NCBI GenBank assembly: GCA_009726135.1
Contig: WLIQ01000009.1
Location: 1-35,432 of the forward strand
DNA from: Actinomycetota bacterium
Lineage (GTDB): Bacteria > Actinomycetota > Actinomycetes > Nanopelagicales > Nanopelagicaceae
Length of the DNA stretch: 35,432 bases
Reading direction: 5' to 3'
The notes beneath the pieces are model-generated. The model was given only the letters and a program-made list of their open reading frames with translations. It had not been told where the DNA came from and ran no database searches. A program made the translations under genes and the position numbers. Shown one piece after another: positions 1-35,432 of the stretch. The first letter of the stretch is position 1; every line of letters starts with the position of its first letter.

Positions 1-71
1 CAGCAGAAGAAGCGGCCCAGAAATGGATCGATGCTCATGCTGACGTTGTTGCGTCATGGCTTGGTAAGTAA
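1..71 (+). CDS. C-terminal tail of a probable glycine-betaine-type ABC substrate-binding protein (partial)
   Basis: An open frame enters from the left edge (codons from base 3) and stops with TAA at 69-71. The residues read AEEAAQKWIDAHADVVASWLGK. A short Trp-containing helix ending in 'VVASWLG' is typical of the end of OpuAC/ProX-type glycine betaine or choline binding proteins. The next gene is a choline-dehydrogenase-like oxidoreductase, which fits that reading. Only 22 residues are visible, so the family call is inference from a short tail plus context. A strong hairpin follows the stop, so this gene probably ends a transcript. Confidence 0.5.
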   Translation, partial: AEEAAQKWIDAHADVVASWLGK

Positions 72-88
72 TCAAATAATCTAACAAG

Positions 89-135
89 CAAGGCCTCTAC
101 TTGGTGAAAATCACTGGGTAGGGGCCTTGTTTTAT
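89..135 (+). terminator. Intrinsic terminator after the partial upstream gene
   Basis: The arms CAAGGCCTCTAC (89-100) and GTAGGGGCCTTG (118-129) pair with one G-T wobble. The stem continues inward through TTGGTGA/TCACTGG to an AAA loop at 108-110, giving a nearly continuous stem of about 19 bp. TTTTA follows directly. It lies 18 bases after the stop codon. Confidence 0.85.
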
Positions 136-138
136 ATG

Positions 139-144
139 TAGACT
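139..144 (+). promoter_or_regulatory. -10 box of a leaderless promoter (TAGACT)
   Basis: TAGACT matches TANNNT and ends 7 nt before the ATG at 152. There is no Shine-Dalgarno sequence in between, so transcription probably begins at or next to the start codon. Confidence 0.5.
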
Positions 145-151
145 TTCGGCC

Positions 152-1798
152 ATGAGCGCGCAATATGACTACATCATTGTTGGTGGTGGATCTGCAGGGT
201 GTGCGCTAGCTAATCGTTTAAGTGAAAATCCCAATCACAAAGTTCTAGTTCTTGAAGCTGGACGTCGCGATTGGATTTGGGATGTATTTATTCACATGCC
301 AGCTGCGTTAGCTTTTCCAATTGGCAGCAAATACTACGACTGGATGTATGAATCCGAACCAGAGCCTTTTATGAATAATCGCCGTATATATCATGCGCGT
401 GGAAAAGTATTAGGTGGATCTTCTTCCATAAATGGGCAGATTTGGCAGCGTGGTAACGCAATGGATTATGAGCGCTGGTCTAAAGATCAAGGAATGGCTA
501 ACTGGGATTACGCCCACTGTTTGCCATATTTTAAAAAGATGGAGAACTGTTTAGCAGATCCCAAATCACCATTTCGTGGAGATAACGGTCCGCTTAAATT
601 AGAGCGTGGACCAAGCAAGGGACCACTCTTTGCTGCATTCTTTAAAGCAACAGAAGAAGCTGGTTATCCACGAACAGATGACGTCAATGGTTATCGGCAA
701 GAAGGTTTTGCAGCTTTCGATCGCAATGTATATCGCGGGCGTCGTCTGAGTGCATCACGCGCATATTTATATCCAGTTATGAATCGCAAGAACTTAACCG
801 TGAAGACCCGCGCGCATGTAACTAAGGTTTTATTTGATGGCACAACGGCTACCGGAGTTGAAGTCCTCATCCGTGGCAAGAAACATGTATTTACTTCGCG
901 TGAAGTAATTTTGTCAGGTGGCTCAATTAATACCCCACAGATTTTGCAACTATCAGGTGTTGGCAATAGAGTAGATCTAGAAAAACTAGGGATCAAAGTT
1001 GTTAAGGATTTGCCAGGCGTGGGTGCAAATCTGCAAGATCATCTTGAAGTTTATGTTCAGTACAAGTGCAAACTTCCTGTAACCCAGCAACCAATCACGC
1101 AGTTCTGGCGCCGCCCATTTATTGGCGCTGCATGGTTGTTCTTTAGAAAAGGCCCAGGAGCCACAAACCAATTTGAAGCCGGGGGATTTACACGTAGCAA
1201 CAATGATGTGGCATATCCCAATTTGATGTTCCACTTCTTGCCTCTCGCCATTCGCTATGACGGCACTGGTGATACACGTGGGCATGGCTATCAAGTACAT
1301 GTTGGTCCCATGTATTCCGATGCTCGCGGATGGCTCAAGATTAAAAGCACGAATCCACTTGAAAAGCCTGCAATTCAATTTAACTATCTATCTACCGATG
1401 AAGATCGCCGCGAATGGATTGAGGCAGTAAGAACTGCGCGCAATATTTTGACCCAACCAGCTATGAATGATTTCAATGCCGGAGAATCTTCGCCAGGTAA
1501 ATCTGTTTCAACCGATGAAGAGATCCTGGACTGGGTTCGCAAAGATGCCGAAACTGCGCTGCACCCATCGTGCACAGCCAAGATGGGCACTGATGCAATG
1601 TCAGTTGTTGATCCACAAACTATGAAAGTTCATGGCGTTGAAGGTCTACGCGTATGCGATGCATCGGTTTTCCCTTATGTCACTAATGGCAATATCTATG
1701 CACCAGTAATGATGGTTGCTGAAAAGGCTGCAGATTTAATTTTAGGTAAAACTCCGCTTCCTGCAGAGAACATCGAGTTTTATCGCCATGCCAAGTGA
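152..1798 (+). CDS. betA: GMC-family FAD oxidoreductase, choline dehydrogenase-like
   Basis: The 548-residue protein has the normal length for the glucose-methanol-choline family. The N-terminal FAD Rossmann motif is VGGGSAGC (about residues 10-17), followed by a [12 protein letters not shown] signature near residue 90. The C-terminal half carries HPSCTAKMG with the catalytic His at 471 and TNGNIYAP with Asn514 in the active-site position. The family oxidises primary alcohols with FAD; BetA turns choline into betaine aldehyde and then glycine betaine. The choline assignment leans on the neighbouring betaine-type binding protein tail and on the BetA-like C-terminus; other GMC alcohol oxidases cannot be excluded. 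No betaine aldehyde dehydrogenase is visible here. The start is supported by a TAGACT box 7 nt upstream with no SD (leaderless). fdhD starts inside its last codons. Confidence 0.8.
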
Positions 1799-2615
1799 AG
1801 AGCTCGCGCCGAGTTCTGTTGCGCGAGTAAAGATTCAAAAAACTGATTCAGAAGTAAGTTCCTCAGATTCAGTAGTTGTAGAAGAACCCTTAGAGATTCG
1901 TATTAAGCGTGGTTCAAAGGATGAACAGCTGGGAATTACGATGCGAACACCAGGGGCTGATCTAGAACTTGCTGCAGGTTTTTTGTGGGGAGAAGGTTTT
2001 CTAAAATCTCCTGATGAATTAATTTCAGTAAAGATTTGTGCTGATAAGTCCTTAACTTTGCGCCAACGTGCAAATGTTGTGACAGCGGTAGTTTCAGATG
2101 ATTCAGAAGAAGCCGTACGAATCCTTGAACGCCGTTTCACCATTACTTCAGCCTGTGGCGTGTGTGGGTCAACAAATATTAGTGACTTACACAAACGAGG
2201 TATTGAAAAGGTTACGCCCCCAAAGCACAGTATTCAAGAGTTAGCGCATATGACTGAGCTGCTAGAAGGTCGCCAGAAAATCTTTGAAAAAACTGGGGGC
2301 TTACATGCTGCTGCATTAGTTAACCCTGAAGGTGTTGCACTATGGGTGCGTGAAGACGTTGGACGACATAACGCAGTTGATAAAGTAATTGGCGCAGCAT
2401 TAATGGATAAGAAACTGCCCTTAAGTGATTGGACCCTCGTAGTTTCAGGTCGCGTTGGTTATGAATTAGTTCAAAAAGCAGTGTGCGCAGGGGTAAGCGC
2501 CCTTGTTGGCGTTAGCGCGCCTACGTCATTGGCAGTTGATTTAGCCCATGAATTTGGGCTAACTCTTTTAGCATTTGCACGAAACGGTGTGGCTAAGCAG
2601 TACTTACCAAGTTAA
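1788..2615 (+). CDS. fdhD: FdhD, formate dehydrogenase sulfur-carrier protein
   Basis: The 275-residue protein carries the family hallmarks: SACGVCGS with Cys123 and Cys126 (the sulfur-relay cysteine pair), [25 protein letters not shown] and PTSLAVDLA. FdhD passes sulfur from a cysteine desulfurase to the molybdenum cofactor of formate dehydrogenase in the cytoplasm. The ATG overlaps the end of the GMC oxidoreductase gene by 11 bp, so the two are probably co-transcribed. There is no formate dehydrogenase or molybdenum-cofactor gene in the window, so its client enzyme must lie elsewhere. Family identity is firm; the reason for its position in an amine-metabolism cluster is unknown. One candidate link is formate released by the formamidase-like enzyme downstream. 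Confidence 0.93.
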
Positions 2616-2626
2616 TTAGCCTCACG

Positions 2627-2632
2627 TATACT
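2627..2632 (+). promoter_or_regulatory. -10 box of a leaderless promoter (TATACT)
   Basis: TATACT lies in the 23-bp gap between fdhD and the amine oxidase gene and ends exactly 6 nt before its ATG at 2639. No SD is present. The amine oxidase can therefore be transcribed independently of betA-fdhD. Confidence 0.65.
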
Positions 2633-2638
2633 TCGCAA

Positions 2639-4528
2639 ATGTCATTCGAGCATCCTTTAGATCCGCTTAGCCATGTCGAACAAGAGCAGATTGTCGCTCA
2701 TGCACGCAAAGTGTGGAACCTAGAAGCGCATCATCTCTTTGCGATGCTGCAACTGCACGAACCAACTAAGAGCGAACTTGCAGCAGGTAAGAAAATTGAG
2801 CGCACTGCACGTGTAACTATCTGGGATCGCAAGAAGGCAACCGTTAGCGAAGGTCTTATTACTACAGATGGCGTTGCTAAAGAGTACAAAGAGATTCTAG
2901 GAGCTAAATCCCCGGTCAGTGTTGTTGAATCGGCAATTGCCCTTGATGTTGTGCGCCGTGATCAATCGGTAAAAGATGCACTTGCCCGCCGGGGAATTAA
3001 TGACATAACAACTGTGCATATGGAAACGTGGCCAATCGGTGCGCAGATTCCCGCACATTTAGATGATGGCCGCAGACTTATCTGGACACCGATGTGGCAC
3101 CAACCAACGCCAGATGCAAACTTTTATGCGCATCCGATTCATGGACTACATGCAATCGTTGATATCGATGCCGAAGAAGTTGTCGGTCTTGAAGACAATG
3201 CCAATGTACCGATTCCTCAAACTCCTGGGCCGTATCGTGAATCTCAAACTGGGGGCACTATAAAACTTAAAGAGCTCATGATTCATCAGCCTGACGGTGT
3301 TTCATTTGATGTGCAAGGTTGGAAAATTAAATGGGAGCGCTGGTCATTTCGGATCGGCTTTGACCAACGAGAAGGTTTAGTTATTCATGATGTGCACTTC
3401 ACCGATGAGGGCACACCGCGCAAGATTGCTCACCGTTTATCAATTGCAGAATTAGTTATCCCTTATGGAGATCCAGCACAGGGGGCTTACCGCAAAAACG
3501 CTTTTGATACTGGCGAATTCGGTCTTGGTAATTTTACAAACTCTTTAACTTTGGGCTGTGACTGTCTGGGTGAAATTGTTTATCTTGATGCAGCTGTCAC
3601 CGAAGGCGATGGCACCGTGCGCACCATTAAAAACGCTATCTGTATGCATGAAGAAGACAACGGAATTTTGTGGAAGCACGTTGATGTTGATGGGCATGTT
3701 GAAGTTCGCCGTGGTCGACGCTTTGTTGCTTCCTCCATTGTTACCGTCAATAACTATGAATATGGATACTTCTGGTATTTCTACCAGGACGGCTCAATTG
3801 AATTTGAAGCCAAATTAACTGGAATCGTTTTAACTCTTGCAGATAAAACAGGCGTGGATCATCCATCGGCAACAGAGTTAGAACCAGGTTTATGGGCACC
3901 GTATCACCAACATATTTTGTGCGCGCGCATAGATATGGATATCGATGGCAGTAACAACACAGTTGTTGAAGTTGAATCTTTTGCTCACCCAATAGGTGAA
4001 AAGAATCCTTACGGTGGGGCATATGAAACACGAGAAACTGTTCTGGCATCTGAAAGCAAAGCTCAACGGCTGGTTGATCCGATTAAGAGCCGCTTTTGGA
4101 AGATCATTAATCCCAATAAGAAAAACCATGTTGGGCACAGTATTGGTTACAAGTTAATTCCTGGTCACACTACGTATCCGCTTGCACACCGTGAATCAGT
4201 ATTGGGTAAGCGCGCAGGATTTATGTACAGCCATCTCTGGGTAACGCCTAATACCGAAGCCGAACGTTATCCGGCAGGAGATTATCCATTCCAACATGAC
4301 GGTGGCGCAGGTTTACCTGAATGGACAAAGAACGATCGTCCAACGGAAAATACCGACGTCGTGATGTGGCATGTATTTGGAACTAACCACATTCCACGCA
4401 CTGAAGATTGGCCAGTTATGCCAGTTGAGCGCACAGGCTTTCATTTAAAGCCAAGCGGATTTTTCAGGAGAAGCCCTGCAATGGATGTCGCGGCATCAGA
4501 GGCCGTTGATACTTCATGCGATTGTTAA
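2639..4528 (+). CDS. Copper-containing primary-amine oxidase (topaquinone enzyme)
   Basis: The 629-residue protein is the size of Arthrobacter-type copper amine oxidases. The topaquinone precursor tyrosine is Tyr373 in VNNYEYGYF. The catalytic-base Asp is Asp290 in AFDTGEFG. The copper ligands are His423 and His425 in YHQH and His584 in NHIPRTEDWP. The segment LGCDCLGEIVYLD and ICMHEEDNGILWKH are also classic for the family. The reaction is RCH2NH2 + O2 + H2O to aldehyde + NH3 + H2O2. There is no signal peptide, so the enzyme is cytoplasmic. The substrate (phenethylamine, tyramine, histamine or others) cannot be read from sequence. The start is set by a TATACT box 6 nt upstream. Its end overlaps the UbiA-type gene by 13 bp. 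Confidence 0.95.
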   Translation: MSFEHPLDPLSHVEQEQIVAHARKVWNLEAHHLFAMLQLHEPTKSELAAGKKIERTARVTIWDRKKATVSEGLITTDGVAKEYKEILGAKSPVSVVESAIALDVVRRDQSVKDALARRGINDITTVHMETWPIGAQIPAHLDDGRRLIWTPMWHQPTPDANFYAHPIHGLHAIVDIDAEEVVGLEDNANVPIPQTPGPYRESQTGGTIKLKELMIHQPDGVSFDVQGWKIKWERWSFRIGFDQREGLVIHDVHFTDEGTPRKIAHRLSIAELVIPYGDPAQGAYRKNAFDTGEFGLGNFTNSLTLGCDCLGEIVYLDAAVTEGDGTVRTIKNAICMHEEDNGILWKHVDVDGHVEVRRGRRFVASSIVTVNNYEYGYFWYFYQDGSIEFEAKLTGIVLTLADKTGVDHPSATELEPGLWAPYHQHILCARIDMDIDGSNNTVVEVESFAHPIGEKNPYGGAYETRETVLASESKAQRLVDPIKSRFWKIINPNKKNHVGHSIGYKLIPGHTTYPLAHRESVLGKRAGFMYSHLWVTPNTEAERYPAGDYPFQHDGGAGLPEWTKNDRPTENTDVVMWHVFGTNHIPRTEDWPVMPVERTGFHLKPSGFFRRSPAMDVAASEAVDTSCDC

Positions 4529-5169
4529 AACTGCGGGCATACTTAAAAGCGGCTCACTTTGGTCCGACCATGATTGTTACGAGTATTTCTTTTGTTTTTG
4601 GAACGATTTTGTGGTGGGAAGGCCCTGCATACGTCATAGCATTTACAGTTTTTCTTGGCCAACTAATAATCGGTTGGAGCAATGATCTTTATGATTATCA
4701 AGATGACCTAGCGCATAACAGAACTAATAAACCATTAGTTGCTGGCACAATCTCAGCTACCCAACTACGCAAAACAACCTTTATTTTCATTCCAATTGCA
4801 GTGATTGCAAATCTGATTGGTCCTCTTGGAATTGAGGGTGGCAGTATTTATCTACTCGGAGTTGGTTGTGGGATTGCATATAATTTCTACTTTAAGTTCT
4901 CACCTTTATCACCCCTACCGTATGCAATTGCCTGTGCCGCGCTACCGGCATCGGTCTATTACTCAGTTGATCGCACTCCGCCACTGTGGGTTTTAGCTGG
5001 CGGATCTCTACTAGGCGTGGGGTTTCATTTCTTGAATGTCTTAAAAGATATAGAAAAGGATCAGATCAGTTCAATTAAAGGTCTACCGCAAATTGTAGGA
5101 AAGAAAGTTTCTGCAGTTATTGCCTTTGTTCTTATTTGTGGTGCGATATTAATTGTTCTTAACCGGTAA
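4516..5169 (+). CDS. UbiA-family membrane prenyltransferase (short form)
   Basis: This is a 217-residue multi-helix membrane protein. The first Asp-rich motif of the UbiA superfamily is SNDLYDYQDD (Asp57, Asp60, Asp64; NDxxDxxxD pattern). The second is LKDIEKD near residue 178. These motifs bind Mg-diphosphate of a prenyl donor. Typical MenA/UbiA/COX10 proteins run about 280-300 residues, so this one is short, although both motifs survive and the gene is not visibly frameshifted. It overlaps the amine oxidase end by 13 bp and is probably translationally coupled to it. The aromatic or lipid acceptor is unknown; quinone, carotenoid or lipid roles are all possible. Confidence 0.8.
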   Translation: MRLLKLRAYLKAAHFGPTMIVTSISFVFGTILWWEGPAYVIAFTVFLGQLIIGWSNDLYDYQDDLAHNRTNKPLVAGTISATQLRKTTFIFIPIAVIANLIGPLGIEGGSIYLLGVGCGIAYNFYFKFSPLSPLPYAIACAALPASVYYSVDRTPPLWVLAGGSLLGVGFHFLNVLKDIEKDQISSIKGLPQIVGKKVSAVIAFVLICGAILIVLNR

Positions 5170-5752
5170 CAGGTGTCGATTCGGTAGATTCAGGTGCTGT
5201 TACTGGCGAGAGGAGATTGCCGCTTGCCGTAACAGTTTTAAAGGATTTAGCCACCGCCAACAACTGAGAGTATGTAATTCCACCAATTCCTTGAACCTGA
5301 ATTTCGGTTCCCTTTAAACCTTTAGCCGCTTTAGTAGTAAAGATTAAATAGCCACCAACTCGGGCAATGTCATTTACTCCACACTTTGCAAAAGATTCAG
5401 CTTTTGCAGGATCACAATAGACATAGACCTTTGCAGTGATTCCATTGATTTTTGCTACACGCAAGTATTTTGAAATACCTGGATCAGAACACTTTACTTT
5501 CGCCATGGTCTCCATAATTTCTAGATACCTAGCTGTACCACCATATTTAACATAGATCCACTCTTCCTGTCCAGGTTGGCAGGGCAGGAGTGAAAATTTT
5601 GAAGCCTTTAATCCCAAAGTATTACTTGGCTTATAGACCGTATAAGTCAGTCCGGTTTGTGCATCTGAGTATTTATCACCAGAACCCATAGCAGTCGCCG
5701 TTGTTGGCACCACCATAACAAGGGCTAAAACTAGGGCTAGTACTTTCTTCAC
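5159..5752 (-). CDS. Secreted hypothetical protein
   Basis: The 197-residue protein starts with a textbook Sec signal peptide, MKKVLALVLALVMVVPTTATA, with cleavage probably after ATA. There is no lipobox. The mature part contains five cysteines (for example LLPCQPGQEEW, VKCSDPG, VYCDPAK and FAKCGV), so disulfides are possible. It ends in a Pro/Thr/Ser-rich tail (APESTESTPVTG). I do not recognise a family. It starts with GTG, supported by a TAAGTT box 6 nt upstream. It converges with the UbiA gene and their ends overlap by 11 bp, with no room for a separate terminator. Confidence 0.75.
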   Translation of the reverse strand: MKKVLALVLALVMVVPTTATAMGSGDKYSDAQTGLTYTVYKPSNTLGLKASKFSLLPCQPGQEEWIYVKYGGTARYLEIMETMAKVKCSDPGISKYLRVAKINGITAKVYVYCDPAKAESFAKCGVNDIARVGGYLIFTTKAAKGLKGTEIQVQGIGGITYSQLLAVAKSFKTVTASGNLLSPVTAPESTESTPVTG

Positions 5753-5758
5753 AGGATT

Positions 5759-5764
5759 AACTTA
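5759..5764 (-). promoter_or_regulatory. -10 box of a leaderless promoter (TAAGTT)
   Basis: On the minus strand TAAGTT ends 6 nt before the GTG start at 5752, with no SD in the gap. Confidence 0.55.
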
Positions 5765-5880
5765 CTGGCCATATCTGAGTAAGTCATTTGAAGGCTGGAT
5801 AAATTATGAACTCCATCGGCTTTTTTGAAAATTTACAGATCAAATGCGCTCAGAATCTAAAAAAGATCAAGGAAATGGGA

Positions 5881-5886
5881 TATCGT
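5881..5886 (+). promoter_or_regulatory. -10 box of a leaderless promoter (TATCGT) that decides the amidase start
   Basis: TATCGT ends 6 nt before an in-frame ATG at 5893. It argues that the ORF-track start at 5806 is 29 codons too early. Confidence 0.6.
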
Positions 5887-5892
5887 TTTCAA

Positions 5893-6816
5893 ATGAATCC
5901 AACAGTAAAGATTTCTAGAGACCAGCATATTTGGGCATTCTCAGCAGATATGAAGCCAGTTGTTTCTGTAGAACCAGGCACAGTTATTGAGATTGAAATA
6001 TGGGATTGCTTCACAGGACAGGTTCAAAGTGAGAGCGACACCTTATTAACTTTAGACATGACCCGTATTAATAGCGCAACTGGCCCAATTGAAGTCATTG
6101 GCGCTGAGCCGGGGGATTCAATTTCAGTAACAATTATGGATATTAAACCCGGTCCAAAAGGTGCAGGAATGGTTATCCCTCAATGGGGTCAACTTATCGA
6201 ACATACAACCGCGCCACAGACAAGAATCTTTGCCGTTCAAGATGGCACAATTACAATGGAATCCAATGGCGTAACTTTTCCAACTCGCCCCATGTTTGGC
6301 GTGATTGGTGTTGCACCAGCTTCAGGTGAAATTGGAACTTTCTATGCAGATCACCATGGTGGAAATATGGATGATTACCTCAATGGAATTGGAGCAACTG
6401 TCCACCTTCCAGTTTTTCAACCTGGTGGCCAACTTGCAATCGGTGACATGCATGCTTCGATGGGCGATGGTGAAATCTCTGGAACTGGTGTTGAAATTGG
6501 TGGAACAGGTTTAATTAAAGTTGATTTAATCAAAGGCAATAGCGGTGGCTGGCCAATCACAGAATTAAAAGATTCTTGGGTTACACATGGAACTGGAAGC
6601 AATATTCAGGATGCTTTGAAACATGCATGTGAAGAAGCAGCAAAATTATTAGTAGATCACTGGGGCTTCACCATTGAAGATGCATTCATCTTTTTATCAG
6701 TGGCAGGCGATTTGGGAATTGCCCAAAACTGCCACCCAATGCCTGATGGGTTTGCTGTAGCCAAGATGCGCGTGCCAAAGATTTCGCGTGCGCCAAAGCC
6801 ATTTAATCGCAAATAA
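5893..6816 (+). CDS. Acetamidase/formamidase family amidohydrolase
   Basis: The 307-residue protein (from the start chosen here) belongs to the FmdA/AmdA family, which hydrolyses short aliphatic amides such as formamide and acetamide to ammonia plus the acid. Family features visible are VEPGTVIEIEIWDCFTGQV, GAEPGDSISVTI, the FGVIGVAP segment, a 'DHHGGNMD' motif, GDMHASMGDGEISGTGVE, and the C-terminal LSVAGDLGIAQ. The ORF track starts at 5806, but those first 29 residues look unlike the family. A TATCGT box lies 6 nt before Met30 (MNPTVKISRDQHIW), where family homology begins. It precedes an amino-acid/amine permease and fits a nitrogen-scavenging theme. The exact amide substrate is not readable. 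Confidence 0.88.
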   Translation: MNPTVKISRDQHIWAFSADMKPVVSVEPGTVIEIEIWDCFTGQVQSESDTLLTLDMTRINSATGPIEVIGAEPGDSISVTIMDIKPGPKGAGMVIPQWGQLIEHTTAPQTRIFAVQDGTITMESNGVTFPTRPMFGVIGVAPASGEIGTFYADHHGGNMDDYLNGIGATVHLPVFQPGGQLAIGDMHASMGDGEISGTGVEIGGTGLIKVDLIKGNSGGWPITELKDSWVTHGTGSNIQDALKHACEEAAKLLVDHWGFTIEDAFIFLSVAGDLGIAQNCHPMPDGFAVAKMRVPKISRAPKPFNRK

Positions 6817-6928
6817 AGTAGTAATAATTAGTTGAATTACCCACCAGTAACAAATTATTTGGAGGAGAATTCTTTACATTCTCAAGTAAAGACTTGAGAT
6901 TTATCGGAGATGAAACGGGGAAAACTAA
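6817..6928 (+). promoter_or_regulatory. Leader of the APC permease with mutually exclusive hairpins
   Basis: This 112-nt gap contains GAGAAT (6865-6870)/ATTCTC (6878-6883), CTTTAC (6872-6877)/GTAAAG (6886-6891), and CTCAAG (6881-6886)/CTTGAG (6893-6898, loop TAAAGA). The three pairings share bases, so they cannot all form at once. A GGAGGAGA stretch sits inside the first arm. It matches no riboswitch consensus I recognise. The function is inference. Confidence 0.4.
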
Positions 6929-8365
6929 TTGGCTCAATTAGAACGCAATGCCGTTGGATTACGTGAAGTTGTATTCCAATCTATATGTTCCATGGCACCT
7001 GGTGCAGCAATTGCTGCATCGATTCCATTTGGAGCACCTCTTGCTGGTGGAGCACTTCCACTTGCAGTGATTTTTGCATTCATTGGTATTTTCTTTACTG
7101 CATCAAGCATTGGTCAATTAGCAGCACACATCCCATCTGCTGGATCAGTTGCAACCTATAGCGCAGTTGGATTGCGCCCTTGGGTTGGCTTCCTTGTTGG
7201 TTGGGCTTATGCAGCCGTTGAAGTTCTCATTGTTCCTCTCGTTATGTTGCAACTTGGATACACAGTTGCTGGCGAATGGAACGCAGAACAACCTTCATTC
7301 TCAACTGGTAACTGGTGGATCTTTACAGTTGCCGGAACACTTTTGGTTGGTGGAATTGTTTACAAGGGTGTTCGCTCTTCAGCTCGCACAGGTGTAATCC
7401 TTGGTGCAATTGAAATTGGCGTCTTCCTACTTGTTGGAATCATTCTTGTAATTAAGGCCGGCGGAAATAATGATCTTGCAGTGTTTTCTCCACACTATGC
7501 AAATGCTCCAGGCTTTGGTGGCTGGTCAGGTGTTATCGCAGGATCAGTCTTCTGTCTTCTTGCATTCTCAGGATTTGAAGCAGCAACACCGCTTGCAGAA
7601 GAAACTGAAAACCCACGCAAAAACATTCCTAAAGCAGTTATGTATGCAACGGTTTCTATCGGAGCTTTGTATGCATTCACAACTTATGCCGCAACAGTTG
7701 CTTTCGGACCTGAAAAGTTTAAGGACTTCGCAGCATCAAATAACGGCGCACCATGGGATGGTCTAGCAAAGGGCGTTGGAACTATCTTCTGGATCTTGGT
7801 TCTCTTTGCAATTATTAACTCAACTATTGCAAATGCAAATGCGGGCGCTAACGTGTTCACACGTACTGCTTATGCATTCGGTCGCGCCGGAGCTTTCCCT
7901 AAGTTCCTTTCTGAAATTGATCCAAAACACAAGACTCCACGCAACGCTGTGATTGTTCAACTTGTTGTTGGTCTTGTCTTGGCTCTTGGCTTAGGCGCTA
8001 AGTACTCACCACAAATGGCATTTGGAATTATCGCAACAGGTTTAGTGGTTGCAGTTGTTCCGGTTTACATGATTGCAAACCTTGCCTGCATTGGTTATTT
8101 CACCAAGCATCGCCGTGAAGAACGTCATCCTGTCATCCACATTGTGGTTCCACTTGTTGGCTTCATCTTCTTAATTCCTGGCTTCTTCAATGCAGCAGGA
8201 ATTACAGGAATGCCAGGATTAAGCTTCATCGTTTCCCTGGCTTCACCACTTACCTATGGCGCATATGCCATGGGTGTGTGGATGCTCTTCGGTTTAGTAG
8301 CACTTGCTTACTTGAACAGCAGCAAGCCAAATGCAATTAAGGAAGTTGCAACTATCCACGGATAA
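6929..8365 (+). CDS. APC-superfamily amino acid/amine permease
   Basis: The 478-residue integral membrane protein has about 12 hydrophobic helices. The N-terminal SMAPGAAIAASIPFGAPLAGG region matches the APC TM1 with its unwound Gly-rich substrate site. TM6 includes FSGFEAATPLAEETENPRKNIP, the most recognisable APC signature. Such carriers import amino acids or amines with H+ or by exchange. The specific substrate cannot be read, but the neighbouring amine oxidase and amidase suggest a nitrogen compound. It starts with TTG, preceded by an ACGGGGAAAA purine stretch. A hairpin-rich leader precedes it and a hairpin follows it, so it may be its own transcript. Confidence 0.88.
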   Translation: MAQLERNAVGLREVVFQSICSMAPGAAIAASIPFGAPLAGGALPLAVIFAFIGIFFTASSIGQLAAHIPSAGSVATYSAVGLRPWVGFLVGWAYAAVEVLIVPLVMLQLGYTVAGEWNAEQPSFSTGNWWIFTVAGTLLVGGIVYKGVRSSARTGVILGAIEIGVFLLVGIILVIKAGGNNDLAVFSPHYANAPGFGGWSGVIAGSVFCLLAFSGFEAATPLAEETENPRKNIPKAVMYATVSIGALYAFTTYAATVAFGPEKFKDFAASNNGAPWDGLAKGVGTIFWILVLFAIINSTIANANAGANVFTRTAYAFGRAGAFPKFLSEIDPKHKTPRNAVIVQLVVGLVLALGLGAKYSPQMAFGIIATGLVVAVVPVYMIANLACIGYFTKHRREERHPVIHIVVPLVGFIFLIPGFFNAAGITGMPGLSFIVSLASPLTYGAYAMGVWMLFGLVALAYLNSSKPNAIKEVATIHG

Positions 8366-8379
8366 ATTCACTTGCTCGG

Positions 8380-8416
8380 TGCCCCTCAGAAATATCTGGG
8401 GGGCATTGGCATTTCT
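8380..8416 (+). terminator. Terminator-like hairpin after the APC permease
   Basis: TGCCCCTCAG (8380-8389) pairs with CTGGGGGGCA (8396-8405) with one wobble and a 6-nt loop. The T-tract is weak (TTGGCATTTCT), so termination may be partial. Confidence 0.6.
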
Positions 8417-8421
8417 AGAGA

Positions 8422-8530
8422 CACTCGTGCCTCCTTCCAGATCTTTCTATTCATTTGGGGGAGTTAGCACTCTTGCCTCCCAGCCGGGGGCAGGCCACTA
8501 TGGCCACCACGACTAGAAGACAGGTGAGCC
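8422..8530 (+). promoter_or_regulatory. Structured leader of the CBS-domain gene with an imperfect 13-nt direct repeat
   Basis: CACTCGTGCCTCC (8422-8434) and CACTCTTGCCTCC (8468-8480) differ at one base. Each is followed by a G-run able to pair with CCTCC: GGGGGAG (8457-8463) and GGGGGCA (8486-8492, loop CAGCC). A further hairpin GGCCA-CTA-TGGCC lies at 8493-8505. The SD AGGTGA (8522-8527) precedes the ATG, and CACC at 8505-8508 could pair with GGTG of the SD. I recognise no named RNA family. Confidence 0.4.
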
Positions 8531-8962
8531 ATGAAGATCAACAGCATAATTTCAGGCAAGCGCGTTGAAACTATTTCCGCCAGCGCCAGCATCCATGATT
8601 TGGTTTCCTCTTTAAATACGCATCATATTGGTGCACTTGTTGTATCTAATGATGGCAAGAAAATTGATGGCATCGTTTCAGAACGAGATGTTGTGCGTGC
8701 TATGCCAGGCAAGCTAGATGATTTAACTAAAATGCATGTTCGTGACATTATGACGGCCGAAGTTCATACCTGCACAGCTGATTCTACCATCGCCGAATTA
8801 ATGATCATGATGACCGAGCATCGCATTCGCCACGTTCCCGTTGTTGATGCCAATGGGGCATTACTTTCTATTGTTTCAATCGGGGATGTTGTCAAAAACT
8901 ACGTGAGCGAAATCGATTCAGAGCGCACGGCTTTGCGTGACTATGTAGCAAGCGGTAGTTAA
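8531..8962 (+). CDS. CBS-pair domain protein
   Basis: The 143-residue protein consists of two CBS motifs only. The first covers roughly residues 8-58 (HDLVSSLNTHHIGALVVSNDG, GIVSERDVVRAM). The second covers roughly residues 70-130 (VRDIMTAEVHTC, MTEHRIRHVPVVD, GDVVKNYVSE). CBS pairs bind adenosyl ligands (AMP, ATP, c-di-AMP, SAM or NADH) and act as energy or ligand sensors; stand-alone forms often regulate a partner. No partner domain is fused here. Translation starts at the ATG behind a perfect SD stretch AGGTGA, in contrast to most neighbours, which are leaderless. A structured leader precedes it. Confidence 0.9.
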   Translation: MKINSIISGKRVETISASASIHDLVSSLNTHHIGALVVSNDGKKIDGIVSERDVVRAMPGKLDDLTKMHVRDIMTAEVHTCTADSTIAELMIMMTEHRIRHVPVVDANGALLSIVSIGDVVKNYVSEIDSERTALRDYVASGS

Positions 8963-8968
8963 TACACT
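8963..8968 (+). promoter_or_regulatory. -10 box of a leaderless promoter (TACACT)
   Basis: TACACT begins right after the stop of the CBS gene and ends 6 nt before the ATG at 8975. Confidence 0.6.
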
Positions 8969-8974
8969 TATCTA

Positions 8975-9262
8975 ATGGAACTGCGCTTCACCAACGAGCT
9001 CATTGAATGGCGCGGCCCAGCACCTTTTTACTTTATTCAGACACCGCCCGAAGTCACGGCTGAGATCAAAGTAATCGCTGCAGCTAAAACATATGGCTGG
9101 GGAGTACTGCATACCAATGTCACTATTAATGAGGCGCAATGGGAAACCGCGCTAATTCCAAAAGATGGCGCTTATTTAGTTCCCATAAAAAACGCTATTC
9201 GATTACCGGAAAAGCTAGAAATCGGTCAAAGAATTAATGTAAAGCTTTCCTTCGATCTTTAA
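8975..9262 (+). CDS. DUF1905 domain protein
   Basis: The 95-residue protein matches the small beta-barrel-like DUF1905 pattern: FTNELIEWRGPAPFYFIQTP at the N-terminus, GWGVLHTNVTINEAQWETALIPKDGAYLVPIK in the middle, and a closing IGQRINVKLSF. The biochemical role of the family is not known to me. The start is supported by a TACACT box 6 nt upstream. It converges with the next minus-strand gene, overlapping by 4 bp. No signal peptide or membrane segment is present. Confidence 0.75.
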   Translation: MELRFTNELIEWRGPAPFYFIQTPPEVTAEIKVIAAAKTYGWGVLHTNVTINEAQWETALIPKDGAYLVPIKNAIRLPEKLEIGQRINVKLSFDL

Positions 9263-9933
9263 GCCGAAGGGAGTTCGAGTAGCGGTTTCTTTGGTTCATC
9301 CTCAGCTAAATCTTTGAGAACTTTTGAAACAATCGGTTTTACTGCCCCAAGCCCTTGTTCGGCAGAGTTAAGTGCTTGTGCAAGGAAGCGGTTAAATTCG
9401 CGACCCACGTTGCCCGAAAATAGAATACCTGAAGTCTTCTGACGATTGCTGACATGGAAAATGTAATCAGTTTCATCACTTGAAGTAGCGGCCCCATTCC
9501 ATTTAGAAAAAACCCATTCCTTAGTATTCATCATTCCGTTAAACATCAGACGGTCAGTTGTCAACACAACATCTCCAACTTCTTTGTACACCTGAATTTC
9601 ATCACCTGGGATAAATGTGCCGCGCATTGCACCTACACGATAACGAATGCCAGCCACAATAGGAATACTCACGCCTTGACTGCTACCTACATAGTGCCCC
9701 GCAGTTCTGCCTGCTTCGTGAAATTGTCCTTTACCTCGCCACAAAACAACTTCGCCTGCCTTTTGCACTGTTAAATTTTCTACAGCGTCTTCACCTTTAA
9801 CCGCTAAATCAAATACATCTTTGATCTTCGTAAAGATCTCAATGTCGCGTTTCCAGTCTGCATAATTAAGTTGATAATCATTGAGGGCGTTCTTGTATGC
9901 CCGCTTCGCTTTTTGATTAGCCCAAAATCCCAT
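9259..9933 (-). CDS. Conserved hypothetical protein, possibly a PH-like beta domain
   Basis: The 224-residue soluble protein opens with a charged helical segment (MGFWANQKAKRAYKNALNDYQLNYADWKRD). A beta-rich middle follows (GEVVLWRGKGQF, GIRYRVGAMRGTFIPGDEIQVYKEVGDVVLTTDRLMFNG, KEWVFSKWNG, YIFHVSNRQKTSGILF). The pattern 'G.v.lTtdRl.f.g...eW.f.k' resembles bacterial PH-like domains such as those that read out membrane-associated signals; that is inference. The C-terminus is a helix with an acidic/proline tail. The start is supported by CACTAT 6 nt upstream, the same box and spacing as at the heliorhodopsin gene. Confidence 0.6.
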   Translation of the reverse strand: MGFWANQKAKRAYKNALNDYQLNYADWKRDIEIFTKIKDVFDLAVKGEDAVENLTVQKAGEVVLWRGKGQFHEAGRTAGHYVGSSQGVSIPIVAGIRYRVGAMRGTFIPGDEIQVYKEVGDVVLTTDRLMFNGMMNTKEWVFSKWNGAATSSDETDYIFHVSNRQKTSGILFSGNVGREFNRFLAQALNSAEQGLGAVKPIVSKVLKDLAEDEPKKPLLELPSA

Positions 9934-9939
9934 GTCTCT

Positions 9940-9945
9940 ATAGTG
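9940..9945 (-). promoter_or_regulatory. -10 box of a leaderless promoter (CACTAT)
   Basis: On the minus strand GGCACTAT ends 6 nt before the ATG at 9933. The identical GGCACTAT plus 6 nt occurs before the heliorhodopsin ATG. Confidence 0.4.
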
Positions 9946-9976
9946 CCCTAGTCCACTGAGAAAACAGGCTCTGCCC

Positions 9977-10531
9977 CTACTTACACTCGGCTAAGCGCGC
10001 CTTAACCAGCGCCAGAATCAACTTAGTATCAACGGCCCAATCATTGGGCACACCTATCGTCTTTTTCTTCACAACTAAATCAGTCATCTTGGGAGCAAAC
10101 TCTGCAATCACATCTGCGCTCCAGGGTGAGATCAAAATATGTTTGGTTGCAGCCGATGCCCCAAATATATAATCTGCACCGATTTTCATCATCGGTTGGT
10201 TCCAAGCAATAACAAGTTCTGCTTGTGGATATTTTGTTGCAATTGTTTTAAAGATTGCACGCATTGTCTTTGCCTGATCTTTGCCGATTGTCTTATAAAA
10301 AGCGGCTGGAGTATCAAATCTGCGCGTCGTTGTAGACCCCCGTGAATACATCACCAAGGCATTTGCATGTGCCTGACTAAATCCATGATTTTCACGCAAG
10401 TATGCAATTTGGGCTGGGTATTTCTCATCGGCCAGATCTTTCATCACTGAAAACCAGTAGGACATTTTGTGCCCATACTTCTTTTCGATAAGCGGAAAAT
10501 GCGCCTCGCGTGAATGATCTTTGAGAGCCAT
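9977..10531 (-). CDS. DUF4287-DUF1801 (YdhG-like) domain protein
   Basis: From the start chosen here the protein is 184 residues. The N-terminal half resembles DUF4287 (MSYWFSVMKDLADEKYPAQI, HGFSQAHANALVMYSRGS). The C-terminal half resembles DUF1801/YdhG (PQAELVIAWNQPMMKIG, AATKHILISPWSADVIAEF, GVPNDWAVD). Both domains are widespread and functionally uncharacterised as far as I know. The ORF track extends to 10642, but that would run across the heliorhodopsin start. A TATTAT box lies 6 nt before the ATG at 10531 (MALKDHS), so the shorter form is preferred. It is transcribed divergently from the heliorhodopsin with 48 bp between the start codons. Confidence 0.75.
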   Translation of the reverse strand: MALKDHSREAHFPLIEKKYGHKMSYWFSVMKDLADEKYPAQIAYLRENHGFSQAHANALVMYSRGSTTTRRFDTPAAFYKTIGKDQAKTMRAIFKTIATKYPQAELVIAWNQPMMKIGADYIFGASAATKHILISPWSADVIAEFAPKMTDLVVKKKTIGVPNDWAVDTKLILALVKARLAECK

Positions 10532-10537
10532 ACCCAA

Positions 10538-10543
10538 ATAATA
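10538..10543 (-). promoter_or_regulatory. -10 box of a leaderless promoter (TATTAT)
   Basis: On the minus strand TATTAT ends 6 nt before the ATG at 10531. It forms half of a compact divergent promoter pair with the heliorhodopsin box. Confidence 0.6.
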
Positions 10544-10567
10544 CCGAGAATTACTCACTACAACTGG

Positions 10568-10573
10568 CACTAT
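10568..10573 (+). promoter_or_regulatory. -10 box of a leaderless promoter for heliorhodopsin (CACTAT)
   Basis: CACTAT ends 6 nt before the ATG at 10580. It deviates from TANNNT at its first base but recurs with identical spacing at 9940-9945. Confidence 0.4.
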
Positions 10574-10579
10574 GTACTC

Positions 10580-11341
10580 ATGATTAAAGAAATCAACGCA
10601 TCCAGTATTCGCCGCTACAACATCATCGCCGGTATTTTCCACTTAGCTCAAATGCTAGTGGTCCTATCCCTTGCCAATGATTTCACGCTTCCAATCGTTG
10701 CCCGCTATATGGCTGGTCCACCGGGAAGCACATTTGCCCAGCCAATTACTTTGCTTAATACCCCAGTTGGTTTAGCCGTTGCAATCTTTCTTGGTCTCTC
10801 TGCTTTCTTTCACTTTCTTGTCGCATCACCGCAATATTTTGGCCGCTATCAAGCTGGCATAGCTGCACAACGCAACTATTTCCGCTGGGTTGAATACAGC
10901 ATTAGCTCCTCAGTGATGATCGTGCTCATTTCCCAGATTTGTGGAATCACTGATGTCGCGGCAATTGTTGCAATCTTTGGAGTTAACGCATCCATGATCT
11001 TGTTCGGTTGGTTGCAAGAAAAATATGAAACCCCTGGAAACGGTGGCTGGCTTCCATTTATCTTTGGCTGCATTGCCGGAATAGTTCCGTGGCTAGGACT
11101 GGTTTTCTACATCTTTGCAATCGGTGGCCCTGGCGATACAAAGGCCCCTGCATTTGTCTACGGCATCGTTATCTCACTCTTTGTGCTCTTTAATACCTTT
11201 GCCGTTGTGCAGTATCTGCAATATAAAAAAGTTGGCAAATGGAGCGATTACATCAGGGGAGAGAAGACCTACATCACTCTGTCTTTGATTGCTAAATCAG
11301 CGCTTGCCTGGCAGATCTTTGCATCAACGCTGATTCAGTAA
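10580..11341 (+). CDS. Heliorhodopsin
   Basis: The 253-residue seven-helix protein, from the start chosen here, matches the length of the founding heliorhodopsin 48C12. The retinal Schiff-base lysine is Lys239 in LSLIAKSALAWQIF, and the counter-ion glutamate is Glu105 in FRWVEYSISSSVMIV. His21 (FHLAQ) and His78 (FFHFLV) occupy the conserved internal histidine positions. FGVNASMILFGWLQEKY and FGCIAGIVPWLGL are also hallmark segments. Each key residue is two positions lower than in 48C12 as I recall its numbering. Heliorhodopsins bind all-trans retinal, sit inverted in the membrane and have a slow photocycle; most are not pumps and their role is unsettled. No retinal-synthesis gene is in the window. 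The ORF-track start at 10514 lies inside the divergent gene, so Met23 is preferred. Confidence 0.96.
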   Translation: MIKEINASSIRRYNIIAGIFHLAQMLVVLSLANDFTLPIVARYMAGPPGSTFAQPITLLNTPVGLAVAIFLGLSAFFHFLVASPQYFGRYQAGIAAQRNYFRWVEYSISSSVMIVLISQICGITDVAAIVAIFGVNASMILFGWLQEKYETPGNGGWLPFIFGCIAGIVPWLGLVFYIFAIGGPGDTKAPAFVYGIVISLFVLFNTFAVVQYLQYKKVGKWSDYIRGEKTYITLSLIAKSALAWQIFASTLIQ

Positions 11342-11347
11342 TTTGTA

Positions 11348-11719
11348 TTACTTGCGCAAGATGTTTATTAAGTAACTCAATCCAAACCCAAAACCTATGG
11401 TTGCATATACATAGCTAAACCAGGTCAGCTGCACAGGAATCATTAGAGTTAACACGCCGAGTGCAGTCGCGCTCACGCACATCACCTTTGCCACATTTGC
11501 AACACCTGCATCAGAGCTGTTCTCTGCGTTATTCCACATATTTCCAGCAAGTGCAACAAGGGTGGTTGCAATCATGCGCATAGACCAGACAAGGCCGTCA
11601 TTGCTATCAAAGCCAAGCAGGTCCAGAAATAGATTAGGGAGAACAAGTAGAAACAAGGCAGATGCACCAAAGACTAAAGATCCAGCTTTAAGGGTTTTTC
11701 TAATGGATGCGTGGTTCAT
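11348..11719 (-). CDS. Small four-helix membrane protein next to heliorhodopsin
   Basis: The 123-residue protein has about four hydrophobic helices (LKAGSLVFGASALFLLVLPN, SMRMIATTLVALAG, KVMCVSATALGVLTLMIP, FSYVYATIGFGFGLSYLI). I do not recognise a family. It is convergent with the heliorhodopsin gene, and only 6 bp separate the two stop codons. The TAATCT box 6 nt upstream of its ATG contains the stop codon of the preceding membrane-protein gene, so it has its own promoter despite being the second gene of a minus-strand pair. Confidence 0.7.
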   Translation of the reverse strand: MNHASIRKTLKAGSLVFGASALFLLVLPNLFLDLLGFDSNDGLVWSMRMIATTLVALAGNMWNNAENSSDAGVANVAKVMCVSATALGVLTLMIPVQLTWFSYVYATIGFGFGLSYLINILRK

Positions 11720-11725
11720 GCGTAA

Positions 11726-11731
11726 AGATTA
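11726..11731 (-). promoter_or_regulatory. -10 box of a leaderless promoter (TAATCT) overlapping an upstream stop codon
   Basis: On the minus strand TAATCT ends 6 nt before the ATG at 11719. Its first three bases, TAA, are the stop codon of the gene at 11729-12130. Confidence 0.6.
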
Positions 11732-12130
11732 CATCCCACTTTTTGGTTTTCCGCGCTTTAACAACGTAACAATCAGCCCAATCACTATCAGCAGCAACCC
11801 TACTGGCATAGTAATAATTAATAACCACAGATAAGTGCCAGTTCCTGAACCCTCATCAAACATAGAGGTTCTGCTTATAAGGGATGTAATAAAAGCAAGC
11901 ACGATTGGCAGAAAGGCAACTACCAGCCCTGCACGAATTAGCAGCATCTTCTTCACAAAAAAGATTATAAAGAGGACCAAGTCAAATAGACCCAAAAAGA
12001 GAATCAGAAACACAGCGCCAAAGCCGTTAGCACTTTGGTTGCCCTCTGTTACTAAGGTGGTGAAGTAGAGGTAGATAAGAACAGCATTAATCAAGCCTGC
12101 GCATATCAGGACGATTACCTTGGGCCGCAT
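11729..12130 (-). CDS. Small four-helix membrane protein
   Basis: The 133-residue protein has about four hydrophobic helices (VIVLICAGLINAVLIYLYF, GAVFLILFLGLFDLVLFIIFF, IRAGLVVAFLPIVLAFITSLI, YLWLLIITMPVGLLLIVIGLI) and a basic tail (LLKRGKPKSGM). The acidic/Gly loop FDEGSGTGTY separates helices 3 and 4. I do not recognise a family. It lies 9 bp upstream of the other small membrane gene on the same strand. The start is supported by a TATCCT box 6 nt upstream. Confidence 0.7.
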   Translation of the reverse strand: MRPKVIVLICAGLINAVLIYLYFTTLVTEGNQSANGFGAVFLILFLGLFDLVLFIIFFVKKMLLIRAGLVVAFLPIVLAFITSLISRTSMFDEGSGTGTYLWLLIITMPVGLLLIVIGLIVTLLKRGKPKSGM

Positions 12131-12136
12131 TTAGTA

Positions 12137-12142
12137 AGGATA
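12137..12142 (-). promoter_or_regulatory. -10 box of a leaderless promoter (TATCCT)
   Basis: On the minus strand TATCCT ends 6 nt before the ATG at 12130. Confidence 0.6.
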
Positions 12143-12149
12143 TGGCTTT

Positions 12150-12272
12150 GGGTGCTTGGGGGATTGAGTTAAGAACCCCAGGCGCACAACACGATTTTGG
12201 GCGTGTTGCCAAAGAATGCCAAGGGGTTGGAGGAGCATTATTCCTACTACTTCAAGGGAGAGGTTAATTACA
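12150..12272 (+). promoter_or_regulatory. Structured leader before a small membrane protein gene
   Basis: TGGGG (12157-12161)/CCCCA (12176-12180), the perfect stem CAACACG (12187-12193)/CGTGTTG (12202-12208), and CCAA-GGGG-TTGG (12219-12230) line up as three successive hairpins. AGAGG then precedes the ATG by 9 nt. It matches no RNA family I can name. Confidence 0.35.
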
Positions 12273-12626
12273 ATGGATCAACACTTAAACGCAGCCAGAG
12301 GTCACAACGTTGAACTTGGCTTTAACAACACTCGCACGCTCTTCACCTTTGGAAACCTTGCAGCTATTGCCATTGATGCGTTGGCAGATTTAAGCGATGG
12401 CTCAAAGCTAGCTTTGTCTGTTGCTGTAGTAATCCTCAATATTTCATGCTTGCTCTCTTTTGACACAGAACTAAAGATTTTTGCAGCATTGAGCAAAGAC
12501 ACTGGTGATGAGAATTCAGCTTATGCCAATGGTGGTAAGCAAACTCCTTGGGGAGCCTTCAGAATCTTTTGCTTAGTGATCTGTGTTGTTGCAGCCGTTG
12601 CACAGTTAATGGCTATTAACGCTTAG
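12273..12626 (+). CDS. Small membrane protein, unknown family
   Basis: From the start chosen here the protein is 117 residues. It has about three hydrophobic helices (LFTFGNLAAIAIDALADL, LALSVAVVILNISCLLSF, FRIFCLVICVVAAVAQLMAI). A polar loop rich in Asp/Asn/Gly (SKDTGDENSAYANGGKQ) lies between helices 2 and 3. I do not recognise a family. The ORF track starts at 12216, but those 19 extra residues fall in the hairpin-rich leader. The ATG at 12273 has an AGAGG purine stretch 9 nt upstream. Confidence 0.6.
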   Translation: MDQHLNAARGHNVELGFNNTRTLFTFGNLAAIAIDALADLSDGSKLALSVAVVILNISCLLSFDTELKIFAALSKDTGDENSAYANGGKQTPWGAFRIFCLVICVVAAVAQLMAINA

Positions 12627-12659
12627 CTTGGCAGTACGGCTCCATCGTTGCGCAAACTT

Positions 12660-12681
12660 GCCGGTTGTTATGACAATCGGC
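12660..12681 (+). terminator. Hairpin after the small membrane protein gene, weak terminator candidate
   Basis: GCCGGTTGT pairs with ACAATCGGC around a TATG loop: 9 bp with one wobble. There is no T-tract after it (TCTCTGC), so it may be an RNA-processing or stability element instead. Confidence 0.35.
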
Positions 12682-12715
12682 TCTCTGCTCACCCCTAAAC
12701 CCCTCTCTCAAATGC

Positions 12716-12745
12716 TTGCATAAGTATGCTTTATTAAAGTACCCT
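12716..12745 (+). promoter_or_regulatory. Promoter and palindromic operator candidate for the nagB-like gene
   Basis: TTGCAT (12716-12721) and TACCCT (12740-12745) are spaced by 18 bp. The perfect palindrome GCATAAGTATGC (12718-12729) overlaps the -35 side. Its core ATAAGTATG recurs in the spacer of the ABC-transporter promoter at 19232-19240 on the minus strand. This suggests a shared regulator, perhaps the GntR protein at 19303. Confidence 0.4.
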
Positions 12746-12822
12746 CAGTAATCGGGCTAATTCCAAGCAGGGCAGTTGGAAATAAAGGTCATCGCGATGC
12801 GTTAATGGAGAAGAGAGAGCAC

Positions 12823-13584
12823 ATGAAGGAATTGAAATATGGCGATCTACAGGTAACTATTCTCGACTCAAATGAAGAGCTCGGCAAAAGAGCGGCACAA
12901 GATTTTGCGATTGCATCCCAGAATGCCCTGAAGAATAAAAGCGAGATTTCAATAATTCTTGCAACTGGCAATTCACAACTATCTTTTGTTAATGCCCTTT
13001 ATGAGCGCAGCGATATCGAATGGTCCAAGATAAGCGTTTTTCATATGGATGAATACCTAGGAATCGACGATAAACACCCGGCCAGTTTCTTCCGTTGGAT
13101 GCATGAAAGAATTGAACTTAAATTAAAGCCAAAAGCATTATATGGAATTCGCGGTGACGTCCCTGCTGCCGAAGAGATCGCTCGTTATACCGATTTACTT
13201 CAAAAAAATAAACCATCCATTTGTGTAATGGGAATTGGCGAAAATGGCCACGTGGCTTTTAATGATCCACCTGCTGATTTCTCAACTAAGGAGCTAATCA
13301 AAATTGTAGAACTCGACGACATTACGTGTCGATTGCAACAAGTAAACGAAGGACATTTTGCTACATTAGAGGACATGCCACTTCAAGCACTAACTCTTAC
13401 TGTCCGCGCACTTCTAGACCCAGAAACAGTTTTAGTTCTAACTCCTGAGTCCAGAAAAGCTCAGGCCGTGAAGGACTCTTTGGAAGGACCCCTAACACCA
13501 ACTTGTCCCGCATCAATTCTTAAGACAGCGCCTAACGCCCATCTATATCTCGATCAAGATTCATCAGCGCTACTAACGCTTTGA
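12823..13584 (+). CDS. nagB: NagB-like glucosamine-6-phosphate deaminase/isomerase family protein
   Basis: From the start chosen here the protein is 253 residues, close to the NagB length. Family motifs are LATGNSQLSF (phosphate-binding region), FHMDEYLG (catalytic Asp of the MDEY motif) and GIGENGHVAFNDPPAD. Classical NagB has GxxDGHIAFNEP or, in Bacillus, GQNGHIGFNEP. The 'FNDPPAD' variant is seen in a divergent paralogous group, so the substrate may not be glucosamine-6-phosphate. NagB converts glucosamine-6-phosphate to fructose-6-phosphate and ammonia. The ATG at 12823 has a GAGAGAG purine stretch just upstream; 12805 is an alternative start. It probably forms an operon with the epimerase-family gene 32 bp downstream. 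Confidence 0.75.
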   Translation: MKELKYGDLQVTILDSNEELGKRAAQDFAIASQNALKNKSEISIILATGNSQLSFVNALYERSDIEWSKISVFHMDEYLGIDDKHPASFFRWMHERIELKLKPKALYGIRGDVPAAEEIARYTDLLQKNKPSICVMGIGENGHVAFNDPPADFSTKELIKIVELDDITCRLQQVNEGHFATLEDMPLQALTLTVRALLDPETVLVLTPESRKAQAVKDSLEGPLTPTCPASILKTAPNAHLYLDQDSSALLTL

Positions 13585-13616
13585 TTCTAATCGGGTGAAA
13601 ATTATCGGAGTATTCG

Positions 13617-15056
13617 TTGCTTAATTCTGATCCAATAAAAAAGAATTCTCCATCCTTAAGTTTTGAAATTGTTTATGCTGGCCGAAGCAGAGAACTACAA
13701 ATAAGGGCAGTAAGGTCAGGGGATTTATCTGACTTTGATGGCCAGATTCATGAATCAGCAAATGAGTATTTACTTGTTGGCAAACCGAATGCTGCAAATG
13801 CAAATGCTGTGCGCATGCACCTTCCTTGGCTCAAACCTAAACCACTGGGGTTAAATCTTTCAGCAGGTGTGGGAGATCGTCTTGGACTTGCAACGTCAGG
13901 ACATGCACGAGCTTTTACAAAATATGGAAAAGGAATTTTACCAATCTTCGTTCAACAATCTGCAAGAGAGATGGAAAGGTTGTTTCGAACACCACAAGAG
14001 GTCATGGACGATGCCACCTTTGGATTAATTGAATCGTCATGGATGAATCAATTTGGATCCGATGCAGATCACTTAAAAACTATCGCCGATATCGATACTG
14101 CACTAGCCGCTGGATTCACTATGTTCACGCTAGATCCAGGTGATTCTGTCGCAGTGGTGCCCCCCAATTTTGATGGCAACTTGAATCATTTACCTTGGGG
14201 TGAGCTTGAAGATACCGAAGAGTCAATGATTCTTAGATACAAAGACAAGCAATTTAATATAGGTGAGATTTCTATTTCAATGAATAATGAGGAAATAAGA
14301 CGGGCAGCCTATAAGTACAGCTCTGCCGTAGCTTGCGTTGTTTCGATGTATCGACACTTAATGCAAACTGCAACACACGAAGTTGAAGTTGAAATTGCTA
14401 TTGATGAGACCAGCGAAGTCACCACAATGGGTGAGCACATTTTTATTGCAACAGAGCTTAAGCGGCTTGGTGTTAAGTGGATTAGTTTTGCGCCACGTTA
14501 TATTGATGGTTTTGAAAAAGGTATTGAATTCAAAGGCAATCTTGGAGAATTATCAGTAAATCTAAAAGGACATTTTGCAATTGCAGAAGCTTTGGGTCCT
14601 TATAAATTGAGCATTCACTCTGGTTCTGACAAGTTTGACATCTATTCCATGGCACACGATATCTGCGGTGGCCTTGTCCACTTGAAAACTTCAGGAACGA
14701 GTTATCTTGAGGCATTGTCAATATGTGCCCAATTTGCCCCTGATTTATTTCGAGAAATTTATCAAATGAGTGTGGACTCATATGCTAAAGCTCGCTCTTC
14801 TTATCAAGTTTCGGCTAATCTGAAAAACGCTCCTTCTGCGGCTACGTTAAGTGATACAGAGTTAATAGGGTTGATAACTTCAGATGACACTCGGCAGATT
14901 CTTCATGTCGGTTATGGTGATGCGTTAACACTTCGTGATAGTTCTGGCAATTTTGCGTTGCTTGCTGCATTGCAGATGTGTTTGATTGAAAACAAGGAAG
15001 ATTACGATCAAGCCATGGAAGCGCATATTGGAAAACACCTAGCACTATTTGGTTAA
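13617..15056 (+). CDS. uxaE: Tagaturonate/fructuronate epimerase family protein
   Basis: The 479-residue protein resembles the UxaE family, which interconverts tagaturonate and fructuronate in some uronate pathways. Recognisable segments are GVGDRLGLATSGHARA, ILPIFVQQSARE, RTPQEVMDDATFG, FGSDADHLKTIADIDTALAAGFTMFTLDPGD and the late HSGSDKFDIY. It starts with TTG behind CGGAG at a 6-nt spacing. It follows the NagB-like gene on the same strand and converges on an ABC transporter operon. No uronate isomerase or mannonate/altronate enzymes are visible here, so the pathway is incomplete in the window. The family call rests on recalled motifs. Confidence 0.75.
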   Translation: MLNSDPIKKNSPSLSFEIVYAGRSRELQIRAVRSGDLSDFDGQIHESANEYLLVGKPNAANANAVRMHLPWLKPKPLGLNLSAGVGDRLGLATSGHARAFTKYGKGILPIFVQQSAREMERLFRTPQEVMDDATFGLIESSWMNQFGSDADHLKTIADIDTALAAGFTMFTLDPGDSVAVVPPNFDGNLNHLPWGELEDTEESMILRYKDKQFNIGEISISMNNEEIRRAAYKYSSAVACVVSMYRHLMQTATHEVEVEIAIDETSEVTTMGEHIFIATELKRLGVKWISFAPRYIDGFEKGIEFKGNLGELSVNLKGHFAIAEALGPYKLSIHSGSDKFDIYSMAHDICGGLVHLKTSGTSYLEALSICAQFAPDLFREIYQMSVDSYAKARSSYQVSANLKNAPSAATLSDTELIGLITSDDTRQILHVGYGDALTLRDSSGNFALLAALQMCLIENKEDYDQAMEAHIGKHLALFG

Positions 15057-15074
15057 GCTGAATTAATTTAAAAA

Positions 15075-15917
15075 CTATTTAGAATCAGCTGATCTGGCTT
15101 GGCTCACCATTTGCGTTGGATTGACGTATCTCAAGGCTACAATCAAAATAAAGAGCGTTGTAAGCATGTAGAACACAGCCATCGCACTAATTGCTTGGTA
15201 TGGACGAATTCCAGAAGCGAAAACTGCGTAATAAAGTGCCACGACAAGCGTATTACTGCCTGGGCCTGAGACTAAATACGTTAGTTCGAAAAGCGCCACG
15301 GTTTGCACGAGCACAAGAAGGGCCGCTGCTAATAGTCCTGGGACGATGAGGGGAGTGAGTATTTTTATAAATATTTGCCGAGTAGTTGCTCCACACATTC
15401 TGGCAGCTGCCTCGATTTTTGGATCGATCTGCTCGATAAAGGGAGAGAGCACCAAAATAACAAACGGGATTGCCGGTACGGTATTAGCAACAATTACACC
15501 GGTTAATGTTCCGCCGAGATTTAAACGATAAATGAAAGTTGCCAAGGGAATTCCATACGTTATAGGTGGCAACATGATTGGTAGTAAGAAGCTCAACATT
15601 AAAATCTTTTTACCGGGGAAATCGCGGCGTGCAAGCACATAAGCAGCAGGTGTTCCCACAAGAATCGAAATCGAAACAACTGCCAGGGCAACTTGCAAAG
15701 TAACTCTAAGAAGGTTGGGAACCTGATAGTCATGCCATGCTGTTGTATAGAACTTTGTAGTCCAGCCCGCAGGCAACCAACCATCAAACCATTCAGTTCC
15801 AAAAGAGCTAACGACTACCGTGCCAATGACTCCCAGAAGATTAATAAAGAAGAAGCCAACCGATCCCCAAATCAACCATCCAAGTGGGGATTTTATAAAT
15901 ACTTTTCTGGGCGCCAT
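15075..15917 (-). CDS. ABC transporter permease, PotC-like
   Basis: The 280-residue membrane protein has about six helices and the EAA cytoplasmic loop KIEAAARMCGATTRQIFIKILTPLIVPG, which contacts the ATPase. It belongs to the binding-protein-dependent permease family of the spermidine/putrescine, iron(III) or aminoethylphosphonate type. The N-terminus includes PLGWLIWGSVGFFFINLLGVIG. It is the last gene of a four-gene minus-strand operon and overlaps the stop codon of the upstream permease. The substrate cannot be read from the permease. Confidence 0.88.
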   Translation of the reverse strand: MAPRKVFIKSPLGWLIWGSVGFFFINLLGVIGTVVVSSFGTEWFDGWLPAGWTTKFYTTAWHDYQVPNLLRVTLQVALAVVSISILVGTPAAYVLARRDFPGKKILMLSFLLPIMLPPITYGIPLATFIYRLNLGGTLTGVIVANTVPAIPFVILVLSPFIEQIDPKIEAAARMCGATTRQIFIKILTPLIVPGLLAAALLVLVQTVALFELTYLVSGPGSNTLVVALYYAVFASGIRPYQAISAMAVFYMLTTLFILIVALRYVNPTQMVSQARSADSK

Positions 15918-16825
15918 TAGCCTTTACCGCCAGAAGTGCTTCCGCTATAGAGGCGCGAACGCATAACCAGTACAAGTGCGACTACCGCAAGTTCAAAGCC
16001 ACCAGTGATTACTGATATTGCTGATGCCATCGAGTAATCGTAATTATTTACGATTGCCTGAGCAGCGGCAACAGCCAGAACATGTGAATCTCCTGCTGGA
16101 TTTCCAAGCAAGTTAGCTGAAGGAAAGACAGAAAAAGCGAGCACAAAATTGAGGCAAAATGTTATTGCCAAACCCGGAGTTAATAGAGGAAAAGTAATGT
16201 ATCTAAATCTCTGCCAGGAAGTAGCGCCCAAGGTACTTGCCGCTTCTTCCATTTTAGGATTAATTCCAGATATATATGAAAGCGTGAGCAAGAAAGCAAA
16301 AGGAAAACCTGTTATGAGTAATGAAATCATAACGCCCCAAAAATTATGCAGTAATTGCAGCGGCTGATCAATTATTCCTGTGGCTAGCAAAGTTCGATTG
16401 AACCATCCGTTAGGAGCTAGATATGCCGATAAGCCTTCAGCGACAAGAACTGTTCCAAGACTCATTGGAATTACCAGCAGGGTGTTAATTGTCCGTTTAC
16501 CCCGTACTCGGTGTCTTAATCGCACAGCCAAAGGTATGGCTGCAAAAACATTTATTAGTGATACCGGCAAGGCGATCCTAAAAGTATTCCAAATTGAATC
16601 GCGCATATATGGGTCACCAAAAAAACTTCGATAGTTTCCTAAAGCTCCAGATTTAGCATCCATAGGGTGAAAAGATAAATAAGTACCATACATAGTCGGG
16701 TAGATAAAAAAAGCTACCATCGCTAAAAACGCTGGAATAAGTAAGATAAGTAGGCGATCAACGCCACGCTCAGCTAGCCAAGACTTCAAATTAAAACCCC
16801 GTGCACTTGTGGTAACTCCAGACAT
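15917..16825 (-). CDS. ABC transporter permease, PotB-like
   Basis: From the start chosen here the protein is 302 residues with about six helices. The EAA loop reads KMEEAASTLGATSWQRFRYITFPLLTPG. The first helix is LLILLIPAFLAMVAFFIYPTMYG. The ORF track begins with a TTG at 16855, inside the ATPase gene. The ATG at 16825 (MSGVTTSARGF), 4 bp after the ATPase stop, is more natural. It pairs with the PotC-like permease to form the channel. Confidence 0.87.
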   Translation of the reverse strand: MSGVTTSARGFNLKSWLAERGVDRLLILLIPAFLAMVAFFIYPTMYGTYLSFHPMDAKSGALGNYRSFFGDPYMRDSIWNTFRIALPVSLINVFAAIPLAVRLRHRVRGKRTINTLLVIPMSLGTVLVAEGLSAYLAPNGWFNRTLLATGIIDQPLQLLHNFWGVMISLLITGFPFAFLLTLSYISGINPKMEEAASTLGATSWQRFRYITFPLLTPGLAITFCLNFVLAFSVFPSANLLGNPAGDSHVLAVAAAQAIVNNYDYSMASAISVITGGFELAVVALVLVMRSRLYSGSTSGGKG

Positions 16826-16829
16826 GTGG

Positions 16830-17903
16830 CTATTTGTCACTATCTGGATACACAAGTACCCGTTCTGAAGGAACTGTCAGGTTCGTACTCTGACCGACTT
16901 CAAGTTTTTTAGGAGTTCGAATGTGGAGGGTAATTCCCTGTTCGGTACTAACTTCAACAGCAAAATCCTTGCCCTGATATTCAACAGATTTTACGGTGCA
17001 GGAAATGTTATTACCCAAAGCATTTTCAACCAATAAATCTTCAGGGCGAATAGCTACACGTACTTTGCCTGCCGCAGCACCTGAAAATAGGTTCGAAGCT
17101 GTTAGTTCCAGACCCGAAGCTCGCAATGAATATTTGCCAGCAGATCCGCCTGCGACCAAATCCATCGAAATCATGTTTCGGTACCCCATGAAATCGGCTA
17201 CAAAACTATTGGTTGGATTCATATACACATCTTCGGGAGTTCCAATTTGCTGAACCTTGCCATCATGAAGAACAACGAGGCGATCAGCAAGTGATAGCGC
17301 TTCTTCTTGATCGTGGGTTACATAGACAGTTGTGAGTCCTAATTCGCGGTGCAAACGCTTAATTTCACTTCGCATTTCGTGACGCAGCTTTGCATCAAGA
17401 TTTGAGAGCGGCTCATCCATGAGAACAACTTGAGGTTCAATAACAATGGCACGCGCAATTGCAACGCGCTGTTGTTGTCCTCCCGAAAGCTGACTTGGGT
17501 GCTTATCTGCATGAAGAGATAGCTGGACAAGATTGATAGCGGCGCTAACACGGCGTTCAATCTCAGCCTTTGCTACCTTTTTAATCTTTAACCCAAATCC
17601 AATATTTTGGCGCACAGTTAAATGTGGAAAGAGTGCGTAATTCTGAAAGACCATTCCAAAATCTCGGCGCTCTGGCGGTAACGTGTCGATGCGTCGATCA
17701 TCTAAGAAGATAGAACCATCGGTTAACGGTAATAGTCCAGCTAGGCAGTTCAACGCCGTTGATTTACCGCAACCTGAAGGTCCTAACAGGGCAACAAATT
17801 CTCCGTTGCCAATTGTTAAGGATAAATTGGAAAGTGCCACGGACTTGCCAAAGGCCCGTGACACCCCCTTCAAGTGCAGTTCGCTAAAGTCTTGTTTAGA
17901 CAA
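16830..17903 (-). CDS. ABC transporter ATP-binding protein, PotA/UgpC type
   Basis: The 357-residue protein has Walker A GPSGCGKST, the Q-loop VFQNYALFPHLTV, signature LSGGQQQR, Walker B VVLMDEPLSNLD and the switch His in VYVTHDQEEA. A C-terminal TOBE-like domain follows (about residues 240-357; VRVAIRPEDLLVE, GKDFAVEVSTEQG). It energises the transporter with the two downstream permeases. It starts with TTG, with AAAGG about 9 nt upstream, 14 bp after the binding-protein gene. It is the only transport ATPase in the window, while two CUT1 sugar systems here have none, so cross-energising them is conceivable but unproven. Confidence 0.95.
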   Translation of the reverse strand: MSKQDFSELHLKGVSRAFGKSVALSNLSLTIGNGEFVALLGPSGCGKSTALNCLAGLLPLTDGSIFLDDRRIDTLPPERRDFGMVFQNYALFPHLTVRQNIGFGLKIKKVAKAEIERRVSAAINLVQLSLHADKHPSQLSGGQQQRVAIARAIVIEPQVVLMDEPLSNLDAKLRHEMRSEIKRLHRELGLTTVYVTHDQEEALSLADRLVVLHDGKVQQIGTPEDVYMNPTNSFVADFMGYRNMISMDLVAGGSAGKYSLRASGLELTASNLFSGAAAGKVRVAIRPEDLLVENALGNNISCTVKSVEYQGKDFAVEVSTEQGITLHIRTPKKLEVGQSTNLTVPSERVLVYPDSDK

Positions 17904-17917
17904 TTAGTGAAACCTTT

Positions 17918-19135
17918 CTATTTTAGTTTGTCTCCGCCAATTTCTTTATCCCATTTTTCAAACATCGCACCTAGCTTTTTACCTGGCAACTGTGGAAGTG
18001 CAGGGAACTTAGCTAGAAGTGCAGGATATTCAGGTCGGCCGTAAATACGAATTACTTTGCGACTTGATGCAGGTGCCATTGCAGGAACGATTCCCGCAAT
18101 TGCTGGACCTGGATACATGTAACCATCATCGTATGCATATGCCTGTTGTGATGGAGTCAAGATCCACTTCATCAAATCCAGAGCTACAGCGAGCTTGTCA
18201 GCTGACTCTCCCTTAGGAATTGCTAGATAAGTTGCATCCATCATCCAAGTTGTGTTTTCGAATGCGACAACCTTAGCTTCTTTTGGCACTGTTCCAATTG
18301 CACGCACGTTTATATCCCAACCAGCAGAGCTTGGAACAATTTTCTTAGTTCCTGCTGCAAGTTCACGCATGCTCTTGCCTGTACCAGTTGTGTAATAAGG
18401 AATGTACTTTCCAAGATCCTTTAGGTATGCCCATGTCTTATCCCAACCATTGATTGGATCTTGTGGATCCTTATCGCCGAGAATGTATGGCAATCCCTGA
18501 ACAAATGCACGGCCAGGTCCAGAGTTTGATGGACGACCATAAGTAAATCCATCTGGATTCGCCTTTACCCAGTCAAGTAATGCTGCTGGAGTTGTTGGTG
18601 GCTTTGCAACTGTCTTTGGAAGGTACTGAAGAAGTGGACCGTAGTTACCAAAGTCATCAACGATTGCATAACCTTGAGCTTGCTCCCACATTAATTTTGC
18701 ACCAGGTAGGTAACGTGAAACGCTAGCACCTAGTTGATAGTTGTAATCTGGGAATAATTTTGTAAGAAGTCCTTGCTCGATTGAAGGAGCAAGCGCATCA
18801 TTTCCTGTTAGCAATAGATCGATTTGCAACTTACCTGCTGCTTGCTGAGCTTTTAACTTTGCAGCAATTTCTGTTGCATCGCCAGTTTCAAAATTTACTG
18901 ATGCAAGGCGCTTTGGAAAGCGTCGCATGTAACTTTCAACCATTGGCTGAACAACCTGTAAATCGCCAGCCACATCAACGAGGTTGAGGGTTACTGGAGA
19001 TGAAGGCATTTTTAGTGCAGCACCAATCGGATTGGCCTGCTTGAAATTGGCAACTGCTGGACTAGCAACAACAATTGTGGCCACTAAGGTCACACTTGTG
19101 AGTACAGCAAAGAATTTACGATTCTTACTTAACAT
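17918..19135 (-). CDS. ABC transporter substrate-binding protein, PotD/Fe3+-like class
   Basis: The 405-residue protein begins with a Sec signal peptide (KFFAVLTSVTLVATIVVASPAVA) that ends in an AVA cleavage site, with no lipobox cysteine. The mature part has a two-lobe periplasmic-binding-protein look: VTLNLVDVAGDLQVVQPMVESY, QIDLLLTGNDALAPSIEQGLL, WEQAQGYAIVDDFGN, and SADKLAVALDLMKWILTPSQQ. It heads an operon with ATPase and two permeases. The SD AGAAGGAG (19142-19149 on the minus strand) lies 6 nt from the ATG. The substrate is unknown; the convergent NagB-like and UxaE-like genes and the sugar-acid-type GntR regulator suggest a sugar acid or amino sugar derivative. Confidence 0.85.
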   Translation of the reverse strand: MLSKNRKFFAVLTSVTLVATIVVASPAVANFKQANPIGAALKMPSSPVTLNLVDVAGDLQVVQPMVESYMRRFPKRLASVNFETGDATEIAAKLKAQQAAGKLQIDLLLTGNDALAPSIEQGLLTKLFPDYNYQLGASVSRYLPGAKLMWEQAQGYAIVDDFGNYGPLLQYLPKTVAKPPTTPAALLDWVKANPDGFTYGRPSNSGPGRAFVQGLPYILGDKDPQDPINGWDKTWAYLKDLGKYIPYYTTGTGKSMRELAAGTKKIVPSSAGWDINVRAIGTVPKEAKVVAFENTTWMMDATYLAIPKGESADKLAVALDLMKWILTPSQQAYAYDDGYMYPGPAIAGIVPAMAPASSRKVIRIYGRPEYPALLAKFPALPQLPGKKLGAMFEKWDKEIGGDKLK

Positions 19136-19191
19136 TAAAGACTCCTTCTCTCCACTACATTCGAGGGCTGGATAGATTTACATTCAGCCTG

Positions 19192-19205
19192 TGGCCAGAT
19201 GGCCA
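19192..19205. promoter_or_regulatory. TGGCCA-GA-TGGCCA inverted repeat in the binding-protein leader
   Basis: Two self-palindromic TGGCCA units are separated by 2 bp. The element lies downstream of the predicted transcription start, in the leader of the ABC operon. It could be an operator for the adjacent GntR-type regulator or an RNA hairpin. Confidence 0.35.
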
Positions 19206-19223
19206 TGAGCTTGTGTCGTTAGA

Positions 19224-19251
19224 ACTATAGTCATACTTATTACAAATACAA
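19224..19251 (-). promoter_or_regulatory. Promoter of the PotABCD-like operon
   Basis: On the minus strand TTGTAT (19246-19251) and TATAGT (19224-19229) are spaced by 16 bp. The spacer contains ATAAGTATG (19232-19240), the same 9-mer found in the nagB-like promoter. The predicted leader is about 80 nt and carries an SD. Confidence 0.5.
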
Positions 19252-19302
19252 TGGGCTGGCCGCATTTTCTACGGGTGAATTCCACGCATGAGTAGAGGCC
19301 GA

Positions 19303-20052
19303 CTACGGAGTTTTTTCGATCTCGGACTCCCAAACTTTGTTCATTTCCTCCATTGCCTGCTCCATGATTGCAAGCATCGAATCATGTGCCGCGCTCGCCG
19401 CCCCCTTTTGGATTCGATCTGCCACATCAATGTGCAGTTGCAGCGCCTCCTCTTTAGGGTGGGCAGGCATCAGGCCGTAATGAGTTCGCCCAGTCAATAC
19501 CTCTTTAACCAAACTATTGAGCTTTGAAAACATCTCATTGCCTGAGCTTTCAAGGATGAGCTGATGAAATCGAACGTCAAGGGCGAGAAAAAGTTCAACA
19601 TCCTCATTCTGCCCAGCGATTTTCATTCGTTGAGCTAGTGCGACTAACTCTGTGGTGTTTATTAGCGGTGCCCGAATGGCGGCAAGTCTGGCTGCGGCAG
19701 GCTCGATTGCGGATCGGAGCTCATTTAATGAGCGCAATTGATTGATACGAGCCGATGAAGCAAGGCGCCAGCGAATAATCTGCGGGTCAAATAGATTCCA
19801 ATTGCTCGGGGGCAGCACGAGGACGCCTACTCGGCGAGTTGAAGAGACAAGCCCCATTGATTCCAAAACTCTGACAGTTTCTCGTACCACTGAGCGTGAA
19901 ACCTTGTATTGAAGTTCAAATTCCTCTGTCTTCACAACGGTTCCAGTAGCAAGCTCGTGCGCACATATAGATAGGCCAATTTCCTCGACGAGTTGGCCAT
20001 GCAACCATCGAGTAGCCGGCTTATCCCTTGAGGGCAGTTGAATCTCATCCAT
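19303..20052 (-). CDS. GntR-family transcriptional regulator, FadR/FCD subfamily
   Basis: The 249-residue protein has an N-terminal winged helix (about residues 12-78; LVEEIGLSICAHELATGTVVKTEEFELQYKVSRSVVRETVRVLESMGLV). A C-terminal FCD-type ligand domain follows (about residues 100-245; LRSAIEPAAARLAA, DVRFHQLILESSGN, and HIDVADRIQKGAASAAHDSM). The linker SNWNLFDPQIIRWRL is typical of regulators of sugar-acid operons such as gluconate or galactonate. It is upstream of the PotABCD-like operon on the same strand, but a TAACCT box 6 nt before its ATG and a separate promoter for the operon suggest separate units. It is the natural candidate to control that operon and perhaps the nagB-uxaE pair. 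Confidence 0.88.
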   Translation of the reverse strand: MDEIQLPSRDKPATRWLHGQLVEEIGLSICAHELATGTVVKTEEFELQYKVSRSVVRETVRVLESMGLVSSTRRVGVLVLPPSNWNLFDPQIIRWRLASSARINQLRSLNELRSAIEPAAARLAAIRAPLINTTELVALAQRMKIAGQNEDVELFLALDVRFHQLILESSGNEMFSKLNSLVKEVLTGRTHYGLMPAHPKEEALQLHIDVADRIQKGAASAAHDSMLAIMEQAMEEMNKVWESEIEKTP

Positions 20053-20058
20053 GGGACA

Positions 20059-20064
20059 AGGTTA
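20059..20064 (-). promoter_or_regulatory. -10 box of a leaderless promoter (TAACCT)
   Basis: On the minus strand TAACCT ends 6 nt before the ATG at 20052, with no SD. Confidence 0.6.
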
Positions 20065-20095
20065 GTTGAAACAGAGGACCCTAAGCCAGTAGTAC

Positions 20096-20419
20096 TTAGA
20101 TATCTGTGTGATGGATGATGCCACCACCGCGGAACTTAAGCATTGGTGTCTTCTGCCAAACATCCATCGCATCATCAAAGCTCTTTGAATTTGCCATGAC
20201 CTTGTCTTGTGATGCACCAAATGCTGCTGCACTATCAAACTCAACGGAATAGATCCAAGCTCCGTTGTATTCGCCATATCCACCTTCATAGATGTTTACA
20301 GCTGATGCGCCTGCTTCTGCAAGAAATAACTTCTTCCACTCTGCAAGTCGTTGCATTTGCTGACGACGAGTAATGCCTTCCATACCTTCTACTATCCATA
20401 TTTCTGATGTTTTTGCCAT
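20096..20419 (-). CDS. Small conserved hypothetical, possibly a dimeric alpha-beta-barrel protein
   Basis: The 107-residue soluble protein carries an N-terminal strand (TSEIWIVEGMEG), a helix (RRQQMQRLAEWKKLFLAEAG), strands (SAVNIYEGGYGEYNGAWIYSVEFDSAAAFG) and a closing WQKTPMLKFRGGGIIHHTDI. The layout resembles ferredoxin-like alpha-beta-barrel proteins of the NIPSNAP/monooxygenase-like kind; this is inference only. It has one of the strongest SD sequences in the window (GGAGGAGAG, 6 nt before the ATG) and a TTGTAA-17-TAGTTT promoter, suggesting good expression. Confidence 0.65.
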   Translation of the reverse strand: MAKTSEIWIVEGMEGITRRQQMQRLAEWKKLFLAEAGASAVNIYEGGYGEYNGAWIYSVEFDSAAAFGASQDKVMANSKSFDDAMDVWQKTPMLKFRGGGIIHHTDI

Positions 20420-20459
20420 GTGATTCTCTCCTCCTATAGATCGAACTTTGGACTTTTGG

Positions 20460-20488
20460 AAACTACTCCCATAGCAAGGTCATTACAA
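20460..20488 (-). promoter_or_regulatory. Promoter of the small hypothetical gene at 20096-20419
   Basis: On the minus strand TTGTAA (20483-20488) and TAGTTT (20460-20465) are spaced by 17 bp. The -35 box overlaps the stop codon of the CPBP gene. The transcript would carry a leader of about 35 nt with a strong SD. Confidence 0.4.
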
Positions 20489-21295
20489 CGGATAGGCGAA
20501 ACCAATTTCAGGCTCAACTAATTTCCACTTGAGCGCCACACGCTGGATCCATTTAGGCACGCCACCTCTATTTATGCGAAGCAGCAACAAGGCTGCTCCT
20601 ATAAACATGACGTTGTTAAAAATCCCGGATGTTAATCCTTCCCATAAACTTGGGTTCAATTGTTCTGTAGTACTTGTATCAGTTCTAACTTTGTCAAAGA
20701 CGATACTCCAATCACTGATTGCATGAAAGAGCACTGCTATCCAAATACTGCGCGTTACGATCATAAGTACGCAAGCAAAAACCCCGAAAGCAAATGCATC
20801 GATCACATGCCAATAAGCCCGCCACGGATCCCAATTGGGTCCGCGATATAGATTTAAATGCATCAACCCAAAAAACATTGATGAAACAAAAATTGCTCTG
20901 CCTTGTCCAAATTTTCGCATAATTCCAAATATCAGACCGCGCGAGACCATCTCTTCACCAAATCCAATTGAAAGCAAGAAAATGATTCCGCGAAATGCCA
21001 TCCCTGGTGCAAGGTGTGCTTTATGAGGAAAAGAAACTGCTAAGAGCATAAACAGTGAAGCAATCACCAACGCCAACACTGTTTTAAAATGCACACGGGG
21101 GAGCCCAAAGTACTCAAGGCTATCGAGCCCCAAAAGATATATAGCCAGATAAAAAATCAAACCCAATGTCACGTAGCTAACCGTGGCATTAACGTACTTC
21201 TCATTACTAATCCAAGATCCTGGCAGTAAGTCGAGGATTAATAGGGCAAAAATTGAAACACCAGCAGCGATAACGTAGTGCCGCACTTGTCTCAT
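20483..21295 (-). CDS. CPBP-family intramembrane metalloprotease (CAAX/Abi type)
   Basis: From the start chosen here the protein is 270 residues with about eight hydrophobic segments. The CPBP motifs are GFGEEMVSRGLIFG (EExxxR), FFGLMHLN (FxxxH) and LFHAISDW (HxxxD/N). These residues form the metal site of Rce1-like intramembrane proteases; bacterial members range from bacteriocin immunity to membrane-protein processing. The ORF track starts with a TTG at 21325. The ATG at 21295 has a TATCGT box 7 nt upstream and is preferred. The gene is divergent from the CUT1 operon. No bacteriocin gene is nearby. Confidence 0.85.
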   Translation of the reverse strand: MRQVRHYVIAAGVSIFALLILDLLPGSWISNEKYVNATVSYVTLGLIFYLAIYLLGLDSLEYFGLPRVHFKTVLALVIASLFMLLAVSFPHKAHLAPGMAFRGIIFLLSIGFGEEMVSRGLIFGIMRKFGQGRAIFVSSMFFGLMHLNLYRGPNWDPWRAYWHVIDAFAFGVFACVLMIVTRSIWIAVLFHAISDWSIVFDKVRTDTSTTEQLNPSLWEGLTSGIFNNVMFIGAALLLLRINRGGVPKWIQRVALKWKLVEPEIGFAYPL

Positions 21296-21302
21296 ACCCG
21301 CC

Positions 21303-21308
21303 ACGATA
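21303..21308 (-). promoter_or_regulatory. -10 box of a leaderless promoter (TATCGT)
   Basis: On the minus strand TATCGT ends 7 nt before the ATG at 21295. Confidence 0.45.
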
Positions 21309-21429
21309 GAGACCCCAACAGACAAATCTGTCAGTTATTCCGGCTTGGCTAAAAGCCCTGCAGCACCCTTTTTTAGGGAGTTTTAATCCAAAGGGCTAGA
21401 AGAAACGGCCGGAAAATCCTCATGCACCC

Positions 21430-21458
21430 TTGACAGAGATGGCTAAGAAGTAGATTCT
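21430..21458 (+). promoter_or_regulatory. Promoter of the LacI-controlled sugar operon
   Basis: A consensus -35 TTGACA (21430-21435) is followed by the -10 candidates TAGATT (21451-21456, spacing 15) or GATTCT (21453-21458, spacing 17). The operator palindrome begins 8-10 bp downstream, covering the expected start site. Confidence 0.5.
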
Positions 21459-21465
21459 TTGATTA

Positions 21466-21481
21466 CTGGAAACCTTTCCAG
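21466..21481. promoter_or_regulatory. LacI-type operator, CTGGAAACCTTTCCAG
   Basis: CTGGAAA-CC-TTTCCAG is a perfect inverted repeat with a 2-bp centre, the architecture of LacI/CcpA-type operators. It sits at the expected transcription start of the transporter operon. A near copy, CTAGAAACGATTCCAG, lies beside the lacI gene at 29589-29604. Confidence 0.65.
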
Positions 21482-21527
21482 TTTTGAGTGAATCTCGGTG
21501 TTGCTCAAAAACCATAGAGGGGTTTAT

Positions 21528-22865
21528 ATGAAAATTCGAGATAAAGCATTTGTCGTGGGGTGTGCGGCGGCAGTGCTCTTAACTTCACTTGGGTTCACTG
21601 GAGCGTCTGCATCTGTTTCACCCAAGAAGGCAATTACTACTAAGCCAGTGACATTGACCATGTGGTGGTGGGGCGATCAAGAAGCTCCTGGAGCAAAATT
21701 GTGGGTTGACGACACGGTTATGGCGTATCAAAAAAAGCATCCAAATGTAACTATCAAAACTGTTCTTCAAACAACTGATGGATTGGTCCCCGCCTTTGCC
21801 GCTGCAGCTGCAGCCAAAAAGGGTCCAGATCTACAGTATTTCTGGGGTGGAATTTACGCTCAACAACCTGGATGGGATGGCCAAATTGCGCCGGTATCAG
21901 ATTACATTCCCGCCTCAGAGTTAAAGCATTACATCAATGCAACGACAGAACTTTCATTTAAAGGGAAAATCTGGACCGCACCTTGGTATGTAAATCCTTC
22001 CTTCCCAGTACTTGCACGAACAGATGTATTGAGTAAATACAACTTAACTGTCCCAACAACTTGGAAAGATTTGCTCAACGTTTGTGATGTTCTTAGCGCT
22101 CAAGGCGTGCCTGCATTAGCTGGTGGAGTAAAAGATGGCTGGTTTGGCGGATGGTTGTATTCAATCATCGGCGGACAGTCTGTTTCATCAAGTAAAGATG
22201 TAGTAGCGGCCGTAGTGGGAAAACAAAAGTTCACAGATGCGAAACATGCTGATTGGTGGACACGACTTCAGGAAACTAAAGAACACAAGTGCTGGAACTC
22301 AGATATCAACTCTCTTGAGCTCTATCAAGCACAACAGTTATGGAAAGACGGAAAGGCAGCTATGACTGTAGTAGCCGGCCCTGATGCTCCAAACTTTGCT
22401 AACGCAGTTGGCGCATCAAAGGTTGTCGTTATGGCAATGCCAAAGTGGGGTAAAGGACCATTTGCTGGAAAGATGGGAAGTACTTCCCAGACCATTGGTA
22501 TCACGCAATGGAGTAAGAACAAAGAAGTTGCAGCTGACTTCTTAATGTTCTCTCACGAGAAGGCTCAACTTAATAACTGGTTCAAGCGCACAGGATCTAT
22601 GCCAGCTGATGACCGCTTCAATCTGAACTCAGTAAAAGATCCAGTAAAGAAGGCTCTATTCCAAAGCGCACTTCCTGGTGGACCATACCTAGAAAACTTC
22701 ATCCCTGCCCAACTAGATACTGATGCAGTATTTACAAATGTGCAGTTAGTTCTCAATGGAACTAAGACTGGTAAAGCGGCAGCTGCTGATATGCAAACTC
22801 TCATGGAGAGGTTACGTAAGACTGATCGCAAGCTTGTAAGTAACTTCACCGCTTGGAGTAAATGA
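21528..22865 (+). CDS. CUT1 sugar ABC transporter substrate-binding protein
   Basis: From the start chosen here the protein is 445 residues. The signal peptide is KAFVVGCAAAVLLTSLGFTGASA; the Cys is too early for a lipobox and cleavage probably follows ASA. The mature protein begins with VTLTMWWWGDQEAPG, then AYQKKHPNVTIKTV, typical of family-1 (maltose/glycerol-phosphate type) binding proteins. WTAPWYVNPSFPVLARTDVLSKY and VPTTWKDLLNVCD are also typical. It heads the operon behind a TTGACA promoter and a LacI-type operator. The ATG at 21528 has GAGGGG upstream; the ORF-track start (21498) adds 10 residues before the signal peptide. The substrate is probably a mono- or disaccharide, not readable from sequence. 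Confidence 0.9.
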   Translation: MKIRDKAFVVGCAAAVLLTSLGFTGASASVSPKKAITTKPVTLTMWWWGDQEAPGAKLWVDDTVMAYQKKHPNVTIKTVLQTTDGLVPAFAAAAAAKKGPDLQYFWGGIYAQQPGWDGQIAPVSDYIPASELKHYINATTELSFKGKIWTAPWYVNPSFPVLARTDVLSKYNLTVPTTWKDLLNVCDVLSAQGVPALAGGVKDGWFGGWLYSIIGGQSVSSSKDVVAAVVGKQKFTDAKHADWWTRLQETKEHKCWNSDINSLELYQAQQLWKDGKAAMTVVAGPDAPNFANAVGASKVVVMAMPKWGKGPFAGKMGSTSQTIGITQWSKNKEVAADFLMFSHEKAQLNNWFKRTGSMPADDRFNLNSVKDPVKKALFQSALPGGPYLENFIPAQLDTDAVFTNVQLVLNGTKTGKAAAADMQTLMERLRKTDRKLVSNFTAWSK

Positions 22866-23794
22866 TCAAATCCGTACCGACGGAGTTCGGCATCACCGCC
22901 CCTAGAAAGTTAGGGGCGGTGACCGGCCGCTCAAGTAGATCAGGACCATTTCTGTGGATTCTTCCGGCGGGAATGTGTGTCATCCTCATTTTTGGCTATT
23001 CAATTATTGACTTGGTACAGCAATCCTTTAAGTACCGTGGAGATTGGGTGGGGTTTGAGAATTTTTCACTTGTTTTAACTGATCCGCTTTTTCGCATAGC
23101 AATATTCCATAATTTCTTGCTGTTATTTACGGTTCCAATTCTTGCCTCTTTGAGTTTTCTTTGTGCAGTCTTACTTTTTGAAACTAGAAAAGGAATGAAG
23201 TTTTACAGATCTGCAGTGTTCTTGCCTTACATTCTTCCTATTCCAGTCATTGGCGTAGTTTTCGGACAGCTTTTACAACTCAATGGTGCCCTTAACTCAG
23301 CATTACGTGCGATGGGCTTTGAAAACCTAGCACTTGATTGGCTCGGAGATCCAGGACAAGCCTTATGGACCATGAGTGCGATCATTATTTGGAAAGAAGT
23401 TGGCTTCGGGACAATTTTGATTCTTGCACGGCTGATTTCACTTCCTCTAGAAACTATAGAGGCAGCACGCATCGATGGGGCCGGCTTTTTTAGACTTCAT
23501 CTAAAGGTGACGCTCCCGCAGCTAAAACCGGTTATTCTTTTTTACATTATCAATGAAGCGATAGTCATGGTTTCTTGGGTATTTAACTATGTTTATGTAA
23601 TGACCAATGGTCAAGGCGGCCCGGGAAATGCAACCGTGGTTTCCGAACTCTATATTTACCGCAGCGCTTTTCAAAACAAATCTCCAGAATTAGCAGCAAC
23701 AGCTGCGCTGCTTCTTCTTCTTGCAACGCTAATTTTTATCATAGGTTTTTTTAAGATTCAAAGAAATACAAATAGGGGTGTTTTTAATGAGTAA
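22862..23794 (+). CDS. CUT1 sugar ABC transporter permease, MalF/UgpA-like
   Basis: The 310-residue protein has about six helices. The EAA loop is IEAARIDGAGFFRLHLKVTLPQLKPVI. The N-terminus is cytoplasmic and unusually basic (TAPRKLGAVTGRSSRSG) before the first helix FLWILPAGMCVILIFGYSII. The ATG overlaps the stop of the binding-protein gene in an ATGA arrangement. A perfect 12-bp hairpin is embedded in codons 11-20. A GTG at codon 20 is an alternative start, but the ATGA overlap favours 22862. It pairs with the next permease. Confidence 0.92.
   Translation: MIKSVPTEFGITAPRKLGAVTGRSSRSGPFLWILPAGMCVILIFGYSIIDLVQQSFKYRGDWVGFENFSLVLTDPLFRIAIFHNFLLLFTVPILASLSFLCAVLLFETRKGMKFYRSAVFLPYILPIPVIGVVFGQLLQLNGALNSALRAMGFENLALDWLGDPGQALWTMSAIIIWKEVGFGTILILARLISLPLETIEAARIDGAGFFRLHLKVTLPQLKPVILFYIINEAIVMVSWVFNYVYVMTNGQGGPGNATVVSELYIYRSAFQNKSPELAATAALLLLLATLIFIIGFFKIQRNTNRGVFNE
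22893..22922 (+). repeat. Perfect 12-bp inverted repeat within the start of the permease gene
   Basis: The arm TCACCGCCCCTA (22893-22904) and its exact complement (22911-22922) flank a GAAAGT loop. It is GC-rich compared with its surroundings and is not followed by a T-tract (CCGGCCGC), so it is not a standard terminator. Its position 28 bp after the binding-protein stop suggests an mRNA stabiliser or expression divider. Confidence 0.8.
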
Positions 23795-24629
23795 AAAATA
23801 TACCCCAATTCAAAAAGTGGGCATCACTTCGCGCCAGTTAATACTTATTTTAATCACTTCCATGGCTGCGGTGCCTGGATACCTTATGGTAACCGGTTCT
23901 CTTAAAACTCAGGAAGAATTTCTTAACTCACCTTGGTCACTTCCATTGCATCCAAATTTCAAGGGATACAGCGCAGCTTGGAATGATCAGTTTCCAACTT
24001 GGTTTAGAAATAGTTTTTTTGTAACTCTATTGGCGGTGCTCATCACTCTCGTAATGGCGGCATGTGCTGCATGGGGCTTCGCCCACTGGAAGTGGAAGGG
24101 AAGAGACACTGTCCTAGGGATACTTATTTCGTTAATGGTTGTGCCTCCCGTTGTTTTACTCATTCCACTTTTCACATTAGGCGCAAAACTTGGGTGGATT
24201 TCAACTTTTCGCATGCTAATCCTGGTTTATATAGGCCTTATGTTGCCCTTCTCAATCTACCTTTTAACTAATTTTTTCAGGGCGATTCCAGTAAGTCTTA
24301 CTGAGGCTGCCGAAATTGATGGAGCCTCTGATTTTAGAACCTTTAGATCTGTAGTTCTTCCACTTTCTGGTCCTCCGCTTATTACTCTCACGATTGTAAA
24401 TTTACTGTGGGCCTGGAATGAGCTATTGCTTGCATTGGTCTTCTTGCAAAGTGATGATAAAAAGACTCTCATGGTTGGTATCACTGGATTTCAGAGTCGA
24501 TACTCCTTATCTATCCCAACTATTATGGCCGGTATGACTATTGCGACGCTTCCATTATTTATTACCTATATTTTTGGTCAGCGCTATTTTATAACTGGCT
24601 TGACCGCCGGGTCAGTTAAGGGGGAGTAA
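23787..24629 (+). CDS. CUT1 sugar ABC transporter permease, MalG/UgpE-like
   Basis: From the start chosen here the protein is 280 residues with about six helices. The EAA loop reads LTEAAEIDGASDFRTFRSVVLPLSGPPL, and the C-terminal tail is QRYFITGLTAGSVKGE, the usual ending of MalG-type permeases. The ORF track begins at a GTG at 23778; the ATG at 23787 gives MSKKYTPIQ and overlaps the upstream stop by 8 bp, with GGGGTG upstream. No ATPase follows; a shared MsiK-type ATPase is the usual actinobacterial solution. Confidence 0.92.
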   Translation: MSKKYTPIQKVGITSRQLILILITSMAAVPGYLMVTGSLKTQEEFLNSPWSLPLHPNFKGYSAAWNDQFPTWFRNSFFVTLLAVLITLVMAACAAWGFAHWKWKGRDTVLGILISLMVVPPVVLLIPLFTLGAKLGWISTFRMLILVYIGLMLPFSIYLLTNFFRAIPVSLTEAAEIDGASDFRTFRSVVLPLSGPPLITLTIVNLLWAWNELLLALVFLQSDDKKTLMVGITGFQSRYSLSIPTIMAGMTIATLPLFITYIFGQRYFITGLTAGSVKGE

Positions 24630-24655
24630 GAATGGAGTTTCTAGTCTCAGTAAAG

Positions 24656-24668
24656 GTGGAAGTTCCAC
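24656..24668. promoter_or_regulatory. GTGGAA-G-TTCCAC palindrome between transporter and catabolic genes
   Basis: A perfect 13-bp palindrome lies in the 101-bp gap before the first SDR gene. Its half-site GGAA/TTCC resembles the LacI-type operators in this cluster but with a shorter centre. It could instead form a small RNA hairpin. Confidence 0.3.
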
Positions 24669-24730
24669 AGAATTTCCCGGACAATTGAGATCATCCCACT
24701 TGCAGTACACCCATTAGAAGAGGAAAAGTA

Positions 24731-25519
24731 ATGAAGAAACTGGATCAAAAGGTAGCAATTGTCACCGGCGCTGCTCAAGGAATCGGTCGTGCGATCGCTG
24801 ATGAATTAGCAATTGCAGGTGCTCATGTAGCTGTCTTTGACTTAAATTTAGAGGCTGCACAGACTGCCGCAGCCGAATTAGCTAAACATGGCGTTACTTC
24901 CAGAGGCTACGCCGTGGATGTTTCGAAGTCGAAAGTAGTTGACGAAGCCTTCGCAAAGGTTGTTGCTGATTTTGGTCACTTAGATATTTTGATTAATAAT
25001 GCCGGAGTTTCATTTGTTGGTCCACACATCAAAGATGTTACCGATGAAGTTTGGGATATCAGCTTAGGGGTAATGCAAAGTGGAGTGTTTTACTGTATGC
25101 GCGCTGCAACACGATATTTTCTTCCTCAAAGATCTGGAAGCGTTGTGAATATTTCTTCTATCCGAGGATTCACTTCTAACCCAGGAAGAATTGCATACTG
25201 CGCAACTAAAGCTGCAGTAATAATGATGACTCGCGTGGCCGCAGCTGAATGGGCGCCATATGGAGTTCGCGCTAATGCAATCGCACCAGGAGTGCAGCGA
25301 ACCCCTATGTGGGATATCGATGTTGAACTCGGCGTCGTTGACGAGGAGCGTGTATTAAGAGTTACTCCTGCTGGCCGCTTAGGAGATCCCAAAGAGATCG
25401 GCAAACTTGCTGTATTTCTCTGCTCTGATGATTCCAGTTTCATTAATGGCGATTGCATCACTATAGATGGCGGACTTACAACAGTTCCGATTGACGGAGC
25501 GGTTACTCGGCCAGAATGA
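24731..25519 (+). CDS. Short-chain dehydrogenase/reductase (probable sugar dehydrogenase)
   Basis: The 262-residue classical SDR has the cofactor motif TGAAQGIG (12-19), NNAG (89-92) and the catalytic set Ser143 (ISSIRG) and Tyr156-xxx-Lys160 (YCATK). Asp37 at the end of strand 2 (VFDLN) suggests NAD. The C-terminus has the usual DGGLTTVP segment. In this cluster it is a candidate for the first oxidation (aldose to aldonolactone) or for oxidation of the 2-keto-3-deoxy acid. It has an AGAGGAAAA SD and a 4-bp overlap with the mutarotase-like gene. Confidence 0.9.
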   Translation: MKKLDQKVAIVTGAAQGIGRAIADELAIAGAHVAVFDLNLEAAQTAAAELAKHGVTSRGYAVDVSKSKVVDEAFAKVVADFGHLDILINNAGVSFVGPHIKDVTDEVWDISLGVMQSGVFYCMRAATRYFLPQRSGSVVNISSIRGFTSNPGRIAYCATKAAVIMMTRVAAAEWAPYGVRANAIAPGVQRTPMWDIDVELGVVDEERVLRVTPAGRLGDPKEIGKLAVFLCSDDSSFINGDCITIDGGLTTVPIDGAVTRPE

Positions 25520-26397
25520 TTATTCACACTTTGGCCTCTGAAGATTTGAGCATTTGCGTACTGCCAGAAAATGGCGGGGCTATAACTCAAGGGGTTTTTC
25601 AGGGGCAAAATTTTCTAGCGATTCCGCCTTATCCTGCGGTAGAACCAAAGTTTTTAGGAACTGAGAACGACTGGTTGGCAGCGTGGAATGGCGGATGGCA
25701 GCCACTTCTACCTAACGCCGGCGGGCAATGCCTTGAAGGTAAATATCCTCAAGGTTTTCATGGGAACGCCTCACAAACAACATGGAATGTGTTGGAGAAA
25801 AGTGCACTTTCAATCTCTTTAGTGTGGAGCGATGAAAATCTACATAGTCAACGCTCAATAAATATCAACGAAAATGAAGTTAGCGTCTTAGGGTCAGTTG
25901 TTAATCTTGATAGTGAGCCTCGTCCTCTCATCGTGACAGAGCATTTAGTTTTGGGTTCAGATTTCTTGAATTCAAAAATAACATTAGAACCAGTGGGTAG
26001 TGCACAATTTAGAGAATTAGAGTACGACGGTTCTGGCAAAGGTACTGGGTTTGAACCATGGGAACGCTTTCAAAAAAACAGTTGGTCATCAGTTACTTCT
26101 CAGACACCAGCAAGAATGGGAGTTTTTTCCGATATCTCATGCATTCGAGTAAGTAATGAGAATTATGAGATTGAAATTTCATGGGATGCAAGAAATCTTC
26201 CCTATCTTTGGATTTGGGAGGAGATGGCATACACGCAAGAGCAGCCATGGAATGGCCAATACTTGGCACTGGGTATTGAACCCTCAAGTGCATCTGATGG
26301 AGTTGGTTTAGGTGGGGATAGTGCTAAAACTTTGGCAGTCAATGAAAAATTTAATTGGTCCGTACAGTTAAAAATCCAAAAGAGAGCGAGCAAATAA
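25516..26397 (+). CDS. Aldose 1-epimerase (mutarotase)-like protein
   Basis: The 293-residue beta-rich protein follows the galactose-mutarotase fold pattern. It shows GGAITQGVFQGQNFLAIPP near the start, LLPNAGGQCLEGKYPQGFHGNASQTTWNV with a candidate catalytic His, VTEHLVLGSDFL, and YLALGIEPSSASDG with a candidate Glu base near the end. Mutarotases interconvert the alpha and beta anomers of sugars, supplying the anomer that a sugar dehydrogenase needs. It is coupled to the upstream SDR by an ATGA overlap. Because the family also includes non-enzymatic sugar binders, the enzymatic role is likely rather than certain. Confidence 0.75.
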   Translation: MIIHTLASEDLSICVLPENGGAITQGVFQGQNFLAIPPYPAVEPKFLGTENDWLAAWNGGWQPLLPNAGGQCLEGKYPQGFHGNASQTTWNVLEKSALSISLVWSDENLHSQRSININENEVSVLGSVVNLDSEPRPLIVTEHLVLGSDFLNSKITLEPVGSAQFRELEYDGSGKGTGFEPWERFQKNSWSSVTSQTPARMGVFSDISCIRVSNENYEIEISWDARNLPYLWIWEEMAYTQEQPWNGQYLALGIEPSSASDGVGLGGDSAKTLAVNEKFNWSVQLKIQKRASK

Positions 26398-26398
26398 G

Positions 26399-26884
26399 AT
26401 GGCAATTCGTGGAGCGATACAACATACTGGATTAACAGTGAGCAACTTAGAACGGTCTGTCGATTTTTATGTGCGAATCCTTGGTTGCACGCTGATCATG
26501 GCCCAGGAAAAAACAGGAGGCTATCTCGCCGAAATAGTTGGGTATCCCGGTGCCAGTGTAAAGATGGCGCATTTAAGTGATCCTGCCGGCCACCATGTCA
26601 TTGAATTATTCGAATATGTCACGCCAGAGGTCTTGCCAGGCGATCTTGAGCCTCGACGAATAGGCAATGCTCATCTATGTTTTATGGTTTCTGATCTAGA
26701 TCAAGTTTATTCTGCAATCCAAAATGAGGGAATTACTTTCATCTCAGGTCCTGTAGCAGTTGATACTGGTGCAAATGCTGGTGGGGCAGGTCTTTACTTG
26801 CGCGATCCCGATGGAATAACAATGGAGCTTTTTCAGCCCGCTCCAGGAACTGCTGCTTACAAACTTCTGCATGGTGAAAAATGA
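26399..26884 (+). CDS. VOC (glyoxalase/dioxygenase) superfamily protein
   Basis: The 161-residue protein has two beta-alpha-beta-beta-beta modules. The metal ligands His9 (IQHTGLTV), Glu69 (HVIELFEY), His92 (NAHLCFMV) and Glu143 (ITMELFQP) match the glyoxalase-I pattern. DPDGITMELFQP is the most diagnostic segment. VOC enzymes include glyoxalases, epimerases, dioxygenases and C-C bond-cleaving enzymes. Its place between two SDRs in a sugar-oxidation operon suggests a role in late steps or in handling reactive carbonyls. It starts 1 bp after the mutarotase-like gene's stop and overlaps the next gene by 4 bp. Confidence 0.85.
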   Translation: MAIRGAIQHTGLTVSNLERSVDFYVRILGCTLIMAQEKTGGYLAEIVGYPGASVKMAHLSDPAGHHVIELFEYVTPEVLPGDLEPRRIGNAHLCFMVSDLDQVYSAIQNEGITFISGPVAVDTGANAGGAGLYLRDPDGITMELFQPAPGTAAYKLLHGEK

Positions 26885-27624
26885 AAGATTTTACTGGCCA
26901 AGTTGTTGTAGTTACTGGTGGAGCAAATGGAATTGGCAAGGCAACATCTGAATTATTCGTGGAGCTGGGCGCCCAAGTAGTTGTTTTTGATCGGGAACAA
27001 CCAGAGAATAAAGCGGGGATTGATAACCTCATGATTGACTTAGGCAACCTTGGTAACCTAGAGATTGCAATTGCTGATGTAGTTAAGAAGTACGGAAGAA
27101 TCGATGTGCTTGTAAACGTTGCTGGAGTCTCTATTCCAAATACCATTCTAGACCTTGAGGTAGATAAGTACTTTACAACTCTAGATATCAATCTGCATGC
27201 GCCAATTTTTCTTATCAAACATGTTGGCAAGATTATGATCAAACAATCGTATGGCCGAATTGTTAACCTCACTAGTATTCATGGGAAATTGAGTGAACCC
27301 ACTTCTACTGCCTATGACATTAGTAAGGCCGGTCTTGAAGCTGCTACACGAACCGCCGCCCTTGAGTTTGCAGAATTTGGTGTGCTGGTTAATGCAGTAG
27401 CCCCAGGCTTTGTTTCAACTCGTATGTCGATTGTCAATGGTGAAGATGAAATGGATAGTGATTGGTTTAAGGAGGTTTATATCAAGAATAAGCGCTTACC
27501 AATTGCTCGCCCGGCTTCGCCTGTTGAGATTGCTCACGTTATAACGTGGCTAGCAAGTTCTTCCAATACTTATGTAACCGGCCAAACACTTACCGTTGAT
27601 GGCGGATTGTCAGCAAGGTTCTAA
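26881..27624 (+). CDS. Second short-chain dehydrogenase/reductase
   Basis: The 247-residue classical SDR has TGGANGIG (12-19), NVAG (79-82), and the catalytic Ser132 (NLTSIHG) and Tyr145-xxx-Lys149 (YDISK). Asp37 again suggests NAD. The end TVDGGLSARF is typical. With two SDRs in one operon, one could oxidise the sugar and the other a 2-keto-3-deoxy acid, as in known L-fucose and L-rhamnose oxidative routes. Which does which cannot be read from sequence. It is coupled to the VOC gene by an ATGA overlap. Confidence 0.9.
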   Translation: MKDFTGQVVVVTGGANGIGKATSELFVELGAQVVVFDREQPENKAGIDNLMIDLGNLGNLEIAIADVVKKYGRIDVLVNVAGVSIPNTILDLEVDKYFTTLDINLHAPIFLIKHVGKIMIKQSYGRIVNLTSIHGKLSEPTSTAYDISKAGLEAATRTAALEFAEFGVLVNAVAPGFVSTRMSIVNGEDEMDSDWFKEVYIKNKRLPIARPASPVEIAHVITWLASSSNTYVTGQTLTVDGGLSARF

Positions 27625-27627
27625 ATT

Positions 27628-28476
27628 ATGAAGGCAGCAACAACATTTAAAGGAATTGCATTCCCCGAGGCTTTGCGTTGGCATGCCGGTGAATTGTGGT
27701 TCTCTGATGTTCTAGCTGGTGTGGTGTACAGGGGCGATATCACTACTGGCCAATTACATACAGAGGCAGAGATTTCACCTGTCGTATCTGGTCTTGGATG
27801 GTTACGTACTGGTGAGTTATTGGTGGTGGACTGCGTTAAGAGGGCAGTGGTTAGAAAAGAATTAGACGGACAATTGTCAATGCATTCGGATTTAAGCTCT
27901 CATTGGGAATTTAGCGCTAATGACATGCTTGTTGATTCTGATGAAACAGTGTGGGTTGGAACCTACGGCTTTAATCCAGAAAAAGATTCTCCAGTCTCTG
28001 CCGATCTTGCTCGAATAGCTCATGGAATTGTTAGCTTTCCAGTCTCTGGATTAGTTTTCGCAAATGGAATTGCACGCATAGATGAAGAGAGAATCGTAGT
28101 TGCAGAGACCTTTGCCGATCGAATTTCAATTATTCAAACTAGTGGAGAAATCAAAGTTCTCAAACAGATTCAATTACCTAGTAATGCAACTCCTGATGGG
28201 CTTGTTGTCGATAACCAAGGTTTTGCTTGGGTAGCCTCAGCTTATGGCCAGGCAATTCTTCGTGTGAATCTTGAAACTGGTGAAGCAGAACGAGCGATTG
28301 AAATTCCAGATAGAGGTGTGTATGACTGCACCTTTGGTGGAGAAAATCTTGACAAGCTTTATGTTGCAACATCGGATACCGATGAGACACATGTCCTGCG
28401 GGATTTACCTGGAGAGATTCTTTGTTTTGATTTAACTTTAGAGTTTCCAGGCGTACAAGGAATGGGGAATAAATGA
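27628..28476 (+). CDS. SMP-30/gluconolactonase family lactonase
   Basis: The 282-residue six-bladed propeller protein carries the SMP-30 metal and substrate residues: Glu14 (FPEALRW), Asn98 (SANDML), Asn146 (FANGIA) and Asp190 (TPDGLVVD). SMP-30 enzymes hydrolyse aldonolactones to aldonic acids with a divalent metal. In this operon it would act on the product of one of the SDRs. There is no signal peptide, so it is cytoplasmic. Its stop overlaps a 13-codon mini-ORF in an ATGA arrangement. Confidence 0.9.
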   Translation: MKAATTFKGIAFPEALRWHAGELWFSDVLAGVVYRGDITTGQLHTEAEISPVVSGLGWLRTGELLVVDCVKRAVVRKELDGQLSMHSDLSSHWEFSANDMLVDSDETVWVGTYGFNPEKDSPVSADLARIAHGIVSFPVSGLVFANGIARIDEERIVVAETFADRISIIQTSGEIKVLKQIQLPSNATPDGLVVDNQGFAWVASAYGQAILRVNLETGEAERAIEIPDRGVYDCTFGGENLDKLYVATSDTDETHVLRDLPGEILCFDLTLEFPGVQGMGNK

Positions 28477-28514
28477 CCACGGTTACACCAATCGTTGAAA
28501 TCGAAACTAGTTAA
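28473..28514 (+). pseudogene. 13-codon mini-ORF coupled to the lactonase gene, possible remnant of a lost gene start
   Basis: ATG at 28473 overlaps the lactonase stop (ATGA) exactly like the other junctions in this operon. It reads MTTVTPIVEIETS and then stops. That sequence looks like the first strand of an enolase-superfamily protein, and an intact enolase-superfamily gene lies just beyond lacI. It may be debris from rearrangement or chance. It runs into the 3' end of the convergent lacI gene. Confidence 0.25.
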
Positions 28515-29568
28515 GTTTTTTCTTACTTCGCAGTTTATTGGTACTGCTCTCACGGATAATAAAGTGGGTTTCTATCACTGTTTTACGGGGTTTTGCCCCG
28601 CGCATAATCTCAAGCAGAAGGCGGGCTGATTCTCGACCGATCATTTCAGCATCTCGATATACCGATGAAAGTGCAGGAAGGATAACGTCGAACATCGGCC
28701 ATTCATCGATTGCTACAAAAGCGACATCATGTCCTATTGCCAGATTAAGGGAACGCAATGCCCGTATAGCACCAGCTGTTGCTCCAACTCCGCCAGTAAG
28801 AATTGCTGTAGGAACAGTGGGAGAAGAGAAAAGTAAGTATGTCTGGCGCTCAGCAAATTCTTCAGTGAAATTACCTAAACGAATATGATTTTCATTAATT
28901 GAGAGGCCATTTTCTGCAAATGCCTTCTTATATCCCTTGAGGCGCTCACGTGTGGTCAATACATCAGGCGTACCTGTTACAAAGGCAATTTCTCTATGTC
29001 CCTGATTAATTAGATGATTAACCGCATCACGCGTTCCACTTATGTGATTGGCAGTCACACTTCCGTATTCATATCCAGAAATCTGGCGATCAAGCAGTAC
29101 AAGTGGTGAACGAAGATTCTGTAACGAGCTCTTTACGGCAGAGGATTTCTCAGAGATGAGTGATGCAATAATTCCATCGACTCTGCGCCTTCGTAGAACT
29201 GCAAAATTTTCCGACTCAGTAATCTCATCTCCGTTAGAACTCATCAAAATCATTGAATAACCCATTTTGCGCAGCTCTTGCTCACAACTTTGAGCGACTT
29301 GGGCAAAAAGTGGATTAGAAATATCAGTAATAATAAAACCGATGGTGCGTGTTTCACCACTTCGCATCGATTGCGCCAAAATATCTGGTTCGTATCCTAA
29401 AGCGCGAGTCGCCTCTTCAACTTTTTTTGCCATCCGCGCAGAGACATCTGGATGGCCTGATAAAACACGTGAAACACTTGAGATTGCTACCCCGGCCTTG
29501 CGCGCTACATCTTCCATTGTCGCAACTGGAAGAGGAGTTACATCATCTTCCCTCTTCCGTTTTGCCAC
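28507..29568 (-). CDS. LacI-family transcriptional repressor
   Basis: The 353-residue protein has an N-terminal LacI helix-turn-helix (TMEDVARKAGVAISSVSRVLSGHPDVSARM) and hinge (ALGYEPDILAQSMRSGETRTIGFI). A periplasmic-binding-protein-like sugar domain follows (DGIIASL, LVLLDRQI, GHREIAFVTGTPD, AILTGGVGATAGAIRAL, VAFVAIDEWPMFD). A lysine-rich leader precedes the HTH. It starts with GTG, supported by a TACACT box 6 nt upstream. It separates the sugar operon from the dehydratase gene and is divergent from the latter. Two matching palindromes in the cluster are its likely operators, so it probably autoregulates and responds to a pathway sugar. Confidence 0.93.
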   Translation of the reverse strand: MAKRKREDDVTPLPVATMEDVARKAGVAISSVSRVLSGHPDVSARMAKKVEEATRALGYEPDILAQSMRSGETRTIGFIITDISNPLFAQVAQSCEQELRKMGYSMILMSSNGDEITESENFAVLRRRRVDGIIASLISEKSSAVKSSLQNLRSPLVLLDRQISGYEYGSVTANHISGTRDAVNHLINQGHREIAFVTGTPDVLTTRERLKGYKKAFAENGLSINENHIRLGNFTEEFAERQTYLLFSSPTVPTAILTGGVGATAGAIRALRSLNLAIGHDVAFVAIDEWPMFDVILPALSSVYRDAEMIGRESARLLLEIMRGAKPRKTVIETHFIIRESSTNKLRSKKKLN

Positions 29569-29574
29569 GGCGTA

Positions 29575-29584
29575 AGTGTATGAT
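29575..29584. promoter_or_regulatory. Overlapping divergent -10 boxes of lacI and the dehydratase gene
   Basis: Minus-strand TACACT (29575-29580) ends 6 nt before the lacI GTG. Plus-strand TATGAT (29579-29584) overlaps it by 2 bp and faces the dehydratase. The operator-like palindrome begins 4 bp to the right. Confidence 0.5.
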
Positions 29585-29588
29585 ATTT

Positions 29589-29604
29589 CTAGAAACGATT
29601 CCAG
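29589..29604. promoter_or_regulatory. LacI-type operator, CTAGAAACGATTCCAG
   Basis: An imperfect inverted repeat matches the 21466-21481 operator at 13 of 16 positions. It sits on the expected start site of the dehydratase transcript and just behind the lacI promoter. TTCCAG half-sites also occur at 29599-29604 and, as ATTCCAGG, at 29607-29614. Confidence 0.55.
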
Positions 29605-29629
29605 AAATTCCAGGAAGAGAGGCTTGATT

Positions 29630-30754
29630 GTGAACTCGATTACCAGAGTTGAAACCGAGCTGATCAGGGTGCCATTAGCGCGTACATATAAGGGTTCGTT
29701 TTATCAAATGACCCATCGCTCGACCGTACTTTTGCGCATATTTACCCAAGATGGAGCCATGGGTGAGGCCTATGTTGGCGATGAAGATGCAGGCCTCGGT
29801 GAAATTGATTCGATCATTCATGAGGAGATTGCACCTCGATTATTTGGTCAGGATGCAGTGGCGATCCAAAGGTGTTGGGAGATTGCTCGCCCGGCTACCT
29901 GGAATATTTTGCGAGATCGCAGATTAGGGCTTGTAGCAAGCGCCGCCTTTGACACTGCATTGTGGGATCTCATGGGTCGTACATTAAATATTCCGTTATG
30001 GAAATTATGGGGTGGATACCGAGAATCAGTTCCAGTAATTAGCATCGGTGGATATTACAACAGCAATTTGAGTATTGAAGAAGAGATTATATATTTGAAA
30101 GAAAAACACTTTGCCGGAATGAAATTTAAAGTCGGAGGCCTATCTCCTGCTGAAGATGCCGCAAGAGTTCGACTAGCGCGATCTGTTGCCGGACCAGATT
30201 TTAAAATTGCAGTAGATGCTAACCAAGGGTGGGATATTGAATCAGCTGTGAATTTTGCCAGACTTGTAGAAGATCAGGACATTATGTGGTTTGAAGAGCC
30301 CTGTCATTGGGAAAATGATCGCAGAGCAATGCGAGATGTACGTTTTAGAAGTGGCATTGCAGTGTGTGCTGGCCAAACTGAGATGTCGGCTGCTGGTTGC
30401 CGCGACCTCATGGAAATTGGTGCAATTGACTATTGCAACTTTGATTCATCATGGTCGGGTGGTCCAACTGAATGGCTGCGCGCAGCAGCAATAGCTACAA
30501 CATATGGGGTCAAGATGGCTCATCATGAAGAAGCTCAAGTCTCTGCCCACTTGATAGCATCACAACCCCATGGAACATATATTGAATTTTTCCACCCAGA
30601 GCGTGATCCAATTTGGCACAATATGATTTCAAATGCGGCTCCACTAAAAAATGGAAATTTAGCGCTTCCAACTGATCCAGGACTTGGTTGGGTGCTCGAC
30701 CGTAGTTACATCGCTAAATATCGGATTAATGAACGGGCCACAAAAGCTAAATAA
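29630..30754 (+). CDS. Mandelate racemase/muconate lactonising enzyme family (enolase superfamily) sugar-acid dehydratase
   Basis: The 374-residue protein, from the GTG start chosen here, has a capping domain (about 1-125) and a barrel. The acid/base lysines are Lys165 and Lys167 (GMKFKVGG). The metal ligands are Asp196 (AVDANQGW), Glu222 (WFEEPC) and Glu251 (GQTEMS), and His298 (MAHHEEAQ) is the second acid/base. The spacing nearly matches mandelate racemase numbering, so it belongs to the subgroup of sugar-acid dehydratases that convert an aldonate to a 2-keto-3-deoxy acid. The ORF track starts 18 codons earlier, inside the operator. The GTG at 29630 has AGAGAGG upstream and begins the family-typical VNSITRVETELIRVPL. 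It converges with the GH125 gene, overlapping 8 bp. Confidence 0.88.
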   Translation: MNSITRVETELIRVPLARTYKGSFYQMTHRSTVLLRIFTQDGAMGEAYVGDEDAGLGEIDSIIHEEIAPRLFGQDAVAIQRCWEIARPATWNILRDRRLGLVASAAFDTALWDLMGRTLNIPLWKLWGGYRESVPVISIGGYYNSNLSIEEEIIYLKEKHFAGMKFKVGGLSPAEDAARVRLARSVAGPDFKIAVDANQGWDIESAVNFARLVEDQDIMWFEEPCHWENDRRAMRDVRFRSGIAVCAGQTEMSAAGCRDLMEIGAIDYCNFDSSWSGGPTEWLRAAAIATTYGVKMAHHEEAQVSAHLIASQPHGTYIEFFHPERDPIWHNMISNAAPLKNGNLALPTDPGLGWVLDRSYIAKYRINERATKAK

Positions 30755-32105
30755 GCTTTAATATCTCAGCTCGCTCCTGTACTAATCGGAGAATTAATCC
30801 ACCAAAGAGTGAGTTGCACCAAGCAAACCAAGGTCGGGTGTAATCATTGGCATTATCAATGTTAAAGGACTCATGAAGTAGGCCAGTTCCAACGCTAGAT
30901 TTAATTAGAATCCTCAGGCAGTTCAGTATCTCTTCATCGTCAGTACTGGTGCTGACCTGAATAATGAGGGAGATTGGCCAAATTGAATCTTTGCCCGTGT
31001 GAGGTGATCCGATTCCAGAACCAAGTGCTCCAGAAAAGAATTGAGGATTTTCATCGCTGAGAATATATGCCCGAGTGGCTTTATAAATATCATCATCAGT
31101 TGTTATCACGCCAAGGTATGGAAGGGATAAAAGGCTGGGAACATTTGCATCATCCATACACACTGCATTGCCTAATCCATCTACTTCAAAGGCGTATATT
31201 GTTCCAAAAATAGGGTGCTCAATATGACCATACTTTTGAATACCAGAAGAGATATCTTCAACAAGTTCGTCAACGGTTGCAATTAGCTCATTAAGTTTGA
31301 GATTATCTAATAATTCACGCAAGCTCTGCAAAGTTTTTAATGCAAATAGATTTTCTGGGATGTTAAAGGGATAGATACATGCATCATCTGATGCACGAAA
31401 GGCAGATGCGACCATTCCTGTAGGCATATAGCTGGGACCATATCCTTGATTACTAAGGGTATCTATTGGATTTGAAGTCACTCGATCAAAGAAATATGGC
31501 CCGTGTCCATAAAATCTCTGTTCAACCTTTAAGGTCTCAAGAATAAGAGAGATCGAATTGCGCCATTGCTCATCAAATGGTTGATGGCTTTGTGTAAGTT
31601 TCCAGTAAGCAGTTGCTAAGGCGATTGGATAGATAAGAGAATCTAACTCCCATTTACGCTCGTGCACCCCAGGTAACATCTGCGTCATATCGGTTGCATG
31701 AATACCTAGCTTTTCCTCATCATAGAAAGCGTTGGCATATGGATCTAGAAGGATGCACCGTGCCTGATTAGCAATGAGCCCAGTTAGGAGTGTGTCTATT
31801 TCTGCAGAAGTTTTTGCTAACGGTAAATAATGCCAAACTTGCGCTGTTGAATCTCGTAGCCACATAGCCTCGATATCACCAGTAATTATGTATGTGTGGT
31901 TTTTCCCATCACGAATATAGTTATAGGCGGTGGTATCAACTGTGTTGGCAAAGGTATTAATAAAGAGATGACGTAACTCTGGATTATCAATCTTTTGGGA
32001 GATTTCATCTAAGTAGACATCTAGCTCTGTTGAATAAAATGCACGATTTTCAGGAGATGGCCGTGCCCAATTCTGGAAGTTACTAAAATTTTTAAGCTTG
32101 TTCAA
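30747..32105 (-). CDS. GH125 family exo-alpha-1,6-mannosidase
   Basis: The 452-residue protein matches glycoside hydrolase family 125, an inverting (alpha/alpha)6-barrel exo-alpha-mannosidase. Recognisable segments are TGDIEAMWLRDSTAQVWHYL, ERKWELDSLIYPIALA, PTGMVASAFRASDDAC, and the C-terminal GLLHESFNIDN with Glu412 in the expected catalytic-base position, followed by YTRPWFAWCNSLFGGLI. There is no signal peptide, so it would act on imported oligosaccharides. It starts with TTG, overlapping the GH36 stop by 4 bp (TTGA), so the two enzymes are co-translated. Alpha-1,6-linked mannosides are the known substrates of the family. Confidence 0.9.
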   Translation of the reverse strand: MNKLKNFSNFQNWARPSPENRAFYSTELDVYLDEISQKIDNPELRHLFINTFANTVDTTAYNYIRDGKNHTYIITGDIEAMWLRDSTAQVWHYLPLAKTSAEIDTLLTGLIANQARCILLDPYANAFYDEEKLGIHATDMTQMLPGVHERKWELDSLIYPIALATAYWKLTQSHQPFDEQWRNSISLILETLKVEQRFYGHGPYFFDRVTSNPIDTLSNQGYGPSYMPTGMVASAFRASDDACIYPFNIPENLFALKTLQSLRELLDNLKLNELIATVDELVEDISSGIQKYGHIEHPIFGTIYAFEVDGLGNAVCMDDANVPSLLSLPYLGVITTDDDIYKATRAYILSDENPQFFSGALGSGIGSPHTGKDSIWPISLIIQVSTSTDDEEILNCLRILIKSSVGTGLLHESFNIDNANDYTRPWFAWCNSLFGGLILRLVQERAEILKLI

Positions 32106-33742
32106 GCAGAAATCTCTTCAAAAATTAGAATCATAGCCGAATTATCCTTGAGATTATTTTCAACTGTCAATGTTCCTTGATGAGCCTTGAAAAGAATTTC
32201 ATCACTCACTAAGTTTCTAATTTGATAGGTAGCCTCCGGTTTTGGAGGTGAGTAAGTAATGCTGGGCAGATGTGATCCCCCATCTAGCTGATAAATCGTC
32301 AAGAGTGGAGCTTGGTTATTGGTTTCTATTGCAAAAGCAACGGTTCGAGAACCCTTGCCATCGCGTTCTGGTTGAGGAGTTAAGTGATTGATAAATGCAG
32401 CATTTTGAAAGCGTGGTCTAAAATACTTTTTGTAAATGGAAACAAAATCAGTCACTATTTGCATTTTGGATTCAGAAAATTCAGGTAACCGTGCACTAAT
32501 TCCAAAACCGCCTAGCAAAGTAATAGATAGCGCAAACTCTAAATCGGCATCGGATGAATTTTGCGCAGTAAATAACTGCTTGGCATGATCTCCGTGCCAT
32601 TGACTATCGCACCAACCCAGGAGTTTTTCAGGTGGAAAGAACAACGACGAGGCCCAAAAGCATGCCAGCGAATGTTCTGGCCAGTCCGGATCACTGGCAA
32701 AACCCATATCTACATGGGTTGCCATTTCTAAATCCCAACGCAAACCACCTGAGCTGCAGTTTTCAATGGTTAGATCTGGATAATCTGCCTTTAACCTATC
32801 TAATAATGCATAAAGGCTTTGCAGATGAGCATTTAACCCTGAAGTTGACCCATGGCCGTGGTCGGCGCGATTACAACCAGCACCTGGATCCACATTGAAA
32901 TCCATCTTTATCCATGATGCACCACATTCTTGAATCAAAGCCTTAGAAATTTTCAAAGCCCAAGTCAATGCATCGGGATTACCAAGGCACACATATTGCA
33001 AATTCTCCCCGTTATGTTGGGCCACAAACTCGGGATGAATCTTTGCAAGTTCAGCCTTTTCTCCCAGTGCTTCAATTTCTAACCAAATTCCGAACTCAAT
33101 ACCTAATTTACGAATGGCATTAGCGATATTTCCTAATCCGCTTGGGAAGCGTTCTATATTTCTTTGATCCCAGTCTCCACGCAGGTGGTGCCAATGTGAA
33201 TCCTTTGTGGCTGGTCCAAACCAACCAGCATCTAAAACAGCTACTTCAATTCCAGCCTTTTTGGCACAAGCAGCATTAGCCAATAAAGTTTCTTCATCAA
33301 TATCTATATCTTCATATGGCCACCATGAATTCCACTCTGTTAATAGTTTGGGCACACCGTGGGTATCTAAATCTCGAAAATCGGCGATAAATTCGCGCAT
33401 CGCAGAATTGATTCCTCCAGATTGAACAGTTTTTGTTATCAGAGGCGTTTCATCGCTGTCGCTAGTAACAGTTATTTCAATACTATTTAATTGAGGAGTG
33501 CAGGTTATGTGCCAGTTTCCAGACCAAGCAACAGCGAGAAAGTGCGCACTTGGTCCGTCTTCGATAATGATGAATGGGTGATGACCCTTACTTGAGCGCC
33601 CAGCAGTTACGGCAATATCAAGGCCAGATTGCGCCCTGATTTGATGCGGAGTCCACTCGGTGCCCCAATCCGAACTCCAATAGTGGATTCGAGCCGACGA
33701 GAGATCATCAAAAGTAACGATGTAGTTTTTAGAAGTTATCAC
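32102..33742 (-). CDS. GH36-type alpha-galactosidase (or alpha-N-acetylgalactosaminidase)
   Basis: The 546-residue protein has an N-terminal beta domain (about 1-125) and a TIM barrel. Catalytic residues by position are the nucleophile Asp281 in WIKMDFN and the acid/base Asp351 in FASDPDWPEH. IENCSSGGLRWDLE precedes the acid/base. LLTEWNSWWPYEDIDIDEETLLANAACAKKAGIEVAVLDAGWFG is the classic start of the barrel. It is shorter than typical bacterial GH36 enzymes (around 700 residues), mainly at the N-terminus. There is no signal peptide. It starts with GTG, overlapping the permease stop (GTGA). It probably removes alpha-galactosyl groups from imported oligosaccharides. Confidence 0.87.
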   Translation of the reverse strand: MITSKNYIVTFDDLSSARIHYWSSDWGTEWTPHQIRAQSGLDIAVTAGRSSKGHHPFIIIEDGPSAHFLAVAWSGNWHITCTPQLNSIEITVTSDSDETPLITKTVQSGGINSAMREFIADFRDLDTHGVPKLLTEWNSWWPYEDIDIDEETLLANAACAKKAGIEVAVLDAGWFGPATKDSHWHHLRGDWDQRNIERFPSGLGNIANAIRKLGIEFGIWLEIEALGEKAELAKIHPEFVAQHNGENLQYVCLGNPDALTWALKISKALIQECGASWIKMDFNVDPGAGCNRADHGHGSTSGLNAHLQSLYALLDRLKADYPDLTIENCSSGGLRWDLEMATHVDMGFASDPDWPEHSLACFWASSLFFPPEKLLGWCDSQWHGDHAKQLFTAQNSSDADLEFALSITLLGGFGISARLPEFSESKMQIVTDFVSIYKKYFRPRFQNAAFINHLTPQPERDGKGSRTVAFAIETNNQAPLLTIYQLDGGSHLPSITYSPPKPEATYQIRNLVSDEILFKAHQGTLTVENNLKDNSAMILIFEEISA

Positions 33743-34569
33743 GATGACCCGATTCCCGTGGATACGCCTCTTACTAAATATTTAGAACTAATTGCCAGAA
33801 GGATTAGCGTAGGCGTAGCAGTTATGCATAATGCTGCAGCTACTAGTGGTTGATTAGTGGTGTATCGACCTCCGATGCTGGCAAGAGCTGGAGTAAGCAA
33901 ACGCATTCCTTGATCAGGCAAAATCAAATATGCATATAACAGCTCATTCCACATACCTAAAAACTGAAGCACAGCCAGAGTAGTAAGACCTGCAGCTGCA
34001 TTTGGTATCGCAATCTTGAAGAAGGAAGTGAAAAAGCCTGCTCCATCGATTCTAGCTGCATCCAAAATAGTATCTGGGACTGCACTAAAAGTTGATTTTA
34101 AGAAGAAAACACCAAATGGAATATTTGTACCGATATAAACAAACATTAAGCCATGTAAGTGGCCAACAAGTGAGAATTTAGAAAGCAAAAGATAGATAGG
34201 AATAATCAATATCTGGCTTGGCAATAACATCACGGCAATAAATGACCAGTTGATTATCTTGCTTCCCGGGAAGTCATATTTTGCCAGAGCAAAACCGGCA
34301 AGAGAAGAAAAAACGATAGAGGTAGCCAGGCTAACCCCGACCACTATGACCGTATTTCGTGCTGCAGCTCCTAGCGAGTAGTTATTAATTAATATTCTGT
34401 AGCTATCAAGAGTAAAGAACTTTGGAAGACCGTAAGCATTTTTTACGTAGTCCTCTAAAGTTCGACCCGAAGTAATCGCAACATAGAAAAGTGGATATAA
34501 AGTCGTAACCGCAACGCTTAGTAATGCCAGAAAAATAATTATATTAGCTCGCCATTTGAATTTTCTCAC
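33739..34569 (-). CDS. CUT1 sugar ABC transporter permease, MalG-like
   Basis: The 276-residue protein has about six helices. The EAA loop is ILDAARIDGAGFFTSFFKIAIPNAAAGL, and the C-terminus SSKYLVRGVSTGIGSS is typical of MalG-type permeases. It starts with GTG 2 bp after the stop of the preceding permease and is coupled to the GH36 gene downstream by a 4-bp overlap. It presumably imports the oligosaccharide that the two hydrolases degrade. Confidence 0.92.
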   Translation of the reverse strand: MRKFKWRANIIIFLALLSVAVTTLYPLFYVAITSGRTLEDYVKNAYGLPKFFTLDSYRILINNYSLGAAARNTVIVVGVSLATSIVFSSLAGFALAKYDFPGSKIINWSFIAVMLLPSQILIIPIYLLLSKFSLVGHLHGLMFVYIGTNIPFGVFFLKSTFSAVPDTILDAARIDGAGFFTSFFKIAIPNAAAGLTTLAVLQFLGMWNELLYAYLILPDQGMRLLTPALASIGGRYTTNQPLVAAALCITATPTLILLAISSKYLVRGVSTGIGSS

Positions 34570-34571
34570 TT

Positions 34572-35432
34572 CTAGCGACCATCATCATTCTTAAGGTATT
34601 TACTCTGGGCGATCGTCAGAACGGAGATAACTCCGAATATAATTATTGCCAATGCAGAGCCTTGACCCATGTCAAAGGCCGAGAATGCTTTTTGATAAAC
34701 CAAGTAGTCCAAAGTGGTAGTTGAATAGAGTGGGCCGCCGGCAGTCATTACGAAGATGAACCCAAACAATGATGTGAATGTATACAAGGTGTTAATGATT
34801 GAGACAAAGGCTAGCTGCTGGCGAATGCTGGGAATAATGATGTACCAAAATCTCTGCCACCATCCCGCTCCATCAACTTCAGCTGCAGCAAAGAGATCGC
34901 TATCTATGCTCATTAACCCACTGAGCAAAATCATCATGGCATAACCAAAGCCAGCCCAGATAAGGGCAAGGATGACGACAAAAATCGCCATATTTGCCCG
35001 AGCAAAGAAATTGATAGGCGTAAGACCAAGAGAGATAAGTGCTGAGTTAATTGGCCCATTGAGGGTAAAGGCCGAACGAAACATTAATCCGATGACAGAT
35101 GTTGAAAGCACTGAAGGTAAGAAGAAAATGATTCTAAAGAATCGCCAACCCCAAATCTCTTGATAGAGAAGTACAGAGGTAAATAGACCTAGAAAGATTA
35201 CGATTGGAATTGCAATAAGGAACTTGAGATTTGTTACAAAAACCTGATGCACCAATGGCGCAGCAAATATATCGACGTAGTTCTTAAAACCAATGAATTT
35301 AGAAGTAACACCATCTGTTTTTAAGAAGGATATCCATACTGCGTATCCGATTGGGTAAAACAATAACGAGGCAACGACAAGAAAGGCCGGAAGTGCGGCA
35401 AATAATCCAGTTCGTTGCTTTTGTCGAGTTAA
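34572..35432 (-). CDS. CUT1 sugar ABC transporter permease, MalF-like (5' end beyond window)
   Basis: The ORF track gives a TTG start at 35363, but the frame stays open to the window edge. The upstream codons read TRQKQRTGLFAALPAFLVVASLL, which is the missing first transmembrane helix, so the true start lies beyond 35432. The EAA loop is LFAAAEVDGAGWWQRFWYIIIPSIRQQL. It has about six helices in all. The binding-protein gene expected upstream is outside the window. Confidence 0.9.
   Translation of the reverse strand, partial: LTRQKQRTGLFAALPAFLVVASLLFYPIGYAVWISFLKTDGVTSKFIGFKNYVDIFAAPLVHQVFVTNLKFLIAIPIVIFLGLFTSVLLYQEIWGWRFFRIIFFLPSVLSTSVIGLMFRSAFTLNGPINSALISLGLTPINFFARANMAIFVVILALIWAGFGYAMMILLSGLMSIDSDLFAAAEVDGAGWWQRFWYIIIPSIRQQLAFVSIINTLYTFTSLFGFIFVMTAGGPLYSTTTLDYLVYQKAFSAFDMGQGSALAIIIFGVISVLTIAQSKYLKNDDGR

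Follow-up and report, generated by a model that had tools for sequence, protein, structure and literature searches.

The 35,432-nucleotide stretch of DNA analyzed here (the window) encodes an ordinary 48C12-type heliorhodopsin (HeR) of a Ca. Planktophila-like bacterium. Comparison of upstream sequences and gene order suggests that this gene is quite probably a self-contained, leaderless single-gene unit whose neighbors are mostly incidental. The window is contig 77 in a 1.37-Mb draft genome (84% complete) of the Ca. Planktophila type, the named relatives of which are Ca. Planktophila and other freshwater actinobacteria. The comparison covered 80 named HeR loci, each taken with flanks of up to 8 kb on either side, and 120 relatives were searched for HeR, which is present in 59 of them, and for each of the genes neighboring it in the window. 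The 80 loci are related, so that raw counts are not independent; parsimony counts on the HeR tree correct for this kinship.

The heliorhodopsin gene (10580..11341, plus strand) codes for a protein of 253 amino acids that matches Pfam family PF18761 (327.7 bits, cut-off 26.7) and NCBIfam family NF038020 (338.9 bits, cut-off 100) over the full length. Residues H21, H78, E105, and K239 were verified in the window sequence, with the Schiff-base lysine K239 located in helix 7 and the glutamate counterion E105 in helix 3; together with the family matches, they confirm the complete heliorhodopsin, with these four residues, reported in the first-pass annotation. K148, K216, K217, and K220 are kept as well. 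The closest solved structures belong to HeR 48C12 of subfamily 1, which also includes AbHeR (full-length match, 371 bits), and the retinal lysine, the counterion Glu105, His21/His78, and Ser235 are common to all these proteins. The protein itself is thus of a known kind. Unlike in HeR-48C12 and AbHeR, the window gene lies away from the glutamine synthetase (GS) locus, and position 151 is occupied by T, whereas many HeRs at the GS site carry E or Q. The retinal-producing beta-carotene dioxygenase PF15461 was found neither in the window genome, at 84% completeness, nor in the complete HeR-bearing genomes G014 and G015, while 11 other relatives encode it; these absences are not conclusive with regard to retinal supply. 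Two HeR genes are present in G030 (C19:672-1403 and C29:817-1542); one of them occupies the GS site, and the other belongs to the distant paralogs with Shine-Dalgarno leaders.

The sequence TGGCACTAT, located 6 nt upstream of the HeR start codon, contains a predicted leaderless promoter with the extended -10 element TGG-CACTAT (10565..10573, plus strand), kept as TGnCAnnnT in all nine divergent loci. Parsimony reconstruction on the HeR tree for the 60 bp preceding the ATG in the 80 loci gave 3 changes at position -11, 3 at -7 and 10 at -12, against a background of 31.2 changes on average (sd 4.1, minimum 23) at positions -60 to -17. The A(-11)/T(-7) pair, at an offset of 6–8 nt, occurs in all 80 scorable loci, comprising 26/26 at the GS site and 54/54 elsewhere. 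No position within -60 to -17 stands out among the 80 aligned upstream regions, and a shared operator is thus not indicated. Leaderless actinobacterial genes are characterized by a TANNNT-like box roughly 10 bp upstream of the start codon and by the lack of a Shine-Dalgarno sequence (PMC3160421). The HeR gene shows both features, the first T of the window box being replaced by C and accompanied by an extended TG; by this definition, positions -11, -7, and -12 are the key positions of the -10 element of a predicted leaderless promoter.

The controls comprised PanB, UppS, LeuA, the DoxX-like family encoded after HeR, and Shine-Dalgarno-led HeR paralogs. A Shine-Dalgarno core was detected in 12% and 7% of these HeR genes, about 90% being without it, and in 58–95% of the LeuA, UppS, and PanB genes of the same loci. 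The distant HeR paralogs of the genus (37–44% identical) have GGAG-type, Shine-Dalgarno-like leaders, indicating that the HeR box is not an artifact of the method. About 28% of the other called genes carry a TANNNT box at the same distance, and such promoters are therefore common here. The window subclade has C in place of T(-12), with the extended TG present at -15/-14. Of 16 losses of T(-12), 14 are accompanied by the TG, and in the remaining two a TANNNT box is located one base upstream. Compensation of the lost T(-12) by the extended TG is recurrent (Fisher 9e-11, uncorrected), but not significant after correction for relatedness; phylogenetically independent pairs favor it by about 4:1, so that it is only suggestive. 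The useful result is a predicted promoter footprint that belongs to HeR alone, is position-specific and extends across the lineage. No paper combining heliorhodopsin with leaderless transcription was found in the open literature searched, the coverage of which was incomplete.

Since this housekeeping-type -10 element would end 6–7 nt before the HeR ATG, transcription is expected to begin on the start codon or right next to it, which would yield a leaderless mRNA. With the predicted promoter contained within about 15 bp of the gene, HeR could have moved several times and remained expressed, whether to or from the GS locus, next to the DUF4287 gene or near other small genes. We infer a working promoter and leaderless translation from sequence conservation, and a sensory role from the literature; HeR would act as a slow photosensor that binds retinal, and any partner would probably be encoded elsewhere and act in trans.

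The changing contexts of the gene, like its conserved box, are directly observed. The HeR tree requires about five switches between the GS site and other contexts, at least three of them forced by well-supported branches. The window's own genome has leuA 54 bp after GS, with no HeR between them (locus L197), and in G015, G047, and G008 the GS-leuA gap, also without HeR, is 175 bp. The 53 non-GS loci display 31 distinct left and 32 distinct right HeR neighbors, including photolyase-related, SOUL haem-binding, glutaredoxin, S51 peptidase, and DoxX-like genes. Many of these neighbors seem to be light- or redox-related (photolyase-related DPRP, SOUL, glutaredoxin, DoxX-like; for example, L050:6339-7811). 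In the sister loci L032, L034, L033, L035, and L045, HeR is followed, with a gap of -1 to 9 bp, by a DoxX-like gene of the family that we take to be COG4270, and L048 and L049 contain a glutaredoxin gene downstream of HeR. Both arrangements resemble the HeR-associated COG4270/glutaredoxin operons (PMC8612252), while in the window neither gene adjoins HeR and the gene for a 123-aa protein occupies their place.

The GS site is the context behind the GS-regulation model. In the published scheme, a single promoter before NadE serves NadE, GS, and HeR together (PMC9529153), and according to published metatranscriptomes (PMC8612252) HeR occurs on joint transcripts with GS and NAD+ synthetase, so that read-through does occur. 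The HeRs of the NadE-GS-HeR-leuA locus, described for AbHeR (PMC9529153) and present also in IMCC25003 and P. versatilis, are orthologous to the window protein and 84–89% identical to it in the closest GS-site loci; IMCC25003 (L046) and P. versatilis (L084), published members of the GS group, are included in our locus set. Unlike these genomes, the window genome has a GS-leuA site without HeR, and its HeR is not directly downstream of GS and has different neighbors.

Conserved footprints at the GS site indicate separate predicted promoters for GS and HeR rather than a single one before NadE. In 23 of 24 loci, the GS gene beside HeR is preceded by a GTAAC-N6-GTAAC element (for example, L046:6600-6660), presumably a GlnR-type box, usually with a TTGGCA...ATG spacing like that of an extended -10 element. 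No GlnR-like element precedes HeR in any of 81 cases, and HeR has its own conserved -10 box in 26/26 GS-site loci. Taken together, these predicted signals argue against a single promoter for GS and HeR. The claim is that HeR has its own predicted start signal, and not that co-transcription never happens. A related TTAAC-N6-GTAA(C/T) form is located before GS in genomes without HeR at the GS site.

A first alternative is that HeR acts as a regulator of glutamine synthetase irrespective of its own genomic position, in trans once away from the GS locus. AbHeR binds GS and raises its activity both in vitro and in E. coli (PMC9529153), and HeRs away from GS retain the lysines implicated in GS binding, K216, K217, and K220, as well as K148. 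However, these lysines are near-invariant whatever the neighbor of HeR and, being kept equally at GS and non-GS sites, give no sign of a GS-specific interface. The reported Kd of AbHeR-GS binding, in detergent, is 100 uM, and GS has its own GlnR-like box while HeR has none. We consider this explanation unlikely.

The gene divergent from HeR in the window offers another candidate partner. It encodes a 184-aa protein (9977..10531, minus strand), the DUF4287 domain of which scores above the Pfam cut-off, while DUF1801, with 23.8 bits, is just under the cut-off of 27.2. The latter assignment is nevertheless supported by the fold: phmmer matches the protein to YdhG (2oc6), and its AF2 model matches 2oc6 and 9t2w in Foldseek (E 3e-7, TM by target 0.77–0.79), the PDB entry 9t2w being labeled frataxin-like. 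According to this model, the C-terminal half has a YdhG/frataxin-like fold; unlike the YdhG/DUF1801 proteins 2oc6 and 9t2w, the protein carries an extra N-terminal helical DUF4287 domain. Exactly 48 bp (10532..10579) separate its start from the HeR start codon, as originally annotated; the range of that annotation (10532-12130) began at this gap and left the DUF4287 gene outside. A second predicted leaderless -10 box, TATTAT (10538..10543, minus strand), is located 6 nt before the DUF4287 ATG; across loci the TATTAT/TATTCT box lies 6–7 nt upstream of the start. The proposal of two opposing leaderless -10 boxes in a compact divergent gap is supported by alignment of the nine divergent loci, all of which keep the predicted HeR box and a TATTCT-like DUF4287 box, while the center of the gap is not conserved.

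Whether the two genes form a functional pair, in which light sensing is combined with a putative iron/redox-type protein and the shared 48-bp regulatory region is kept by selection, is a separate question. Eight relatives (L031, L032, L034, L047, L048, L049, G008, and G015) share a colinear block that runs between the stop codons of DUF4287 and HeR, and in most of them the alignment breaks at the outer gene ends, beyond which the neighbors vary. Conservation of both predicted promoters and the frataxin-like label of the YdhG family in the PDB are also consistent with such a pair. The adjacency, however, is limited to one subclade. In most genomes the DUF4287 gene is elsewhere, at distances from a few kilobases in some relatives to between 79 and several hundred kilobases in the complete genomes G014, G040, G052, G065, and G068, and many orthologs far from HeR have their own predicted leaderless box. 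In L035 HeR has no DUF4287 neighbor, and in L045 two other genes lie between them. Co-occurrence in the genus is weak (41 genomes with both genes, 12 with HeR only, 11 with DUF4287 only and 9 with neither; p = 0.08), with G011 and ten other genomes containing DUF4287 but not HeR. Because two predicted promoters share 48 bp, their overlap alone would be enough to hold the genes together and would explain the adjacency equally well. Of the partnership proposed in the first-pass annotation, what stands is the conserved adjacency within one subclade, where the pair may matter; as a general functional pairing it appears improbable. In the close relative G011, itself 87% complete, HeR was not found, and the DUF4287/YdhG gene (contig C8, L158; 86% identical) has no adjoining HeR.

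Two membrane proteins encoded on the other side of HeR are the weakest candidates. The gene for the 123-aa protein (11348..11719, minus strand) does end 6 bp from the HeR stop (junction 11342..11347), and the co-directional gene for the 133-aa protein (11729..12130, minus strand) is located upstream of it. Their description as four-helix proteins of no recognized family also holds: neither reaches a Pfam or NCBIfam family, the 123-aa protein is modeled by AF2 as four long helices and a short one (pLDDT 94), with no confident PDB fold match, and the 133-aa protein has four hydrophobic stretches. That they are HeR partners, as their membrane location and the 6-bp convergent spacing might suggest, is very improbable and already refuted as a conserved association, since the genes are rare (13 and 11 of the 120 relatives, respectively, counting the window genome in both), are missing from most HeR genomes, do not co-occur with HeR (p = 0.74) and adjoin it in no other of the 80 loci. 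By the test set out when they were proposed, namely conservation beside HeR in related genomes, they fail, and a partner role is rejected on the basis of synteny and co-occurrence.

The junction itself is peculiar to the window genome. The 133-123 pair, kept also in L049, has the same orientation in the complete genome G015 and is found there 6.5 kb downstream of HeR; in G015 the alignment with the window stops at the HeR stop and restarts at the 123-aa gene, and about 6.4 kb of other genes at the junction site align with nothing in the window (blastn). In L048 the HeR start and the 123-aa gene are 7.1 kb apart, and in L049 both small genes are located 5.6 kb from the HeR start. Since the 123-aa gene thus lies about 5–7 kb from HeR in three relatives, a recent deletion would be the simplest reading of the 6-bp spacing; misassembly in the draft genome is possible. 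To the right of these small genes, the window carries an extended series of genes for sugar-type ABC transporters, SDRs, and sugar processing (12805-35363), which is not common to HeR relatives at this position.

The reading of HeR as a self-contained leaderless unit may be carried further. It is plausible, with a chance that we put at slightly below even, that HeR of Planktophila-type bacteria is never in a true operon with GS and is a portable one-gene unit with a constitutive promoter, the GS site being one of several interchangeable locations, so that its function would be independent of its neighbors. If so, the GS neighborhood behind the GS-regulation model would be only one of several interchangeable HeR sites. 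The function of HeR has been guessed mainly from its neighbors, and published models took genes of predicted operons as its partners. Because these neighbors change repeatedly while the predicted promoter of HeR stays fixed, inference from gene neighborhood appears to be weak in this abundant freshwater lineage.
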